A DNA stretch of 64,000 bases from Gordonibacter massiliensis (ex Traore et al. 2017) (GTDB taxonomy: Bacteria; Actinomycetota; Coriobacteriia; Coriobacteriales; Eggerthellaceae), in contig LT827128.1 in NCBI GenBank assembly GCA_900170005.1, forward strand, positions 3,530,168 to 3,594,167, given 5' to 3'. The notes below the pieces were generated by a model. The model saw nothing but the letters and a program-made list of their open reading frames with translations. It was not told where the DNA came from and did no database searches. Shown here in pieces: positions 1 to 64,000 of the stretch. Numbering within the stretch: position 1 is the stretch's first letter; every line of letters begins with the position of its first letter. The translations under genes were made by a program, and so were the position numbers.

Positions 1-1933
1 CGGGGCCGACACGTTGGTCGAGCCGTCGGTGAAGTAGTAGTGCAGGCGCCCGTCGGGATAGTATTCGAGCCACTGGCCGCCGCCCTGCCCGCACGAGAAG
101 ACGTCGGTGTAGCCCGAGCCGGGTTTCCGGGTGAACTGCAGCAGTATCTCGGCGGTGGTGGAGGTGGCCAGCTTGGCGAAGTCCTCGGTCGCGAAGTCGT
201 ACCCGAACGCGTCGGAGGATCCGTCGAACACGGCGACCTGTTTGCCGAAGTCCTCCACCAGCTCGAATCCGGGGTTGCCGAAGGCGGTGACGGCGTGGGG
301 CGCGTCGGACGCGTCTTCGGCCGAACCCGTCGAGAAGTCGACCGACAGAAGCGGCGTGGCCGGCACGACCTCCTGGCCCGCGGTGGTGAAGACGACCTCG
401 CCCACGAGCGTCTCCTTCTCCCAAGGATTGCGGGCGTAGGCCTTCAGGCTGTAGGCGCTTTCGGGGGCGAGCTTCGCGCCGAACAGGGGCCGGGTGAACT
501 CGGCGGGCTGGTTCACGGGGGCCTTGTAGTAATCGGACATATAGCAGGCGTTGTACACTTCGGTGCCCTGCGCGTCCACCACGACGATGCGGTAGGCCAT
601 CACCACGTCGTCGGCCAGACCCGAGGCATCGGGCTTCACCTTGTCGGCGGTGATGGTGAACGATGCGCCGGTCTGCGTGACGGAGTCGGCCGCAATGCGC
701 ACGGCGGCGCCTTGCTCCAGCACGGGCGGCTTGCTGGCGGCTCCCATGGCCTCGTGCGTGTAGACCCAGGTGGACTTGTCGGACACCTTGAACGTCCAAG
801 GGCGGCCGAGGTAGGTTCCGCGCCGGAAGTCCATGCGGCGGATGGTGACCTCGTGCCCGTTGGCCGGGTCGACCTCCACGAGAAGGCACTGGCTCGCGTC
901 GTAGCCGCTGTTCGGGTGCCCACCGGCAGAGCCGTTCTCGTCGTAGCCGTCGGCGTTCGCGCCGCCGCGCATCCAGAAGTTGTTCCCGAACGTCGCGGTC
1001 TGCACGAGCGTGAATCCGTCGAGGTCTTGGAAGATGGAGCGGGGGTCCTCCTCGGGAATGTGCGTGTGCCCCGAGAAATGCACGAGCTGCGGGTACGCGG
1101 CTTTGAGCTCGTTGTAGAACGCCTTGGAGTTGCGGTCGCCATCGGGGCCGAAATCGCCTATCCAGCCGGCGCTGAACGGGGTGGGGGAATACCACACGGT
1201 GTCGGGGAAGGTGCGTCATGAAGAAGATGGGCTTGGTGCCCGTGGGGTCGTCGGCCGCCGCGGCGGCTATCTCGCGCCTCATCCAGTCGAGGCGCGATAT
1301 CTGGGTGGTTCCATCGTCGTCGTACATGGCGTCGCCGTACCAGTAGCCGTGCCCGCAGCTGGCGGCGATCACGTGGTAGCCGCCGACGGTCGTGTGCACG
1401 TTGAGCCTGCCCTCGGCGACCCCGCCCGGCTTCTGGAGGGCTCCCTCGCAGGTCAGCTGCGATAGGAAGGAGCCGAAGTTCGCCACCGCGTTGCCGCCGA
1501 GCGCCGTGCCGCCCACGCCGAACTCGTGGTTGCCCATGACGAACAGCGCCGGCTTCTTGATGCTGGCGTTCGCGCCGGCGAGCAGCGCGGCGTACTCGCT
1601 GGCGGTGCCCGTGTTCACCGAGTCGCCGTCGAACACGTGGGCGGCGCAGTCGGGCACGGCCCGGTAGATGGCGTCGAAAGCGTAGGGAAGCTTCTGCTCG
1701 ACGTCGCAGCCGGTGTAGTGCGTGTCGCTGTGCACCGTGAAGCGCACCTTGCTGCCTGAGAGCGCGGGCCATTGCGGTTCGGAGGGTTGCGTGAACGCGG
1801 CGTCCGCCTCCTGGTCGGGGAACACGAGCATGCCGCCCGCCACGCTCACGCCCGCCACGGCGGCCAGTTTGAGGAACGTGCGGCGCGTCACGCCGAACGT
1901 TCCCTTGTCGTACGCGGTTTCAAGGGGTTCCAT
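1..1933 (-). pseudogene. Tat-exported metallophosphoesterase with a one-base frameshift, partial
   Basis: On the minus strand from ATG 1933 the protein begins with a twin-arginine signal (RRTFLK at residues 17-22, then a hydrophobic stretch). A calcineurin-like phosphoesterase core follows with all metal-binding motifs: SDTH, DGDSVN, GNHE, MTHL and, after the frameshift, GHTH. The reading frame breaks after THLP, at the run of four G at 1204-1207 (plus strand). Removing one base of the run joins THLP to DTVWYSPTPFSAGW, and the second frame then stays sensible past GHTH and a C-terminal beta-rich region up to the window edge, where the gene is cut. The start is supported by the signal peptide. 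Either this is a real pseudogene or phase-variable gene, or the assembly has one extra base in a homopolymer. Phosphoesterase identity is firm; the substrate is unknown. Confidence 0.8.
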
Positions 1934-2053
1934 GATGTCCTTTCGGTCGATTGCGCGCCTATCGTATGCGTGCAAGGTAAAGGACGGGCAAGGCGGAGGT
2001 CATGCGTGCGCAAGGATCGTGTAAGGATTGCGGCAGGCGCGGCTCCGCGCGCG

Positions 2054-2096
2054 AAAAAGGCCGGTGCCGGACGGGGTTCTCCCGACCGGCACCGGC
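2054..2096 (-). terminator. Intrinsic terminator after bfr
   Basis: A perfect 12 bp stem (GGCCGGTGCCGG, 2059-2070, with its complement at 2085-2096) is followed on the minus strand by five T. It lies about 40 bases past the bacterioferritin stop. Confidence 0.85.
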
Positions 2097-2137
2097 CTTC
2101 GTTTCGCCGCGTTTGCGGGCGCGCGGGCGCGTTGCCG

Positions 2138-2602
2138 CTAGTTCTGCGTGGAGAGGAACGTGGGCAGCGTCATCTGCTCGATCTGGTCCTGCAGCTCCTC
2201 CAGCTCGTCGAGGTGCTTGTCCTCGTCGCGCAGGATGCCTTCGAGCACGTCGCGCGTGGCGTAGTCCAGCACCTTGCCTGCCAGCACGATGGCCTCGTTG
2301 TACATCTTGATGGCGGTCAGCTCGGAGGCGTGGTCGTTGTCCACCTGCTGGGGGATGGTGGAGCCGATATGGATGTCGTCCAGGTTCGACACGATGGGCG
2401 TGCCTTCCAGAAACAGGATGCGCTCGATGAGGCGCTCCGCATGCTTCATCTCGGTGATCGAACGCGTCTTGAAGTTCTTGCTCAGGCGCTCGTAGCCCCA
2501 ATCCTCGGCCATTTCCGCGTGCACCATGTACTGGTTGATGGCGGCCAGCTCGCTGGCCAGCAGGTCGTTCAGCGAGTCGATGAGTTCGGGATTTCCTTTC
2601 AC
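2138..2602 (-). CDS. bfr: Bacterioferritin
   Basis: This 154-residue protein has the length and helix pattern of bacterioferritin. The ferroxidase ligands sit at the canonical positions Glu18, Glu51, His54, Glu94, Glu127 and His130, and the haem-ligand methionine is at Met52. Family members form 24-subunit cytoplasmic shells that oxidise Fe(II) and store it as a mineral, limiting iron-driven oxidative damage. The start is GTG (2602-2600), preceded by AAGGAG about eight bases upstream. A TACAAT hexamer at 2646-2641 (minus) may be the -10; no clear -35 is visible. The gene is monocistronic, with its own terminator. Confidence 0.95.
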   Translation of the reverse strand: MKGNPELIDSLNDLLASELAAINQYMVHAEMAEDWGYERLSKNFKTRSITEMKHAERLIERILFLEGTPIVSNLDDIHIGSTIPQQVDNDHASELTAIKMYNEAIVLAGKVLDYATRDVLEGILRDEDKHLDELEELQDQIEQMTLPTFLSTQN

Positions 2603-2673
2603 GGTGGTGCTCCTTCCATTGGAGGTTCTCGTCTTGCAAGATTGTAGGGCGCTGCGTTCGAGGCGACGCCGAT

Positions 2674-4428
2674 TTATCGATACCGTAGGCGTTCCGTGGC
2701 CGTTTCGACATCTGCGACCTGCGCCTCGCCGATCGTGCCGGTCGGACGTGCCCGCGCCGGGTCGTCGGCGCCGCGCGCATTGTTCCCGCCGTCGGTTTTC
2801 GGCCCCTGGTCAAGCAGGGTCGCCTTGCTCCGCGGCGGCGCCCCCGCCGAGCGTATCTCGTCGGGCGACACCGACTCAACCATGTCGATGAGCTCCTGCT
2901 TGGAATGTATGTCCAGCCTGCAGTAAATGTTGTAGATATGCGTTTTGGTGGTGGCCTTGGAGATGCAGAACGTCTCCTCGATGAACTTGGCGTCGCGCCC
3001 CTTGGCCAGCAGCTCGAAGATCTCGGTTTGCCGGGGGGACAGGTCGTACTTCTTGCAGACGTAGGCGACTTTGAAGCGCCACGCACCTCCGCGGCCGCCC
3101 GGTTCCCCGACCGGGCCGGATTGCCGGTCCGGGCGTCCCTCGTCGGAGGGTTTCTCGTCGGCGGCGGCGAGGGGCTCGCGGTCTTCGGCGGGGCGCGCCT
3201 CGTCCTCTATGCACAGGATGCGGTCGAACAGGTCCGACGTCGGGTAGGCGCCTTTGTTCATGAACGTTTGGGCGAACACGTTGAACAGGACGACCAGTAT
3301 GCAGGCCGCGAGCAGCAACGGGGAGTCCAGGCCGTTCGAAACGCCGACGAAGGCGCAAACCAGGCCCGCCGTCACGCCCCCGCCGACGAACGCCTCCTCG
3401 CCCATGTACCAGGCGGGGTTCAGCTCCTCGAAGCGTATGAACTCGACGCTCGCGTTGATCACGATGATGATCTGGACGGAGGCGACGAGCATCAGGAACA
3501 TCAGGCAGGCGTACTTTCCCACGGTGGGCATCGGGAACAGCGGCAGGGCCCCGAGCGCGACCGTGAGGGCCAGGTGGTCCTTCGAGTACCGCTCGAGCGC
3601 GTAGTCCCGTTTCTCGTGGAACGCGAGCAGCACGAAGCCGGCGAGCGCCACGGGCACGACGAACAGGGCGGCGGGCGCGAGCGTTCCCAGCGCGCCGTAC
3701 TCCATGAGGTCGTGGCGCTGCGTGCACACGAGGCCGAGCGCGAAGCCGAAGTCCAGGCCGATGGTCGTGTACGTCCATCGGTCCGCGCTGGCCGTCATCG
3801 CCCGTTTCCGGGACTCCGCCCCGCTGACGGACATGAGCTCTTCGTGGATGCTCGTCTTGTTGGTGCGAAGCAGCACCCACGACAGGACGGCCAGGCTGGA
3901 GGAAACCGCCGTCACCTCGAGGTTCGACAGCTTCATCATCGAGAACAGGCCCGTGGCTATGATGGCGCACACGAACGCCATCGATATGAGCGACACCAGC
4001 AGGATATGCGAGAACTCGCACATCCGCAGGCACCAGCGAAAGCTCGTGCACACGATGCCGACGGCGACGAGGGGCAGGGCCCACGTCGCGCCGATCCCGA
4101 AGAGCAGGGGGCAGACGCAGGTTCCCACGACGGAGGCGACGACGATGATCGTCTTGCCGCAAGACGACATGAAGAACGTGCACTTCCACTTCAGCACCAG
4201 CAGCGAGGCGAAGGCCGACAGTGCAAGCACGACCAGGTAGGGCACTTCGACGCCGAGCAGCGCGAAACGCCCGTCGGAAAGCGACGAGTCGAACAGCAAG
4301 AGGAAAACCGCCAGTATCATCAGCGACAGGCTGACGAAGCCGCCGAGAAACGACAGCAGCCCCTCTTCCCTTTTCTGGATATCCCCTACGATGGTGGTCG
4401 CGCTCCCGCCCTTGCCCTCGGCATTCAT
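2674..4428 (-). CDS. LuxR-family regulator with a polytopic membrane sensor domain
   Basis: The roughly 584-residue protein has about ten to twelve hydrophobic membrane segments in its first 400 residues, a charged linker, and a C-terminal LuxR/NarL helix-turn-helix (LSPRQTEIFELLAKG through KTHIYNIYCRLDIHSKQELI). A short low-complexity tail follows the HTH. The start is ATG 4428, which has GGAGGAAG just upstream; a longer in-frame reading to 4548 lacks a binding site. No phosphoacceptor domain is visible, so it probably acts as a one-component membrane-bound transcription factor. Eggerthellaceae carry many such genes, usually beside reductases or transporters they are thought to control. Here it diverges from the cysteine-rich and trigger-factor-like genes, which are possible targets. 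The ligand is unknown. Confidence 0.85.
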   Translation of the reverse strand: MNAEGKGGSATTIVGDIQKREEGLLSFLGGFVSLSLMILAVFLLLFDSSLSDGRFALLGVEVPYLVVLALSAFASLLVLKWKCTFFMSSCGKTIIVVASVVGTCVCPLLFGIGATWALPLVAVGIVCTSFRWCLRMCEFSHILLVSLISMAFVCAIIATGLFSMMKLSNLEVTAVSSSLAVLSWVLLRTNKTSIHEELMSVSGAESRKRAMTASADRWTYTTIGLDFGFALGLVCTQRHDLMEYGALGTLAPAALFVVPVALAGFVLLAFHEKRDYALERYSKDHLALTVALGALPLFPMPTVGKYACLMFLMLVASVQIIIVINASVEFIRFEELNPAWYMGEEAFVGGGVTAGLVCAFVGVSNGLDSPLLLAACILVVLFNVFAQTFMNKGAYPTSDLFDRILCIEDEARPAEDREPLAAADEKPSDEGRPDRQSGPVGEPGGRGGAWRFKVAYVCKKYDLSPRQTEIFELLAKGRDAKFIEETFCISKATTKTHIYNIYCRLDIHSKQELIDMVESVSPDEIRSAGAPPRSKATLLDQGPKTDGGNNARGADDPARARPTGTIGEAQVADVETATERLRYR

Positions 4429-4781
4429 CGTTCTTCCTCCCCCCGATAAAAGAACAATCATGTAAAGAGAAGCTATCGCAAATGAGGCTCGGGCGTGTAA
4501 GGCATGCGGTATGAATCTCGGCGGTTTGAAGCCTGCCGCCGGGCGCATTCAACCTTCGTGCCCGATAGAAAAATCGAAGCAAACAGGACAGGCTGGTATT
4601 GTACCGGCGGGCCCGCCGCGCGCAGCTGGCCCGCCTCGCAACGGTGCCCGATCGTTACCGTGGCTCCGGCCGCGTCGGGGTCTGCGAGCTCCCGGTGCGC
4701 GCGGGCGCTCGGATCGTCGGGAAACGCCGGCGCATAAGGGGAGGGGCGTTGCCTTCGGTTGTGGAGAAAGGGGGACGTGCC
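4429..4781. other. Divergent intergenic region, no gene seen
   Basis: These 353 bases separate the minus-strand LuxR gene from the plus-strand cysteine-rich gene. They should hold both promoters, but I cannot place a convincing -10/-35 pair. Open frames crossing the region are antisense or upstream shadows without ribosome binding sites. Confidence 0.5.
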
Positions 4782-5150
4782 GTGTGCATGCATTGCAGCC
4801 AGATGTGCGACAAGTGCAAGCCGGCGGAAAGAAGGGCCTTCGTGTGCGGCTCGTGCGGGAAGGCGACGATCCTCTCCCGTGGCGACTGCCTGTACGCCCT
4901 GGGGTATTGGAAGGCTGCGAAGCCGGAGGGGGAACGCGCGTCGGCCGACGAAGCCGAGCGGCGCTTTTCCTGCCGGCACTGCGGCGCGAACCTGGCCGAC
5001 GCCGTGCGCGAGGCCGTGCGCCCTCTGCCGTGCCGGTACAGCGGCATCGTGTGCGCCTACCCCTGCCGCCGACGCGACAGGCCGCGCGGAACGGCGGACG
5101 CACCCTGCAGGAAGCAGGTTCTGGCGAAGAATCCCGAAAGGGCGGGCTAG
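4782..5150 (+). CDS. Small cysteine-rich zinc-ribbon-like protein
   Basis: The 122-residue protein is read from GTG 4782, six bases after AAAGGGGGA; ATG 4788 is a poorer alternative. The N-terminus is packed with paired cysteines at 2, 5, 9, 12, 22 and 25 (CxxCxxxCxxC then CGSC), and a further CRHC lies near residue 70. This pattern suggests two or more structural zinc or iron-sulfur sites. The C-terminus is basic with a few more cysteines. I do not recognise a named family. It lies 65 bases upstream of the trigger-factor-like gene on the same strand, so the two are probably co-transcribed. A role in folding or cofactor delivery for the downstream molybdoenzyme locus is a guess from position only. 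Confidence 0.65.
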   Translation: MCMHCSQMCDKCKPAERRAFVCGSCGKATILSRGDCLYALGYWKAAKPEGERASADEAERRFSCRHCGANLADAVREAVRPLPCRYSGIVCAYPCRRRDRPRGTADAPCRKQVLAKNPERAG

Positions 5151-5215
5151 GCCCTGCGAGGGTCGGCGCCGGCTCGAAAGACTTGAGACCGTTTTCGTTG
5201 AGGAGAGGAAGGGCC

Positions 5216-6355
5216 ATGATTCAGGAAAAGTACGGTGACTACGAACTGAGCTCCTACGATCGGGTTGCGCTGACGCTGCCGGATTTCACGGTGTCGGATC
5301 AGGACGTTGCGGCGGAGATGGAGCGCATCGCCGCCCGGCACGCCACCAACGTCACCGTCGACCCGCATCCCGTGCGCGCGGACGACCTGGTTCTCATGAA
5401 CATCAAGACCATGGAGGGGGAGAACCCGTTTCCCGGGCTGACCCACGACAACGTGGACGTGCAGCTGGGCGTGGGGTCGCTGCCCGAGGAGGCCGAGGTG
5501 GCCCTGCTGGGGCACGAGGTGGGCGACGTGGTGGAGGCGCGGTTCCCGTACGTGGACTATTCCCAGGTGGCCTCCGAGCGGGAGGCGCCGGCCGACGGCG
5601 GCTGCGGCGTCGGCGAGGCGGGCGAGCCCGAGACGGTGGAGCTGGTGTCCCGGATGGAGATAGTGGCGCTTCGCCGGTTCGTCACGCCCGAGATCACCGA
5701 CGCGTGGGTGGCCAAGAACATCGCCCTTTCCAGCACGGTGGAGGAGTTTCGCGAGAGGACCGCGAGCAGGCTGCTCAGGGAGCGCCGCCGCGCATACGCC
5801 AACAATGTGGAGTACCTGGTCATGGACGAGATCGGCAAGCGCCTGAAAGGCGAGCTTCCCGCCGAGGTCGTGGGCCAGGTGGTCAAGCAGATGATGCGCG
5901 AGTTCGACCGGTTCCTCGAGCAGTACGAACTGGATCGCGCGGCGTACCTGGCCATCCAGGGCCTCGACGACGTCGCCTTCGCCGAGCGCATCGACCGGGA
6001 CGCCCGCGACCGCGTGGCGCAGGACATCGCGCTCGCCTCGTGGGCCACCCGTTACGGCATCGAGCTCGACGACAGCGACATCGACTTCATGTTCGGCGAG
6101 CCCACGCCCGAAAGGACGTACGAGGCCCGGGTGGAGGCCGAGCAGTCGGGCCAGATCGACACGTTCAAGGACCTGGCGCTGCGCGCGAAAGTGGCCGAGC
6201 TCGTCACCCGCGACGCGCTCTTCCTAACCCCAGACGGGGCGGAGGACAAGGGCTTCAAGCACGAGATCGACGCGAAGTACCGCAAGCAGCAGATGGTTCG
6301 CGCCCACGCGACGTCCGACCCCATGCTGAAGCCGCCCCTGGTTCCCCTGCGGTGA
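5216..6355 (+). CDS. Trigger-factor-like chaperone / peptidyl-prolyl isomerase
   Basis: The 379-residue protein resembles the central and C-terminal parts of trigger factor. An FKBP-like segment (about residues 50-150, with a glycine-rich turn and GHEVGDVVEARFPY) is followed by a long helical arm (about 170-340) typical of the substrate-cradling domain. The N-terminal ribosome-docking domain with its usual signature is not evident, so it may not work at the ribosome exit. The start is ATG 5216 after AGGAGAGGAAGGG. It follows the cysteine-rich gene and is closed by a terminator at 6406. A second, specialised chaperone beside a molybdoenzyme operon could assist maturation of that enzyme; this is inference. 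A housekeeping tig, if present, lies elsewhere. Confidence 0.75.
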   Translation: MIQEKYGDYELSSYDRVALTLPDFTVSDQDVAAEMERIAARHATNVTVDPHPVRADDLVLMNIKTMEGENPFPGLTHDNVDVQLGVGSLPEEAEVALLGHEVGDVVEARFPYVDYSQVASEREAPADGGCGVGEAGEPETVELVSRMEIVALRRFVTPEITDAWVAKNIALSSTVEEFRERTASRLLRERRRAYANNVEYLVMDEIGKRLKGELPAEVVGQVVKQMMREFDRFLEQYELDRAAYLAIQGLDDVAFAERIDRDARDRVAQDIALASWATRYGIELDDSDIDFMFGEPTPERTYEARVEAEQSGQIDTFKDLALRAKVAELVTRDALFLTPDGAEDKGFKHEIDAKYRKQQMVRAHATSDPMLKPPLVPLR

Positions 6356-6405
6356 GCCGAAGCGCTCCCTCCCGCTTTCTGGGCGCCATGCCCCGCGCCG
6401 CTCGC

Positions 6406-6441
6406 AAAGAGCCGAGGCCCCCACGGGCTTCGGCTCTTTTT
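6406..6441 (+). terminator. Intrinsic terminator
   Basis: An AAAGAGCCGAGGCCC stem pairs with GGGCTTCGGCTCTTT (one wobble pair) and ends in a run of five T. It separates the chaperone transcript from the molybdoenzyme unit. Confidence 0.85.
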
Positions 6442-6488
6442 CATGCCCGCATACGCCGCGCCGTCGCGCTGCATCCTCGGCGACCGCT

Positions 6489-6566
6489 CTTGTAGGGCAA
6501 GGGCCCTGCCCTTGCCGCTCACGCCTCCGCAGGTCGACGGCAAGGGCAGAGCCCTTGCCCTACAAG
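6489..6566. repeat. Dispersed 80 bp palindromic repeat, copy 1
   Basis: The arms TGTAGGGCAAGGGC...GCCCTTGCCG and CGGCAAGGGC...GCCCTTGCCCTACA are near-perfect inverted copies around a variable centre of about 17 bp. Each arm is itself a small palindrome. Related copies lie at 11531, 35578 and 62485, always between genes. This resembles a REP/BIME-type element, but I cannot assign a known family. Confidence 0.85.
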
Positions 6567-6753
6567 ACAAGCGCCGTTCCGCGCCTCATACCAGCGGTTT
6601 TAGGCACGGGTATGACCAGATAAATTACTACTTTTTACTTGATGGGTAAACCGCGCCCCGCAGTATATGGTGAGCGAAATCGACCCGGACGATCAGGGGT
6701 CGAAAGCATGCGGACAGCCGCATGGAGGGAATGACGAGGAAGAGGAGTGTGAG
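6567..6753 (+). promoter_or_regulatory. Probable promoter/leader region of the molybdoenzyme operon
   Basis: After the repeat the DNA turns locally AT-rich (about 6608-6650, around GATAAATTACTAC and TTTTTACTTGATGGG), in contrast to its surroundings. This is the likely regulatory region, although a definite -10/-35 pair cannot be assigned. No gene is visible between 6356 and 6753. Confidence 0.4.
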
Positions 6754-9093
6754 ATGGAGAAGCAGTTTGACCATGAGTGGCAAACGCCGCAGCCTGATGG
6801 CTCGACTATCTTCAGGACCTGTGCTTGGTCCCCTCCGGGAGACCACCCGGTTGGATGCGGTGTCGAGCTGCACGTGAAGGACGGCAAGCTCGTGCACGTG
6901 GAGGGCGACGAGACCCACCCGATCACGCAGGGCCGCCTGTGCCCCCGGTGCCTGGCCCTGAAAGACTACACCTACGACCCCAAGCGCATCATCCACCCGA
7001 TGAAGCGCGACCCCGCGAAGCGCGGCCAGTCCGACGCCTGGGAGCAGATCACGTGGGACGAAGCCTACGAGATCATCCAGGAGAAGGTCGCCGACATCGA
7101 GCAGAAGTACGGCCGCGAGGCCATCGTCGTGTACGGCGGCACCGGCCGCGAGGCGTGCATGTTCTACTACCCGGTGGCCTTCTCGGTGCTGAACACCCCG
7201 AACCTGTGCTACGCGCAGTCCGGCTGGTCCTGCTACGGCCCGCGTTCCTCCGTGGCCGACTACATCCTGGGCGCCGGCTATCCCGAGATCGACACGGGCT
7301 ACTTCCCCGACCGCATGGACAACCCGGAGTACGAGCTCACCGAGGTGGCCGTGTGCTGGGGCAAGATGCCCCTCTGGTCCAACGGCGACGGCTTCTTCGG
7401 CCACTCGCTCATCGACATGATGAAGCGCGGCACGAAGATCATCTGCATCGACCCGCGCGTCACCTGGCTCGGCTCCCGCAAGGGCAACATGACCCTGCAG
7501 CTGAAGCCCGGCACCGACGCCTCGCTGGCGCTCGGCATCCTGAACGTCATCATCAACGAGGACCTCTACGACCACGACTTCGTCGATAACTGGTGCTACG
7601 GCTTCGACGAGCTGGCCGAGCGCGTGAACGAGTACCCCTTGGAGCTCGTGGAGAAGCAGACGTGGGTTCCCGCCGACCAGATCCGCACCGCCGCCCGCGT
7701 CATGGCCAACGCGCACCCCATGTGCATCCTGTGGGGCCTGGCCATCGACCAGAACAAGAACGGCGTGCAGGCCGGCCATGCCATCCTGTCCATCATGGCC
7801 ATCACTGGCAACATCGACGTGCCCGGCGGCCTGACGGTGGGCGACCCCTCCGTGCGCCTGGGCCACTGGTGCACCGACTCCCGCCAGTACCTCTCCGACG
7901 AGATCTGGGAGAAGCGCATCGGCGTGGACAAGTGGCCGGCCTTCGCCGCGACCATGGCGTCCACCCATCCGGACGAGACGCTCGAGACGCTCGAGACGGG
8001 CATCCCCTACGCCCCGAAGATGGCCTGGATCAACTCCTCCAACTTCGTGTCCGCCACCTGCTCCGACCAGAACCAGCGCTGGTACAAGGCGCTTCTGCCC
8101 ATGGAGTTCACGGTCGCTTCCGACCTGTACATGAACCCCACCATCGAGGGTTTGGCCGACCTGTTCCTTCCCATGAGCACGTTCGCCGAGCACGACGGCT
8201 TCGTCATCCCGTACTACATGTCGAACAACGTGTGGCTGGGCTGCATGGCCAAGGCGTTCAGCACGGGCGACACGAAGTCCGACCTTGAGATCTGCTACGA
8301 GGTGGGGCGCCGCGTCACGCCGCACGCCAACTGGTCCAAGTACAACGACGTCACCGAGTGGCTGGAAGAGCAGCTCGACGACGAGCCGCTACTGCCGTTC
8401 ACGTGGGACGAGTTCAAGGAAATGGGCGTGTACTTCCCGCCGATGACCTATCGCAAGTACGAGAAGGGCATGCTCCGCAACGACGGCGAGCCCGGCTTCA
8501 ACACCGTTTCCGGCAAGTTCGAGCTCTACTCGGTGCTCTACGACGCCTGGGGCGAGGATCCCATGCCGTACTACGAGGAGCCCACGTACTCCCAGGTGTC
8601 CAAGCCCGAGCTGGCCGAGGAGTACCCGCTCATGGCCACCTCCGGCGCCCGCGTGTCTGCGTTCTTCCACTCCGAGCATCGCCAGATCGCCAAGCTGCGC
8701 GCGCTGAACCCCGACCCCGAGGTCGAGATCAACCCCGTCACCGCCGCCAAGTACGGCATACAGAACGGCGACTGGGTGCAGGTGTACAACATGTTCGGCA
8801 AGGGCAACTGGCGCGCCCGCGTCACCCCGACGATCGACGAGCGCACCATCCACTGCCAGCACGGCTGGTGGTTCCCCGAGGAGGACGGCGACGCCCCGAA
8901 CCTCTACGGCGTGTTCAAGGCGAACTTCAACCTGCTCGTTCCCCACTTCAACGTCGGCAACCTCGGCTTCGGCTGCCCGGCGAAGGGCATCATGGCCAAC
9001 ATCCGCAAGGTCGCCAGCTTGGAAGACCAGAACGAGGAGAACTACCAGCAGGTTCCCCCGGTTCTCATCGAGAACCACGGCCGCATCTACTAG
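6754..9093 (+). CDS. Molybdopterin oxidoreductase, catechol-dehydroxylase-like, cytoplasmic
   Basis: The 779-residue protein belongs to the DMSO-reductase family. It has an N-terminal 4Fe-4S segment, molybdopterin domains and a C-terminal dinucleotide-binding domain (about 640-770). The start is ATG 6754 after AGGAAGAGGAG; there is no Tat or Sec signal, so it is cytoplasmic. The Fe-S region is unusual. Cys35 and Cys63 have the spacing of the third and fourth ligands, but Cys23 is displaced and His31 stands where the second cysteine should be (H-x3-C); Cys66 is extra. Cys160 (GWSCYGPR) is a plausible molybdenum ligand. Five genes run together here: this enzyme, a short ferredoxin-like protein, two small proteins and an MFS transporter. 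That layout matches the soluble, MFS-linked catechol dehydroxylases known in gut Eggerthellaceae, which remove a phenolic hydroxyl. The actual substrate cannot be read; related transhydroxylase or hydratase chemistry is possible. Confidence 0.85.
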   Translation: MEKQFDHEWQTPQPDGSTIFRTCAWSPPGDHPVGCGVELHVKDGKLVHVEGDETHPITQGRLCPRCLALKDYTYDPKRIIHPMKRDPAKRGQSDAWEQITWDEAYEIIQEKVADIEQKYGREAIVVYGGTGREACMFYYPVAFSVLNTPNLCYAQSGWSCYGPRSSVADYILGAGYPEIDTGYFPDRMDNPEYELTEVAVCWGKMPLWSNGDGFFGHSLIDMMKRGTKIICIDPRVTWLGSRKGNMTLQLKPGTDASLALGILNVIINEDLYDHDFVDNWCYGFDELAERVNEYPLELVEKQTWVPADQIRTAARVMANAHPMCILWGLAIDQNKNGVQAGHAILSIMAITGNIDVPGGLTVGDPSVRLGHWCTDSRQYLSDEIWEKRIGVDKWPAFAATMASTHPDETLETLETGIPYAPKMAWINSSNFVSATCSDQNQRWYKALLPMEFTVASDLYMNPTIEGLADLFLPMSTFAEHDGFVIPYYMSNNVWLGCMAKAFSTGDTKSDLEICYEVGRRVTPHANWSKYNDVTEWLEEQLDDEPLLPFTWDEFKEMGVYFPPMTYRKYEKGMLRNDGEPGFNTVSGKFELYSVLYDAWGEDPMPYYEEPTYSQVSKPELAEEYPLMATSGARVSAFFHSEHRQIAKLRALNPDPEVEINPVTAAKYGIQNGDWVQVYNMFGKGNWRARVTPTIDERTIHCQHGWWFPEEDGDAPNLYGVFKANFNLLVPHFNVGNLGFGCPAKGIMANIRKVASLEDQNEENYQQVPPVLIENHGRIY

Positions 9094-9108
9094 AAAGGGG
9101 TGGGAAAG

Positions 9109-9468
9109 ATGGCTGATTACAGCAACTACGGTCTTCTGATCGACTACAAGTACTGCGACAACTGCGGCTCGTGCGTGGTCGCCTGCCAGGAAGAGAAGGG
9201 CCTCGCCGCCGACCAGTACGGCATCAAGGTCTTCGAGAAGGGCCCGTGGAAGAAGGACGACGCCACGATGGAGGACGGCTGGGATTGGGACTACGTTCCC
9301 GTTCCCACGGACCGCTGCGACCTGTGCGCCAGCCGCCTCGACGCCGGCAAGAAGCCGATGTGCGTGAAGCACTGCCTGACGTTCTGCATGGACTACGGCC
9401 CGCTCGACGAGCTCGCCAAGAAGGCCGCCGGCCTGGGCGAGAAGGTCGCCATCTTCAAGGTTCACTAG
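9109..9468 (+). CDS. Short 4Fe-4S electron-transfer protein
   Basis: The 119-residue protein carries two ferredoxin-type cysteine sets: Cys16, 19, 22, 26 (CxxCxxCxxxC) and Cys70, 73, 85, 89 with an extra Cys93. It resembles the DmsB-type subunit of molybdenum oxidoreductases but is about half the usual length and would hold two rather than four clusters. The start ATG 9109 is eight bases after AAAGGGG. It begins 15 bases after the molybdoenzyme stop and should be its electron donor. No signal peptide or membrane segment is present, in keeping with a soluble cytoplasmic complex without a quinol-oxidising anchor in this cluster. Confidence 0.85.
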   Translation: MADYSNYGLLIDYKYCDNCGSCVVACQEEKGLAADQYGIKVFEKGPWKKDDATMEDGWDWDYVPVPTDRCDLCASRLDAGKKPMCVKHCLTFCMDYGPLDELAKKAAGLGEKVAIFKVH

Positions 9469-9530
9469 CAGTTGCCCGGCTGCGCCTGAAAAACCGGGCG
9501 CAGCCCCACTTCAGACCAAGGGGGTATCAC

Positions 9531-9749
9531 ATGGATCGCGACGCTATTTTCAACATGTCGATGCAAGAGCGCATCGAGTACTTCAACGGCCGTCTGGCCG
9601 GCGGCGAGTCCTACGAGGACATCCTCGCCAGCGTGGGCCTGACGAAGAAGGAAGCCGGGCAGTCCGAGCCCTACGGCCTCGGGTTGATCAAGCTCGGCAA
9701 CGAGGTGAAGCCCAAGCCCGGTCGCGGGGAGAACGGGTTCGCCTGGTAG
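9531..9749 (+). CDS. Small protein of the molybdoenzyme operon, unknown function
   Basis: The 72-residue protein starts at ATG 9531 after AAGGGGG. Residues 10-45 look helical, and the stretch SYEDILASVGLTKKEA has the rhythm of a helix-turn-helix. The C-terminus is basic and glycine-rich and ends GRGENGFAW. I do not recognise a family. It sits between the Fe-S protein and a zinc-knuckle protein, with short gaps suggesting one transcript. It could be a regulator, a maturation factor or a small subunit; the sequence does not decide. Confidence 0.65.
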   Translation: MDRDAIFNMSMQERIEYFNGRLAGGESYEDILASVGLTKKEAGQSEPYGLGLIKLGNEVKPKPGRGENGFAW

Positions 9750-9811
9750 GCAAGGGTTTCGACGGGGCCGGGCCGCCGCGCTTGCGGCCCGGCCCATGAA
9801 AGGATGTGCGT

Positions 9812-10036
9812 ATGTGTTTCAGACCAGCAGCGGCGGAATCGGTGCCCGTATGCCCGCATTGCGGCGAGAAGGTGCCCATCATGGGCGGCGTGGTGCTGAA
9901 GAAGTGCCCGCATTGCAAGGGGGACATGCCCGAGATATCCGCCGCGGGCGCTCCGTCCGGAGCCCCTGGCGCGCCCAAGGCGCCGGGAGCGCCCCAGGCG
10001 CCCGGCGCGCCGAAGGCTCCGGGCACTCCGAAGTAG
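9812..10036 (+). CDS. Small zinc-knuckle protein with a Pro/Ala/Gly repeat tail
   Basis: The 74-residue protein starts at ATG 9812, eight bases after GAAAGGA; GTG 9806 is too close to that site. Two CPHC knuckles at 14-17 and 32-35 form a small zinc-ribbon or rubredoxin-like fold. From about residue 44 the rest is a repeated GAPxAP tail, like a flexible linker or collagen-like segment. It is the fourth gene of the molybdoenzyme unit. The knuckles could bind zinc or iron; the tail may tether a partner. Function is unknown. Confidence 0.65.
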   Translation: MCFRPAAAESVPVCPHCGEKVPIMGGVVLKKCPHCKGDMPEISAAGAPSGAPGAPKAPGAPQAPGAPKAPGTPK

Positions 10037-10047
10037 TTTTATAGGGC

Positions 10048-10084
10048 GGCGCGGGCTCCAGGGGGGAGCCGGGCCCGCGCCGCG
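10048..10084 (+). other. GC-rich hairpin before the MFS gene
   Basis: GCGGCGCGGGCTCC pairs imperfectly with GGAGCCGGGCCCGCGCCGC. No T run follows, so it is more likely an mRNA processing or partial attenuation structure than a full terminator. Confidence 0.45.
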
Positions 10085-10194
10085 ATCCATCAAAGTGGCA
10101 GATGCCGCTGTATCCCGCACCTGAAGGACTTCGCCCGCCGCGCGTCGGCGGCGCGCGGACGCGTGCGTCTGCCATTCACTTGAGAGGGGTTGAA

Positions 10195-11472
10195 ATGGTA
10201 GAAGATAGCAAGGGAAAGGCGAAGACGCCGAAGGGAGCCTGGGTGGTCATGCTCTCGGTGTTCCTGGCCGGTATCGTGATGGCCTTCGCGCAGTACAAGG
10301 TAACCGGCGTCTTGGCCTCGCCCGATCCCACCGCTCCTTCGATCGCCCGCGACCTGGCGCTCGACAACGCCACGGCGGGCTGGCTCATGAGCCTGTTCAC
10401 GCTGGTGGGCATATTCCTTGCCTTCCCGGCGGTGGCCATCATCAAGAAGTGGGGCATCAAGGTGGGCGGCTTGGTGGCGCTCGTGTTCGCCGTCGTGGGC
10501 GGCATCATCGGCGTGTTCGCCGACAGCGCCACGGCCATCATCATCGCCTGCATCATCGAGGGTTTCGGCCTGGGCTTCATCGGCGTCATCGCCCCCTCGG
10601 CGATAGCCATGTGGTTCCCCATCGAGAAGCGCGGCGCCCCCATGGGCATCTGGAGCTCGTGGCAGATGTGGGGCATCTGCGCCTCGTTCTTCTTCGGCAT
10701 TCCCATCACGAACGCTTTCGGCGACGCGTTCGGCTACGCGTGGAAGAACCTGTGGATCGTGGGCATCGTGCTGCTCATCATCTCCATCGTCATCTACGCC
10801 GTGTTCGTGAAGGTGCCGCCTGCGGGCGAGAACCACGCCGACCTCAACGACGAGACCGGCGGCAAGGTTAGCATCTTCGCCGCCTGCAAGTACAAGAACG
10901 CCTGGATCATGGCCCTGGCCGGCTTCGCGTTCGGCATCTCGAACTCCACGGTCATCGCCTGGATATCGCCGTTCTGGCAGGCGTCCGGCACGGCCGACGC
11001 CATCATGGCCAACAACATGACCGGCGCCATGTACCTCATCGAGTGCATCGGCTGCATCGTGTTCGGCTTCATCCTGAACGCCATCACGAAGCGGCGTCGG
11101 TTCATGGTGGTGAACTCGCTCATCTGGGCCGTGGCGTTCTTCCTCATGTTCCGCGTGTCCGGCATTCCCGGCGCGCTCATCATGCTGGTGGTGTACTCGG
11201 TCGTGGAGTCGGGCTACTGCGCGGCCATGTGGACGCTGTGTCCCCAGGCCGTGCCCGACGCCCGCGCGGGCGCCTCGATGGTGGCCATGTTCACCGTGGC
11301 GGTCGATTTGGGTATGATGCTGGGTTCCCCGCTGGGCGGCATGTTCATCGACGCGTTCTCCGGCGAGTTCGGCGCGCTGGCCTACATGGTGTGCGGCGCC
11401 CAGCTCGTGGCGACGGTCTGCTATGCCCTGGTGAAGATGTACGACGCCAAGGGCGTCGCGCAGAACATCTAG
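10195..11472 (+). CDS. MFS transporter of the molybdoenzyme operon
   Basis: The 425-residue protein has twelve hydrophobic segments and a central cytoplasmic loop, as in the oxalate/formate-antiporter-like branch of the major facilitator superfamily. The start is ATG 10195 after GAGAGGGG; an in-frame extension to 10102 has no binding site. It ends the molybdoenzyme unit. In characterised soluble catechol dehydroxylase loci an MFS protein has the same place and is presumed to import the aromatic substrate or exchange it for product. That role is inferred here. Confidence 0.85.
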   Translation: MVEDSKGKAKTPKGAWVVMLSVFLAGIVMAFAQYKVTGVLASPDPTAPSIARDLALDNATAGWLMSLFTLVGIFLAFPAVAIIKKWGIKVGGLVALVFAVVGGIIGVFADSATAIIIACIIEGFGLGFIGVIAPSAIAMWFPIEKRGAPMGIWSSWQMWGICASFFFGIPITNAFGDAFGYAWKNLWIVGIVLLIISIVIYAVFVKVPPAGENHADLNDETGGKVSIFAACKYKNAWIMALAGFAFGISNSTVIAWISPFWQASGTADAIMANNMTGAMYLIECIGCIVFGFILNAITKRRRFMVVNSLIWAVAFFLMFRVSGIPGALIMLVVYSVVESGYCAAMWTLCPQAVPDARAGASMVAMFTVAVDLGMMLGSPLGGMFIDAFSGEFGALAYMVCGAQLVATVCYALVKMYDAKGVAQNI

Positions 11473-11530
11473 CCGCTTCCCGCGCGGCCTGTGCGGGGCT
11501 CCGTGCGCCGGGGCCCCGCAGGGGGCGGGG

Positions 11531-11608
11531 AGGGCAAGGGCTCTGCCCTTGCCGCCCAACCGGCAACGTTTCTCCAGGTCGCCAGCAAGGGCAGAGCCCT
11601 TGCCCTAC
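11531..11608. repeat. Dispersed 80 bp palindromic repeat, copy 2
   Basis: AGGGCAAGGGCTCTGCCCTT and its inverse flank a short divergent centre. Same family as 6489, 35578 and 62485. Confidence 0.85.
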
Positions 11609-11711
11609 GGGGGGCGTCGGGAACATGCGTTGTCGCGACTTTTGACGCGCAACCCCTTCCAGATCCGGGAAACGCGTTGCGCCGCCCGCCGAAAGTTCCG
11701 ATTGTGCCGTG

Positions 11712-11765
11712 ACGCTCCCGCATTGGGCCGCCTACCCCCTGAGGCGGTCCAATGCGGGAGCGTTC
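11712..11765. repeat. Long hairpin (about 22 bp arms)
   Basis: ACGCTCCCGCATTGG... pairs with ...CCAATGCGGGAGCGT around a loop of about eight bases, with one mismatch near the loop. No clear T run follows on either strand. Confidence 0.75.
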
Positions 11766-11812
11766 GCGTGGGCCCCCTCGTTTCCGCCGGCCGCCGTTTT
11801 TCCGTTTCCGCC

Positions 11813-11878
11813 CATGCGTTGTCGCCCGAAAGCCTCGGTTTCGAGGTGAAAACCGAGGCTTTCGGGCGACAACGCATG
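11813..11878. repeat. Perfect 29 bp inverted repeat
   Basis: Arms 11813-11841 and 11850-11878 are perfectly complementary (CATGCGTTGTCGCCCG... outward) with an 8-base loop. The outer word TGCGTTGTCGC also occurs in direct orientation near 11635. The hairpin would be very stable in DNA or RNA and is not followed by a T run. Confidence 0.85.
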
Positions 11879-12115
11879 ACGAGGCGAGTCGTCGGCAGGT
11901 GCGGGGTATACGGAGGGTGTTGTGCTCCGTCGCCCGAATACGCGATGCGACGGGGTTGGACGGGCGGTGGCGACGGGGCTCCCGCCCATCTCACCCGCCC
12001 GCCCGTTCGTCTTGGCGCCCCGGTGTTTTTTGAAGACCATGAGAAAGAGAACGGGGCGTTTGACGGGTGTGCTAGAATACACCGTTGGTATTGCTGTATT
12101 TGGAAGGGACCGTAT

Positions 12116-12916
12116 ATGTCTGGGCATTCAAAGTGGGCTACAACGAAACACCGCAAGGCGGCGCAGGACGCGAAGCGCTCCGCCTTGTTCTCCAAGCTGT
12201 CGCGCATTATCACGGTGGCGGCGAAGGAGGGCGGCGACCCGAATCCCGAGAACAACGCGTCGCTCGCGGCCGCCATCGAGAAGGCCAAGGGCTACTCCCT
12301 GCCTAAAGATAAGATCAAAACCGCCATCGACAAGGCGTTCGGCTCCGGCAAGGACGCTGCGAACTACGAGACGGTCGTGTACGAGGGCTACGGCCCGGCC
12401 GGCATCGCCGTGTACTGCGAGGCGCTGACCGACAACCGCAACCGCACCGCGGCCGACGTGCGCAGCGCGTTCTCGCATGCGGGCGGTAGCTTGGGCACGT
12501 CGGGCTCCGTGGCGTTCCAGTTCGAGCGCAAGGGCCAGATCATGGTGCCCAAGGAGGTCGAGACCGGCGACAAGAAGAATCCCGTGAAGCCGAACGGCGC
12601 CGCGGCCGACGAGGAGGAGTTCATGCTCGCCGTGGCCGAGGCCGGCGGCGACGACTACGAGGATGCCGACGACGAGTGGATCGTCTACACCGGTCCCACC
12701 GACCTCATGGCCGTGAAGAAGGCGCTCGAGGAGGCCGGCACCGAGACGAAGGGCGCCGAGCTCACCATGATCCCCACCACGCCCACCGAGGTGAGCGTGT
12801 CCGACGCGAAGAAGGTCATGCGCCTGGTGGACAAGCTGGAGGAGCTCGAGGACCTGCAGAACGTTTACCACACCATGGACATCACCGACGAGATCGCCGA
12901 GGCGCTCGACGAGTAA
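12116..12916 (+). CDS. YebC/PmpR-family regulatory protein
   Basis: The 266-residue protein opens with the family signature SGHSKWATTKHRKAAQDAKR and has the three-domain length of YebC/TACO1. Family members are described as DNA-binding regulators, and more recently as factors that help ribosomes through difficult stretches. The start is ATG 12116 after GGAAGGGA. An acidic insert lies at about residues 160-185. It precedes ruvCAB, a frequent arrangement in bacteria, but a terminator at 12946 makes it a separate transcript. Confidence 0.92.
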   Translation: MSGHSKWATTKHRKAAQDAKRSALFSKLSRIITVAAKEGGDPNPENNASLAAAIEKAKGYSLPKDKIKTAIDKAFGSGKDAANYETVVYEGYGPAGIAVYCEALTDNRNRTAADVRSAFSHAGGSLGTSGSVAFQFERKGQIMVPKEVETGDKKNPVKPNGAAADEEEFMLAVAEAGGDDYEDADDEWIVYTGPTDLMAVKKALEEAGTETKGAELTMIPTTPTEVSVSDAKKVMRLVDKLEELEDLQNVYHTMDITDEIAEALDE

Positions 12917-12945
12917 CGCGCCGCGCGCGTTCCACAGCATCAACG

Positions 12946-12981
12946 AAGCCGCCGCAAGCCCCGAGCTTGCGGCGGTTTTTT
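12946..12981 (+). terminator. Intrinsic terminator after the YebC gene
   Basis: The stem AAGCCGCCGCAAGC with GCTTGCGGCGG is followed by six T. Confidence 0.92.
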
Positions 12982-13117
12982 GTGCATCGGGGCGCGGCGG
13001 ACGACGCGGCGTGCGTCTGACGTAGAGAAGGCGCGCTTTCGGACGCGTCTTTTTCGTGGGCCTTGCGGTTTTGTGGTACTATGCAAGCGAACATTCGTTT
13101 GCGAAGAAATGAGGACG

Positions 13118-13648
13118 ATGGCGCGCACCGAACGGACGATACTCGGCATCGACCCGGGCCTGGCGAACACGGGCTGGGGCATCGTGGCGCAGAGCGGGCC
13201 GCGCCTGTCCTGCGTGGCCTACGGTTGCATCTCCACGCCGGCCTCCGCGCCGTTGGCGCGCCGGCTGGGCAAGATCCACGAGCAGATGGCCGCCGTCATC
13301 GCGCGCTTCGAGCCCACCTGCGTGGGCATCGAGACGGTGTGGTTCGGCGTGAACACGCAGAGCGCCTTCGCCACGGGGCAGGCGCGCGGTGCCGCGCTCG
13401 TGGCGTGCGCCGAGGGCGATCTGGACGTGGGAGAATTCTCTCCCAGCCAGATCAAGCTCGCGGTGGTCGGCGCCGGCTCGGCCGACAAGGACCAGGTGCA
13501 GTACATGGTGCGCCAGCTGCTGGCGCTCGAGGCGGTGCCGAGCCCCGATCATGCGGCCGACGCGCTCGCGGCCGCCATCTGCTACACGACCCACGAGGGC
13601 TTCGCGGCCGCGGCCGCGGCGGCCGCAACGCAAGGAGGCGCGCGATGA
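13118..13648 (+). CDS. ruvC: Holliday junction endonuclease RuvC
   Basis: The 176-residue protein carries the RNase-H-fold acidic residues of RuvC: Asp in ILGIDPG at the N-terminus, Glu in VGIETVWFG, and the aspartates of DHAADALA near the C-terminus. RuvC cuts four-way junctions after RuvAB branch migration. The C-terminal tail is alanine-rich. Two starts are possible: ATG 13109 and ATG 13118. The second puts the catalytic motif at the usual distance; neither has an ideal ribosome site. TACTAT at 13077-13082 may be the -10. The stop overlaps the ruvA start (ATGA). Confidence 0.93.
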   Translation: MARTERTILGIDPGLANTGWGIVAQSGPRLSCVAYGCISTPASAPLARRLGKIHEQMAAVIARFEPTCVGIETVWFGVNTQSAFATGQARGAALVACAEGDLDVGEFSPSQIKLAVVGAGSADKDQVQYMVRQLLALEAVPSPDHAADALAAAICYTTHEGFAAAAAAAATQGGAR

Positions 13649-14244
13649 TCGCGTTTTTGAAGGGAAGGCTCGCGGGCAAGACCGCGACCGCCGCGTTCGT
13701 CGACGTGAGCGGGGTGGGCTATGCCGTGGGCATGTCGCAGGCGAGCCTGGCGAAGCTGCCGGAGGCCGGCGCTCCCGTGGAGGTGCACACGTACCTGCAG
13801 GTGCGCGAGGACGCCGTCGCGTTGTACGGCTTCCTGTCGATCGAGGAGAAGGCGCTGTTCGAGCGGCTTATCGGCGTGAGCGGCGTGGGGCCGAAGGTGG
13901 CGCTGGCGGCGCTCTCGGTGTTCACGCCGCAGGCGCTCGTGTCGGCCATCGCCGCGCAGGACGTGGCCGGCGTGTCCAAGATCCCCGGCGTGGGCAAGAA
14001 AACGGCCTCGCGCATCATCTTGGAGTTGAAGGGGTCGCTCGACCAGGGTCTTGCAGGGCTGTTCGACGACGTCGCGGCTCCGGCGGCGCAGGTCGACGAG
14101 CAGCTGCGGGGCGCACGCGAGGCGCTGCTGTCCATGGGGTTCACGTCGGCCGAGGCCGACCTGGCCCTCAAGGGTGCGCCCGAGGGCGCGGCGGAAGGCG
14201 CTCTTTTGCAGTACGCCCTCAAACGGTTGGGATCCGAGCGCTGA
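13645..14244 (+). CDS. ruvA: Holliday junction branch migration protein RuvA
   Basis: The 199-residue protein has the N-terminal OB fold, two helix-hairpin-helix motifs (GVSGVGPK and KIPGVGKKTA) and a C-terminal UBA-like three-helix domain that contacts RuvB. It binds the junction as a tetramer. The start overlaps the ruvC stop by four bases after AAGGAGG, so translation is likely coupled. Confidence 0.95.
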   Translation: MIAFLKGRLAGKTATAAFVDVSGVGYAVGMSQASLAKLPEAGAPVEVHTYLQVREDAVALYGFLSIEEKALFERLIGVSGVGPKVALAALSVFTPQALVSAIAAQDVAGVSKIPGVGKKTASRIILELKGSLDQGLAGLFDDVAAPAAQVDEQLRGAREALLSMGFTSAEADLALKGAPEGAAEGALLQYALKRLGSER

Positions 14245-14303
14245 TGCGCGCGACAACCTGTGGTACCGTGGTAGGCGACGGCGGCATGCGAGGATAGGCG
14301 GCT

Positions 14304-15371
14304 ATGGAACGCAGCGACATAGAGATAGAGGGCTTGGGATACGTGGCCGACGGCGCGGACGCTGCGGCCGCGCGGCCGCGCGCCGTGGCCGCCGAGCTCA
14401 CGGAAGACGACCTCGCGCTCGACCGCAGCCTACGTCCGAAGCGCTTGGGCGACTACCTGGGCCAGACGAAGGTGAAGGAGTCGCTCGCCATCCTCATCGA
14501 GGCGGCCCGGGCGCGCGGCGACGTGGTCGACCACATACTGTTCTCGGGCCCTCCCGGATTGGGCAAGACGACGCTCGCCACCGTGGTGGCCAACGAGCTG
14601 GGCGCGAGCATCCGCACCACGAGCGGCCCCGCCATCGAGCGCACGGGCGACCTGGCCGCCATCCTCACGAACCTCGAAGAGGGCGACGTGCTGTTCATCG
14701 ACGAGATCCATCGCCTGAACCGCATGGTGGAGGAGGTGCTCTACCCCGCGCTCGAGGACTTCGCGCTCGACATCGTGGTGGGGAAGGGTCCGGCCGCGCG
14801 CTCCATCCGGCTCGACCTGCCGCACTTCACGCTCGTGGGGGCCACCACCCGCACGGGCCTGCTCACCGGGCCCCTGCGCGACCGCTTCGGCATCTCGTTC
14901 CGCCTGGCGTACTACACGCCCGAAGAGCTGGCCTCCATCGTGCGGCGCTCGGCCTCCATCTTGGGCATCGACATCGCCGAGGACGGCGCCTTGGAGATAG
15001 CGCGCCGCAGTCGCGGCACCCCGCGTTTGGCGAACCGCCTTCTCAAACGCGTGCGCGACTGGGCGCAGGTGCGCGGGGACGGCACGATCGACGAAGACGT
15101 GGCCGCGCAGGCCCTAAGCTTCTTCGAGGTCGACGCGCTCGGGCTGGATGCCGTGGACAACCGCATCCTCGAGCTTTTGACCGTGCAGTTCGGCGGCCGC
15201 CCCGTGGGGCTCACAACGCTCGCCTCGGCCCTGTCGGAAGACCCCGACTCGCTCGAGGACGTCTACGAGCCGTTCCTCATGCAGCAGGGCCTCATGGTGC
15301 GCACACCGAAGGGCCGCCAGGCAACGCCCCGGGCCTACGAGCACTTGGGCATGCAGGCCCCGTCGGCCTGA
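14304..15371 (+). CDS. ruvB: Holliday junction helicase RuvB
   Basis: The 355-residue AAA+ ATPase shows Walker [10 protein letters not shown], Walker B DEIHR, sensor 1 (GATTRTG), the arginine-finger region and the C-terminal winged-helix DNA-binding domain. Hexamers drive branch migration on RuvA-bound junctions. It follows ruvA by 59 bases on the same strand and completes the ruvCAB order. An N-terminal extension of about 30 alanine-rich residues precedes the conserved start of the family. Confidence 0.95.
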
Positions 15372-15420
15372 AGACGAACGCCCCGTGCGACAAGCGCACG
15401 GAAGAGACAGGAGTCGGAAC

Positions 15421-15927
15421 ATGCTGGAACAGGACTACCTCATGCGCATACTGCTGCAGTTCGCGGAGATACTGCGGCGCAGCTGGATCAGGGCTCGGGA
15501 CGATCGCGATCCGAAGGCCGCGGCCGACATGCTGGAGGACGCCGTGGGCGAGGCCACCGACATAGACGGCGGCACGCTGCTGTCCCTGGCTCCGGAGTCC
15601 ATGGCGTCCATCCTGCAGGTTTCGGGCACCGACCCGCGCGTCATCGAGTACGTGGCGCGCAGCCTTATGCTGGTGTCGCTGTACCTGCGCGAGGCGGGCG
15701 AGGACTCCCTCGCCGACCTGCGCCTCGCACAGGCGCGCTCGCTGGGCGACGCCTACGGGCTCGACCTTCCCGACGACCCCGCCGACATGCCCGGGCTGTT
15801 GGACGAGTTCGAGGGCGCCGAGGAGGCCATCATCGACATCGCCTCAGCAGACGGGCCCGCCGGACCCGGCTCTGTCGCAGCCGACGACGATCCGGGCTTC
15901 GGGCGGGATGCCGACGCGCGGCGCTGA
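15421..15927 (+). CDS. Conserved hypothetical protein, DUF6483-like
   Basis: The 168-residue acidic helical protein opens MLEQDYLMRILLQFAEIL, an opening I associate with the DUF6483 family of unknown function. The last 35 residues are low-complexity and rich in Asp, Gly and Ala. It starts at ATG 15421 with CAGGAG upstream, 49 bases after ruvB, and may share that transcript. No catalytic motif is visible. Confidence 0.65.
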   Translation: MLEQDYLMRILLQFAEILRRSWIRARDDRDPKAAADMLEDAVGEATDIDGGTLLSLAPESMASILQVSGTDPRVIEYVARSLMLVSLYLREAGEDSLADLRLAQARSLGDAYGLDLPDDPADMPGLLDEFEGAEEAIIDIASADGPAGPGSVAADDDPGFGRDADARR

Positions 15928-16017
15928 CCGCTCCCTGAAACGTTCGCCGCGCGCTTCACCCTTCGGGCGATGTGCGTTACTATGCTTCCGGGAGATGATT
16001 TCGGGGAGGGAATCCAT

Positions 16018-17571
16018 TTGTCCGTCAGCAAGGCGAAAACGCTGCTGCAATCGCTGCGGTGGTACCACTTGGGCTTCGCGTTCGTGTGGGCCATCACGTT
16101 TGCCGGCCTGTCATCGGGAGACCGGGCATTCGCGGGCCAGCGCCTGTTCGGCCTGAGCGACCAGACCTGCGCCCTTGCGGCCATCGCCGTCGCCGTGCTC
16201 TACGAACGCCGTCGTTCGCCGTTCCCTCCGCGGTTCGCCGTAGGCATGGGCGTGCTGCTGGCGGCCGGATCCTGCGCCTACTACCTGACGGTCGGCGGCG
16301 TGCTCGACGTTTCGACGGGCTCTCTCGCCGCCGGCGTCCTCGTCGGCTTGGCCTTGGGCTTCTCCTACGTGCTGTGGCAGCAGTTCTTCGCGTCGGAGGG
16401 CGCGTCGCGCACGGCCATCTACATCCCGCTGTCGGCGCTTCTGTCCGTCGCGCTCAGCCTGCTGGTGTCGCTGCTGCCCGATCCGGCGCGCGCGGCGTGC
16501 GCCGTCGTCGTCTTGCCCGTCGCCGCCGCCATCTCGCTGCGCCGGTGCCTGCGCGAGATCGTGCCCGCCGACCCCATGCCCCGCATGACGGCGAAGCTCG
16601 CCGGAGGCACGGTGCGGGCACTGTGGAAGCCGGTGTTCTGCACGTGCGCCATCGGGTTTATCTGGAAGCTTGTCTCGCATCTGTTCGCCATTCCGGGCGG
16701 TGCGTCGTCCGCGCCGGCGCTGGCGGGCATGGCCATGGCGGTGGCCGTGGTGGTGCTCATAGAGCTGTTCTCGGAGACGGGCTTCGCGGTGCTGCGCGTC
16801 TACCAGACACTGTTCCCGCTCATCACCGGCGTTTTCCTGCTGCCGACGCTGCTGGGCTTGGAGTTCGCCCCGCTCGCGGCGGGCATGCTCCTGTTCGGCT
16901 TCGAGATCGTGAACCTGCTGCTCATCGTGACATGCGCCGTGTACGCAAGCGAGCGCCCCCTGCCCTCGACCCAGGTGTACGCCCTGTGCGTGGGCCCCAC
17001 GCTCGCGGCCATGCTGGTCGGCGACGTCGTGGGCACGGGGCTGAGCCCGCTCGCGACGTACGACTTCGCCATGGCGGTGAACATCCTGTTCGTGTGCGTG
17101 TACGCGCTGTCGCTCGTGCTGTTCTTGGTGGCGTTCACCCGCAAGGGCGGACGGGGCCGCGAGCGCGCGGCGGAGGCGGCGCACGACGTGGCCGTGGTGG
17201 GCGCCCGGCACGACGCGCCGAGCGTCGCGCCAAGCGAGCCGCCGCTCGGCGCGGAGTCGACGGTCCAGAGCGCGGACGCGGAGGCCTGCGTCGAGCCCGG
17301 CCCCTCGGCAACGGGGGAGCCAGCCGCCCCTTCGCAGGGGGCCGCCGACATCGCGGCGCTGCTCGACCGGCGCATGGACGCGCTCGGGCTGGCCGAGCCC
17401 TTCAGCCCCCGCGAGCGCGAAGTGGTGGGCCTCGTGCTGCGCGGCAACAACGTGCCCGCCATCGCGCGCAAGCTCTACATTTCCGAGAACACGGCGCGCG
17501 ACCACATGAAGAGCATCTACCGCAAGGCGGACATCCACTCCCGCCAGGAACTCATCGACCTGTTCGACTGA
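16018..17571 (+). CDS. LuxR-family regulator with a polytopic membrane sensor domain
   Basis: The roughly 517-residue protein has about ten to twelve membrane segments up to residue 370, a long Ala/Pro/Glu-rich linker, and a C-terminal LuxR HTH (FSPREREVVGLVLRG, then NTARDHMKSIYRKADIHSRQELI). TTG 16018 is preferred because GGGGAGGG precedes it by seven bases; an ATG at 15982 overlaps a probable -10 (TACTAT, 15978-15983). It lies directly upstream of the flavoprotein reductase gene, 184 bases apart and on the same strand, a pairing common in this lineage. It probably senses a small molecule in the membrane and controls that reductase. The linker is longer than in the other two copies here. Confidence 0.87.
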   Translation: MSVSKAKTLLQSLRWYHLGFAFVWAITFAGLSSGDRAFAGQRLFGLSDQTCALAAIAVAVLYERRRSPFPPRFAVGMGVLLAAGSCAYYLTVGGVLDVSTGSLAAGVLVGLALGFSYVLWQQFFASEGASRTAIYIPLSALLSVALSLLVSLLPDPARAACAVVVLPVAAAISLRRCLREIVPADPMPRMTAKLAGGTVRALWKPVFCTCAIGFIWKLVSHLFAIPGGASSAPALAGMAMAVAVVVLIELFSETGFAVLRVYQTLFPLITGVFLLPTLLGLEFAPLAAGMLLFGFEIVNLLLIVTCAVYASERPLPSTQVYALCVGPTLAAMLVGDVVGTGLSPLATYDFAMAVNILFVCVYALSLVLFLVAFTRKGGRGRERAAEAAHDVAVVGARHDAPSVAPSEPPLGAESTVQSADAEACVEPGPSATGEPAAPSQGAADIAALLDRRMDALGLAEPFSPREREVVGLVLRGNNVPAIARKLYISENTARDHMKSIYRKADIHSRQELIDLFD

Positions 17572-17590
17572 CGGCTCTCCGGCATCGCGG

Positions 17591-17620
17591 CGCACCCCGC
17601 AAAGCGGGTGATTCCCTTTT
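17591..17620 (+). terminator. Probable terminator after the LuxR gene
   Basis: CACCCCGC pairs with GCGGGTG (one bulge) around AAA and is followed by TGATTCCCTTTT. Confidence 0.55.
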
Positions 17621-17670
17621 AAAATGTTCGCTTCACCAGGCTAAACGACAAAACTACATGAATTGCGGGA

Positions 17671-17696
17671 TACCGCGCGACCCTCGATGCGCGGTA
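17671..17696. promoter_or_regulatory. Inverted repeat upstream of the flavoprotein gene
   Basis: TACCGCGC-N10-GCGCGGTA is a perfect dyad 60 bases before the reductase start. It could be the operator of the adjacent LuxR protein or a leader hairpin. Confidence 0.5.
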
Positions 17697-17755
17697 AGCT
17701 GCGTGCAATGCGGGACCGAACCGCAAGCAAGTAACAGCGAACCAAGGAGGGAACC

Positions 17756-19435
17756 ATGGGAGAATCGACAAGGGGAATCTCGCGCCGCAACCTGCTCAAG
17801 GGAGCCGCCATCAGCGCTGCCAGCGTGGCCGCGCTTGGCATGATCGGCTGCGGTCCGAAGGAGGCCGGCTCGGCCGACGCCAAGGCGGGCGGCACCGGCG
17901 ACGCGACCGGCAAGCACACGTGGGAGGTTAAGCCCGACCCCATCCCGGCCGACAAGATCAAGGAAACGGTGGACACCGAGGTGCTCGTCATCGGCGGCGG
18001 CTACTCGGGCACGTGCTGCGCGCTCAACGCGGCCGAGAACGGCGCGAAGGTCGTACTGGTGGAGAAGGACGCCATGCTCAACGGCCACGGCGTGGGCGGC
18101 ACGGGCGCCATCGCCTCGCGCGAGCTGGACAAGCTGGGCATCAGCTTCGACAAGGCCGTGGAGATGGAGCGCTGGGTTTCCACGTGCGGCAACCGCTGCC
18201 GCGAGTCGCTCGTGGCCAAGTGGTTCCGCGAATCCGAGCGCTGCATGAACTGGTTTTTGGACCTGGCCGAGAAGAACGGCGCCAAGTGCATGGTCACGGT
18301 GGGTTCGCGCTCGGTGGTGCACCCCGAGATCGACTGCTACCACATGATATCCGGCGGTGAGATATTCGAGCAGCACACCATGGCCGACTTCGTGGAGTAC
18401 CTGTTCGAGAGCGAGGCCAAGGCCAACGGCGCCGAGTTCGTGTACGAGATGCCGGCCGTGCAGCTCGTGCAGGACGACTCCGGCAAGGTCACGGGCGCTA
18501 TCTGCCAGAACAAGGACGGCGACTACGTGCAGTACAACGCCCCCAAGGGCGTGGTGCTGGCCACGGGCGACGTGAGCTACAACGACGAGTACCTTGACGA
18601 GTTCGCCCCCATCGCGAAGAAGGTCATGACGCGTCTGTGCTCCGACCAGGGCAACGTGGGCGACGGCCACAACATGGCCGCGTGGGCTGGCGGCGCGTTC
18701 CAGGACGGCCCGTGGCCCACGATGATGCACCCGCAGGCGGCCGCCACGTTCCACGGCCCCTTCATGTTCGTGAACCCCGACGGCAAGCGCTTCATGAACG
18801 AGGCCACGTGGGTGCAGGGCAAGTGCGTGGGCGTCATGGTGAACGGCGGCTCCGACCACGCGTGGTCGGTGTTCGACGCCAACTGGCAGACCGACCTGCT
18901 GGACAGCCTGCAGTACGGCGGCGGCATGTTCTGGGACAGCTTCCGCCCCTATGGCACCGACTACCAGGTGGCCGTGGACTCGCACACGAAGACCGTGGAA
19001 AGCGGCCTGGAGAAGGTTCCCGACTACTACAAGCGCGCCGACACGCTGGAGGAGCTGGCCGGCATGCTCGACGTGGACAAGGACGAGTTCCTCGCGTCGG
19101 TCGAGCGCTACAACAAGATGTGCGAGCAGGGCGAGGACACGGACTTCTACAAGGAGAGCCACTTCCTCTATCCCATCAAGCAGGGCCCCTTCACGGCCTG
19201 CATGGTGGCGCCGGGCCTGTTGGGCGTGTGCGGCGGCATCCACATCTCCGACAACTTCGAGGTGCTGGACGCCGAGGACAAGCCGGTCGAGGGCCTGTAC
19301 GCCATCGGCAACTGCGCCGGCGACATCTACGCCTACGACTATCCCATCAACGTGCAGGGCAACAGCCACGGCCGCTGCCTCATCGAGGGCAAGTGCCTGG
19401 GCGAGCAGCTGGCGGGCGTGTACCAGGAGATCTAA
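17756..19435 (+). CDS. Tat-exported FAD-dependent fumarate-reductase-like flavoprotein
   Basis: The 559-residue protein starts with a twin-arginine signal (SRRNLLK) and a hydrophobic core ending in MIGCG, which could serve as a lipobox, so it may be a membrane-tethered lipoprotein outside the cytoplasm. The mature part opens with an FAD-binding Rossmann motif (VLVIGGGYSGTCCALNAAE and an acidic end of strand 2) and contains GKRFMNEA and GLYAIGNCAGDIY, typical of the fumarate reductase/succinate dehydrogenase flavoprotein family. Eggerthellaceae have many paralogues acting on varied organic acceptors, so the substrate is open. No haem-binding CxxCH domain is present, so electrons must come from a separate donor. 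The binding site AAGGAGGG precedes ATG 17756. Confidence 0.88.
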   Translation: MGESTRGISRRNLLKGAAISAASVAALGMIGCGPKEAGSADAKAGGTGDATGKHTWEVKPDPIPADKIKETVDTEVLVIGGGYSGTCCALNAAENGAKVVLVEKDAMLNGHGVGGTGAIASRELDKLGISFDKAVEMERWVSTCGNRCRESLVAKWFRESERCMNWFLDLAEKNGAKCMVTVGSRSVVHPEIDCYHMISGGEIFEQHTMADFVEYLFESEAKANGAEFVYEMPAVQLVQDDSGKVTGAICQNKDGDYVQYNAPKGVVLATGDVSYNDEYLDEFAPIAKKVMTRLCSDQGNVGDGHNMAAWAGGAFQDGPWPTMMHPQAAATFHGPFMFVNPDGKRFMNEATWVQGKCVGVMVNGGSDHAWSVFDANWQTDLLDSLQYGGGMFWDSFRPYGTDYQVAVDSHTKTVESGLEKVPDYYKRADTLEELAGMLDVDKDEFLASVERYNKMCEQGEDTDFYKESHFLYPIKQGPFTACMVAPGLLGVCGGIHISDNFEVLDAEDKPVEGLYAIGNCAGDIYAYDYPINVQGNSHGRCLIEGKCLGEQLAGVYQEI

Positions 19436-19466
19436 GCTCTTGAGGCCCTAACCGTACCCTCCCTTC

Positions 19467-19511
19467 CGCCCGGAGGGGCTCGCGGCAACCGTTCGCGGGC
19501 TCCTCCGGGCG
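19467..19511 (+). other. Strong intergenic hairpin
   Basis: Arms 19467-19484 and 19494-19511 (CGCCCGGAGG outward) pair over 18 bp with two mismatches and a 9-base loop. No T run follows; the next gene's ribosome site begins ten bases later. It may stabilise or separate expression of the flavoprotein mRNA. Confidence 0.6.
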
Positions 19512-19531
19512 CGGTGGCGAAAGAAGGACGC

Positions 19532-20062
19532 ATGAACGACCGGACACTCGACACGCAACAGAACGCCGACGCCGAGAAGGCGTTCTCCCTGCTGCAGGAC
19601 CTCTACGACAAGCTTCCCGCCATGCAAAAGCGAGGGGAGGCGCTGGCCCGCGCGCGGCAAGCGCAGACGATCGTGCGGCTCGAAGGCGAGCTGCGCACGG
19701 CGCGGGTCCTGCTCGACGAGGCGGAGGCGCGCGAGCGTGCGGCTCGCGAGGCGTTCGCGCTGGCGCAGCGCGACGGCGACGACGCGCTCGTCGACGAGCG
19801 GCGCCGCGCCGCGTTGCACGCCGGGGCGCTCAAGGGCTTCCGCGTCGGTCCCGCGAAGAACGCCGAGGCGGCCCTGGCGCAGGCGCTCGAGGAGGGCTCG
19901 TTCGCCGACGCGTCCGAGGCGCGCGCCGCCCTCATGGACGACGAGGCGCTGTCGGCTTTGGAGGAAGAAGTGGAGGCGTACCGCCGCGCCTACGCGCAGG
20001 CGCTCGAACGGTGCCAGCAGTTCGCGGGCGCCGACGACGTTGACGGTTTCGACGCCCGGTGA
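19532..20062 (+). CDS. Coiled-coil protein of unknown function
   Basis: The 176-residue protein is almost wholly helical and charged, rich in Ala, Glu, Arg and Leu, with heptad-like spacing at about residues 25-85 and 120-165. There is no signal peptide or cysteine motif. It starts at ATG 19532 after AAGAAGGA. It is 96 bases downstream of the flavoprotein, separated by a hairpin, and may be co-transcribed. I do not recognise a family. Confidence 0.6.
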   Translation: MNDRTLDTQQNADAEKAFSLLQDLYDKLPAMQKRGEALARARQAQTIVRLEGELRTARVLLDEAEARERAAREAFALAQRDGDDALVDERRRAALHAGALKGFRVGPAKNAEAALAQALEEGSFADASEARAALMDDEALSALEEEVEAYRRAYAQALERCQQFAGADDVDGFDAR

Positions 20063-20125
20063 CCACGCCAGCGGCCTTGACGTCCGGTGGCCGCGCCGGC
20101 GGTCTTCGACGTCCGACGGTCGCCG
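20042..20125. repeat. Three degenerate tandem units of about 28 bp
   Basis: The word CGACGYCCGGTGRCC and close variants recur three times at 20042, 20071 and 20099. The first unit overlaps the 3' end of the coiled-coil gene. Confidence 0.55.
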
Positions 20126-20200
20126 TAACGCGCGTTTCGGGCAGCGACCCCGCAAAGGCCTGTAGCGAAAACTCTCGCCAATCGAATGATCGTGCGGGAT

Positions 20201-20598
20201 CCGCCGTTCAACCAGAGTTGGCACGGACTCGTCCGGAACCGTGCGACGCCAGGTCGCCGTCGGTCGCTACCCAAAGATCGCTGCTCGTCGACGGAGGCTT
20301 GATGCGGTGGACTGCTCCCGAAACGCACGAAAATCACCGCTGTGAAGCGGATCGGCGGCCCGGGGGCGCCCTCGAAGGGCTCTCGCACGCCTCCGTCTCG
20401 CATGTCGCGAACGTTTCCCCAGCTCGCGAAACGCGCGCGTGCCCGTTGTTTGGAGGATAGGCTTCACAGCGGTGATTTTCGTGCGTTCCGGGAGCTCGTT
20501 TCCGCACCAAACCGCCTTGGCGCGTTCGCGCCCCTCTCCGGCGGTTCGTCCATCGGCACAGTCGGAAAAGGACCGTGCGGTTTTCGGCTTAACGGCCG
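20201..20598. repeat. About 400 bp imperfect palindromic element, copy A
   Basis: The core is a pair of 32 bp inverted arms (20317-20348 and 20461-20492, 31 of 32 matching; inner end ATCACCGCTGTGAAGC) enclosing 112 bp. Outside the core lie longer, more diverged inverted arms, running from about CCGCCGTTCAACCAG at 20201 to CGGCTTAACGGCCG at 20598. Copy B at 49749-50110 has the same core size, 32-112-32, and similar flanks. No transposase or long reading frame is inside. It looks like a non-autonomous mobile or structured-RNA element. Confidence 0.8.
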
Positions 20599-20610
20599 AA
20601 TGCGAGAAAC

Positions 20611-20715
20611 GAGGATGGGATCAAAGAGCTGCGCGATGAGCGCGGCCTGCCCCAGCACGCCTTCGCCGAGGATTCAAGCTTGGATCGCAACTGCTCGGGC
20701 CACTCGTTTTGTTAG
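20611..20715 (+). pseudogene. Remnant of an XRE-type helix-turn-helix protein
   Basis: The frame reads IKELRDERGLPQHAFAEDSS then LDRN and soon stops at TAG 20713. It closely follows the pattern of the XRE helix-turn-helix N-terminus (LRELREERGLSQEAFAE), but the recognition helix and the rest are missing. No start codon or ribosome site is evident. It is probably the relic of a small regulator next to the palindromic element. Confidence 0.45.
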
Positions 20716-20832
20716 ATGATGGTGACTATATGGTGATCGGCGGATTGCGACGCCGTTCGATTTCATTGCGTTAGAGTAATCGCCTCGTAATCCCATTTCG
20801 GGTCGCCTTCGGAACCTAGAAGGAATCTAGCA

Positions 20833-22125
20833 ATGAAAAAGAATATGCAGCAATGGCTTGTCCGACCTCAAAGCAAGCTCGGACCGGTGGGGCTCGTCGT
20901 CCTTTTGGTCACCGCGAGCTTGGTGACGCCCCTCTCCCTCGACATGTACACTCCCGCTGTGCCCCACATGACGGAGCATTTCAGCGCCACCGCCGGTGCC
21001 GTGAACCTCACGCTCGTAGGCTACTTCTTGTTCTTCGCCGTGGGCCTGCTGGTGTTCGGTCCCCTGAGCGACCGCTACGGCCGCCGTCCCGTGCTGTTGG
21101 CCGGCGTGGTGGTGTACACGTCCGCCAGCGGGCTGTGCGCGCTCGCGCTCAACATCGAGATGCTCATCGCGTTTCGCATCGTGCAGGCTTTGGGCGCGGG
21201 CGCCGCGAGCGCCGTTTCAACCGCCGTGGTGAAAGACGCTTTCAAAGCCGAGAAGCGCGAGGCCATCCTGTCCGTCGTGCAGGTTATGTTCGTGGTGGGC
21301 CCGGTGCTGTCCCCGGTGCTGGGCGCGCTCATCCTGCAGGTATTCGACTGGCGCATGACGTTTTGCGCCCTGGGCGCCGTGGGCGTGTTCTGCTGCGCGC
21401 TCGCGGTGCTGTTCGACGAGACGCTCCCGCAAGAGGAGCGCTACCGCGGCACCGTGCTCGGCAGTGTCGGCCAGCTGGGCGCCGTGGCGCGCAACAAGGG
21501 CTTCTCCTCGTTCCTCGCCATCGTGGGGCTGTACAACCTGCCGTTCATGGCCTACATCGCCGTGGGCTCCTACGTGTACATATCGTTCTTCGGGTTGAGC
21601 GAGCTCGAGTACAGCGCGTTCTTCGCCGTGGCCGCACTGCTGACCGCCGCCGGCCCCTTCATCTGGCTCAAGGCGTCCAAACACGTGAGCGCGCGCCGCT
21701 TCACCGGCATCCTTCTGGCCGTTGCGCTGCTTTCGGGCGTGGCCATGCTTGCGGTGGGCGAGCTTTCGCCCGTGCTGTTCTGCGCCACGTTCCTTGTGTT
21801 CGCCCTCACGGAAGCCTGCGTGCGCCCCTACAGCACGAACATCCTGCTGTCCCAGCAGGAAGGGGACACCGGCGCGGCGTCGTCGCTCATCAACTTCACC
21901 CATACCGCCATCGGCAGTGCGGGTATGCTGCTCGCGGTGCTGCCGTGGCCGAGCTACGTGTTCGGCATCGGCGCGCTCATCGTGGCGTCCATGGCGGCGG
22001 CGGGCGTCGGCTGGGCGGCCTTGCTGAAGTCGGGCGTGCCGCTCAAAGGCATCAAGGGCGGTTCGGCGGCGCGGCCGCACGCGCAAGCTTCCGCAGGTTC
22101 CGAGCCCCAGCGCTCGGCCCGCTAG
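20833..22125 (+). CDS. Bcr/CflA-type multidrug MFS exporter
   Basis: The 430-residue protein has twelve membrane segments. The opening SLDMYTPAVPHM and the loop 2-3 motif GPLSDRYGRRPVLL are characteristic of the DHA1 Bcr/CflA family of drug-proton antiporters. The start is ATG 20833 after AGAAGGAATC. It stands alone between the palindrome region and the cold-shock gene. The substrate cannot be inferred. Confidence 0.87.
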   Translation: MKKNMQQWLVRPQSKLGPVGLVVLLVTASLVTPLSLDMYTPAVPHMTEHFSATAGAVNLTLVGYFLFFAVGLLVFGPLSDRYGRRPVLLAGVVVYTSASGLCALALNIEMLIAFRIVQALGAGAASAVSTAVVKDAFKAEKREAILSVVQVMFVVGPVLSPVLGALILQVFDWRMTFCALGAVGVFCCALAVLFDETLPQEERYRGTVLGSVGQLGAVARNKGFSSFLAIVGLYNLPFMAYIAVGSYVYISFFGLSELEYSAFFAVAALLTAAGPFIWLKASKHVSARRFTGILLAVALLSGVAMLAVGELSPVLFCATFLVFALTEACVRPYSTNILLSQQEGDTGAASSLINFTHTAIGSAGMLLAVLPWPSYVFGIGALIVASMAAAGVGWAALLKSGVPLKGIKGGSAARPHAQASAGSEPQRSAR

Positions 22126-22227
22126 GCATCGCGCCATCCGGTGCGAGGTTCGAATTCGCCCAACCTAACGAAACGGTAAAAAATCGGCTAAACCGCGAAT
22201 CCCGACCCTTTTCGTCTTTGGATAGCG

Positions 22228-22327
22228 TATAGTGGTCTTGTGCTCTCGAGGTGAGGGCGAGTGCTGCCGCCATGCAGCATGCAGTGTTGCCTCCTTGAAG
22301 GGTCAAGGAGAGGAAAGAGGATTTAAA
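22228..22327 (+). promoter_or_regulatory. Promoter and long leader of the cold-shock gene
   Basis: TATAGT at 22228-22233 is a likely -10, giving a leader of nearly 90 bases before ATG 22328. Long structured leaders are typical of cold-shock mRNAs. The -35 is not recognisable. Confidence 0.5.
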
Positions 22328-22531
22328 ATGGCAGAAGGTACCGTGAAGTGGTTCAACCCCGAAAAAGGCTATGGTTTCATCTCTCAGAACGATGGCGAAG
22401 ATCTCTTCGTCCACTTCTCTGAGATCAAGATGGACGGCTTCAAGACCCTCGACGAAGGCCAGGCAGTCCAGTTCGACGTGACGACTGGTCAGAATGGCAA
22501 GCTCCAGGCTAGCAACGTGACGAAGGCGTAA
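22328..22531 (+). CDS. csp: Cold-shock protein CspA family
   Basis: The 67-residue single cold-shock domain has RNP1 (KGYGFIS) and RNP2 (DLFVHFSEI) and normal family length. It binds single-stranded RNA/DNA and prevents mRNA secondary structure. ATG 22328 follows AAGAGGAT. It has its own promoter and terminator. Confidence 0.97.
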
Positions 22532-22555
22532 GCGCAATTCACAACGAACATGCCG

Positions 22556-22588
22556 AAATGGCCCCGCAGTGCGGGGCCATTTTTTTTG
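22556..22588 (+). terminator. Intrinsic terminator after csp
   Basis: AAATGGCCCCGC-AGT-GCGGGGCCATTT is followed by several further T. Confidence 0.95.
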
Positions 22589-22590
22589 TG

Positions 22591-22685
22591 CGGACCACGG
22601 TCTCCCGGAAAATGTGGGGGCTATAGGACAAGCTCGGACCATGGTCTCTCGGAGAATGCGAGCCGGTGTCTCTCGGAAATGCGAG
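22591..22685. repeat. Short degenerate direct repeats
   Basis: Three units share GGTCTCYCGGARAATGYG and shorter variants, at 22591, 22633 and 22663. No coding capacity is evident. Confidence 0.55.
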
Positions 22686-22757
22686 GCGTTGGGTTGAGCG
22701 GCGCCGTCCGAGAGGCTACGATAGCATCCGAGGCGAATCGATAGAGGAGGGCGTGCT

Positions 22758-23318
22758 ATGGACGATGCGATGACCGTTCCCTGCGCGACGTTCGTAGGGG
22801 CCGTGAGGCACCATGCGCACTTTTTGGAGAGCGAGGCCGCCCGCGCGCGCTTGCTCGGCTTTCGAGACGACGTTCGCTCGAACGGCGTGCGCGCGTTCGT
22901 CGATCGCGAGTACCCGCCCGGCAGCGGCAAGGCCATGATCGTGAACGAGGTGGCGGACAGGTTCTGCCTCGTCGACGGCAACGCGCATCTCGTGGCGCTC
23001 GTCATGTTCGATGCCGACCTCACGCTCGCCAGGCTTGTCGAGGAGGCGGGTCGTGCCGACTTCGTGCGGTTGTGGCGCGACGGCTGGGAACGGGGTTCCG
23101 GGCAAGAGGCCGCCTACGAGACCTTCATCCCCATCGACGCCGACACCTCGAACGTGCCCGGCGCGCGCGAAGGCGTCGACGGGTTCAAACGCCCGCCCCA
23201 GCCCACGAAGATCATCCCTTCGACCATCGCGTTCGACAGCCCGCTGTTCGCGGAGGCCGACCGAGGTCGCGCGCTCGGCGAGACGGCGCGGCTGCTGCTG
23301 GAGCAGGTGGACTCGTAG
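22758..23318 (+). CDS. Hypothetical protein
   Basis: The 186-residue soluble protein has mixed alpha/beta character. Its N-terminal half contains hydrophobic strands (AMIVNEVADRFCLVDGNAHL), and its C-terminal half is Pro- and Asp-rich and ends in a helix. It starts at ATG 22758 after AGAGGAGGG. I do not recognise a family. The gene downstream has its own promoter, so it is probably monocistronic. Confidence 0.6.
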   Translation: MDDAMTVPCATFVGAVRHHAHFLESEAARARLLGFRDDVRSNGVRAFVDREYPPGSGKAMIVNEVADRFCLVDGNAHLVALVMFDADLTLARLVEEAGRADFVRLWRDGWERGSGQEAAYETFIPIDADTSNVPGAREGVDGFKRPPQPTKIIPSTIAFDSPLFAEADRGRALGETARLLLEQVDS

Positions 23319-23380
23319 GGGGCGTCCGCGCCCCGCTGCCGCGCATCCGGGCAGGGTAGGGGACCTTTCCGGCGCCGGGA

Positions 23381-23411
23381 TGGCAATGCGGGCGCTCCCG
23401 TCTGCTATAAT
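23381..23411 (+). promoter_or_regulatory. Promoter of the two-component operon
   Basis: An extended -10, TGCTATAAT, is at 23403-23411. TGGCAA at 23381 is a weak -35 with a 19-base spacer. Confidence 0.65.
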
Positions 23412-23445
23412 CGAGCGTTGGCGGAACCGGGGAAAGCGGGTGCGG

Positions 23446-24777
23446 ATGGCGCTGGGCGCGATCAGCTACATCAACGTCGAGCTCGAGGCGTTCGGCGGCG
23501 TGCTGTCGCTCGTGTTGGCCGTGTGCCTGCTCGTGATGCGCCAGCGAGGCGGCCGGTTGCACTTGCTGTTGTTGGCGGCGTTTCTGTGCGGTGCCGGCTC
23601 GCAGCTCTTCGACGCCGCAGCCTGGTTCGTCGAGGGCGATTCCGACCCTTTCGCGGGAGCGGTCATGCGAGCGGCGGTGCTCGCCGCGTTCCTGCTCGAT
23701 TACGCGCAGCTTGCCGTGCTCGCCCAGTACGTCGCTTCGTATCTGGCGGAGCGCGATCGGCGCGTGCCGCCGTTTCTAGTGTGGGTCGGCTGGGGAGCCG
23801 CGGCCGTCATGGCGGCTCTGGTGGCGTTCAACGCGTTCGTTCCCGTCTTCTACTCGTTCGACGCGAACAACGTCTACCTCGAGACCGATCTGTGGGCCGT
23901 GCTTTCCGAGGGCGTCATGGTGGCGTTCTTGACGGTGGGCATGATCTGCGTCGTGCGCAGCCGCCAGAGCTTGGAGCCCTATGCGCTCGGCGTGCTGGTC
24001 ACCAGCTTGGGCGTCATCCTGGTCGCCTACGCGGCGCAGCTGTTCGCGAGCGGCATCATGCTAACCTACTTGGCGGTCACGCTCGCCACGGTGCTGTTGT
24101 ACCTGGGCGTGCAGATGGAGCAGGCGCACGCGTTCCAAGAGCAGCGGCTGGCGCTCGAGCGCAGCCGCACCGACCTCATGATCAGCCAGATTCAGCCCCA
24201 CTTCCTGTACAATGTGCTCACCGTCATCCACGACCTCGTGGATGTGGACGCGCGCGAAGCGCAGAGGGCCATTCGCGAGTTCTCCGCGTACCTGCGGGCG
24301 AACATGGACGCGCTTTCGCAGGCCGAGCCCGTTCCCTTCGCGCAGGAGCTCGAACACGTGCGCACGTACGTGGCGTTGGAGCGGCGCCGCTTCGGCGACC
24401 GTCTGCGTTGGGGCGAGGACGTGCGCACGACGGCGTTCTCGATGCCGGCGCTCACGGTGCAGCCGCTTGTGGAGAACGCGGTGCGCCACGGCGTGACAAA
24501 GCGCAGGGAGGGCGGCACGGTGCGCCTCTCGACGTGCGAGGTGCCCGGCGGCTTCGCGGTGAGCGTGGCCGACGACGGGGTGGGTTTCGACGCGAGCGCG
24601 CCGTGCGAAGACGACGAACGATCGCACGTGGGCCTGACGAGCGTGCGCGACCGCCTGAACCGCATGTGCGGAGGCGCGCTTGAGGTGCGAAGCGCGCCCG
24701 GCGAGGGCGCGACGGTGACGGTGTTCGTGCCGAGGGAAAGGCCAAAGACGTTGGAAAGCGAAGGGGACGGGTTATGA
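23446..24777 (+). CDS. LytS/AgrC-like membrane sensor histidine kinase
   Basis: The roughly 443-residue protein has six or seven membrane segments in its first 220 residues, then a His_kinase domain with phosphoacceptor histidine in QIQPHFLYNVL and a GHKL ATPase (VQPLVENAVRHG, DDGVGFD, GLTSVRDRL). GTG 23440 and ATG 23446 are both possible starts after GGGGAAAG. The stop overlaps the start of the response regulator (ATGA). The pair resembles kinases with membrane ligand-sensing domains rather than a periplasmic sensor; the signal is unknown. Confidence 0.87.
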   Translation: MALGAISYINVELEAFGGVLSLVLAVCLLVMRQRGGRLHLLLLAAFLCGAGSQLFDAAAWFVEGDSDPFAGAVMRAAVLAAFLLDYAQLAVLAQYVASYLAERDRRVPPFLVWVGWGAAAVMAALVAFNAFVPVFYSFDANNVYLETDLWAVLSEGVMVAFLTVGMICVVRSRQSLEPYALGVLVTSLGVILVAYAAQLFASGIMLTYLAVTLATVLLYLGVQMEQAHAFQEQRLALERSRTDLMISQIQPHFLYNVLTVIHDLVDVDAREAQRAIREFSAYLRANMDALSQAEPVPFAQELEHVRTYVALERRRFGDRLRWGEDVRTTAFSMPALTVQPLVENAVRHGVTKRREGGTVRLSTCEVPGGFAVSVADDGVGFDASAPCEDDERSHVGLTSVRDRLNRMCGGALEVRSAPGEGATVTVFVPRERPKTLESEGDGL

Positions 24778-25568
24778 GGATACTCGCGGTCGACGACGAG
24801 CGGCCTGCGCTGCACGCCCTCGAGAAGGCCGTTCGCGAAGCGGCTCCGTCGGCGGAAGTGGTGTGCTGCCTCGATCCCGACGAGGCGCTCGAAGCCGCGC
24901 GGACGGAGCCCTTCGACGCGGCGTTCCTCGATGTGGAAACCGGTTCGATCGGCGGCATCGAGCTCGCGCGTCGCCTGAAGGACGTGGATGCGCGCACGGG
25001 CATCGTGTTCGCCACCGCCTACTCGCAGTACGCGGTGGAGGCGTTCTCCTTGCACGCGTCTGGTTACGTGCTGAAGCCCGTGTCGTCGGAAGATGTGGCC
25101 TGCGAGCTGGAGAACCTGCGCGCCGCGCCGCAGCCGCCCGCCTGCTCGCGCGTGGCCGTCAAGACGTTCGGCAACTTCGAGGTGCTCTGCGACGGGCGCC
25201 CGGTGACATTCTCGCGCAGCAAGGCCAAAGAGCTCATGGCCTACCTCGTGCACAAGCGCGGCAGCAGCTGCGCCGAGCGCGAGCTGGCGTCGGTGCTGTT
25301 CGAGGACCGCCCATACACGCTGTCCGTGCAGCGCCAGATGCAGACGATCATCGCTGCCATGATGAAGGCCCTGCGGGCCGTGGGCGCCGAGCACGTGGTG
25401 GTGAAGAACTACAACAGCCTGTCCGTGGACGTGGACGCCATCGACTGCGACTACTACCGCTTCCTCGCGGGCGACGCCTCGGCGGTGAACGCCTACACGG
25501 GCGAGTACCTGGCGAACTACAGCTGGGCCGAGTTCGTGGTGGGCTATCTTGATCGGAAGGCGCGCTAG
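24774..25568 (+). CDS. Response regulator with a C-terminal SARP/OmpR-like winged-helix domain
   Basis: The 264-residue protein has a receiver domain (VDDE at the N-terminus, phosphoacceptor Asp in FLDVETG, Lys in LKPVSSED). The second half begins VKTFGNFEVLCDG and includes SRSKAKELMAYLVHKRG, a winged-helix plus helical BTAD-like arrangement as in SARP regulators. This is not the LytTR domain usually paired with LytS kinases. It overlaps the kinase gene by four bases, so the two form an operon. Confidence 0.85.
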   Translation: MRILAVDDERPALHALEKAVREAAPSAEVVCCLDPDEALEAARTEPFDAAFLDVETGSIGGIELARRLKDVDARTGIVFATAYSQYAVEAFSLHASGYVLKPVSSEDVACELENLRAAPQPPACSRVAVKTFGNFEVLCDGRPVTFSRSKAKELMAYLVHKRGSSCAERELASVLFEDRPYTLSVQRQMQTIIAAMMKALRAVGAEHVVVKNYNSLSVDVDAIDCDYYRFLAGDASAVNAYTGEYLANYSWAEFVVGYLDRKAR

Positions 25569-25628
25569 CAAGGCGCAGGCGCCGTCCGCTCGCTCGCTTC
25601 GTCCAGAAATTGGTTGTGCGGACTCCGC

Positions 25629-25674
25629 TACTACGAAATTACTGCGAATTTTTTTTCGGAGTAATTTCGTAGTA
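25629..25674 (-). terminator. 15 bp perfect inverted repeat at the end of the AlbA_2 gene
   Basis: TACTACGAAATTACT (25629-25643) is inverted at 25660-25674 and the loop carries eight T on the plus strand. The arms include the last codons of the minus-strand gene. It may terminate either converging transcript. Confidence 0.55.
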
Positions 25675-27153
25675 TTGCCGAGGGTCGCGAGCGCTGTTTC
25701 CCTGCCAGGTCAACAGACTCCTTGCTGCAAGCCCCTTCAAGACGGTAGAGGCAGTTCTAGTTGTAATACCCCTCTTGGACGCTAGCTCCTTTGTCGTCAC
25801 GCGCCCTTGCTCCGCAGCAATGCGCATTGCTGCGATTTCGTTTTGCGACAGCGTTGCCAAAGTTGTGATATCCAGCGGAACCTGAACGCCATGCTGCAGA
25901 GCCGAACCCTCGGCGTCGGACGCGCATTCTCCGCGCATGAAGGAGCTGCGCAGCCGCGGTATGCGCTCATCCAGATTGTTCCGCAAAGTGAGCTTGAGGT
26001 AGTAGTCGTCCTGGTTGATGTACTCGGGCTCGGGAAGTCCCGCATTGCCCATCTCCTGGTATATCTTGTCCACTCCCTCGTTGAGCTCGCGCACCCAATC
26101 GAACGCCGTGAACACCCGAGCGATGATGGGATTGCGCGAGAAGCGCCTGTGCCGAATGTTTTCCAGCGTCACCATGCCCGGGAGCCTGCCCGGACTCTGG
26201 ATGAGCATGCGGTCGTCGAAGATGTAGACGCGGATGTACTCGCCGTAGATGCTGTAGTCGCGATGCGTGACCGCGTTCACCAAGCCCTCGAACCAAGGGT
26301 ACTCCGGGTACTCGGGAACGGTTTTGAACTCCATGATGCCGGGCACTTGGAACTGGTACTCCCTTAGCTGGGACGCGATGAAGCCGCGTGCTTCGGGTAT
26401 CGCCTTCACGAGCGGTCCCTCGAACGTCCTGTCTTTGACGATGCGCAAGTTGGAGCCGGCACCCATTTCCGTTCCGTCTATCTTGAGCACCCTGAACCTT
26501 GATTGGGGAAGGACGAATCCCGCGTTCTCCCCGAATAGCATCATGCCGGCGTTCGTGAGATGCCCGTCCTTGAGCACGCCCAGGCTGCGGAGCAGCTTCT
26601 CGTCGTCCACGCTCGCGCCGAGCGCCCGCCTGTACATATCCAGGGCCTCGCGGTCCACGTCCTCGATGCTCGTGTCGAGCAGAACCTCGCTCTCGAAGAA
26701 GTACTCGCCTTTGTCGTACTCGAGGGAGCGTATCTGCTCGTAGTCGAGCCACACGCTCTTGTCTCCTTGGCGAAGCGCCACCTTGCCGTCCTTGCGCCTG
26801 CGCACCACCTGGTTTTCCGAGCAGGGCACGTCCATGACGAGCACTTGGTCATCCTCGCCCTTGTCGTTGACGGTCTCGAGCCGCTCCGCTTCCACCCTCG
26901 GAGAAGGCGAGAGTGCGGTCACGTGCGCCTGCTCGAAGGCCTCGATGCTGTGCGCCCCGTCCCGCTTGAAGCCCGTCACGGTCCCGTCGTCCTCGATGCC
27001 CACGACGAGCTTGCCGCCGGCCGCGTTGGCGAAAGCCATCAGGTGCTTGGCTATCTCGTCGGTGTCCTTGCGAGCGCTCTTGCGGTCGAAGTAGTGTCCC
27101 TCGGGGTCGTGCGTGAACGCCTCTACGTTGTTTTCCGCGTACGGATGGTCCAT
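25639..27153 (-). CDS. AlbA_2/Schlafen-domain protein with HATPase_c_4 and winged helix
   Basis: The 504-residue protein has an N-terminal AlbA_2 domain (FDRKSARKD, ANAAGGKLVVGIEDDG), a central/C-terminal ATPase-like domain (NAVTHRDYS, SPGRLPGM, RNPIIARVF, WVRELNEGVDKI), and a terminal winged-helix HTH (VTTKELASKRGITTRTASTV). The architecture matches RecG-like putative transcriptional regulators that often sit in accessory regions. ATG 27153 has ACGGAGC upstream; a longer reading from 27180 lacks a clear site. It stands alone and points away from queA. Roles in regulation or phage defence have been proposed for relatives; nothing here decides. Confidence 0.82.
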   Translation of the reverse strand: MDHPYAENNVEAFTHDPEGHYFDRKSARKDTDEIAKHLMAFANAAGGKLVVGIEDDGTVTGFKRDGAHSIEAFEQAHVTALSPSPRVEAERLETVNDKGEDDQVLVMDVPCSENQVVRRRKDGKVALRQGDKSVWLDYEQIRSLEYDKGEYFFESEVLLDTSIEDVDREALDMYRRALGASVDDEKLLRSLGVLKDGHLTNAGMMLFGENAGFVLPQSRFRVLKIDGTEMGAGSNLRIVKDRTFEGPLVKAIPEARGFIASQLREYQFQVPGIMEFKTVPEYPEYPWFEGLVNAVTHRDYSIYGEYIRVYIFDDRMLIQSPGRLPGMVTLENIRHRRFSRNPIIARVFTAFDWVRELNEGVDKIYQEMGNAGLPEPEYINQDDYYLKLTLRNNLDERIPRLRSSFMRGECASDAEGSALQHGVQVPLDITTLATLSQNEIAAMRIAAEQGRVTTKELASKRGITTRTASTVLKGLAARSLLTWQGNSARDPRQYYEITPKKNSQ

Positions 27154-27321
27154 CGATGCTCCGTTCGGTCTTACTGCCATTCTGCCAGCAACCCTTCGTT
27201 TGTTCTAGCTTGAGGGTCGACCGACCGTTGCTTACTAGCAGGTTCTAGAACATATGAGAGGTGGGGCTTCATACGCTGATCGATTTGCGAAAACATGTTC
27301 TTTCGAGCGTCGCGCCCCATG

Positions 27322-28401
27322 CTAGACGATGAGCATGGCGTCGCCGAACGAGAGCAGACGGTAGCGCTCGTCGATGGCGTGTCGGTAGGCGGCCATGATG
27401 TGCTCGCGCGACGAGAACGCGCTCACCAGCATCATGAGCGTGGAGCGCGGCACGTGGAAGTTCGTGACGAGCGCGTCCACCACGTGGAACTCCGACCCCG
27501 GCAGCAGGTAGAGCGACGTGGCCTCGCGCTCGCGCGGCGTGACGGCTCCGGCCTCGGCGTCCCAGGCGCTCTCCAGACTGCGCACGCTCGTGGTGCCCAC
27601 GGCCACCACGCGGCCGCCGCGCTCGCGCGTCTCCGCTATCGCGGCCGCCGTGCGCTCGGGCACCGTGTAGAGCTCGGTGTGGATGGCGTGCTGCGCGGGA
27701 TCGTCCTCGTCCACGATGCGGAACGTGTCCAGGCCCACTTCCAGCTCGACGGTTTCCCAGCGCACGCCTTGCTCGCGCAGGCGCTCGATGAGCTGGGGCG
27801 TGAAGTGCAGGCCGGCCGTGGGCGCGGCGGCCGAGCTCTCGCGGCGGGAGTACACCGTCTGGTACAGCTCCTCGTCGCCGGCGTAGTCTTTGATGTAGGG
27901 CGGAAGCGGCGTGTGGCCTACGGCGTGCAGCGCCTCGTCGAGCGAGGGCAGGGGCGTGGTGAGGCGCGCCAGGCGCTCGCCTTTCTGGGCATCTTCCAGC
28001 CAGTCCACGATCTCGGCCGACAGCGCCACGTTGCCCGCGGCGTCCGTGAAGTCCACCACGGCGCCGGTACCGGGCTTGAGGCGCTTGCCGGGGCGCACGA
28101 GCACTTCCCACAGCGCGCTGCGGTTCTCGGTGGGCGTGCCGTGCTGGCGCAGCAGGAACACCTCGGCGGCTCCGCCCGTGCCGCGCTTCGCGCCCAGCAG
28201 GCGCGCGGGCATGACGCGCGTCTCGTTCGCCACCAGCAGATCGCCCGGGCGCAGGTAGTCGGCGATGTCGCGGAAGATGCGGTCCTCTAGCGCGCCGGTT
28301 GTGCGGTCCATGACCAAGAGGCGGCAGCCGTCGCGCTCGGCGGCGGGCTCCTGGGCGATGAGCTCGGGGGGAAGGGCGTAGTCGAAGTCGGAGGTTTTCA
28401 T
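27322..28401 (-). CDS. queA: S-adenosylmethionine:tRNA ribosyltransferase-isomerase QueA
   Basis: The 359-residue protein shows QueA hallmarks: FDYALPPELIAQ at the start, VANETRVMPARL, APTAGLHFT and TNFHVPRSTLMMLVSAF. QueA transfers the ribosyl group of AdoMet to 7-aminomethyl-deazaguanine in tRNA, forming epoxyqueuosine. It has its own promoter in the short gap behind the toxin gene. queH and tgt lie within 4 kb, so the last steps of queuosine synthesis are clustered here, although on both strands. Confidence 0.95.
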   Translation of the reverse strand: MKTSDFDYALPPELIAQEPAAERDGCRLLVMDRTTGALEDRIFRDIADYLRPGDLLVANETRVMPARLLGAKRGTGGAAEVFLLRQHGTPTENRSALWEVLVRPGKRLKPGTGAVVDFTDAAGNVALSAEIVDWLEDAQKGERLARLTTPLPSLDEALHAVGHTPLPPYIKDYAGDEELYQTVYSRRESSAAAPTAGLHFTPQLIERLREQGVRWETVELEVGLDTFRIVDEDDPAQHAIHTELYTVPERTAAAIAETRERGGRVVAVGTTSVRSLESAWDAEAGAVTPREREATSLYLLPGSEFHVVDALVTNFHVPRSTLMMLVSAFSSREHIMAAYRHAIDERYRLLSFGDAMLIV

Positions 28402-28449
28402 GCGTGTGCGTCCTTTGTGCGGTTCGTATCGCGGGTTGTCGAGCCACCT

Positions 28450-28478
28450 ATTATAGGCGTTCGCGTAAGCCGGCGGAA
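28450..28478 (-). promoter_or_regulatory. queA promoter
   Basis: On the minus strand TTCCGC, 17 bases, then a perfect TATAAT (28455-28450). The -35 is weak, the -10 consensus. Confidence 0.6.
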
Positions 28479-28485
28479 CCGGCGC

Positions 28486-28908
28486 TTATCCGTCCCATTC
28501 CATCTCGTACCAGCATTCCAACGAAAGCCCCGGCACGCGCTTGAACTCGTCCACGTTGTTCGTGACGAGCACCGCGTTGTTGGCCACGGCGGTGGCGGCG
28601 ATGATGAGGTCGTTCGGCCCGATCTTCTTGCCGGCCTTTTCAAGCTCTCCGCGTATGCGCGCGTAGGCGTGCGCGCATTTCGAATCGAACGGCACCACTT
28701 CGAACGGCAGCGTGAATTCATCGACGAGCCAACGGGTTTTTTCCGGCCGCTTGCTTTTTTCGATGCCGAGTCTTAGCTCGCCTTCCACGATAGCGGGGAT
28801 TTTGAAGAGCTTCGGACTGCTGTTGCGCATCATGTCGTAAGCGTAGGGGAGTTCTCCGCGCATGAAATCGATGCAGATATTGGAGTCGAGAAGATACACG
28901 GCCTTCAC
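28486..28908 (-). CDS. vapC: PIN-domain toxin, VapC family
   Basis: The 140-residue protein has the PIN fold with acidic residues in LLDSNICIDF, VEGELRLGI and GPNDLIIAATA, followed by LVTNNVDEFKRVPGL, as in VapC ribonucleases. It starts with GTG at 28908, immediately after the antitoxin stop, so translation is coupled. Relatives cleave tRNA or rRNA when the antitoxin is lost. All expected catalytic positions are present, so it looks intact. Confidence 0.87.
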   Translation of the reverse strand: MKAVYLLDSNICIDFMRGELPYAYDMMRNSSPKLFKIPAIVEGELRLGIEKSKRPEKTRWLVDEFTLPFEVVPFDSKCAHAYARIRGELEKAGKKIGPNDLIIAATAVANNAVLVTNNVDEFKRVPGLSLECWYEMEWDG

Positions 28909-29142
28909 CTACAGCCATTTCCGAGGCGCGTCGAGTTCCCAGGGAATCTCCGGCGGTTCGACGAAGGTGTCGTCGTCGCAGGCCCCGTACAAGTTGAAAA
29001 ACCCCTGCGGCCACAGGTTGCTCTCCGCATGGTCGCGCAGCACGCCCGCCACGAACTTCGAGAGCGTTTTGTCCTCGCGCGCGGCGTTGGCGCGCAGGCT
29101 CTCCATCGTAGGATCGTCCAAGTACAAAGAAAGCTGCGGCAT
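28909..29142 (-). CDS. Ribbon-helix-helix antitoxin paired with the PIN toxin
   Basis: The 77-residue protein begins with an RHH-like strand and helices (LSLYLDDPTMESLRANAARE, then SKFVAGVLRDH). Its acidic, Pro/Trp-rich tail (EPPEIPWELDAPRKW) is typical of toxin-neutralising segments. ATG 29142 follows GAGGGAGG; an in-frame extension to 29190 would overlap the palindromic operator. The stop abuts the toxin GTG. The N-terminal domain should bind the palindrome at 29171-29190 and autorepress. Confidence 0.82.
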   Translation of the reverse strand: MPQLSLYLDDPTMESLRANAAREDKTLSKFVAGVLRDHAESNLWPQGFFNLYGACDDDTFVEPPEIPWELDAPRKWL

Positions 29143-29531
29143 GGCGCCTCCCTCGTTCGTTGAATAACATACTTGCAAGTATACTTGCAATCTAAGGGTT
29201 TTGCAAGCTTCTCAGCCTAAACTGCCGATGGCGAACGCGTGGTAAAACGTTGCGGTCCGTCGTTCCAAACGGCATGCCTCAGCCTTATCGGAATCGGCTC
29301 GAGCGTTCAACGAGGCGGTGACCCCGCTGCGGTGCATTTTTGACAGATTCCCCCCATCCCCGCGAACCTCTTGGCGCATGTGGCCTGCTCCCAAAACGTG
29401 CGACCTGGGAAAATATCCGGCTCGGACGGATGACGTACGCCCGTTGGGGCGCTTTGGTTCCAAGCTTGTGGGGGCGTCGGTGATTTTTGTGCCAAAAGCC
29501 GGGGCGGGGCGCCTGATTGGGGCGGTTCGCC
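29143..29531. other. Gene-free region between the toxin-antitoxin pair and queH
   Basis: 389 bases with no credible coding frame. It holds the toxin-antitoxin operator (29171-29190) and, at about 29368-29495, sequence resembling a shortened, diverged member of the 400 bp palindrome family: TGGCCTGCTCCCAAAACG on one side and GGTGATTTTTGTGCC inverted on the other. Confidence 0.55.
29171..29190. promoter_or_regulatory. Toxin-antitoxin operator palindrome
   Basis: ACTTGCAAGT is followed by ATACTTGCAA, so that TTGCAAGTATACTTGCAA (29173-29190) is a perfect 18 bp palindrome. It lies about 30 bases upstream of the antitoxin ATG, as expected for an autorepressed promoter. Confidence 0.75.
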
Positions 29532-30302
29532 TTATCGGTCGCGTTGCTGTTCTCGCAGGGCCTTGAGCGCAGCATGCTTGCGGGCCTGCTTCTCGGCGTA
29601 GGCCGCTCGCTCGGCCTTCTTCGCGGTGCGGGCGGCTTCCTCGGCGGCATGCTCTTCGGCGTGCGCGGCGGCCTCGGCTTCGCGGGCGGCGGCGCGCTGG
29701 CGCTTGCGTTCGGCGCGCTCGGCGGCGGCCTCGGCTTCGGAGAAGCGGCAGCCGCAGAAGTTCTGGCGGTACATGCCCGCCTCGCGGCTTCTGCGTGTGG
29801 CCTCGTCGTAGAAGGGGCGGTAATCCTCGAACAGGGCGTTCACGCCCGCTTGCGCGGCGGCGCGCTCCAGCTCTTCGCGGATGACGTCGGTGAACTGGTA
29901 GGGGCTCACCGACAGCGTGGTGCCCACGGCGTCGAAGCCCTGTTCGGCCGCAAGGCGCGCGGCCTCCTCGAAGCGCAGGCGGTAGCAGGCGCGGCAGCGG
30001 GGCTCGCGCAAGGACGCTTCCATCGCGCAGCGCAGCACGTCGCCGCCCGCGGCGGCGAGCGCGGCCTCGCCCACGCGACCGGCTGCGGCCTCCCAGGCTT
30101 CGGGCTCCCAGGCGCCCTCGATCACAGGGATGCGCTCGCCCGCGGCCCAGGCGCACAGCGTGTCTCGGCGGCGGACGTACTCGGCCGCCGGTGCGATGTT
30201 CGAGTTCAGATAAGCTATCGTCAGATCGTGGCCCGCCGCGCGCAGGATGCGCGTCGGCTCGAGCGAGCACGGTCCGCAACAGGCGTGAAGTAACAATTTC
30301 AT
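29532..30302 (-). CDS. queH: Epoxyqueuosine reductase QueH
   Basis: The 256-residue protein opens LLLHACCGPCS and contains CRACYRLRF and NFCGCRFSE, the cysteine pairs that hold the 4Fe-4S cluster and second metal site of QueH (formerly DUF208). It reduces epoxyqueuosine to queuosine in tRNA. The last 70 residues are a charged Ala/Glu/Arg helix beyond the usual family end. ATG 30302 is preceded by AAGGAG at a somewhat long distance. It diverges from the HAD-tgt pair by 80 bases. Confidence 0.93.
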   Translation of the reverse strand: MKLLLHACCGPCSLEPTRILRAAGHDLTIAYLNSNIAPAAEYVRRRDTLCAWAAGERIPVIEGAWEPEAWEAAAGRVGEAALAAAGGDVLRCAMEASLREPRCRACYRLRFEEAARLAAEQGFDAVGTTLSVSPYQFTDVIREELERAAAQAGVNALFEDYRPFYDEATRRSREAGMYRQNFCGCRFSEAEAAAERAERKRQRAAAREAEAAAHAEEHAAEEAARTAKKAERAAYAEKQARKHAALKALREQQRDR

Positions 30303-30382
30303 CGGGTTCGCACGCTCCTTCGTCGCGTCGTTTATACTACCACGTTGAGAGACGGGCATCTTCGACCGAAGGAAACAACGCA

Positions 30383-32519
<2,137 letters not shown>

Positions 32520-32582
32520 GCGTCCCGCAAGGACGGCTCGTCCGATGGATGCCGGTAGGTAGATGCGACTTGAAATGTTCGC

Positions 32583-32602
32583 AGTCAAGTATAATTTGAT
32601 GA
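32583..32602 (+). promoter_or_regulatory. Promoter-like element upstream of secDF
   Basis: TATAAT at 32590-32595 sits in the small dyad TCAA-GTATAAT-TTGA. Nearly the same string, GTCAAGTATAATTT, occurs at 60385 upstream of moeA. Confidence 0.5.
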
Positions 32603-32707
32603 CAAATGGTGTTCGCTGGTCGGGATTTGTGGCACAATAGGACAGTTGACGTGTCGCGGGGCATGCTGCGCACGCGCAAGACACTGAATCGAACGAGGAG
32701 AACCTCC

Positions 32708-35416
32708 ATGGCGACAGCCCAGAAACCGAAGAAGAAGCCCGGCCGCACAACCGACCGGCGCAACGTCTGGCTCCTTATTGTCACGACCCTGCTCGTGGTG
32801 GGATCGATATTCATGTTCGCGCCTCCGCAGGAGAAGATCAACCAGGGCCTGGACATCCAAGGCGGCTTGTCGGTGGTTCTCACGGCGAAGGGCGCCGACG
32901 GGGCCGCCGTGTCCGCCGACGACATGGAGAAGAGCCGCGCCATCATCGAGAGCCGCGTGAACGCGCTGGGCGCCTCGGAGGCCGTGGTGCAGGTGCAGGG
33001 CAACGACCAGATCCTCGTGCAGATACCCGGCCTTACCAACACCGAGGACGCGCTCAACACCATCGGCAAGACCGGCAAGCTGGAGTTCGCGCGCCTCGAC
33101 TCGTTCACCGACAGCGACGTGAAGACGAAGATCGAGAACGGCCAGTTCGGCAACGAGGCCACCGTCACCGACGAGCTGGGCAACTCGCTGCCTTCCGGCA
33201 AGACCGAGCACCTGAAGGTTGAGAGCGGCACGTACACCCCGCTCGTCACCGGCAGCAACATCACGAACGTGTCCGTAGGCCAGGCCAGCCAGACGTCGAC
33301 CGACTACGCGGTGAACGTGAAGCTGGACGGCGCCGGCACCACGGCGTTCGCCGAAGCCACGAAAGAGCTCGCGCCCACAAAGGGCAAGATCGTCATCATC
33401 CTGGACGGGGAGGTGCAGTCGGCGCCTGCTGTGCAGTCGGAGATTCCGAACGGCGACGTGTCCATCACGGGCAACTACTCGCTCGACGAAGCGAAGTCGC
33501 TGCAGACCGTGCTGGAAAGCGGTTCGCTGCCCGTGAGCTTCGAGTACGCGCAGAGCCAGGTGGTGGGGCCGACGCTCGGCCAGGACGCGCTGGCGTCCGG
33601 CGTGCTGGTGGCGCTCATCGGCTTGGCCGTGGTCATGCTGTACCTGCTGTTCTTCTACCGAGGTTTGGGGCTTATCACGGCGGCGGCCATGGCCATCTTC
33701 GCCGTGCTGTATCTGGGCATCTTGGCCACGCTCTCCGCTTTCGGCCTGTTCAGCCTGTCGCTTGCGGGCATCGCGGGCGTCGTGCTCACCATCGGCATGG
33801 CGGCCGACTCGTCCATCCTCACCATGGAGCGCTTCCGCGAGGAGATTCGCATGGGCCGCAGCGTGCGCGCCGCGTCCATCACGGGCGTGCGCCACGCCAT
33901 CGTCACCTCGGTGGACGCCGACCTCGTGACCCTGGTGTCGGCGCTGTCGCTGTTCTTCCTGGCCAGCGCCTCGGTCAAGGGCTTCGGCCTGACGCTCGCG
34001 CTGGGCATCGTGTGCGACATCGTCATGATGCTGCTGTTCAAGGCTCCGCTCATCCGCCTGCTTGCGCCGAAGGTCATCGCGAAGCACCCCGGTTTCTGGG
34101 GTGTGAAGGACGCCGAGGCCGCCGCCAAGGACTACGAGGCGCTGGCTCTGGCCGAGGGCACGAGCACGGCCGCGGCCGAGGCCGGCGAGGCCATGGACGC
34201 CGCCGCCAGCGAGCGTTTGGCTGAGAAGCGCTCGGGTGCGGCCGGCGAAGAGGCCGCGCAAGCCGCGCGCAAGCCGCGCGGGCGCTTCATCAAGCACGAC
34301 ATCAACTTCCTGGGGTACCGCCGTATCTTCCTCACCGTGGCGGCGGTGCTGGTGTGCGCGTCGTTCGCCGTCGTGGGCTTCAAGGGCCTTAACTTCGGCA
34401 TCGAGTTCGTGGGCGGCACGTCCATCTCCTTCCACGGCACGGGCGACGTGACCACCGAGCAGCTGCGCACCGCCTTCGACCAGGCTGGCGAGCCCGACGC
34501 CGTCATCCAGACGACGAACGCCGACGGCCAGGAGGGCTTCCTCGTGCGCACCACCACCACGAGCGCCGAGGACGCCACGACGCGCGCGAACCAGGTGGCC
34601 GACGGTTTGGGCCTGTCCACGGACAGCTTCGAGGTCACCACCATCGGGCCCGACTGGGGCGCGAGCGTCATCCAGTCGTCGCTTATCGCGTTCCTCGTGT
34701 CCATCGTGCTCATCATCATCTACATCGCCATCCGGTTCGACTATAAGATGGGCGTCACGGCCATCGTGGCGCTGCTGCACGACCTGGTGCTGGTCATGGG
34801 CATCTACGCGCTGGTGGGCCGCGAGGTGAACCCGAACACCATCGCCGCGCTGCTCACCATTTTGGGTTACTCGCTCTACGACACGGTGGTGGTGTTCCAC
34901 CGTATCAACGACAACATGCAGGGCGACGACATCAAGTGCACGTTCATGACGATGGCGAACCACTCCATCAACCAGGTGCTCGTGCGCACCATCAACACCA
35001 CGCTCACCTCGCTCATTCCGGTGCTGGCCATGCTGTTCTTCGGCGGCGAGACGTTGAAGGACTTCGCGTTCGCCATGGCCATCGGCCTTGTCTGCGGCTC
35101 GTACTCGTCGGTGGCGGTGGCCACGCCGCTGTACGCCATGTGGAAGACGCGCGAGCCGCGCTACGCGAAGCTGCAGAAGAAGTACGGCACGCAGGTGGGC
35201 CGCTTCGAGTTCGCGAATCCGAACGCCATGGCGGTGGCTGCGGCGAAGGCGGGCGCTCCGAAGGCGGGCGGCACGCAGGTTGATGCGACGACTCCGTCAC
35301 CGGCTGCGACGGCCGGTCATGCAACTGCCGACGACAAGCCGCACGGCGCGAGCGCCTCGAAGGCGACCTCCAAACCGCCCAAGGCGAAGCGCAAGAAGCG
35401 TCCCGACAAGAAGTAA
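32708..35416 (+). CDS. secDF: Fused protein translocase subunit SecDF
   Basis: The 902-residue protein joins SecD and SecF. The SecD half (about 1-480) has an N-terminal membrane helix, GLDIQGGLSVVL, the large P1 domain and five C-terminal membrane segments. The linker is Ala/Glu-rich. The SecF half (about 530-830) begins RFIKHDINFLGYRRIFL, carries GIEFVGGTSISF and five segments. The tail is Lys/Ala/Pro-rich. SecDF uses the proton gradient to help pull exported proteins across the membrane. ATG 32708 follows CGAGGAGAACC. A terminator follows at 35447. Confidence 0.95.
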   Translation: MATAQKPKKKPGRTTDRRNVWLLIVTTLLVVGSIFMFAPPQEKINQGLDIQGGLSVVLTAKGADGAAVSADDMEKSRAIIESRVNALGASEAVVQVQGNDQILVQIPGLTNTEDALNTIGKTGKLEFARLDSFTDSDVKTKIENGQFGNEATVTDELGNSLPSGKTEHLKVESGTYTPLVTGSNITNVSVGQASQTSTDYAVNVKLDGAGTTAFAEATKELAPTKGKIVIILDGEVQSAPAVQSEIPNGDVSITGNYSLDEAKSLQTVLESGSLPVSFEYAQSQVVGPTLGQDALASGVLVALIGLAVVMLYLLFFYRGLGLITAAAMAIFAVLYLGILATLSAFGLFSLSLAGIAGVVLTIGMAADSSILTMERFREEIRMGRSVRAASITGVRHAIVTSVDADLVTLVSALSLFFLASASVKGFGLTLALGIVCDIVMMLLFKAPLIRLLAPKVIAKHPGFWGVKDAEAAAKDYEALALAEGTSTAAAEAGEAMDAAASERLAEKRSGAAGEEAAQAARKPRGRFIKHDINFLGYRRIFLTVAAVLVCASFAVVGFKGLNFGIEFVGGTSISFHGTGDVTTEQLRTAFDQAGEPDAVIQTTNADGQEGFLVRTTTTSAEDATTRANQVADGLGLSTDSFEVTTIGPDWGASVIQSSLIAFLVSIVLIIIYIAIRFDYKMGVTAIVALLHDLVLVMGIYALVGREVNPNTIAALLTILGYSLYDTVVVFHRINDNMQGDDIKCTFMTMANHSINQVLVRTINTTLTSLIPVLAMLFFGGETLKDFAFAMAIGLVCGSYSSVAVATPLYAMWKTREPRYAKLQKKYGTQVGRFEFANPNAMAVAAAKAGAPKAGGTQVDATTPSPAATAGHATADDKPHGASASKATSKPPKAKRKKRPDKK

Positions 35417-35446
35417 CGCGCAGGAGGCGAAAACGACTGCGTGGAA

Positions 35447-35486
35447 AACGAGGAAGGCTCCGGAGATCCGGAGCCTTCCTCGTTGT
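35447..35486 (+). terminator. Terminator-like hairpin after secDF
   Basis: AACGAGGAAGGCTCCGGA pairs with CCGGAGCCTTCCTCGTT around GAT; the T run is short. Confidence 0.7.
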
Positions 35487-35577
35487 AGGGACGTGGCCAG
35501 GATGTTCCGACGAGCCGCGTCGGCATTGCTGTCAGGTTTTTCGACGGGGCCTCGTGGAACGCGCTGCTCCAATTATT

Positions 35578-35610
35578 TTGTAGGGCAAGGGCAGTGCCCT
35601 TGCCCTACAA
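35578..35610. repeat. Dispersed palindromic repeat, copy 3 (collapsed form)
   Basis: A perfect 16 bp palindrome around a single G: TTGTAGGGCAAGGGCA and its inverse. It has the outer arms of the 80 bp repeat without the variable centre. Confidence 0.85.
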
Positions 35611-35663
35611 GGTGGTGGCGAGAAACGTGCGTTTGGCGATTCGGCACAGCTCCCGCAAGCAGG

Positions 35664-37079
35664 TTAGTTGAGCTTCCTCCGGGCGACCAGGGCACTGGAG
35701 ACGCCGAGGGCGGCCAGGGTTCCCAGAACGACGAACGGGGCGGTGTCGCCGGTCTTGGGCAGGCCGGCCTTGGACACCTGCACGAGCGGCGGCTGCTTGT
35801 CCGCAGGGTTGGTCGGGTTCACGGGGTTCACGGGGTCGACGGGGCCGACCGGCCGGGCTCTCACCGTGAAGTCCTGCGAGAGCGTTTCCGTCGCGCCGGT
35901 GCGCTGCCATCCCGTGCCGGCAACGTAGCGTTCTTGGGCGTACGTCGCCGTGACGGTGTAGCTGCCGGGTTCGCTCATCGTCGCGTTGGAGCGGTAGGGC
36001 GACGCAGCGGGGAAGCTGCCGCTCACGGTCGAGCCGATGGTCCAGGACACGGGCACGTAGCGCGTTTCGCCGTCCACGGTGCCCGGTTCGTCCTGACGAT
36101 GGCCCGTGGCCAGAAACGCCACGTCGTCGCCCGCGAGCAGGTCATCGTTGTCCAAGGCGAGCGCGTTTTGGTGCGCGTCGGCCTGCGGGGCCCAGCGGGC
36201 CGTAAGGAGCGCCCCTCCGTCGGGCATGGCGAACGTGTCGCCCGCGCGGTGAACGGAGCCGTCGTTCTCGAGCGTCCAGCCGGCGAACGCGTAGCCGGTC
36301 TTGGTGGGCTCGTCGGATGCCACCGTCACCGGATCGCCCGCGGCGTAGTTGTTGGCGTCGGTGGGCACGGTGCCGCCGTCGGCCCCGTTGCCGTCGTATA
36401 CCACCGTATAGCGTGCCGCCCACAGGGCGCGCAGTGACGTGCCGCCGAACGGCATGGCGAACGCTTCGCCGGCTTGGTAGACGGCGCCGGTGGCCGTGTC
36501 CTGCCATCCTACGAACTGGTAGCCGGGGCGCGTCCAGTCGGCCCCGACGCCTCCAGGGCCCACCGACGTTATGTCGCTCAGGTGAAGGGTTTGGCCTTCG
36601 CGGAGCTCGCCGCCGAAGGCGGAGGTGGTGTCGCCGGAGTCGTAGTTGCGGTAGTAGAGCAGCTGGTAGAGCTTGTCGAGCGTCGTTGCCGAGGCGGTGT
36701 CGGACATGTCGCTGCGGTTGCCGTTGTCGTCTACGGCTACGACGCGGTAATAGTAGGTCGTGTTCGGAACGAGGCCGACGTCCACGAACTCCGTCGACGT
36801 CGAGACGCCGATGAGCTCGTAAGGGCCCGGCTCGCTCGTGCTGCGGTACACCTCGTAGGTTTGGGCGCCGGCAACGGAACTCCAGGTCGTCACGATCGTG
36901 TCGGACGATTGCGCCTGCGCGTGCAGGTTCAAGGGCTTCTCGATGCTCGCGTCCGCTTCTGGGGACGGTTCTGCGTACGCTGCGGGGGCGAGCGTCGAGA
37001 ACGCCAGCAGCAGCGCGAGGGCGAGCGCCAGCGCGGCGCGCGCCGGAGAGGGGGCGGGCAAGGTGCGGATGTTGTGCAT
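35664..37079 (-). CDS. LPxTG surface protein 1 (FN3, InlB-type repeats, ATGxRQ module)
   Basis: The 471-residue protein has a Sec signal peptide, a fibronectin-III-like domain (about 45-130, with TTYYYRVVAVDDNGN), two InlB/Listeria-Bacteroides-type repeats (GYQFVGW and GYAFAGW), and one ATGxRQ module (FLATGHRQDEPG to LSQDFTV). A Pro/Asn/Val linker follows, then a cell-wall sorting signal LPKTGD, a hydrophobic helix and ARRK. It is presumably sortase-anchored; no sortase gene is in the window. ATG 37079 has GGAG upstream. It is the last and shortest of four tandem paralogues on this strand. Binding partner unknown. Confidence 0.88.
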   Translation of the reverse strand: MHNIRTLPAPSPARAALALALALLLAFSTLAPAAYAEPSPEADASIEKPLNLHAQAQSSDTIVTTWSSVAGAQTYEVYRSTSEPGPYELIGVSTSTEFVDVGLVPNTTYYYRVVAVDDNGNRSDMSDTASATTLDKLYQLLYYRNYDSGDTTSAFGGELREGQTLHLSDITSVGPGGVGADWTRPGYQFVGWQDTATGAVYQAGEAFAMPFGGTSLRALWAARYTVVYDGNGADGGTVPTDANNYAAGDPVTVASDEPTKTGYAFAGWTLENDGSVHRAGDTFAMPDGGALLTARWAPQADAHQNALALDNDDLLAGDDVAFLATGHRQDEPGTVDGETRYVPVSWTIGSTVSGSFPAASPYRSNATMSEPGSYTVTATYAQERYVAGTGWQRTGATETLSQDFTVRARPVGPVDPVNPVNPTNPADKQPPLVQVSKAGLPKTGDTAPFVVLGTLAALGVSSALVARRKLN

Positions 37080-37113
37080 AGGGGTCTCCTTCGTTCTTCG
37101 GGGAACGGTTAGC

Positions 37114-37128
37114 AATGCGGTGCGCATT
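37114..37128 (-). other. Leader hairpin of surface gene 1
   Basis: AATGCG-GTG-CGCATT lies about 35 bases upstream of the start codon. Its sequence differs from the hairpins at the same place in genes 2 to 4. Confidence 0.5.
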
Positions 37129-37293
37129 CATTATCCGAAGCGCGAACCGCCTGGCCGCGAGTCGTTTCCGGCGCGTCACGGCGCTTTCCGTATTGTTGTT
37201 TCGCCGTTGCCGGCCCGTGGGGGACGGGCCGCGCGTTCTCTTGCCGGGACGAGCATTGCGGCGTGAGGGCATTGCCCTGCCAGCTTGGGAAAG

Positions 37294-37327
37294 GGAAGGG
37301 CCCCGGCGAATGAACCGGAGCCCCTGT
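37294..37327 (-). terminator. Terminator after surface gene 2
   Basis: A GGGCCCCGG / CCGGAGCCC stem with two mismatches, followed on the minus strand by a pyrimidine run. Confidence 0.6.
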
Positions 37328-37375
37328 TCTCGTTGGCGCGAGCGCGCCGCTGTCACCGTCGTTTCAACGAGGGTG

Positions 37376-40201
37376 CTACTCGCGCATCTTCCTGCGCAGG
37401 GAGCGCACGCCCAGCGCGCCGGCGGCCGCCGCGACGCCCAAAAGGACGAACGGCACGGCCTCGTCGCCGGTCTTGGGCAGGAAGCCTATCTTCGACAGAG
37501 CTGCAGGCGCTCCCTTGGACGTGCCTGCGCTCGGTCCGCCGGCAGGGTTTTCACCCGAGCCGCCGCCCGTTTGCGGAATCCACTGCGCTACCAGGCGCGC
37601 GCCGCCTTCCGGCATGGCGAACGTGTCGCCGGAGCGGTATACCTTGCCGTCGTGATCGGCCTTCCAGCCGGCGAACACGTGCCCGGCCTTCGTGGGCTCG
37701 CCCGCCGCCACGGTCACGGCGTCGCCCTTAACGTAGGCGAGCGCATCCGCAGGCACGGTGCCGCCGTCGTGGCCGTTGCCGTCGTAGGTCACGGCGTACT
37801 CGGACGCCCAGACCGCGTACAGCGTCAGGGGTCCGTCCGGCATGTCGAAGGCGTCCATGGTGCCTTGGGTCGCGGAGCGGTCGGTGCTCCAACCCATGAA
37901 CCGGTAGCCGTCGCGGGTCCAGTCGTCGTGCACGGTGCCCACCGAAGCGATGTCGCTCGGCTGCACGGCGTCGCCTGCGGCGAAGTCGCCTCCGGGCGCG
38001 AACCACGCGTCTTCGGGCGTGTGGTTGCGCAGGTACGTGAGCGGATGGGCCTCTGCCTTCACGGTGAAGGGAACCGATATCATCTCAAGGTCGCCCATGG
38101 GATGCCATGCGTCCATGCCGGCGTCGTACACCCGCATGGCGAAGGCCGCCGTCAGAACGTAGCTGCCCGGGGTGACCATCACCATGCTGTCCGTGAAGGG
38201 GTGCTGGTTGGTGAAGGGCATGTGGTTCGAGAGAAGCGGCGTGATGGTCCACGACACGGGATCGTAGCGCGTTTCGCCGTTCACGTCGCCGGTGGCCTCT
38301 TGCCGGTCGCCCGTGGCCGTGAACCGAACCGCTTCGCTTACGGTTAGATCGTCGTCGTCGATCACGAGCGTGTTGTTGCCTTTGTCAGCCTGCTTCGCCC
38401 ATAGGGCAGTGAGGGTGATGCCCCCTTCGGGCATGGCGAAGCGGTCGCCGGGCTGGTACACATGGCCGTCTGCGGAGCTCTGCCATCCGGCGAAGGCGTA
38501 TCCGGACCCGGTTCTCGTGGGAGCTTCGGCGGGGATGTTCACCGGATCGCCCGCGAGGTACGCGCCGTTGTCGACGGGCACCGTGCCGGCATCGGCTCCG
38601 TTGCCGTCGTAGGTCACCGTGTACTCGGCTGCCCAGATGGCGTACAGGGACACGGGACCGTTCGGCATGGGGTAGTTGCCCATGACGCCCCCGTTGCCGG
38701 CGCGGTCGGTGTTCCAACCCACGAAGCGGTAGCCCGTGCGGGTGAAATCAGGGCCCAGCTCGGACACGTCGCTCAGGGGAACCAGCGTGCCGGCGGGGTA
38801 TTCGCCTCCCGGTGCGACGGTCGCGTCCTCGGGCGCGTGGTTGCGATAGTAGGACAGCGCGAAGGTGCGCTCCTTGACGGTGAGGTTCTCCGAGAGCGAC
38901 ACGCTGCGGCCCATGCGCTGCCAGCCGGTGCCCGCGACGTACTGCTCCAAGGCGAAGACGGCCTTTACGGTATAGTCGCCGGGCTGGTCGATGGCCACGC
39001 TCACCTTGTAGGGCGACGGGGTGGTGAAGTCGCCGTAGAGGTTCGTGGTGATGGTCCACAGCACGGGGGTGTAGCGCATCTCGCCGCTCACCGTGCCCGG
39101 CTCGTCCTGCCGGTCGCCCGTGGCCGTGAACGTGAACGGCTCGCCCTGGTACGGCTCATGGTTGTCCAGCACGAGCGTGTTCTTGCCGGAATCCGGCATC
39201 TCTCCCCAGAGGGCGACCAGGCTCACGCCGCCTCTCACCATGGGAACCTGCTCGCCGGGTTGATACACGACGTTCCTGTCCCGGTCCAGCCAGCCGCCGA
39301 AGGCGTAGCCGTCGGAGCGGGTCCAGTTGTCGCCCGGAACGCCCACCGAGGCGATGTCGCTGGCGGGCGCGAAGGAGTTTTCTTCGTAACTGCCGCCGGA
39401 CGCGGTGACCGTGTCGTCGGGTGTGTAGTTGCGCAGGTAGGTGAGCTCGTAGGTGTGCGCCTTGACGGTGAAATCGACCGAGACCGTCGCGGTGCTGTCC
39501 ATTGGTATCCAGCCAATGCTTGGAATGTATCGCTGCAAGGTGTAGGTGGCCGTGAGGGTGTAGTTGCCGGGTTGGTCGATGATCACGCTGTCTTTGTAGG
39601 GGGACGCGCTGGGGAAGAAGCCGGAAAGGTCCGACCTGATGGTCCACGACGTGGGAACGTAACGCGTGTCCCCGTTCACGGTGCCCGTGGCATCCTGGCG
39701 GTCGCCTGTGGCCGTGAACCCGAATCCCTCGTGCGCATACGGCTCGTAGTTATCCATCACGAGCGTGTTGTTGCCTGGATCGGCTTGCTGCGGAGGGAGC
39801 GCGTACGTTGTGGCGCTGACGGGGCTGGACTGAGGGCCCGAGCTGCCGCTGACAACGGCCGTGATAACGTAGTAGTAGGTCGTGTCCGGCTGTAACGCCG
39901 AGTCAACATAGTTCGTTCCCGTCGTCTGACTCGACTGTGTGTAAGGGCCGTTCTCCGATGTGCCGCGGTACACGTTGTAGCTGTCAGCGCCGGCGACAGG
40001 GCTCCAAGTCAGCATGATATCGCCGGGCGTGAGGGCGGAAGCCACGACGTTCGTGGGAGGGCCGGGAAGATCGGCATCTTGCGCGGACGAATCCGCGAAC
40101 GCGGCCAAGGGGAGCAGGGACAGCCCCAGCAGAAGCGCGAGCAGAATGGCGAGCGCTCGGCGTGCCGGGGGCGATGCGGATAGGGTGCGGATGGGGTGCA
40201 T
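37376..40201 (-). CDS. LPxTG surface protein 2 (three ATGxRQ modules)
   Basis: The 941-residue protein has a signal peptide, an FN3-like domain (about 45-135), then alternating modules: three copies of the ATGxRQ module (each from LVxD through RYxPxxWTI to FTVK, about 105 residues) interleaved with InlB-type repeats (GYAFGGW, GYRFVGW, GYAFAGW, GYRFMGW, HVFAGW). A Gly/Ser/Pro linker, LPKTGD, a hydrophobic helix and a basic tail end the protein. The last 110 residues are nearly identical to those of genes 3 and 4, also at DNA level, which suggests recent recombination. ATG 40201 follows AAGGAG. Confidence 0.88.
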   Translation of the reverse strand: MHPIRTLSASPPARRALAILLALLLGLSLLPLAAFADSSAQDADLPGPPTNVVASALTPGDIMLTWSPVAGADSYNVYRGTSENGPYTQSSQTTGTNYVDSALQPDTTYYYVITAVVSGSSGPQSSPVSATTYALPPQQADPGNNTLVMDNYEPYAHEGFGFTATGDRQDATGTVNGDTRYVPTSWTIRSDLSGFFPSASPYKDSVIIDQPGNYTLTATYTLQRYIPSIGWIPMDSTATVSVDFTVKAHTYELTYLRNYTPDDTVTASGGSYEENSFAPASDIASVGVPGDNWTRSDGYAFGGWLDRDRNVVYQPGEQVPMVRGGVSLVALWGEMPDSGKNTLVLDNHEPYQGEPFTFTATGDRQDEPGTVSGEMRYTPVLWTITTNLYGDFTTPSPYKVSVAIDQPGDYTVKAVFALEQYVAGTGWQRMGRSVSLSENLTVKERTFALSYYRNHAPEDATVAPGGEYPAGTLVPLSDVSELGPDFTRTGYRFVGWNTDRAGNGGVMGNYPMPNGPVSLYAIWAAEYTVTYDGNGADAGTVPVDNGAYLAGDPVNIPAEAPTRTGSGYAFAGWQSSADGHVYQPGDRFAMPEGGITLTALWAKQADKGNNTLVIDDDDLTVSEAVRFTATGDRQEATGDVNGETRYDPVSWTITPLLSNHMPFTNQHPFTDSMVMVTPGSYVLTAAFAMRVYDAGMDAWHPMGDLEMISVPFTVKAEAHPLTYLRNHTPEDAWFAPGGDFAAGDAVQPSDIASVGTVHDDWTRDGYRFMGWSTDRSATQGTMDAFDMPDGPLTLYAVWASEYAVTYDGNGHDGGTVPADALAYVKGDAVTVAAGEPTKAGHVFAGWKADHDGKVYRSGDTFAMPEGGARLVAQWIPQTGGGSGENPAGGPSAGTSKGAPAALSKIGFLPKTGDEAVPFVLLGVAAAAGALGVRSLRRKMRE

Positions 40202-40534
40202 GGGAATCTCCTTCATCCTTCGGGTGCGGGTAGCAATGTGACTTTCGCTACCCCATTATCCAGATCGTGTAGCCGATGTTCGCGAGGCGTTGCCGCTAGG
40301 GCGCGATCATTGCCGTACCGTTTCCCCGCCGTTGCCGTCGCGTTGAAAAAGAGGCGGTTTCGACCGAAGAATCAGATCGAAGCGAGCGAGCGCGGCGGCG
40401 GCCGAGGCCGAATCCGCGTGGTCGGGGAGCCATGAGGGGCTGCCCGTGCAACATAAAAGGGCCCCGGCGAACCGGAGCCCTTTCAATGTCACGGGTTGCC
40501 GCGCCGTATCGGGCGCGGTTGCCGCAGGCGAGCT
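40202..40534. other. Gap between surface genes 2 and 3
   Basis: 333 bases without a gene. It holds the gene 2 leader hairpin (GGGTAGC-N12-GCTACCC, 40228-40253), a block near 40310-40340 like those upstream of genes 3 and 4 (CCCCGCCGTTGCCG), and the gene 3 terminator at 40451. Confidence 0.65.
40451..40483 (-). terminator. Terminator after surface gene 3
   Basis: AAAGGGCCCCGG-CGAA-CCGGAGCCCTTT (one mismatch), then TTTTAT on the minus strand. Confidence 0.85.
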
Positions 40535-43500
40535 TTACTCAGCCTTCCTGCGCAGGGAGCGCACGCCCAGCGCGCCTGCGGCTGCCGCGACGCCCAGGAG
40601 GACGAACGGCACGGCCTCGTCGCCGGTCTTGGGCAGGAAGCCCGCCTTGGACAAGGCGGCCGGGGTTCCCGGCTTTGCGGGTTGGTTGCCGTTCGGCGCC
40701 GGAGCCGCCTGCGGGGTCCACTGGGCCACCAGGCGCGCGCCGCCTTCCGGCATGGCGAACGTGTCGCCGGCGCGGTACACCTTGCCGTCGTGGTCGGCCT
40801 TCCAGCCGGCGAACACGTGCCCGGCCTTCACGGGCTCGCCCGCCGCCACGGTCACGCCGTCGTCCTTCGCGTAGGCGAGCGCGTCGACGGGCACGGTGCC
40901 GCCGTCGTGGCCGTTGCCGTCGTAGACCACGGCGTAGGCGCCCGGAGCCCTCACGGTGAAGGGAGCCGAGAGCGACACGCACTGGCCCGTGGGATCCCAG
41001 GTGTCGCAGCAGATGTTGTAGAACTCCTCGACGTACACCGCCGTCAAGGTGTAGGTGCCGGGGGCGTTCGTCACGTAGCTGCCCGTGAAGGGATGCTGGT
41101 TGGCGAACGGCAGGAAGGGGAGGACCGATTCGATGGTCCACGACACGGGGATGAAGCGCGTCTCCCCGCCGGCGGAGCCCTGAACGTCTTGGCGATGGCC
41201 CGTGGCCGTGAACGTCATCGTGTCGCCCACGGTGAGGTCGTCGTCATCTATCACGAGCGTGTTCTGCCCCTGGTCGGCATGCTCGGCCCATAGGGCTTTG
41301 AGGTTCGCTCCGTCTTCCGTTATGTAAAACGAGGTGCCCGGCTGATGCACGCGACCGGTGAAGGTGTTCAGCCAGCCGCCGAACGTGTACCCGGTCTTCG
41401 TGGGCGTGTCGAGGGAAACGTCCACCAAATCGCCCACCACGTACTTGTTGTCGTCGACGGGCACGATGCCGCCGTCGGCACCGTCGCCGTCGTAGGTCAC
41501 CGGATACAAAAGGCCCCAGATGGCGTACAGGTCAAGCGGCTTGTCGGGCATGGGGTACCAGGTCGTGATGCCCCAGGCGTTCGTGGGGTCGTCGCTCCAT
41601 CCGAGGAACCGGTAATCGCTGCGCGTGTTCCAGTCCTCGTCGCCGGCGCCCACCGACGCGATGTCGCTCAGGGGAACGAGGGCGTTCGGCGCGAAGGCCC
41701 CGCCGTTCGCGGTAACGGGATCATCGGGGGCGAAATTGCGATGATAGGTGAGCGGGTTCGTCTGCTCCAGCACGATGAAGGGCTCCGAGAGGGTCGTGGT
41801 CTCGCCCGTCGAAACCCAATTGCCCAGGGAAACGTTGTATATCTGCTTGTCGAACATCACCGTCACCGACTGGACACCGAGGTTCAGCGCTACGGCGCTG
41901 CCCGTGAAGGGGTACCGGTCGGTGAAGGGAACGTCGGAAAACGGGTCGACGGACCAGGTGGCGGGCACGTAGCGCGTGTCGCCGTCGGCCATGCCCGCAG
42001 CGTCCTGGCGGTCGCCCGTGGCGGTGAACGAAACCGGTTCGCCCAAATACAGAACAAAGTTGTCCAGCACGAGCGTGTTCTTGCTTGCATCAGCTTCGTT
42101 CGCGCTGGATTGCCCGGACCATTGGGCCCCGAGCAAGACGTCGTTTTCCGGCATGGCGAACGTGTCGCCCGGCTGGTAGGTGGAGCCGTCGGAAAAGTTG
42201 AGCCAGCCGGTGAACGTGTGTCCGGGCCACACGGGGATGTTCGGCGACACGGCCACGAGGTCTCCCGCGAAATGGCTTTGGCTGTCCACGGGCACGGAGT
42301 CGGGGTTGGCGCCGTTGCCGAGGTAGAGCACTTGATGCGGGATCTCCCAGACGGCGGTGAGCTCGAGGGGCCGGTCGGGCATGAGGACCTCGGTGCCGGC
42401 GGACATCACCTGGCCGAACTCGTCTTGCCAGCCTACGAACTTGAGGTCGGGATGGGACCAGTCGGCGTGGTTAGTGCCAACCGACGTGATGTCGTCCAAG
42501 GTCACGTGGTCGCTTGCGGCGAAGTCTCCTCCGAGCTCGAAGAGGCTGCCGCCGCCAATGGGGTAATTGCAACGATAGAGAACGGGGTTGGTTTGCTGTA
42601 CTTCGCGCACGACGAAGTTGGTTGTGAGCGTCGCGTTCCCGCCTGTGTCCTTCCAGCTGTCAGACGCGCTGTCATAGGCCTGCTTGACGAAGAACGCCTT
42701 CAGCGTGTACGTGCCGGGATTTTGGATAACAACGCTTTCCGTGAAGGGGAACGTGTGCGAGAACGATACGTCGCGGTGGAGCGGCTCGATGGTCCACGAC
42801 ATGGGGAGATAGTGTGTTTCTCCGTTGGTGCCGCCCACCGCATCCTGTCGGTCGCCCGTAGCCGTGAACGACACCGCCTCGCCCGGGCGTAGGTAGTTCT
42901 TGTCCAGTTCCAGCGCGTTCTTCCCCGCGTCGGCGTTGTCGGCCCAGAGGGCGAAGAGCACAACGTCGCTCTCCGGCATGGTGAACGTGTCGCCCGGTTG
43001 AATCAGGCGTGCGGTTGCGGAGTTCAGCCAGCCGCTGAACGTGAGCTCGGGTCCGGGCCATGCGGGAACGGAAGACGACACGGTCACGGGGTCTCCCGGG
43101 AAGTATTTTTGGTCGTCTTCGGGCACGGTACCGTCGACGGCTCCGTTGCCCAAGTAGGTCACCTTGTTCGGGGCCTCCCAGACAGCTTGGAGCGCCGCCG
43201 CATCGTCGGGCATGGAGAACACGGTTCCGGCCTGGTATACCAGGCCATCGGCCGCGTTCCTCCAGCCCAGGAACCTCAGGTCGGATCGGGACCAGTCCAC
43301 GCCGCCGCCCACCGACGAGATGTCGGGGAGGGTCACGGGGTCATCTTGGAAAAAGGCTCCCCCAAGCTCGGAGAGCGTTTCGTCGCTGTCAGGGTAAACG
43401 CAGTAGTAGGTAAGCTCGTGCGCTACCTTGTCCGAAGGAGTTGTCGCCTCGAGGTAGTCGGACCAAACGCTGCGCGTCCCACCTATGCAGTAGTCGATAG

Positions 43501-43840
43501 CGTAGTAGTAAGTGGTATCTGCTTGCAACGGTTCATCGAGGTAGGAAAGGGTGTTGGAGGACACCTCATCGATCATGTCGTAGTCGCTTCTATCGGGATT
43601 GTAGCGGTATATCCCGTAAGATTCAGCGCCGGGCACGGCATCCCACGATAGAGAGACGGCGTACGGCGACATCGCCTGGGCCTCCACGTGCTCGGGCGGA
43701 TCGAGATACGCGCGCGACGCGGCATTTTGGTCGGCGAACGCGGTCAGAGGCAGCATCGAGAGCGCGAGCAACAGCGCAAGCAGGGCCGCCAGCGCGCGGC
43801 GCGCAGGGGGAGATGAGGGTAGGGTACGGGTTGTGTGCAT
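40535..43840 (-). CDS. LPxTG surface protein 3 (largest paralogue, three ATGxRQ modules)
   Basis: The 1101-residue protein has a signal peptide, an FN3-like domain (about 40-125, with VSLSWDAVPGAESYGIYR), three ATGxRQ modules alternating with at least seven InlB-type repeats, an Ala/Pro linker and LPKTGD with membrane helix and basic end. Its third module has the adjacent cysteine pair NICCDTW, shared with gene 4 but absent from genes 1 and 2. ATG 43840 follows AAGGAG. Repeated surface proteins of this kind often bind host glycans or proteins; no specific ligand can be read. Confidence 0.88.
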   Translation of the reverse strand: MHTTRTLPSSPPARRALAALLALLLALSMLPLTAFADQNAASRAYLDPPEHVEAQAMSPYAVSLSWDAVPGAESYGIYRYNPDRSDYDMIDEVSSNTLSYLDEPLQADTTYYYAIDYCIGGTRSVWSDYLEATTPSDKVAHELTYYCVYPDSDETLSELGGAFFQDDPVTLPDISSVGGGVDWSRSDLRFLGWRNAADGLVYQAGTVFSMPDDAAALQAVWEAPNKVTYLGNGAVDGTVPEDDQKYFPGDPVTVSSSVPAWPGPELTFSGWLNSATARLIQPGDTFTMPESDVVLFALWADNADAGKNALELDKNYLRPGEAVSFTATGDRQDAVGGTNGETHYLPMSWTIEPLHRDVSFSHTFPFTESVVIQNPGTYTLKAFFVKQAYDSASDSWKDTGGNATLTTNFVVREVQQTNPVLYRCNYPIGGGSLFELGGDFAASDHVTLDDITSVGTNHADWSHPDLKFVGWQDEFGQVMSAGTEVLMPDRPLELTAVWEIPHQVLYLGNGANPDSVPVDSQSHFAGDLVAVSPNIPVWPGHTFTGWLNFSDGSTYQPGDTFAMPENDVLLGAQWSGQSSANEADASKNTLVLDNFVLYLGEPVSFTATGDRQDAAGMADGDTRYVPATWSVDPFSDVPFTDRYPFTGSAVALNLGVQSVTVMFDKQIYNVSLGNWVSTGETTTLSEPFIVLEQTNPLTYHRNFAPDDPVTANGGAFAPNALVPLSDIASVGAGDEDWNTRSDYRFLGWSDDPTNAWGITTWYPMPDKPLDLYAIWGLLYPVTYDGDGADGGIVPVDDNKYVVGDLVDVSLDTPTKTGYTFGGWLNTFTGRVHQPGTSFYITEDGANLKALWAEHADQGQNTLVIDDDDLTVGDTMTFTATGHRQDVQGSAGGETRFIPVSWTIESVLPFLPFANQHPFTGSYVTNAPGTYTLTAVYVEEFYNICCDTWDPTGQCVSLSAPFTVRAPGAYAVVYDGNGHDGGTVPVDALAYAKDDGVTVAAGEPVKAGHVFAGWKADHDGKVYRAGDTFAMPEGGARLVAQWTPQAAPAPNGNQPAKPGTPAALSKAGFLPKTGDEAVPFVLLGVAAAAGALGVRSLRRKAE

Positions 43841-44165
43841 GGGAATCTCCTTCTTTGCGAGGATCGATAGGGCGTACAAAGTGGATTTGCTATCGATTCC
43901 GTTTCGTAAGTATTTATTAATTGTTTTTGTTGTGTCACGCAGATTGCCCGTTCGTTACCCCGGCGTTGTCGTATCGTTTAAAACGCACGGTCGGCCAAAA
44001 ACGAGGAACGAAAACCGAGAGCGCATGCTCAGCCTTTCCCATAAGGCTCCGCGTGGTCCCGTTCGCGCAAAGCAAAGGGCCGGAATCCATCCGGCCCTTT
44101 GCTTTGGGGCTGAAGCCCCTCGTTCGGCATCAACGCGGTTCAGCCGCGGCTTTTCTCAGATGGCG
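43841..44165. other. Gap between surface genes 3 and 4
   Basis: 325 bases without a gene. It holds the gene 3 leader hairpin (ATCGATAG-N19-CTATCGAT, 43863-43897), an AT-rich stretch likely to contain the promoter (about 43905-43935), the shared block CGTTACCCCGGCGTTGTCG at 43953, and the gene 4 terminator. Confidence 0.65.
44070..44105 (-). terminator. Terminator after surface gene 4
   Basis: A perfect 15 bp stem AAGCAAAGGGCCGGA with its inverse and a 5-base loop. On the minus strand it ends in GCTTTGCG. Confidence 0.75.
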
Positions 44166-46046
44166 TTACCCCTGGCTTCTCCTGCGCAGGGAGCGCACGC
44201 CCAGCGCGCCGGCCGCCGCGGCGACGCCCAGGAGGACGAACGGCACGGCCTCGTCGCCGGTCTTGGGCAGGAAACCCATCTTCGACAAAGCCGCCGGTGC
44301 GGCCTTGGAGCCGCCCCCGCTCGGCCCCGGTGCTGCCTTCGGAGTCCACTGGGCCACCAGGCGCGCGCTGCCTTCCGGCATGGCGAACGTGTCGCCGGCG
44401 CGGTACGTCTTGCCGTCGTGGTCGGCCCTCCAGCCGGCAAACGAGTAGCCGGTTCTCGTGGGCTCGTCGGATGCCACAGTCACCGTGTCGCCCTTCACGT
44501 AGGCGAGCTCGTCTACGGGCACGGTGCCACCGTCGTGGCCGTTGCCGTCGTATGCCACGGCGTATTCGGGAACCCATACGGCGTACATCGTCAGGGGCTC
44601 GTCGGGCATGACACCACCCATGGCGCCCTGCTCGGCAGTGCGGTCGGCGCTCCAGCCCATGAACCGGTAGCCGTCGCGGGACCAGTCGGCGCCGCTCACG
44701 CCCACCGAGCCGATGCTGCTGAAGGCCAGCGGGTCGTTCAGCCGGAACGTGCCGCCGGGTTGGACGGTCGCGTCATCGGGCGTGTAGTTGCGGTTGTAGA
44801 CGAGGTCGTGGAGCTGTCCCTTCACCGTGAAAGGCTTCGTGAGCGTGGTCGTGTTGCCTGTAGGCTCCCAGGTGTCGCAGCAGATATTGAAGAACTGCTC
44901 CTGGTAGACCGCCGTCACCGTGTAGCTGCCGGGCGTGCTCATGATGGCGCTGCTCCGGAAGGGGTAGGAGCTGTCGAAGGGAAAGGAGACTCCGTCGAAG
45001 ATCGGGGCGATGGTCCACGACACGGGGATGAAACGCGTTTCCCCGCCGGCAGAGCCCGTGGCGTCCTGGCGGTGGCCCGTGGCGGTGAACCGCACGGTGT
45101 CGCCCGCAGCGAGGTCGTCGTCGTCCAGTTCGAGCATGTTCTGGCCGGCGTCGGCGTGCTCGGCCCAGAGGGCTTCGAGGGTGGTGTCCTGCTCCGGCAT
45201 GAGGAACAGGCCGCCCGGTTGGCACACCCTTCCGCTAACGGGCTCCTTCCACCCGCCGAACGTGTACCCGGTTTTCGTGGGCGTTTCGCGGGGCACGGCC
45301 ACCTCTTCGTACGCGAGGTACTTGTCGTTGTCGACGGGCACGATGCCGCCATCGGCGCCTTTGCCGTCGTACGTCACCCGGTACAGGGAGCCCCATATGG
45401 CGTACAGCGACACCGCCTGGTTCGGCATGTCGTACTCGCCCATGAAAGCCGAGCTACTCAGGGGGTTGGTGTTCCAGCCTAGGAACCGGTAGTCCTCGCG
45501 GGTGTCGAAGTTGGCTTGCGAGGGTCCCACCGACGAGGCGTCGCTCAAGATAAATTTTTCTCCCTCGGCGAAATCGCCTCCGGGTGCGGAGACCGTGTCG
45601 CCGGAATCGAAGTTGCGATAGTAGGTCAGCGGGTGGGTCTGCACGGGCAGGGGGATCGTCGCGCTGGCGATGTTGGACGGGGGCCCTTCGATCTCGTCGT
45701 AGTACGAGGTGAGGTAGTAATAGTACGTCTCGCCCGGAATGGCGTTCGTGTCCATATAGGAGGTGCGCAACGGACGGGCTAACTCCTCCCAAGGGCCCTC
45801 TGCGGAACCGCTTCGGTATAGGATGTACTCGTTAAGGAGGGGTGCGGGACTCCACGTTAGTACGATGCCGTCGTCGGTCGGTGCCGCCACAACGTTGCTC
45901 GGCGGAACGGGCAGATCATCTGATCTCTCGGACGTCCCGGCGAACGCGGCCAAGGGGATCATCGAGAGCGCCAGCAGCAGCGCGAGCAGAACTGCGGTCA
46001 CGCGACGCGCTGGAGGCGATGCGGGCAAGGTGCGGATGGTGTGCAT
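44166..46046 (-). CDS. LPxTG surface protein 4 (first gene of the array)
   Basis: The 626-residue protein has a signal peptide, an FN3-like domain (about 40-130, with GIVLTWSPAPLLNEYILYR), InlB-type repeats (YRFLGW, GYTFGGW, GYRFMGW, GYSFAGW), one ATGxRQ module containing NICCDTW, and a C-terminal sorting signal LPKTGDEAVPF with helix and RRRS end. ATG 46046 follows AAGGAGAAAC. All four genes have their own terminators and leaders, so they are probably separate transcripts rather than one operon. Confidence 0.88.
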   Translation of the reverse strand: MHTIRTLPASPPARRVTAVLLALLLALSMIPLAAFAGTSERSDDLPVPPSNVVAAPTDDGIVLTWSPAPLLNEYILYRSGSAEGPWEELARPLRTSYMDTNAIPGETYYYYLTSYYDEIEGPPSNIASATIPLPVQTHPLTYYRNFDSGDTVSAPGGDFAEGEKFILSDASSVGPSQANFDTREDYRFLGWNTNPLSSSAFMGEYDMPNQAVSLYAIWGSLYRVTYDGKGADGGIVPVDNDKYLAYEEVAVPRETPTKTGYTFGGWKEPVSGRVCQPGGLFLMPEQDTTLEALWAEHADAGQNMLELDDDDLAAGDTVRFTATGHRQDATGSAGGETRFIPVSWTIAPIFDGVSFPFDSSYPFRSSAIMSTPGSYTVTAVYQEQFFNICCDTWEPTGNTTTLTKPFTVKGQLHDLVYNRNYTPDDATVQPGGTFRLNDPLAFSSIGSVGVSGADWSRDGYRFMGWSADRTAEQGAMGGVMPDEPLTMYAVWVPEYAVAYDGNGHDGGTVPVDELAYVKGDTVTVASDEPTRTGYSFAGWRADHDGKTYRAGDTFAMPEGSARLVAQWTPKAAPGPSGGGSKAAPAALSKMGFLPKTGDEAVPFVLLGVAAAAGALGVRSLRRRSQG

Positions 46047-46369
46047 GGGGGTTTCTCCTTCGCTTGTCGATGTGCGACAAAAAGACACGGCTTGGTTTCG
46101 CACCCAAACCGTGTCTCAAGTATTCATAAACTGTTTTGAACATGTCACGGAACTTCCGTATCGTTACCCCGGCGTTATCGGACCGTTGATAGGGAACCCT
46201 CGGTTCGCTAGCTGTCGATTTGAGGGACCGGCTGATAGAGAAACGGGGTTCGGGTCGACACCGATCCGGTGTAGAACGAGGAAAGCCCTGGATTTTCCAG
46301 GGCTTTCCGTGACAAGAAGATTTTCCGAACGCCACCTTGCCGATCTCGTGCCGTTAAATAACGCGCTTT
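46047..46369. other. Upstream region of surface gene 4
   Basis: 323 bases without a gene. Two overlapping hairpins can form near 46072-46115: GTGCGA with TCGCAC, and GACACGGCTTGG with CCAAACCGTGTC (one mismatch). Their arms interleave, so they exclude each other. The shared block CGTTACCCCGGCGTTATCG lies at about 46161, and the nitrilase terminator at 46280. Confidence 0.65.
46280..46308 (-). terminator. Terminator-like hairpin after the nitrilase gene
   Basis: GGAAAGCCCTGGA-TTT-TCCAGGGCTTTCC is a perfect 13 bp stem; the following T run on the minus strand is poor. Confidence 0.6.
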
Positions 46370-47266
46370 CTACTGCTTGAACCGCTCCTGGGCGGCCAGC
46401 TCGTTGTACCAGCGGGCGTAGACGCCGGGGCGGAAGTCCGGTTCTACGTCCACCCATTGCTTGGCCAAGAACGACTTGTCCACGTAGGACAGGTCGACGG
46501 TGCCCAGGTGCAGCTCCTGCTCGTCGGAGCCGGGCGCGCCGCAGGGGCCGCCCGCATAGTAGCAGATGGCGGGCACGTTCTTCCCGGGGCCTATCACGCT
46601 GCTGCCGCCCACGAAGTCGTCGGTGACGGCGCAACCGGTGCAGTTCGCCGAGGCGATGTACACGTCGTTGTTAGCGGCCAGGTACTCGAGCGAGTCTTTT
46701 ATGTTGCGGGCCGTGACGCCCGTGTTCACGGCGAACGGGTTCGCTATCAGGCGGCATCCGCTCGCGCGGTAGTAGCGCATGATCTCGGAGAACACGAACG
46801 TGTCGTAGCAGATGCTCACGCCCACGGGTCCCCACGGCGTGCCGAACATGAACGGCTCGTCGCCGCGGCCGGCCCAGGTGGACTCGGCCCCCGGCAGGTG
46901 CATCTTGCGGTAGCGGCCGAGCACGCCGTCGGGCCCGCAGGCCACGGCTGCGTTGTAGACGGTGCCGTCCTCGGCGCGCTCGGCCAGGCCGAACACGGCG
47001 TACACGCCCAAGCGGTGCGTGACCTCGGCCACGGCCTCCGTCGACGGCCCGGGGATGGGCTCGGCCAGGCGGTGGTGCATGCACGCCTCGCCTTCCGGGA
47101 CGGCCACGACGTCGTAGCCGGTGAGCGCCGTCTCGGGCAGCACCACCAGGTTCGCCCCGCGCGCGGCGGCGCATTCGATGTAGCCCGCGATGCGGTTCAG
47201 GTTGCGCTCCTTGTCGCCCCAGCGCGGCTCGAACGTGACCACGGCGACGTTCATGATGTCCTTCAT
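46370..47266 (-). CDS. Carbon-nitrogen hydrolase (nitrilase superfamily)
   Basis: The 298-residue protein has the Glu-Lys-Cys triad: Glu in VVLPETALTGYD, Lys in YRKMHLPG, Cys in VGVSICYDTF. A second Glu near the lysine region and normal domain length fit an amidase or carbamoylase. It hydrolyses a non-peptide C-N bond in an unknown small molecule. ATG 47266 follows GGAGGAAC. It lies 114 bases downstream of the MFS gene on the same strand, so uptake and cleavage of one substrate is likely. Confidence 0.88.
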   Translation of the reverse strand: MKDIMNVAVVTFEPRWGDKERNLNRIAGYIECAAARGANLVVLPETALTGYDVVAVPEGEACMHHRLAEPIPGPSTEAVAEVTHRLGVYAVFGLAERAEDGTVYNAAVACGPDGVLGRYRKMHLPGAESTWAGRGDEPFMFGTPWGPVGVSICYDTFVFSEIMRYYRASGCRLIANPFAVNTGVTARNIKDSLEYLAANNDVYIASANCTGCAVTDDFVGGSSVIGPGKNVPAICYYAGGPCGAPGSDEQELHLGTVDLSYVDKSFLAKQWVDVEPDFRPGVYARWYNELAAQERFKQ

Positions 47267-47380
47267 AGGTGTTCCTCCTTCGGTTGCTTGTTGTGTGTGC
47301 CCTGAAAAGGGGACCGTCGTCTTTTCAGGGCACGTGCGTCGAGCGCGCGGTGCCGACGGCGTCTCGCGCGGCCCGGCGCG

Positions 47381-48586
47381 CTAGCGCAGCTTCGGCGTGA
47401 CGAACGTGCACACGGCACCCACCACGGCCAGCGGCACCATGAGATAGAACATCACGTCCCAGCCGAACGCCTCGATGAGCAGGCCCACCAGGCTGGAGCT
47501 GAGGAAGATGCCCACCCACTGGAACGTGTTGAGCAGCGCGACGGCCATGTCGCCCTGCGCGGGCGGCACGAGCTCGGCCACGGCCGAGAAGCACAGTCCC
47601 ACGATGCCCATGACCGCGATGCCGAACAGCACCACCAGCACCACGAACACGCCGGTGGGGAACGTGGGCATGAGCGCGTAGGTCACGGCGCTCGCCAGCA
47701 TGAGCACGCCGAGCGGCTTCTTGCGCGAACCCATCTTGTCGGACACCATGCCCGCCACGATGCCCACGGGAATGCCCACGAGCGGCGCGATGCTCACGAT
47801 GGAGCTGGCCGCCGCCGCGTCCATGCCGCGCACCTCGGCCAAATACGTGGGCAGGAACGAGATGACGCCCTGCTCGGCGATGAGGTACACCATGAGCGTG
47901 ATGCCGATGAGCCACACGCCCTTGTTCAAGAACACGTCCTTCGAGAACAGCTTGGCCGGTGCGGCCGCAGCGTCCGCCTCCGTGCCGCTCGGCGTGCCCG
48001 CAGCCGCGAGCGACGCGTCCAGGTTGCGCAGCGCGACCACCCACACCACCAGGAACACGACGGCGTACGCGGCCGTGAACCACCACACGTTCTCCCACGC
48101 GCCGGCCTCGGCGATGCGCGGCGCCAGGTTGAACATGGCTATCTGGCCGAACGCCATGAAGCACATGAGCAGGCCCATGGCGCTGCCGCGCCGCTTGTCG
48201 TCGAACGAGCTGGCCACGGCCGCCGGCCCCAGCGTCATGAGCAGGATGAGCCCCACGCCCTCGACGATGCGGCTGCCCAGCATGACGGCGTACCCCAGGT
48301 TGAGCGCGCCCACCACCGAGCCCGCCAAGATGGCCGCGAGTGCGATGATGCCCGTTTTGTAGTAGCCCAGCTTCGCGATGATCACGCCGCTGGGTATGGC
48401 TAGGAAGATGCCCGAGAACACGAACACCGACATGAGCAGCCCCGCCTGCCCGGCACCCGAGAGCCCCATGCTCTCCGTGAGCACCGGCACGATGGGCGCC
48501 ACCTTGTTCAGGCACATCGCCCCCGCCGTCATGGACATGAGCATCATGAACAGCACGAGGCCGCCCGATACCTTCTTCCGCTCCAT
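47381..48586 (-). CDS. MFS transporter next to the nitrilase
   Basis: The 401-residue protein has twelve membrane segments, and the loop 8-9 region VSDKMGSRKKPLG resembles MFS signature A. It looks like an anion/organic-acid-type permease, not a drug exporter. The start ATG 48586 has GGGGTGAGG upstream; the long N-terminal extension to 48679 is implausible. It is the first gene of the nitrilase operon and is divergent from LysR. Confidence 0.85.
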   Translation of the reverse strand: MERKKVSGGLVLFMMLMSMTAGAMCLNKVAPIVPVLTESMGLSGAGQAGLLMSVFVFSGIFLAIPSGVIIAKLGYYKTGIIALAAILAGSVVGALNLGYAVMLGSRIVEGVGLILLMTLGPAAVASSFDDKRRGSAMGLLMCFMAFGQIAMFNLAPRIAEAGAWENVWWFTAAYAVVFLVVWVVALRNLDASLAAAGTPSGTEADAAAAPAKLFSKDVFLNKGVWLIGITLMVYLIAEQGVISFLPTYLAEVRGMDAAAASSIVSIAPLVGIPVGIVAGMVSDKMGSRKKPLGVLMLASAVTYALMPTFPTGVFVVLVVLFGIAVMGIVGLCFSAVAELVPPAQGDMAVALLNTFQWVGIFLSSSLVGLLIEAFGWDVMFYLMVPLAVVGAVCTFVTPKLR

Positions 48587-48833
48587 TCGCCTCACCCCTT
48601 TCCCCGCGGCCCGTGCGCCGGGCCGCGCATCATCGCGCGGCGCGCCCCGCCTTCGCGTTTCGAGCGGCGCCGCTCTCATACCTCCCGTACTGCTTCCAGC
48701 GTACGCGGGCGTGCTCTATAGCGGAATGAACGATGCGGAGAGGGGTATCAATAGTCACGTGAGGCCGATTCAAAACGCGCGCCCCGGTGCGTAGAATGAA
48801 GGAACGGAACCGATGCGGGGAAGGGGGGCGGGC
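48587..48833. promoter_or_regulatory. Divergent MFS-LysR control region
   Basis: 247 bases with the palindrome TCACGTGA at 48755-48762 and AT-rich words around it (CTATAGC, GTATCAATAG). This is the natural place for LysR binding. No gene is seen. Confidence 0.45.
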
Positions 48834-49748
48834 ATGGACACACGCGATCTCAAGGTGTTCGTGGCCGTCTACGAGACGAAGAGCATCACGCGCGCCGCGA
48901 AGGAGCAGTTCCTCAGCCCGCAGGGTTGCAGCAAGATCATCCAGAAGATCGAGGGCGAGCTGGGCACGTCGCTGTTCGCCCGCAACCACTTCGGCGTGCG
49001 CCCCACGCCGCAGGGCGACGCGCTCTACCGCCGCGCGCAGATGGTCATCCGCATGCTCGAGGGCGTGAAAGACGAGGTGGAGGCCGCCCGCGCGCTCAAG
49101 TACACGCTCAACATCGCCTCGACGCAGGGCGTGTCGGAATACCTTTCGCTCGCGTTCTTCCGCGATTTCGCCGAAAGCCATCCGCTGATCAGCCCGCGCG
49201 TCATGGAGAGCCCCGACGCCATCGCGAAGCAGCGCCTGGCCGACAACACGGTGGAGATCGGGGTGCTGGGCGGGCCGATCGACCTGTCGGTGTTCCATGC
49301 CGTGCCGTTCACCGCCCACCGTCCGTGCCTCGTCATCAACGAGGAGAACCCGCTCGCGCGCAAGGCGGCCATCGACTACGCGGACCTGGACTGCCAGCCG
49401 CTCGCCATGGTCAGCCGCGAGTTCGCCTCGCACCATCTGGTGGTGAACCGCCTGGCGAACGCGGGCGCGCACGTGGACATCGTCGTGGAGGCCACCGAGC
49501 TGGATTTGTGCCATCGGCTGGCCGAGCAGGGCGACGCCATCGCCGTGTCGTTCGACTTCGCCGCCTGGGGCGGCAAGCGCGCGCACACGGTCATCCGCCC
49601 GTTTGCCGACCGGAGCTTCCTTTGGGAAACGTTCATCGTGCGCAAGGCCGGCGTCGAGCTGTCTCCCCAGGCCCAGGACTTCTGCGACTTCGCCCTCGCC
49701 TGGGTGGGCGACCACCGCGACAACCTGTTCCAATGGCCGGGAGCGTGA
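48834..49748 (+). CDS. LysR-family transcriptional regulator
   Basis: The 304-residue protein has the N-terminal winged HTH (DLKVFVAVYETKSITRAAKE, then SPQGCSKIIQKIE) and a periplasmic-binding-like effector domain. ATG 48834 follows GGGGAAGGGG. It is transcribed away from the MFS-nitrilase operon, the classic arrangement for a LysR protein controlling its neighbour and itself; the inducer is probably the transported compound. Confidence 0.88.
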   Translation: MDTRDLKVFVAVYETKSITRAAKEQFLSPQGCSKIIQKIEGELGTSLFARNHFGVRPTPQGDALYRRAQMVIRMLEGVKDEVEAARALKYTLNIASTQGVSEYLSLAFFRDFAESHPLISPRVMESPDAIAKQRLADNTVEIGVLGGPIDLSVFHAVPFTAHRPCLVINEENPLARKAAIDYADLDCQPLAMVSREFASHHLVVNRLANAGAHVDIVVEATELDLCHRLAEQGDAIAVSFDFAAWGGKRAHTVIRPFADRSFLWETFIVRKAGVELSPQAQDFCDFALAWVGDHRDNLFQWPGA

Positions 49749-50110
49749 GGGGCGGATTGTTGGAAGGGCGCCTGCGGATGTCCTCGAGGGAGGCTTGGTG
49801 GCGGGAACAGGTGTCCGAAACGCATGAAAATCACCGCTGTGAAGCGATTTGGCGGCTCCAAGGTGCCCTCGAAGGATTCTCAGTCGCTCCCTGTCCCGCC
49901 TGTCATCGCGTTTCTCCAGTTCGCGAAACGCGCTCTTGCCGGTCGGCCGGAAGACGGGCTTCACAGCGGTGATTTTCGTGCGTTTCGGGAACGGTTTGCC
50001 GCATCAAGCCGCCGTTGACGGGTCGCGACCTTTGGCGCAGTGATCGACAACGGCCCGGCGCTGCGCGGCTCCGGACGAACCCGCGCCGATTCTGGTTGAA
50101 CGGCGGGTCT
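49749..50110. repeat. About 400 bp imperfect palindromic element, copy B
   Basis: The core arms 49814-49845 and 49958-49989 (inner end ATCACCGCTGTGAAGC and its inverse) enclose 112 bp, the same length as copy A at 20317-20492. The middle parts align in the same orientation (GCCCTCGAAGG, TCGCGAAACGCGC). The right outer arm, ending TCTGGTTGAACGGCGGG near 50107, matches the left outer arm of copy A in inverse. The left outer arm is shortened by the LysR gene. The rest of the gap to 50232 shows no gene. Confidence 0.8.
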
Positions 50111-50232
50111 CACGTGAGGGCTCGATTATCGAGGCTTTCGACGCGGGCTCGCGTTTCGACAGGGGCGGTTCGATGCCCGAACAGCGCAGCCGCGAAGGAG
50201 GACGCGGCTGCGGCCGCGGCAAGCGGGGCGGG

Positions 50233-51768
50233 CTACATGAGCAACATCGCCACGGTGAGCACAGCTACCAGCACGATGCCGGTGACCACGATCACCTTCA
50301 TCACCCACCTGAGCATCGTGGCGTACTGCACCTTCGCCAGCGCGAGGCCCGCCAGCACGGCGCCGTTCAGCGGCGTGATGATGGCCACCAGGCCGTGGGC
50401 GGCCACGTAGATCATTACCATGACCTCGGCCGAGAAGCCCAGCCCGCTGGTCAGCGGTCCCATGATGGGCATCGCCAGCGTGGCCATGCCCGAGCTCGAG
50501 GGGATGGCGAACGACAGCACGAAGTAGAACAGGAACGTGGCGGGGGCGAAGACGAAGGCCGGCACGCCGGACAGCGCGTTCGCCGCGTTCGTGAGGATGA
50601 ACGTGTCGAGCTGCGTCTCGCCCATGATGACGGCCACGGAGCGCGCCAGCGCGATGACCAGCGCGACGCTCACCATCTCGGCGCAGCCGCCGAGGAACGT
50701 CTTCACGATGTCCTTGCCCGCGAAGCGCGCGAAGATGCCGATGACGATGGCCATGAGCAAGAACCACGCCGTGGCCTCGTTGAAGTACCACATGCCCAGC
50801 GGCACGCCGGTCAGAAACGCGCTCCAGGCGCCGGCCGGGTCGTCGGCCGATCCGCCCGCCATGAAGAGGTCGATGCCGAAGTTCTGCCACGGCACGAAGC
50901 CGACGATCATGACGACGAACGTGAGCGCGAACAGCACGAGCACGGCCTTCTGCTTGCCGGAGAGGACGGCCGAGAACGCCGGGTTCTCCGCATCCTCTTC
51001 CATCTGGCCGTACTCCTTCTCGGACTCCTCCTGCTCCTGCAGCGACAGGAACGTGGAGCCCTTGTCGGCCTTGACCTTCTTGGCGTAGCGCATGACGAAG
51101 AAGATGGAGATGGCCTCGGCGATGACGAACAGCACCAGGCCGAAGCCGATGATGACGCCCTGGTCGACGGCGATGCCCATGTCGGTGAGGGCGGCCGAGG
51201 CCACGCCGACGGAGAACGGGTTCACCGTGGAGCCGATGCAGCCCGCGCCCGCGCCCAGCAGCACCACGAGCGCGCCGGTAAGCGTGTCGAAGCCGGCGGC
51301 GTACATGGTGGCGGCCAGCAGGATGTAGAACGGCACCGTCTCCTCCATCATGCCGTAGGTGGAGCCGCAGATGCCGAACAGCAGCATGAGGATGGGGATG
51401 AGCACCAGCTCGCGGCCCTTGAGCGCGCGCACGAGCGTGGCGACGCCGGTGTCGAGCGCGCCGGTCTTGTTCACCATGGCCAAGAAGCCGCCCAGCACCA
51501 GCACGAACACGCACACCTGCATGGCGCTGGCGAAGCCGAGCACCGGGGAGGTGAGCACGTCGGCGAAGGACGCGCCCGTGACCTCGCCCGTGAACAGCGA
51601 CATCGCCACGGTGACGAGCGCCACGCCGATCAGGCACGCGACCAGGATGATGAAGGAGTCCGGCGCGCCTTTCTTCTTCTTGCTCTTCTTCGCGCCGCCG
51701 GGCTCGGGGGCTGCGGCGGCGGGGGCGGCTTCGACGGCTTCCGCCGCCTGCTTCTCGTTCTCGCTCAT
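50233..51768 (-). CDS. YfcC/DcuC-family transporter
   Basis: The 511-residue protein has about twelve membrane segments, a charged N-terminus (AAAAPEPGGAKKSKKKKG), GSTYGMMEETVPF and a second-half repeat with PSSSGMATLAMPIMGPL, typical of the YfcC family of the ion-transporter clan (C4-dicarboxylate or amino-acid carriers). ATG 51768 overlaps the amidohydrolase stop (ATGA). It likely imports the substrate or exports a product of the M20 enzyme. Confidence 0.85.
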   Translation of the reverse strand: MSENEKQAAEAVEAAPAAAAPEPGGAKKSKKKKGAPDSFIILVACLIGVALVTVAMSLFTGEVTGASFADVLTSPVLGFASAMQVCVFVLVLGGFLAMVNKTGALDTGVATLVRALKGRELVLIPILMLLFGICGSTYGMMEETVPFYILLAATMYAAGFDTLTGALVVLLGAGAGCIGSTVNPFSVGVASAALTDMGIAVDQGVIIGFGLVLFVIAEAISIFFVMRYAKKVKADKGSTFLSLQEQEESEKEYGQMEEDAENPAFSAVLSGKQKAVLVLFALTFVVMIVGFVPWQNFGIDLFMAGGSADDPAGAWSAFLTGVPLGMWYFNEATAWFLLMAIVIGIFARFAGKDIVKTFLGGCAEMVSVALVIALARSVAVIMGETQLDTFILTNAANALSGVPAFVFAPATFLFYFVLSFAIPSSSGMATLAMPIMGPLTSGLGFSAEVMVMIYVAAHGLVAIITPLNGAVLAGLALAKVQYATMLRWVMKVIVVTGIVLVAVLTVAMLLM

Positions 51769-52979
51769 CGCTCGTTCTCCTTGTCGTCGTTCGCGCGGGC
51801 TTCCAGCCAGCGCAGGGCCATCGTCGCGGTCATCGCCGCGCCTTCCGCGAACACGCTCTCGTCGAACACCACGCGGGAGTTGTGCACGGGATAGCGCACG
51901 CCCTCGTCCTCCGAGCCGGTTCCCAGCACGAAGTACGTGGTGGGAACGGCCTGCGAGATGACGCTCATGTCGTCGGAGCCCGAGATGGGTTTCTCGAGGA
52001 TGGTGACGGGGCGGCCGGTGAGGTCCTCCACGTAGCCGATCAGCTCGTCGGTGAGCACGGGGTCGTTGTGCACGCTGGGCACGCCGCGGAGGAACCGCAC
52101 GTCCGCGCTTCCGCCGAAGCCTTCCGCGATGCCTCGGCACAGGGCTTCCAGGCGCTCTTTGAGGTGCGCGCGGGTGCCCTCGTCGATGGTGCGCAGGGTG
52201 CCCAGCAGGCGCACGTCGTCGGGGACGATGTTGGCCGCCGTGCCGCCGTTCATGGCGCCGAACGTGATGACGGCCTGGTCGTTCGGGTCCAGCTCGCGGG
52301 CGATGAGGTTCTGCGCGCCGAAGAAGAGGTGGCAGGCGATGTTGAACGGGTCCACCAGCTGGTGCGGGCGCGAGCCGTGGCCGCCTTTGCCGTGCACGAC
52401 GATGTCGATGTCGTCGATGGAGGAGAAGCCGGTGCCGGGGCGCGTGGCGATCTCGCCCCGGCGGTAATCCATCGGCATGAGGTGGATGGCCGTGGCGGCG
52501 TCGACGTGCGGGTTCTCCAGCACGCCCGCGTTGATCATGGCCTCGTTGCCGCAGATCTCGTCGGGTGCGCAGCCCTCCTCGTCGGGCTGGAACATGAGCT
52601 TCACGCAGCCGGGCAGCTCGGCCTCGCGGCCTTTGAGGATGCGGGCGGCGCCCAGCAGCATGGCGGTGTGCGCGTCGTGGCCGCAGGCGTGCATGTACTC
52701 GGTCTGCGAGGCGAAGGGCAGCCCCGTCTCCTCGCGCAAGGGCAGCGCGTCCATGTCGGCGCGCAGCATGAAGCAGCGGCCTTTCGACGGGTCGCCGACG
52801 GTGGCCACCAGGCCGCCCGGCACGATCTCCTCCGGCTCGAGCCCGATTTCCCGCAGACGCTCGGCCACGTAGGCCGTCGTCTGGGGGAGGTCGAACCCGA
52901 TCTCGGGATGCTCGTGCAGCCAGCGGCGGTCGGCGACGATGTCGCTTTCCAGCGCTCGCGCTTCTTCCAAGATGGTCAT
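51765..52979 (-). CDS. M20-family amidohydrolase
   Basis: The 404-residue protein is an M20D hydrolase of the N-acyl-amino-acid amidohydrolase/hippuricase type: RRWLHEHPEIGFDLP, ADMDALP, CGHDAHTAMLLG with metal-binding Cys and His, DEEG, and the dimerisation domain with GGHGSRPH. It would release an amino acid from an acyl or aryl conjugate in the cytoplasm. It leads a two-gene operon with the YfcC transporter and diverges from a membrane LuxR gene, the likely regulator. ATG 52979 follows AAGGAGGTACC. Confidence 0.9.
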   Translation of the reverse strand: MTILEEARALESDIVADRRWLHEHPEIGFDLPQTTAYVAERLREIGLEPEEIVPGGLVATVGDPSKGRCFMLRADMDALPLREETGLPFASQTEYMHACGHDAHTAMLLGAARILKGREAELPGCVKLMFQPDEEGCAPDEICGNEAMINAGVLENPHVDAATAIHLMPMDYRRGEIATRPGTGFSSIDDIDIVVHGKGGHGSRPHQLVDPFNIACHLFFGAQNLIARELDPNDQAVITFGAMNGGTAANIVPDDVRLLGTLRTIDEGTRAHLKERLEALCRGIAEGFGGSADVRFLRGVPSVHNDPVLTDELIGYVEDLTGRPVTILEKPISGSDDMSVISQAVPTTYFVLGTGSEDEGVRYPVHNSRVVFDESVFAEGAAMTATMALRWLEARANDDKENER

Positions 52980-53013
52980 ACGGTGGTACCTCCTTGGTTC
53001 GTGGGGGATGGTT

Positions 53014-53039
53014 GGCGCTCGCTGGCGAAGGGGAGCGCC
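53014..53039. promoter_or_regulatory. Inverted repeat in the amidohydrolase-LuxR gap
   Basis: GGCGCTC-N12-GAGCGCC is a perfect dyad, 35 bases upstream of the amidohydrolase start. It is a candidate operator for the divergent LuxR protein. Confidence 0.45.
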
Positions 53040-53057
53040 GTTTCGCGTTCGCGCCCG

Positions 53058-53085
53058 TTGCGGGGCGCCTGACGGGCGGTACAAT
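53058..53085 (+). promoter_or_regulatory. Promoter of the LuxR gene
   Basis: TTGCGG, 16 bases, TACAAT; leader of nearly 90 bases to ATG 53181. Confidence 0.6.
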
Positions 53086-53180
53086 AGGGGGGTGAAGGCG
53101 GTTCGATCGTCACCCCGGCGGCGTTACGAGGGGGTGAGCGGCAGGTTTCAAGCGGCGAGCGGCATGAAGAAAGGTTACCG

Positions 53181-54680
53181 ATGGGAAACGCGCACGATCC
53201 GGCATCTCGACCGCGCCGCCCGGCCGGCGGCGGCTCGGAGGACGCCGCGACGGGCGAGCCGCCTGCCGCGAGGGCGCTGGTGGACGCCCGCGCGCTCGCG
53301 GCCGTGGCGGCGCTGTCGCTCTCGACGTTCGTGCAGAACGGGTTCCTCTATCCTCCCCTCGAGGCGCGTGCGCCCTGGGCGCTGGCCGCCTGCGGGTTGG
53401 CCTACGCGGCCGCGTTCGCGCTGTGGGCCCTTGCCGCCCATCGTCGGCGCAAGCCGCTGCCGACGACCGCGCTGTCGGCGGTTGCGTGCGCGGCCCTTGC
53501 GGCGGGCGCTGCGCTGTGGGTCGCGGCGGCGGCGATGGGCTACCACGCGGTGCTCGCGGCGCCCGCCGTGGCGCTGTTGTCGTGCGGCCGCGCATGGGCG
53601 GTCGTCGTGGCGGGGCTGTCGCTGACGGGCTTGCGCCCGCGCGGGGTGCTGGTGACGGTTGCGGGAGGCGTGTTCCTGTCGTACGTCGCCTACCTGGTGC
53701 TCGGAGCCGTGCTGGCCGCCCTCGCGCCGGTTCTCTACGCGCTGCTTCCCGTGGCGGCGCTGGCGGTGACGGCCGGTCCTGTGGCGAAGTCCCGCGCGTC
53801 GCTCGCCTCCGGGCCGGGCGAGCTGGCGGTGACGAACCCCGGCTCGTTCCCCGGGCCGTTCAACCGCCTGTTCGTGTGCATATTCCTGTTCGAGGTGGGC
53901 TTCGGCCTGTCCATCGAGTTCGGTGCCGATCTCGGCGCATGGTGGGCGGCCGCCGTGCCGGGCGCCGCGCTGCTCGCGGTGGCGGCGTGGTGCGCCCGCA
54001 CGCGCAGCACCCGGCGCGAGGACGTGCTGTTCCACGTGTCGGCGCTGCTCGTGGTGTTCGGCTTCCTCATGTCGTCGGCGCAGACCGCGTTGTTCGGCTC
54101 CGTGGCGCAGCAGGCGCTCGCGGTGGGCGCGCAAACGTTCAACGTGCTCACCTGGGCCGCGCTGTCCATCGTGGCCGCGCGCAACCCCGCGGGCGGCGTC
54201 ACGGCGCTGGGGCAGGGCTTCTGCGCGTCGAACCTCGGCGCCACGGTGGGCGTGGTGCTGGGGCAGGCGTCGTCGTCGGGCGACCCGCTGGCGGGCGATG
54301 TGCGGCTGCTCGTGCTGGCCCTGGTGGCCGCCGCGTTCGTGGGGTACGTGTGGATGGGGCTGCGCGGTTTCAGCTTCACCGACGCCATCCAGGGCGTGAA
54401 GCCGGTCGAGGCGGTGGCGCCGCCCGCGCCCGAGTCCCGCACGGACATCGAGGCGCGCTGCGAGCGGCTGGCCCGTGCGCACGGGCTCACCGAGCGTGAG
54501 GGCGAGGTGTTCGCGCTGCTGGCCCGCGGCCGCAACGGCGCGTTCATCCAAGAGGAGTGCCGCGTCACCCGCAACACCGCCAAGACGCACATCCGCCACA
54601 TCTACCAGAAGCTGGGCGTGCACACCCAGCAAGAGCTCATCGATCTCGTGGAGGGGGAGGCGGCGGACGGCGCGGCGTGA
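53181..54680 (+). CDS. LuxR-family regulator with a polytopic membrane sensor domain
   Basis: The 499-residue protein has about twelve hydrophobic segments (40-400) and a C-terminal LuxR HTH (LTEREGEVFALLARG, then NTAKTHIRHIYQKLGVHTQQELI). ATG 53181 follows AAGAAAGG. The divergent position relative to the M20/YfcC operon suggests it controls that operon in response to a membrane-soluble or transported ligand. It is the third member of this type in the window. The membrane halves are not obviously similar to each other, whereas the HTH ends are. Confidence 0.87.
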   Translation: MGNAHDPASRPRRPAGGGSEDAATGEPPAARALVDARALAAVAALSLSTFVQNGFLYPPLEARAPWALAACGLAYAAAFALWALAAHRRRKPLPTTALSAVACAALAAGAALWVAAAAMGYHAVLAAPAVALLSCGRAWAVVVAGLSLTGLRPRGVLVTVAGGVFLSYVAYLVLGAVLAALAPVLYALLPVAALAVTAGPVAKSRASLASGPGELAVTNPGSFPGPFNRLFVCIFLFEVGFGLSIEFGADLGAWWAAAVPGAALLAVAAWCARTRSTRREDVLFHVSALLVVFGFLMSSAQTALFGSVAQQALAVGAQTFNVLTWAALSIVAARNPAGGVTALGQGFCASNLGATVGVVLGQASSSGDPLAGDVRLLVLALVAAAFVGYVWMGLRGFSFTDAIQGVKPVEAVAPPAPESRTDIEARCERLARAHGLTEREGEVFALLARGRNGAFIQEECRVTRNTAKTHIRHIYQKLGVHTQQELIDLVEGEAADGAA

Positions 54681-54716
54681 CGCCGATATGCTATGCTGCT
54701 CAGGGAAAACGACGGC

Positions 54717-54741
54717 CCGCGCCGCGATGGGCGCGGGCTTT
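54717..54741 (+). terminator. Probable terminator after the LuxR gene
   Basis: GCCCGCGCC-GCGAT-GGGCGCGGGC is followed by TTT only. Confidence 0.5.
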
Positions 54742-54759
54742 GCGAGGAAGGAGACGCGC

Positions 54760-55083
54760 ATGCGCGAAGGAAGCGCCCCGAATTTCTGCCCGCCGATCGA
54801 GGAGGGCGTGACGCTCGAGTTCGTCGACGAGAACGGTGACGGCGTCGTGCTGGAGTTCCTGGGGCTCGTGCTGCACAACGACCGGCGCTACGGCTTCTTC
54901 TTCCCCGTGTCGGAAGACGAGCCGGCGGGGTCGTCGGGCGAGGTCGTGCTCTTGGAGGTGACGGAGCTGGACGACGACGGCCAGCCTTCCGCGTTCGAGC
55001 TCGTGGAGGACGAGGGCGTGGCGGCCGAGGTGTACGCCGACTTCCGCCAGGCCACGAAGGACCTTTACGATTTCGCCGACTAG
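54760..55083 (+). CDS. DUF1292-family acidic protein
   Basis: The 107-residue acidic protein opens with EGVTLEFVDENGDGVVLEFLG, then YGFFFPVSEDE and VVLLEVTELDDDG, the pattern of DUF1292 (YrzB-like) proteins. Function is unknown. ATG 54760 follows GGAAGGAG. Confidence 0.75.
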   Translation: MREGSAPNFCPPIEEGVTLEFVDENGDGVVLEFLGLVLHNDRRYGFFFPVSEDEPAGSSGEVVLLEVTELDDDGQPSAFELVEDEGVAAEVYADFRQATKDLYDFAD

Positions 55084-55246
55084 TAATTTGGATTAGCGAC
55101 GAGCGGTTAACGACGAGCGACGGCGCGGCCGCCATGCGAGGGTGGGGTGGCTGTGCGTAGCGGCCTTCGCGCACGGCGCTCCCGTGCGCGAAGGCCGCAG
55201 GTTCGATGCGGCGCTATTGGTCGCGCGACGGCGCGCCGGAGGCGAA

Positions 55247-55441
55247 TCAGCGGCCGAACTGGTCCCAGCCTCCCGCCGGCTTCACCAGCTCGGACTGGGC
55301 GATGGCCGCAAGGTACATGATCTCGTGGTTGATGGCCTTTTCAAGGCGGCAGACCTCTTCCTCGGTCTCCGCCAGGTCGAATATGCGCGCCGCCGCGGTT
55401 TTTACCGCCCCCATCTGCCGTTCGTACTCATCGTGCACCAT
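55247..55441 (-). CDS. Small helical protein divergent from an XRE regulator
   Basis: The 64-residue protein from ATG 55441 (TTG 55447 is an alternative) is predicted to be two or three amphipathic helices (AVKTAAARIFDLAETEEEVC, LEKAINHEIMYLAAI). No family is recognised. It lies 126 bases from the divergent XRE gene and could be controlled by it. The frame has no strong ribosome site, so confidence is moderate. Confidence 0.5.
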   Translation of the reverse strand: MVHDEYERQMGAVKTAAARIFDLAETEEEVCRLEKAINHEIMYLAAIAQSELVKPAGGWDQFGR

Positions 55442-55498
55442 CGTCAACCCCGTATCTCAATATGCGACCAGCTAGCTCATCTATGATCAACCGACCGG

Positions 55499-55532
55499 TT
55501 GTATTATCCGTGTGCTGTAAACTATAGTTTAC
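55499..55532 (+). promoter_or_regulatory. Promoter with overlapping palindromic operator
   Basis: TTGTAT, 18 bases, TATAGT. The -10 lies inside the perfect palindrome GTAAACTATAGTTTAC (55517-55532), as expected for XRE autorepression. Confidence 0.7.
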
Positions 55533-55567
55533 GTTATCTCCATGCCCCGATACTAGCCTTTTCCATC

Positions 55568-55786
55568 ATGGAGAATAATACACTGAAAGCCCAACTCGGT
55601 GCGAATGTTGCGGAATTGCGCACGGGGGCCGGTGTGTCGAAGACCACGTTCGCGCTCATGGTGGGCGTGAGCAGGCCCTATCTTGCGGCAATCGAGCGCG
55701 GCACCGCGAACCCGACCGTCGACGTGCTCGAGCGCATAGCCGACGGTCTGGACACGAGCGTGGGGGAGCTGTTCGGCGAGAGGTGA
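55568..55786 (+). CDS. XRE-family helix-turn-helix regulator
   Basis: The 72-residue protein is a single Cro/C1-type HTH: LGANVAELRTGAGVSKTTFA, VSRPYLAAIERGTANPTVD, then the helix ending VGELFGE. It has no effector domain. ATG 55568 lies downstream of a promoter whose -10 is inside a palindrome, so autorepression is likely. An in-frame TTG at 55499 lies within the promoter and is excluded. Confidence 0.88.
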   Translation: MENNTLKAQLGANVAELRTGAGVSKTTFALMVGVSRPYLAAIERGTANPTVDVLERIADGLDTSVGELFGER

Positions 55787-55809
55787 GGCGGCGCCGTCGT
55801 GCGGGCGTC

Positions 55810-56220
55810 CTAGAGGGCCAGGAGCTTCCACTCGTCGTGGTTGCAGATCCAGGCCTGCGGGTTCTCCACGGAGAAGAACACGAGCGTGGGGTCGTTCGGG
55901 CCGTCGTAGCGTTCGCCCAGCCCGGTCATGTGGTCGTAGCCCGCCTGGCGGATGTCGTCGCGCGCCAAGTCCTCGAGCCCCGCCTCGCCGCGCAGGATGA
56001 GCCAGCCGTGGCCGGGCCACCACGAGGTCGCCTCGAAGCGCCGGTTGATCGCGAGTTCTTCCCACACGTCCTTCGTGGTGGCCGTGCAGAACCATATCTT
56101 GCCGTCCTGCTCGGCGGCGAAGCTGAACGGGCGCACGTGGGGTTGGTCGTCCACGCTGGTGGCCAGGTACCAAGCGGGTACGGCGGTGAGGTACTGGAGT
56201 ACGGTTTCGTTTCCGGTCAT
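55810..56220 (-). CDS. Pyridoxamine 5'-phosphate oxidase-like flavin-binding protein
   Basis: The 136-residue protein has the split-barrel start of the PNPOx-like family: VPAWYLATSVDDQPHVRPFSF, then KIWFCTATTKDVWEEL and GWLILRGEA. Such proteins bind FMN or F420 and often reduce small molecules; the precise activity is unclear. The gene converges with the XRE gene, 24 bases apart, and precedes the riboflavin transporter genes. Confidence 0.82.
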   Translation of the reverse strand: MTGNETVLQYLTAVPAWYLATSVDDQPHVRPFSFAAEQDGKIWFCTATTKDVWEELAINRRFEATSWWPGHGWLILRGEAGLEDLARDDIRQAGYDHMTGLGERYDGPNDPTLVFFSVENPQAWICNHDEWKLLAL

Positions 56221-56277
56221 GAGGGCTCCTATCGAAGTCGGGATCGTCGGGTTCTTTTCAGCTGCGCGGTTCGCAGC

Positions 56278-57075
56278 CTAGAGCAGCACGTCCGCCGCGC
56301 CCACACACGCGGCCAGCACGGCCAGCACGGCCACGGCCACGCCGTCGCGCGCCGAGAATTTCAGCGGGTGCAGGCGGGTGCGCCCCGTGCCGCCGTGGTA
56401 GCAGCGCGCGTCCATGGCGGCCGAAAGCGTCTCCGCATGGCGAAACGCGCTGGTGAACAAGGGGACCATGAGCGACGACAGCATGCGCATGCCCCTCACG
56501 GGGCTGCTTGCCAGCGCCGCGCCGCGGCTTATCTGGGCATGGTAGATGGTTACGAGCTCGCTTGCGAACTGCGGCAGGAACCGCAGCGCGATGCCCATGA
56601 TCATGCCCAGCTCGTGGGCGGGCAGCCCGAAGCGGGCGAAGGGGGAGAGCAGCCGCTCGAGCGCCTCGGTCAAATCGAGCGTCATAGTGGTCATGGTGAC
56701 CAGGCTCATGCCCAGCAGGATGAGCACGAGGCGCGCGGCGATGGTCAGGCACGACTGCACGCCTCCCTCCGATATGCGGATGAAGGCCCACTCGAAGATC
56801 ACGGGGCCGCCCTGCACCACGAACAGGTTCAGCAGCGAGGCCACCACCACGATGAACAGCAAGGGCGCGAGCGATTTCGCCGCGTATTTCAACGGGATGC
56901 GCGACAGCAGGTAGAAGCCCGCCACGAACACAGCCACCGCGCCGAGCGCGGCCGCGTTGCGGGCGGCGAGCGCCACGACGATGAAGACGATGCCCAGCAG
57001 CAGCTTCGCGCGCGGGTCCATGCGATGCAGGGGGCTGTCCCCCGGATAGTAGCTGCCGAAGGAGAACACGTTCAT
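56278..57075 (-). CDS. ecfT: ECF transporter transmembrane component EcfT
   Basis: The 265-residue protein has about six membrane segments and the EcfT coupling motifs (AISRGAALASSPVRG and the ARCYHGGTGRTRL region, both with the Ala-Arg-Gly character that contacts the ATPases). ATG 57075 overlaps the end of the ATPase gene (ATGA). It forms the energising module with the fused ATPase and links to the substrate-binding RibU. Confidence 0.92.
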   Translation of the reverse strand: MNVFSFGSYYPGDSPLHRMDPRAKLLLGIVFIVVALAARNAAALGAVAVFVAGFYLLSRIPLKYAAKSLAPLLFIVVVASLLNLFVVQGGPVIFEWAFIRISEGGVQSCLTIAARLVLILLGMSLVTMTTMTLDLTEALERLLSPFARFGLPAHELGMIMGIALRFLPQFASELVTIYHAQISRGAALASSPVRGMRMLSSLMVPLFTSAFRHAETLSAAMDARCYHGGTGRTRLHPLKFSARDGVAVAVLAVLAACVGAADVLL

Positions 57076-59051
57076 CGCGCGCCGCCCTCGGAGTCGTTGG
57101 CAGCCGCTCTGCCGCTTCCGGCGTCGCAGCCGTCCGCCGTGCCTTCGGGCGCTTCGCAGGTCGCTTTGCCGCCCGCCAGCTCGACGAGGGCGCGTGCCAG
57201 CGATCCGCTGTCGAACAGCACGCCTGCGGGCAGGGGGATGCCCCGTTCGCGCAAGCCGTTCGCCACGCGCTGCGCGGCGGGGATGCCCAGCCCGATGCCG
57301 TTGAGCTCGCCGGCGCGCAGGAACACGTCGCCCGGCGTGCCCACCTCGAACGTTTCCCCTTCGTTCAGCACGAGCACGCGGTCGCAGCGCTCGGCCAAAT
57401 CGTCCATGCTGTGCGAGATCATGACCACCGTGCGGCCCTGTTCGTGCAGATGCGCGATGAGGGCCAGGAAGTCGCGCCGCGCCGCCGGGTCGAGGCCGGC
57501 CACGGGCTCGTCCAGCACGAGGATGCTCGGGCGCATGGCCAGCACGCCCGCGAACGCCACGCGTCGCTGCTGGCCGCCCGAGAGCTCGAAGGGGCTCAGG
57601 CCCTGCACCTCGTCGAAGTCGAGCCGCACGAGCTCGAGCGACTCGCGCACGCGCGCGTCCACCTCGTCGTCGGAGAGCTTCAGGTTGCGGGGGCCGAACG
57701 CCACGTCGTTGTACACGGTGTCGGCGAACAGCTGGTGCTCGGGGTATTGGAACACCACGCCCACGTCGGCGCGCACGCTGGCGGCCTGGGCCTTGTCGGC
57801 CACGTCGCGCCCCTCCACCAGCACGCGCCCGCAGGTGGGGTGCAGGATGCCGTTCATGTGCTGGATGAGGGTCGACTTCCCCGACCCCGTGTGCCCGGCG
57901 ATGCCGAAGAACTCGCCGCGCTTGACGGAGAAGTCTATGTCGCGCAGGGCCCACACGGCATCGGGATCGTTGCCCCAGTCGGCCCGCTTGCCTGCTTCGG
58001 CCTCGCCCTTCGCCCGCTTGCCGCGCTTGCGCTTGCCCTTGGAGGGGTTGTAGGTGAAGGACACGCCCTGGAACGCTATCACAGCGTCGTCCGAGTTGTC
58101 GTCGCAGGTCGAGGCCGCGACGCTTCCCCCTCCGCCTCCGTTCAGGATGGCAGAAGTGAGCGTTTCGTGGCTTCCGCCTGGGATGACGGAGGGGGACGCC
58201 GCATCGTCTTCGCCAGAGTCGCGGGGATGGCTTCCCTCGCCGATCGCGCTCGCCACGGCGTCGACGAGCTGCGTTTCCTTCACGCAGGTGGGGACGTCCA
58301 GGCCCAGCTCCTGCAGCTTGAGCGACAGGTCGCAGGCGAACGGGACCTCCAGGTTGAGGTTCGCCAGCACGTCGGTGCGCACGAGCACGTCTTGAGGTGC
58401 GCCCTGGCAGGCCACTTTGCCGTGGTCGAGCACCACCACGCGGTCGGCCTCGGCGGCCTCCTCCATGAAGTGGGTGATCATGACCACGGCCATGCCCTGG
58501 GCGTTGAGCTCCTTGCACACGCGCATGAGCCCTTTGCGCCCGCGCGGGTCGAGCATGGCCGAGGCTTCGTCCAGGATGAGCACCTTCGGCTGCATGGCGA
58601 GCACGCCGGCGATGGCCACGCGCTGCTTCTGACCGCCCGACAACGCCTGCGTCTCGTGCGTCTCGAACCCGACGAGGCCCACCTGCCGAAGGCATTCTTC
58701 CACGCGTCGGACCAGCTCGGCGGTCTCCACGCCCAGGTTCTCCGGGCCGAACGCCACGTCGTCTTCCACCAGCGACGCCACCAGCTGGTCGTCGGGGTTC
58801 TGGAACACCATGCCGGCGGTGGAGCGTATGCGGTAGACGTTGCGGGCCTCGGCGGTGCTGTAGCCGTCCACCGTCACGCTGCCCTTGTCGGGCAGCAGCA
58901 GGGCGTTCAGATGCTTCGCCAGTGTGCTCTTGCCGCTGCCGTTGCCGCCCAGGATGCAGACGAACTCGCCGGCGCCCACGTGCAGGTCGACGCCGGCGAG
59001 TGCGAGGCGCTCCCCGTCGTAGGTGAACTCTATGTCCGTGCAGTCGATCAT
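57072..59051 (-). CDS. ecfA: Fused EcfA-EcfA ATPase of the ECF transporter
   Basis: The 659-residue protein is two ABC ATPases in one chain. Domain 1 (about 1-240) has GGNGSGKST, ALSGGQKQR and LILDEASAMLD; domain 2 (about 330-580) has GHTGSGKST, ELSGGQQRR and LVLDEPVAGLD. The linker of about 90 residues is Gly/Ser/Asp-rich, and domain 2 has a Lys/Arg-rich insert (KGKRKRGKRAKGE). In most bacteria EcfA1 and EcfA2 are separate genes; here the fusion fixes a heterodimer. The second-domain Walker B Glu is present; in the first the Glu after Asp is also kept (LDEA). ATG 59051 follows GAGGAAG. Confidence 0.92.
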   Translation of the reverse strand: MIDCTDIEFTYDGERLALAGVDLHVGAGEFVCILGGNGSGKSTLAKHLNALLLPDKGSVTVDGYSTAEARNVYRIRSTAGMVFQNPDDQLVASLVEDDVAFGPENLGVETAELVRRVEECLRQVGLVGFETHETQALSGGQKQRVAIAGVLAMQPKVLILDEASAMLDPRGRKGLMRVCKELNAQGMAVVMITHFMEEAAEADRVVVLDHGKVACQGAPQDVLVRTDVLANLNLEVPFACDLSLKLQELGLDVPTCVKETQLVDAVASAIGEGSHPRDSGEDDAASPSVIPGGSHETLTSAILNGGGGGSVAASTCDDNSDDAVIAFQGVSFTYNPSKGKRKRGKRAKGEAEAGKRADWGNDPDAVWALRDIDFSVKRGEFFGIAGHTGSGKSTLIQHMNGILHPTCGRVLVEGRDVADKAQAASVRADVGVVFQYPEHQLFADTVYNDVAFGPRNLKLSDDEVDARVRESLELVRLDFDEVQGLSPFELSGGQQRRVAFAGVLAMRPSILVLDEPVAGLDPAARRDFLALIAHLHEQGRTVVMISHSMDDLAERCDRVLVLNEGETFEVGTPGDVFLRAGELNGIGLGIPAAQRVANGLRERGIPLPAGVLFDSGSLARALVELAGGKATCEAPEGTADGCDAGSGRAAANDSEGGAR

Positions 59052-59108
59052 GGCGTTGCGCTTCCTCACTGCCCGCAAAGGGGGTTGCAATCGGTTTCGG
59101 TTGTCGAT

Positions 59109-59696
59109 CTAATGTCCTTTGACCTGCGATTTCTTCGGGGTTATCACATTGGACACGGCTTTGTACACAATCAGGGTGAGCACGGCGTTCACCACGCCTT
59201 TCACCAGGTTGAACGGCAGGATGGCCGGCAGCAGCATGGGCAGGATGACGTCGACGCTGCCGTACCAGAACAGCACGCCGATGGTGAGGTTGGCCACGAC
59301 GGCGCCCAGCGTGGCTGCCACCACGCTCACCACCAGGCCGATCACGCCGCGCTTGAGCGTGCGCTTGCGGCGGTAGATGGCCGCCGCCGGCCACACGAAG
59401 CACAGGGTGGCCACGATGTTCATGAGCGAGCCCACCCATTCTCCCAGGATGAGGCCGTGGATGACCGCGGCGATGGCGCCCACCGCTATGCCCGCGCCCG
59501 GCCCGAAGGCGAAGCCGCACACCATGGCCGGCATGAGCGAGGGATCGTAGGTGAGGAACGTCACGCCGGGTATGAGCGGGATCTGGATGAACGACAGCAG
59601 CGCCGCGATGGCGCACATGAGCGCCATCGTCACCAGCTGCCGGGTGTCCCATTTGTTCGTGTTCGTGAATTCGAGGTTTTGCGCGTTCTCCGCCAT
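59109..59696 (-). CDS. ribU: ECF transporter substrate-binding protein, riboflavin type (RibU)
   Basis: The 195-residue protein has about six membrane segments and a short charged N-terminus. TFLTYDPSLMPAMVCGFAFG resembles the conserved loop of ECF S-components. Identification as RibU rests mainly on the FMN riboswitch directly upstream. ATG 59696 is preceded by GAAGAAGGTGCC. It heads the operon ribU, fused ecfA, ecfT. The energising module may also serve other S-components elsewhere. Confidence 0.88.
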   Translation of the reverse strand: MAENAQNLEFTNTNKWDTRQLVTMALMCAIAALLSFIQIPLIPGVTFLTYDPSLMPAMVCGFAFGPGAGIAVGAIAAVIHGLILGEWVGSLMNIVATLCFVWPAAAIYRRKRTLKRGVIGLVVSVVAATLGAVVANLTIGVLFWYGSVDVILPMLLPAILPFNLVKGVVNAVLTLIVYKAVSNVITPKKSQVKGH

Positions 59697-59750
59697 GGCG
59701 GCACCTTCTTCCCGCGAGGCTCGGTTCGGTCGGGTTCGTTTCCAGCCTCG

Positions 59751-59801
59751 CAGAAAAAGAAACAAGCCCGTATGAATTCCACTCCTGTCATACGGGCTTG
59801 T
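59751..59801 (-). terminator. Riboswitch expression platform terminator
   Basis: A perfect 14 bp stem (ACAAGCCCGTATGA, 59762-59775, inverse at 59788-59801) is followed on the minus strand by TTCTTTTTC. It lies between the FMN aptamer and ribU, so FMN binding should favour premature termination. Confidence 0.88.
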
Positions 59802-59849
59802 GATTCGCTTTGGTGCGGCCGCTTGCGGGGAACGCGGTCGCTGCCTGCG

Positions 59850-60045
59850 ATATCTGCCTCTTCCATCCGGACTTTAACCGTTGGTCCCGGAGTTTCACCG
59901 GTGTCAGCCTGGTCGGGCGCTCGTTCGACGCGGGGTCGGACGGAGCGGGCCTTCGCAGGGTCGCGGACTTTCGGTTCGGCTCGGCGCGAACGCCGGCTGC
60001 CCGATTACCGCCAGTGAGGAATTTCACCTCGCCCTGAAACAGAAT
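59850..60045 (-). ncRNA. FMN riboswitch (RFN element)
   Basis: On the minus strand the aptamer opens AGGGCGAGGTGAAATTCC, continues with CACTGGCGGTAATCGGGC, and later has GGTGAAACTCCGGGACC and AAAGTCCGGATGGAAGAGG, the conserved RFN blocks. A stem of about 45 bp in the middle is enlarged and GC-rich. It precedes ribU, whose product imports the FMN precursor riboflavin. Confidence 0.95.
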
Positions 60046-60057
60046 CCATCGCGGCCC

Positions 60058-60086
60058 ATTGTAGTCGCCTCGACACCGTCGCGCAA
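60058..60086 (-). promoter_or_regulatory. Promoter of the riboswitch-ribU operon
   Basis: Minus strand TTGCGC, 17 bases, TACAAT; the start site would lie just before the RFN element. Confidence 0.7.
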
Positions 60087-60598
60087 CCGTGGCGTTCGGC
60101 AAAGTCGGACAGTTTGACGGAACTGTGGAGCGAGCGGACGTTCGGAGCGGAAATTCGGGAGAAGCGCGTGCGCAGAAGCGACTGCTGCGGGCGAGCGGAA
60201 AGGAATCGTCAGGGGAAGGAGAGCCTTCCCCATGCCGGTTTGCGAAAGCGCCGCATAACGCGGTCGAGGCCGCTAGGGGGAGGCGGCCTCGACGCAGACG
60301 AGTGAGAGGAGAATCGACGTGAGAGAGGAGAAACGTCGGGGTCGATCCTTGCTCGAGATGTATCTTAACGCCTAATTTATTCTTGGTCAAGTATAATTTT
60401 GATTGGGAATGAATTTTTTCGCATAACCGCTTGTCCGCGCCTGCTTATTGGCCGGTGCGCAAGAGGTTTCGCTTGCATTGTCCTTGGGGCCGGATTATGG
60501 TGGTGTATTATTCCCATTAGGATATAGTGAGCTTCGTCGGTGCGGAGCGCGCTGCGGGAGATCGCGCCGCCCACGTGGGAGCAAGGGAAAGAGGATTC
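60087..60598. other. Gene-free region upstream of moeA
   Basis: Just over 500 bases. It contains a perfect 11 bp hairpin (GTCGAGGCCGC, 60263-60273, inverse 60283-60293), an AT-rich island with TATAAT at 60392-60397 in GTCAAGTATAATTT, and TATAGT near 60524, the likely moeA promoter. No gene is seen. Confidence 0.6.
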
Positions 60599-62002
60599 AT
60601 GAGAGACCATTCGAACCACATCCAACTGACGCGCGAGCAGGCCGTCGAGCAGATGCTCGCGCGTTTGGGCGACGGCTTCGGCTGGGGCGACGTCGCGGCC
60701 GACGGGCCGCAGGACGCCGAGGGCCATCGGCGCGAAGTCGGGCGCAAGCTCGCCGAGACGGTGCCCGTCGCCGATGCCGTGGGCCGCGTGCTGGCTTACG
60801 ACGTGCGTGCCCAGTGCGACGTGCCCAGCTGCCTGACCTGCGGCATGGACTCCATCGCCGTGCACTGGCGGGACTTCGAGGGGCTCGAGCCGGGCGCGCT
60901 GCCCGACACGTCGGGCTGGGTGCGCGGAGTGGATTGGGAGTTCGCCAACACGGGCGTGGCCATGCCGGAGGGCTTCGACGCCGCCATCGTGGTGGAGCAC
61001 GTGCGGGTGGCGTGCGACGAGCAGCACGTGTCCATCGACGCCGCGCCGTCGCGCCGGTTCGCCGGCACGCGCCCGGCGGGCGGCCAGATGAAGCGCCTCG
61101 ACGTCATCGCCGAGGCCGGCTCGCTCGTCACGGCCGATCTGGCCGCGCGCATCGCGAGCGGCAACAACGCCGTCGTGCCCGTGGTCCGCAAGCCGCGGGT
61201 GGCCTTCATCCCCACCGGAAACGAGCTGGTTCCGCCCGGCGTGCCGTTCAATCCCGACAAGCCGCAGGCGTTCGCGGCGCGCGGCAAGAACTTCGAGACG
61301 AACAGCATCCTCGTGCGCGCCAAGGTGGAGGCGTGGGGCGGCGAGTTCGTGCCGTTCGACATCGTGCGCGACGCGCGGGACGCCATAAGGCAGGCCATCG
61401 AGCGCGCCTGCGAGATGGCCGACATCGTGGTGCTGAACGCCGGATCGTCCAAGGGGTCCGACGACTGGTCGTGCGAGGTGATGGAGGAGCTGGGCGACAT
61501 CATCTGCCACCAAACGAACCACGGCCCCGGGCACCACAGCTCGTACGCGCTGGTGGACGGCGTGCCCATCGTGGGCATCTCCGGCCCGTCGGGCGGGGCG
61601 TCGTTCACGCTGAACTTCTACCTGCGCCCGCTCATGCGCATGTTCCTGGGCCTCGAGCCCGAGGCTCCGCGCATCCCGGCGCGCCTGGCGGCCCCGTTCC
61701 CGCAGGGCGGCCCCGGCTCGGCCCCCAAGCCCGAGCCGGACGAGCCGCTGCCCGGCGAGGCGCGCCCGCTCGAGCATCCGCCCGCCCGCGCCGCGTCCGC
61801 GGGTCCCGGGGAACCCGAGTTCTTCGGCGTCAAGATGCTGAGCCTGTCCGTGGGCGCCGACGGCGTGCTGGAAGCCACGCCTTTGGCCGGCCGGCCGGGG
61901 TCGGTCGAGGCCCAGGCGGCCAACGCCTACTACCTGCTGCCCTCCGGCCCCGGCATCGAGCCCCCGGCGGTGGGGGACGTGATCGAGGTGGAACTGCGAT
62001 AG
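60599..62002 (+). CDS. moeA: Molybdopterin molybdenumtransferase, MoeA family
   Basis: The 467-residue protein follows the MoeA layout: domain with CGMDSIAV (usually MDGYAV), VAFIPTGNELV, a conserved GSSKGSDDWS and GISGPSGGASFTLNFYLRP, and a C-terminal beta-barrel. MoeA inserts molybdate into adenylylated molybdopterin. A Pro/Gly/Ala-rich insert of about 60 residues (390-450) is unusual, and the MDGYAV substitution is notable. It may be a paralogue dedicated to one enzyme. ATG 60599 follows GGGAAAGAGG. Confidence 0.88.
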   Translation: MRDHSNHIQLTREQAVEQMLARLGDGFGWGDVAADGPQDAEGHRREVGRKLAETVPVADAVGRVLAYDVRAQCDVPSCLTCGMDSIAVHWRDFEGLEPGALPDTSGWVRGVDWEFANTGVAMPEGFDAAIVVEHVRVACDEQHVSIDAAPSRRFAGTRPAGGQMKRLDVIAEAGSLVTADLAARIASGNNAVVPVVRKPRVAFIPTGNELVPPGVPFNPDKPQAFAARGKNFETNSILVRAKVEAWGGEFVPFDIVRDARDAIRQAIERACEMADIVVLNAGSSKGSDDWSCEVMEELGDIICHQTNHGPGHHSSYALVDGVPIVGISGPSGGASFTLNFYLRPLMRMFLGLEPEAPRIPARLAAPFPQGGPGSAPKPEPDEPLPGEARPLEHPPARAASAGPGEPEFFGVKMLSLSVGADGVLEATPLAGRPGSVEAQAANAYYLLPSGPGIEPPAVGDVIEVELR

Positions 62003-62220
62003 CCGGCGCCAAGTCCTTATCGGCGGGGACCGGGTTTCGATCTCCGCCGAACGGGGTCCGCGACACGCTTGTCGGTGCGCGAGGGCCTTGCAGGATGCAA
62101 CGAATAGCCGAAACGTCAACTTTTCTATGAAAACATGCGCCCCGGGGGCTTGATTTGCCCCCGGGGCCATATTAATCTGGAGTATATATATTCTTGATTA
62201 TGTATAGAATAGGTGATTGC

Positions 62221-62430
62221 ATGTTCGCTCCCGTTTCCGACGCATCCCCCCTGGCCGATGCCGAGCTCGCGCCGGGGGACATCCTGCGCAGCGAATACGG
62301 CAGGACGGTACGCACCGTGGTGTCCGTAGAGGGGGACGACGTGGTGGTGCGCACGCCGAAGGGGTCCATCGAGGCCATACCGCTGCAGTCCGTCAGGCGC
62401 TTCTGGCGCAAGATAGGCGCCGAGACCTAA
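62221..62430 (+). CDS. Small protein of unknown function
   Basis: The 69-residue protein, from ATG 62221 (AGGTG six bases before), looks like a small beta-barrel (APGDILRSEYGRTVRTVVSV, then VVVRTPKGSIEAIPL) with a basic C-terminal helix. Earlier in-frame starts at 62194 (TTG) and 62200 lack a suitable site. No family is recognised. It lies 218 bases after moeA and may have its own promoter in the AT-rich stretch at 62170-62210. Confidence 0.55.
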   Translation: MFAPVSDASPLADAELAPGDILRSEYGRTVRTVVSVEGDDVVVRTPKGSIEAIPLQSVRRFWRKIGAET

Positions 62431-62484
62431 GCGGCTTCGCGCCTGCAGCAGAGGCCGCACCGAACATGTCGCTTCACCGGCCCC

Positions 62485-62566
62485 GTAGGGCAAGGGCTCT
62501 GCCCTTGCCGCCCGACAAGCAGCGTTCCCGCAGTTCGACGGCAAGGGCAAGAGCCCTTGCCCTACA
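62485..62566. repeat. Dispersed 80 bp palindromic repeat, copy 4
   Basis: GTAGGGCAAGGGCTCTGCCC to GGGCAAGAGCCCTTGCCCTA, around a variable centre. Same family as copies at 6489, 11531 and 35578. Confidence 0.85.
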
Positions 62567-62664
62567 GGACGCCTGCGAAGGGCGCGTGATTGACGGCTTT
62601 CGGGTGCAGCCTCTCCCAATTGTGTGGGTCGGCAACAGTTTCGCGACGTAGGGCCCCAGGTCGG

Positions 62665-62681
62665 GTACAATACCGCCCCGT
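62665..62681 (+). promoter_or_regulatory. -10 element very close to the symporter start
   Basis: TACAAT at 62665-62670 is only 11 bases from ATG 62682 and no Shine-Dalgarno is visible, so the mRNA may be nearly leaderless. Confidence 0.45.
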
Positions 62682-64000
62682 ATGTTTGAAATCCTTTCCA
62701 GCATAGACGCGTTCGTCTGGGGGCCGGCCATGATCGTGCTCCTTCTGGGCACGCATGTCTTCCTCACGTTCAAGACCGGCTTCATCCAGCGCAAGCTGCC
62801 GCAGGCCATCCGCATGTCGTTTCGGAAGGACCCCGAGGGCAAGGGAGACATCTCCAACTTCGGCGCCCTGGCCACGGCGCTGGCGGCCACCATCGGCACG
62901 GGCTCCATCGTGGGCGTGGCGACCGCCGTTCTGGCCGGCGGGCCGGGCGCGGTGTTCTGGATGTGGATCACCGGCGTGTTCGGCATCGCCACGAAGTACG
63001 TGGAGGTGTACGCCTCGGTGAAGTACCGCGTGCGCGACCATGCCGGCAACATGCTGGGCGGCGCCATGTACGTGTGGGAGCGCGCGTTCAAGAAGAAGGA
63101 CGGGCGGGTGCCCTGGTGGGCGAAGCTGGGCGCCGTGGCGTTCGCCGCGTTCGCCACCGTGGCCACCATCGGCACGGGGTCGGCGGTGCAGGCGTCCGCC
63201 ATGACCGGCATCATCGCGTCGAACGTGCCGGTGCCCACCTGGGTTATCGGCATCGCCATCGTGGTGCTGGTGTCGGTGGTCATCTTCGGCGGCGTGCGCA
63301 GCATATCCAACGTGTGCGAGAAGCTCGTGCCCGTCATGGCCGTGGCGTACGCGGGCGGCTGCCTGGTCATCTTGGCGCTCAACGCGCCGGTGGTGGGGGA
63401 GGCCGTCGCGCTCATCTTCCAGTGCGCGTTCACCGGCAAGGCGGCGTTCGGAGGCGCGGTGGGTTCCGGCATCATGATGGCGCTGCAGTTCGGCTGCGCG
63501 CGCGGCCTGTTCTCCAACGAGTCGGGCCTGGGCTCGGCGCCCATCATCGCGGCGGCCGCCAAGACGCGCAACCCGGCCGAGCAGGCGCTCGTGGCCATGA
63601 CCGGCACGTTCTGGTCGACGGTGGTCATCTGCGCGCTCACGGGCATCGTGCTCGTGTCCACCATGATAGCCAACCCCGGCATCCAGGCCGACATCCTGGC
63701 GAACCCCACGGTGTTCTCGGGCGCCGAGTTGGCCAGCGCGGCGTTCTCGAAGATACCCTACATCGGCACGCCCATCCTGGTGCTGGGCATGGTGGCGTTC
63801 TCGTACTCCACCATCCTGGGTTGGTCGTACTACGGCAACCGCTGCGTCACGTACCTGTTCGGCAAGCGCGCCATCCGGCCGTACCAGGTGCTGTACGTGG
63901 CCGTGGCCTTCCTGGGCGCCATCGGCGTGGGCGACGTCATGTGGACCGTGTCCGACATCGGCAACGCGCTCATGGCCATCCCCAACATCGTAGCCATCCT
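62682..64000 (+). CDS. Sodium:alanine/glycine symporter (AGCS family), partial
   Basis: The visible 440 residues show an AGCS carrier: LATALAATIGTGSIVGVATA, GGAMYVWERAF, FSNESGLGSAPIIAAAAKT and many membrane segments. It imports alanine or glycine with Na+ at the inner membrane. The gene runs off the window, and one or two segments are missing at the C-terminus. ATG 62682 has no clear ribosome site. Confidence 0.9.
   Translation, partial: MFEILSSIDAFVWGPAMIVLLLGTHVFLTFKTGFIQRKLPQAIRMSFRKDPEGKGDISNFGALATALAATIGTGSIVGVATAVLAGGPGAVFWMWITGVFGIATKYVEVYASVKYRVRDHAGNMLGGAMYVWERAFKKKDGRVPWWAKLGAVAFAAFATVATIGTGSAVQASAMTGIIASNVPVPTWVIGIAIVVLVSVVIFGGVRSISNVCEKLVPVMAVAYAGGCLVILALNAPVVGEAVALIFQCAFTGKAAFGGAVGSGIMMALQFGCARGLFSNESGLGSAPIIAAAAKTRNPAEQALVAMTGTFWSTVVICALTGIVLVSTMIANPGIQADILANPTVFSGAELASAAFSKIPYIGTPILVLGMVAFSYSTILGWSYYGNRCVTYLFGKRAIRPYQVLYVAVAFLGAIGVGDVMWTVSDIGNALMAIPNIVAI

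Follow-up and report, generated by a model that had tools for sequence, protein, structure and literature searches.

A predicted PKD-like immunoglobulin sandwich repeated in four LPKTG-anchored surface proteins of Gordonibacter

We examined a stretch of 64,000 nucleotides (the window) of the genome of Gordonibacter massiliensis, whose genus is known for dietary polyphenol conversion, and found four tandem minus-strand genes whose products are LPKTG-anchored surface proteins (Table 1). The LPKTG motif stands at the C-terminus of all four protein sequences, as in sortase-anchored proteins; TIGR01167 scored above its cut-off in three of them and fell short in P0001 (15.2 vs 15.9), and the Pfam model Gram_pos_anchor remained below cut-off in all four. 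The genome contains one gene with a sortase match (PF04203) above cut-off and one with a match below it. A hydrophobic stretch and an A-x-A are visible by eye at the N-termini of P0001-P0004 and form a putative signal peptide. Both genes that border the locus, the secDF fusion gene and the nitrilase-like gene, were found in all five Gordonibacter genomes examined. There is also an AACG array upstream; a genome search for it as a regulon gave fewer matches than the reversed control (8 and 12 matches, respectively), and thus we claim no regulon.

Table 1. Genes, likely translation starts and module copies at the locus, with positions in the window
Feature	Position	Strand	Description
secDF fusion gene	32606..35416	+	putative, named from its sequence; one border of the variable locus
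P0001	35664..37127	-	487 aa; signal-like N-terminus, FN3, two InlB-type repeats, one module, LPKTG anchor
P0001 likely start	ATG at 37079	-	MHNIRTLP; suggested by the shared MH-x-x-RTL start and an AAGGAG box
Module of P0001	35862..36167	-	motif, profile
P0002	37376..40216	-	946 aa; FN3, module, InlB, module, InlB-InlB, module, InlB-InlB, LPKTG
P0002 likely start	ATG at 40201	-	MHPIRTLS
Module 1 of P0002	39464..39769	-	motif, profile
Module 2 of P0002	38876..39181	-	motif, profile
Module 3 of P0002	38060..38374	-	motif, profile
P0003	40535..43879	-	1114 aa as listed from TTG; FN3, three InlB-InlB-module units, InlB, LPKTG
P0003 likely true start	ATG at 43840	-	MHTTRTLP
Module 1 of P0003	42608..42919	-	motif, profile; without orthologue in Gordonibacter sp. 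28C
Module 2 of P0003	41771..42079	-	motif, profile; deviant (WSV and LGVQSVTV)
Module 3 of P0003	40952..41263	-	motif, profile; CC pair
P0004	44166..46103	-	645 aa as listed from GTG; FN3, InlB-InlB-module-InlB-InlB, LPKTG
P0004 likely true start	ATG at 46046	-	MHTIRTLP
Module of P0004	44823..45140	-	motif, profile; CC pair
Nitrilase-like carbon-nitrogen hydrolase gene	46370..47266	-	putative, named from its sequence; other border of the locus

Motif and profile searches both recovered eight module copies of 102-106 residues each across the four open reading frames, the number given by an earlier sequence-only reading, which had placed them at 36000-45120; their actual span is 35862-45140. 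The family profile, built from sequences that include these same copies, scored them at 121-144 bits and the best other six-frame match in the window at 3.6 bits, so the copies are not chance matches. Pairwise identity among the eight ranges from 37 to 62%, and all of them share the F-x-ATG-[DH]-RQ motif that the reading had taken as constant, together with the first N, D6, P39, W42 and W87. Other elements that it had proposed proved looser: its invariant WTI is found in seven of the eight copies, PGxYTxTA is loosely kept, with LGVQSVTV in one copy, and the start N-L-x-L-D had to be corrected to N-x-L-x-[LMI]-D. The adjacent cysteine pair was rightly assigned to two copies, and it also occurs in 3 out of the 8 module copies of Gordonibacter sp. 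28C. InlB-type repeats and modules do alternate, with the one exception of module 1 of P0002, which comes after a fibronectin type III domain (FN3). An A-D linker precedes 15 out of 17 modules.

The module apparently reached the cut-off of no Pfam or NCBIfam model. No MucBP model was among the matches of the four proteins (E up to 1) or of 14 modules (E up to 10), and the InlB B-repeat models (PF09479/PF18998) gave none for the 14 modules alone, their best stretches lying on neighbouring domains; both identities were rejected as lacking sequence support. The InlB B-repeat (PF09479, 2y5p), described as a beta-grasp fold in passages of PMC8900821, accompanies the module in these proteins as its neighbour and is a separate domain. 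Single matches of modules to StcE_b-sandwich, BsuPI, Nepo_coat_C and Pur_DNA_glyco (E 0.047 to 0.25) were judged noise, and SH3, the sole PDB sequence match of the A3 module profile (E 0.76 and worse), was judged chance; the A1 module profile had no match among PDB sequences. A Filamin match below cut-off (22.1 vs 26.9 bits) lies partly over the module of the G116 protein. P0001 gave no match in a PADLOC scan, and phrog_31 matched its residues 62-439, from FN3 through the module (E 3e-8); since the modules alone gave nothing better than E 0.14 against PHROG, this match is probably due to FN3.

The AlphaFold2 model of a single module (pLDDT 91.0) is a beta-sandwich of eight strands (residues 11-14, 18-20, 24-30, 44-53, 57-60, 67-72, 77-91 and 95-112), in agreement with the beta-sandwich with a conserved loop suggested earlier. 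The predicted fold is a V-set-like Ig sandwich in which strand A is split and strands F and G are long. In Foldseek, PKD-like Ig domains ranked first for the single module (E about 1e-3), and fold comparison matched it to the PKD domains of ColG (Z 9.3-10.0, about 19% identity) and ColH (Z 8.2-8.6), with other Ig-like chains close behind PKD (Z 8-9.3). A second model, of an InlB-InlB-module unit, reached pLDDT 92.5; the first five rows of its VIA-align comparison were PKD-type chains (Z 9.7-10.0, rmsd 2.2-2.4, 84-91 residues), and its first repeat matched the InlB B-repeat 2y5p (Z 8.0, 69 residues). With the whole unit, Foldseek placed the SraP binding region first rather than PKD (4m00 and 4m02, E 6e-4 and 7e-4, respectively). 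Passages of PMC6973325 describe SraP as a beta-grasp and two cadherin-like modules beside a lectin-like fold; over the full length of the unit it superposes poorly (rmsd 13.3 for one chain and 10.1 for the other), and we regard it as an analogy of layout and claim no homology. A main building block of four Gordonibacter surface proteins now has a predicted fold, and as a fold the module is ordinary. The sequence-only reading had called it a possibly undescribed domain, to be checked by profile search for a named one: this stands for sequence, where no clear named domain was found, but the predicted fold is of a familiar and named kind, the PKD-like Ig sandwich.

As modelled, the module resembles the PKD-like domains known from bacterial collagenases and from an archaeal S-layer protein (4aqo, 2y72, 4jrw, 4tn9, 4jgu, 1l0q) in its V-set-like sandwich, the split strand A, a Trp in strand C, a Phe in strand B, a G-x-Y before strand F and the long F and G strands. 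F18 and W42 are present in 16 out of 16 modules, in register with PKD in an hhalign alignment, and the G-x-Y is found by sequence in 14 out of 16; F18, W42 and G-x-Y70 coincide with the PKD core residues reported in passages of PMC4356367. Unlike PKD, the module does not have the WDFGDG turn after strand C (W-x-[FWLY]-G-[DN]-G in 0/16 modules) and stays below the Pfam cut-off, the calcium-ligand D-x-D of the B'-C loop is present only in one orthologous pair (2/16), the B-C loop carries G-x-RQ...G...G instead, and in some copies the F-G hairpin is tipped by CC.

These differences bear on the possibility that the module is a true PKD or Big_3_5 member with nothing special about it, missed by the curated models through divergence, a reading that we find plausible but doubtful. 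It draws on the match of PF00801 (PKD) to one of 14 modules searched at E up to 10 (E 0.015), on the weak matches of the Ig-like family Big_3_5 (PF16640) to two of the 14 (best E 0.0059; Pfam cut-off 35.5 bits), on the preference of the fold search for PKD, and on profile scores that exceeded those of all column shuffles both for 13 PKD sequences (0/100 and 0/150 shuffles reached the score) and for Big_3_5 (4 clean sequences of 10). The two profile scores were nearly equal (22.3 for PKD and 19.0 for Big_3_5), and the hhalign probability for PKD was 12%. The PKD references were drawn from other members of the phylum: 30 loci yielded 15 sequences by the W-x-F-G-D-G pattern, and 13 of them, hand-trimmed, were used after omission of one duplicate and one other sequence; being picked by that pattern, the set is biased to canonical PKD. 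PKD matches in the same bacterial family read as another Ig-like domain in the visible frames and were excluded as references. For Big_3_5, 6 of the 10 extractions were apparently in the wrong frame or place. The similarity to Big_3_5 extends over 68 columns, but in it the module Trp aligns to no Trp. Against membership also stand the top PKD score of 15.7 bits, vs a cut-off of 23.5, and a search of the genome with PF00801 at E 0.001, which matched at one other place and not at the module locus. We therefore describe its fold as PKD-like and do not count the module among the PKD members.

The module has a narrow distribution among the genomes searched: it was present in three of the five Gordonibacter genomes examined, and outside the genus a small number of distant copies, located ahead of the anchor and without the RQ pair, occurred within its bacterial family. 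In three intact distant relatives the module lies 18-26 residues ahead of the anchor motif; all three keep A20 and G22 and none has R24 and Q25 together (one has Q alone), so that F-x-A-x-G looks like the fold core and RQ like a lineage feature. One match from another part of the class (G281; E 0.008) reads as an unrelated Ig-like/TIG stretch and was not counted as a relative. The consensus query had no match in phages and plasmids, and one ATGxRQ pattern matched 9 stretches of viral contigs, none encoding a relative; a phage or plasmid origin was rejected, as no relative appeared in these scans.

In the comparison of orthologues the modules were the least changed domains, with a mean identity of 79% vs 66% for InlB-type repeats and 49% for FN3. 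These means leave out module 1 of P0003, for which 6 columns were aligned, and three InlB-type stretches with 1, 4 and 35; one of the FN3 rows comprises 50 aligned columns. Statistically the difference is weak, with uncorrected one-sided P values of 0.049 and 0.018 from few domains. Module 1 of P0003 was 49% identical to its best match, with dN about equal to dS. Orthologous module pairs had dN/dS values of 0.12-0.68, with 6 of the 7 pairs below 0.5, and judging from these sequences the modules look to be under purifying selection. Invariant residues occupy 5 of the 13 positions of the B-C loop and 12 of the other 89 (uncorrected P 0.04 in a one-sided Fisher test).

We consider it likely that this divergent PKD-like Ig sandwich is a building block of sortase-anchored rods, with the RQ loop at the joint; within the stalk the module would most probably act as a structural joint. 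Modules and InlB-type beta-grasp repeats would alternate between the fast-changing FN3, presumably facing outwards, and the LPKTG anchor, and the number of units would change through gain and loss. In the Ig fold the B-C loop and the N-terminus share a pole, and in the model ATGxRQ occupies the end of strand B and the B-C loop, which would bring it close to the conserved A-D linker. The A-T of the motif would close strand B as part of the fold core, and G-x-R-Q would open the B-C loop and most likely pack on the linker, fixing the joint with the preceding domain. The linker has a pLDDT under 50 in the isolated-module model, which may be a chain-end effect, but one of about 94 when modelled within the unit; we count this higher value and the frequency of A-D before modules in favour of a joint. 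The invariance of the B-C loop and the status of the module as best-conserved domain would also fit a binding site.

Such a site, which the sequence-only reading had suggested for the conserved loop, is the basis of another reading, which we hold to be unlikely: the module would be the ligand-binding part of an adhesin, its invariant B-C loop (G-x-RQ-x-x-x-G-x-x-x-G) forming a pocket that takes up a glycan, a peptide or a metal, and its repeats giving avidity. Besides the enrichment of invariant residues in the loop and the conservation of the module while FN3 and InlB-type repeats diverge, it can appeal to collagenase PKD-like domains, which, according to passages of PMC4356367, bind calcium partly via the same loop and, in ColH, may contribute a weak interaction with collagen. 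However, 14 out of the 16 modules are without the DxD ligands, the distant relatives do not keep the RQ pair, and P0001 and P0004 carry one module copy each, which argues against avidity. If these proteins bind anything, we would sooner expect the site in FN3. A more elaborate proposal, which we regard as rather improbable, is a new Ig-like family, confined to Gordonibacter and near relatives, with the calcium-binding loop of a PKD-like ancestor rebuilt as an invariant G-x-RQ...G...G loop that locks to the preceding linker or binds a host or dietary ligand; in one subgroup the vicinal cysteines at the end of the F-G hairpin could form a vicinal disulfide and a second binding tip. If the loop does bind something, it would give a first clue to the way in which these bacteria keep their place in the gut.

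Finally, it is very unlikely that the proteins act chiefly as antigenic or phage-facing decoys in a cluster that feeds surface variation, with the module a filler kept by paralogue recombination, since the dN/dS values suggest purifying selection on the modules and variation is greatest in FN3, although long DNA repeats occur among the module-bearing genes and the locus itself is variable. Between the secDF and nitrilase-like genes we found four, five, one or none of these genes, or an unrelated giant gene that encodes an FN3 protein; this site is, across the five genomes, one place where Gordonibacter varies its surface.

The source genome is a single contig of 3,948,172 bases. The surface proteins encoded by the four tandem genes P0001–P0004 all begin with a signal-like stretch and contain an FN3 (fibronectin type III) domain, InlB-type repeats (PF09479, PF18998) and an LPKTG motif (4/4). 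Against a Pfam cut-off of 25, the FN3 domain passed in two proteins (32.2 and 28.9 bits) and fell short in the remaining two (15.8 and 19.2 bits). P0001, P0002, P0003 and P0004 carry 1, 3, 3 and 1 copies, respectively, of a module of about 102–106 residues marked by F-x-ATG-[DH]-RQ. The sequence-only reading had described this module as repeated, and the repetition is real: its eight copies in the window scored 121–144 bits with the family profile, versus 3.6 bits for the next-best six-frame match in the window.

Genes of the cluster and sequence blocks shared among them (window positions)
Feature	Position	Strand	Length
P0001 ORF	35664-37127	-	487 residues
P0002 ORF	37376-40216	-	946 residues
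P0003 ORF	40535-43879	-	1114 residues
P0004 ORF	44166-46103	-	645 residues
Upstream block, P0001	37080-37300	-	
Upstream block, P0002	40210-40350	-	
Upstream block, P0003	43840-43980	-	
Upstream block, P0004	46050-46190	-	
3' block, P0002	37357-37537		181 bases
3' block, P0003	40513-40693		181 bases
3' block, P0004	44147-44327		181 bases

No Pfam or NCBIfam model reached its cut-off on the module in the scan of the four proteins and 14 module sequences, and PHROGs, which has no cut-offs, gave nothing better than E 0.14 for the 14 modules alone; in P0001, a single PHROG match (E 3e-8) spans FN3 through the module. Below the cut-offs, Pfam matches among the 14 modules were to Filamin (one module, E 0.0011), Big_3_5 (two modules, best E 0.0059), PKD (one module, E 0.015, 15.7 bits against a cut-off of 23.5) and Big_4 (one module, E 0.02), and four more families had a single match each (E 0.047–0.25). 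PKD, Big_3_5, Big_4 and Filamin are all Ig-like sandwich families, and these weak matches hint at the fold of the module. Profile searches of the PDB found no sequence relative. Judged from its sequence, the module is a new family without a name in the libraries scanned; to that extent the earlier proposal of an undescribed domain stands, but the predicted fold is an ordinary Ig-like, PKD-like sandwich. The partly accessible literature on Gordonibacter surface proteins, LPXTG proteins, adhesins and internalins, on Eggerthellaceae sortases and on Eggerthella PKD domains yielded no description of P0001–P0004.

The AlphaFold2 model of the module, based on 16 sequences from the window, Gordonibacter sp. 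28C and G. pamelaeae only, was all beta (pLDDT 91.0, pTM 0.81). Foldseek against the PDB placed collagenase PKD-like domains on top, at E 1.0e-3 and up, with 0 of 1224 matches below E 0.001. By VIA-align, the ColG domains reached Z 9.3–9.6 (rmsd 2.2–2.5 over 82–84 residues, 19–20% identity), the ColH PKD domains Z 8.2–8.3, and 2c26, whose matched part is a PKD-type domain, Z 9.7; non-PKD Ig-like chains reached at most Z 9.0. Five matches in the viral structure library had E < 0.001, including three phage outer capsid proteins and one Big-1 protein. Modelled separately from 9 sequences, the InlB-InlB-module unit (pLDDT 92.5, pTM 0.70) repeated the PKD-type result for its module part (first five VIA-align rows, Z 9.7–10.0), and its first repeat matched 2y5p, an InlB B-repeat (Z 8.0, rmsd 2.1, 69 residues). 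The adhesin SraP topped the Foldseek list for the whole unit, but its superposition was poor. Such matches between models and structures indicate the kind of sandwich, and are not proof of descent. Support for the Ig-like nature of the module is good; as its specific affinity, PKD is no more than the favourite.

The hhalign alignment of 14 modules with 13 PKD sequences covers 53 columns and scores 22.3 (probability 12%, E 0.0024); it pairs F18 with the strand-B Phe, W42 with the Trp and P-G-x-Y with G-x-Y. The scores for FN3 and InlB were 10.8 and 13.4. The PKD score was reached by none of the column-shuffled module alignments (0/100 and 0/150), and the FN3 score by 38/100. The Big_3_5 profile comparison, with four clean sequences, scored 19.0, above 150/150 shuffles. 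In collagenase PKD-like domains, strand A is split and strands F and G are long; the core has Phe and Trp residues kept across kingdoms, strand C comes with D-x-D-G-x-I-x-x-Y-x-W-D-F-G-D-G, strand F is preceded by G-x-Y, and calcium is held partly by D-x-D (PMC4356367). Among 16 modules (8 from the window and 8 from sp. 28C), F18 and W42 were found in 16/16 and G-x-Y in 14/16, whereas the W-x-F-G-D-G turn was found in 0/16 and D-x-D in 2/16, both forming one orthologous pair. By these residues, the module keeps the PKD core without the turn and, as a rule, without the calcium ligands; it is PKD-like in fold but is not filed as a PKD domain, because it lacks some of the defining features tested.

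The adjacent cysteine pair noticed earlier in two copies was confirmed (2/8 window modules) and is also present in 3/8 sp. 28C modules; one orthologous module pair has a third Cys. Aligned with the model, the pair would map to the tip of the F-G hairpin, and a vicinal disulfide is possible there.

In the model, the A-T of ATGxRQ closes strand B and G-x-R-Q starts the B-C loop (residues 31–43). From this motif and WTI, a conserved loop that may bind a ligand had been proposed; against ligand binding by the motif, R24 and Q25 occur together in 0/3 distant relatives (one keeps Q), while A20 and G22 are conserved in 3/3. Over the 16 modules 17/102 positions are invariant, 5 of them within the 13 B-C loop positions (one-sided Fisher P 0.04, uncorrected), and in the Ig fold this loop lies at the N-terminal pole. 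A-D directly precedes 15/17 modules. Residues 1–7 of the isolated model had pLDDT < 50, possibly a chain-end effect, and in the unit model the same linker has high confidence (block mean 94, three-residue helix). Taken together, the loop's place at that pole, the A-D linker and its confidence in the unit model suggest that the loop may dock on the preceding linker and thereby fix the joint.

Seven of the eight modules have sp. 28C orthologues (61–91% identity). The exception is P0003 module 1, which points to the gain or loss of one unit there. Mean orthologue identity, with some rows left out (including P0003 module 1), was 78.6% for the module versus 66.3% for InlB-type repeats (15 repeats) and 48.8% for FN3 (4 domains), making the module the best conserved domain (one-sided P 0.049 and 0.018, uncorrected). 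Given the C-terminal anchor, FN3, on average the fastest-changing, is presumably the outermost domain. The dN/dS of the seven module pairs, as the ratio of computed dN and dS, was 0.12–0.68, highest for P0002 module 2. The genes flanking the cluster were 97% and 95% identical to those of sp. 28C.

One of these borders is a secDF fusion gene, the other a nitrilase-like gene; their counterparts in the other four genus genomes analysed are 87–97% identical to those of the window. The interval between them holds four module genes in the own genome, five in sp. 28C, one in G. pamelaeae and none in G004, where the flanks are < 100 bases apart. In G001 (L046) it spans about 17 kb with a LytTR-domain response regulator and an unrelated FN3-rich surface protein of 3377 residues (ten FN3 stretches, a CBM_X2 match, a LAPTG anchor motif); no module was detected in this protein. 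This differing content suggests that the site is a hot spot for surface-protein genes. The module itself most likely serves as a stalk block in variable surface proteins. Recombination between the cluster genes is likely, given that P0002–P0004 share a 181-base block at their 3' ends (70% and 82% identity to the reference copy) and that another block, of 271 bases, is present seven times within the cluster (61–84%).

A common block lies upstream of each gene start, and similar blocks precede the sp. 28C genes. It contains AACG three times at 11-base spacing in 3/4 genes, followed by GTGACA-18-AATACT upstream of P0003 and P0004; across the genome, the triplet shows no enrichment (8 matches versus 12 for the reversed control). 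The intergenic gaps contain hairpins with T runs, and terminator-like sites found by scan were not above chance (7 versus 7.7).

Counting the own genome, the module was detected in 3/60 genomes of the genus and neighbours (the others being G. pamelaeae and sp. 28C; none in G001 or G004, of five genus genomes), in 5/138 of the family, in at least 7/396 of the class (E 0.01; one copy broken, one doubtful) and in at least 1/396 of the phylum sample. In the class and phylum searches the best 12 or fewer first-look candidates per genome were scored, so that these counts are lower bounds for distant copies. The contig-collection scan gave 3 loci among sequences with the ATGxRQ pattern, the sole type visible to it. 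The own genome has 9 matches, the eight in the window and a distant one at C1:2951700. All three intact distant relatives have an L-A-x-T-G anchor motif 18–26 residues after the module, and one of the three proteins has a cadherin-like sandwich domain.

The distant copy (L025, G000:C1:2951700) and its counterpart L027 in G099 end long surface proteins of a second type, whose genes adjoin one that reads like a metallo-beta-lactamase-fold sulfatase; in the G099 protein no Pfam domain was found at E 0.01. L030 and L032 (G097) represent a broken gene of this type, in which the module contains both a stop and a change of frame. Pfam PKD matches also occur in the same bacterial family (L050–L074), and some of the 14 loci inspected, in the frames viewed, read as a different Ig-like domain with F-S-x-D-x-G-x-T-W, perhaps a molybdoenzyme dimer domain, and not as classical PKD.
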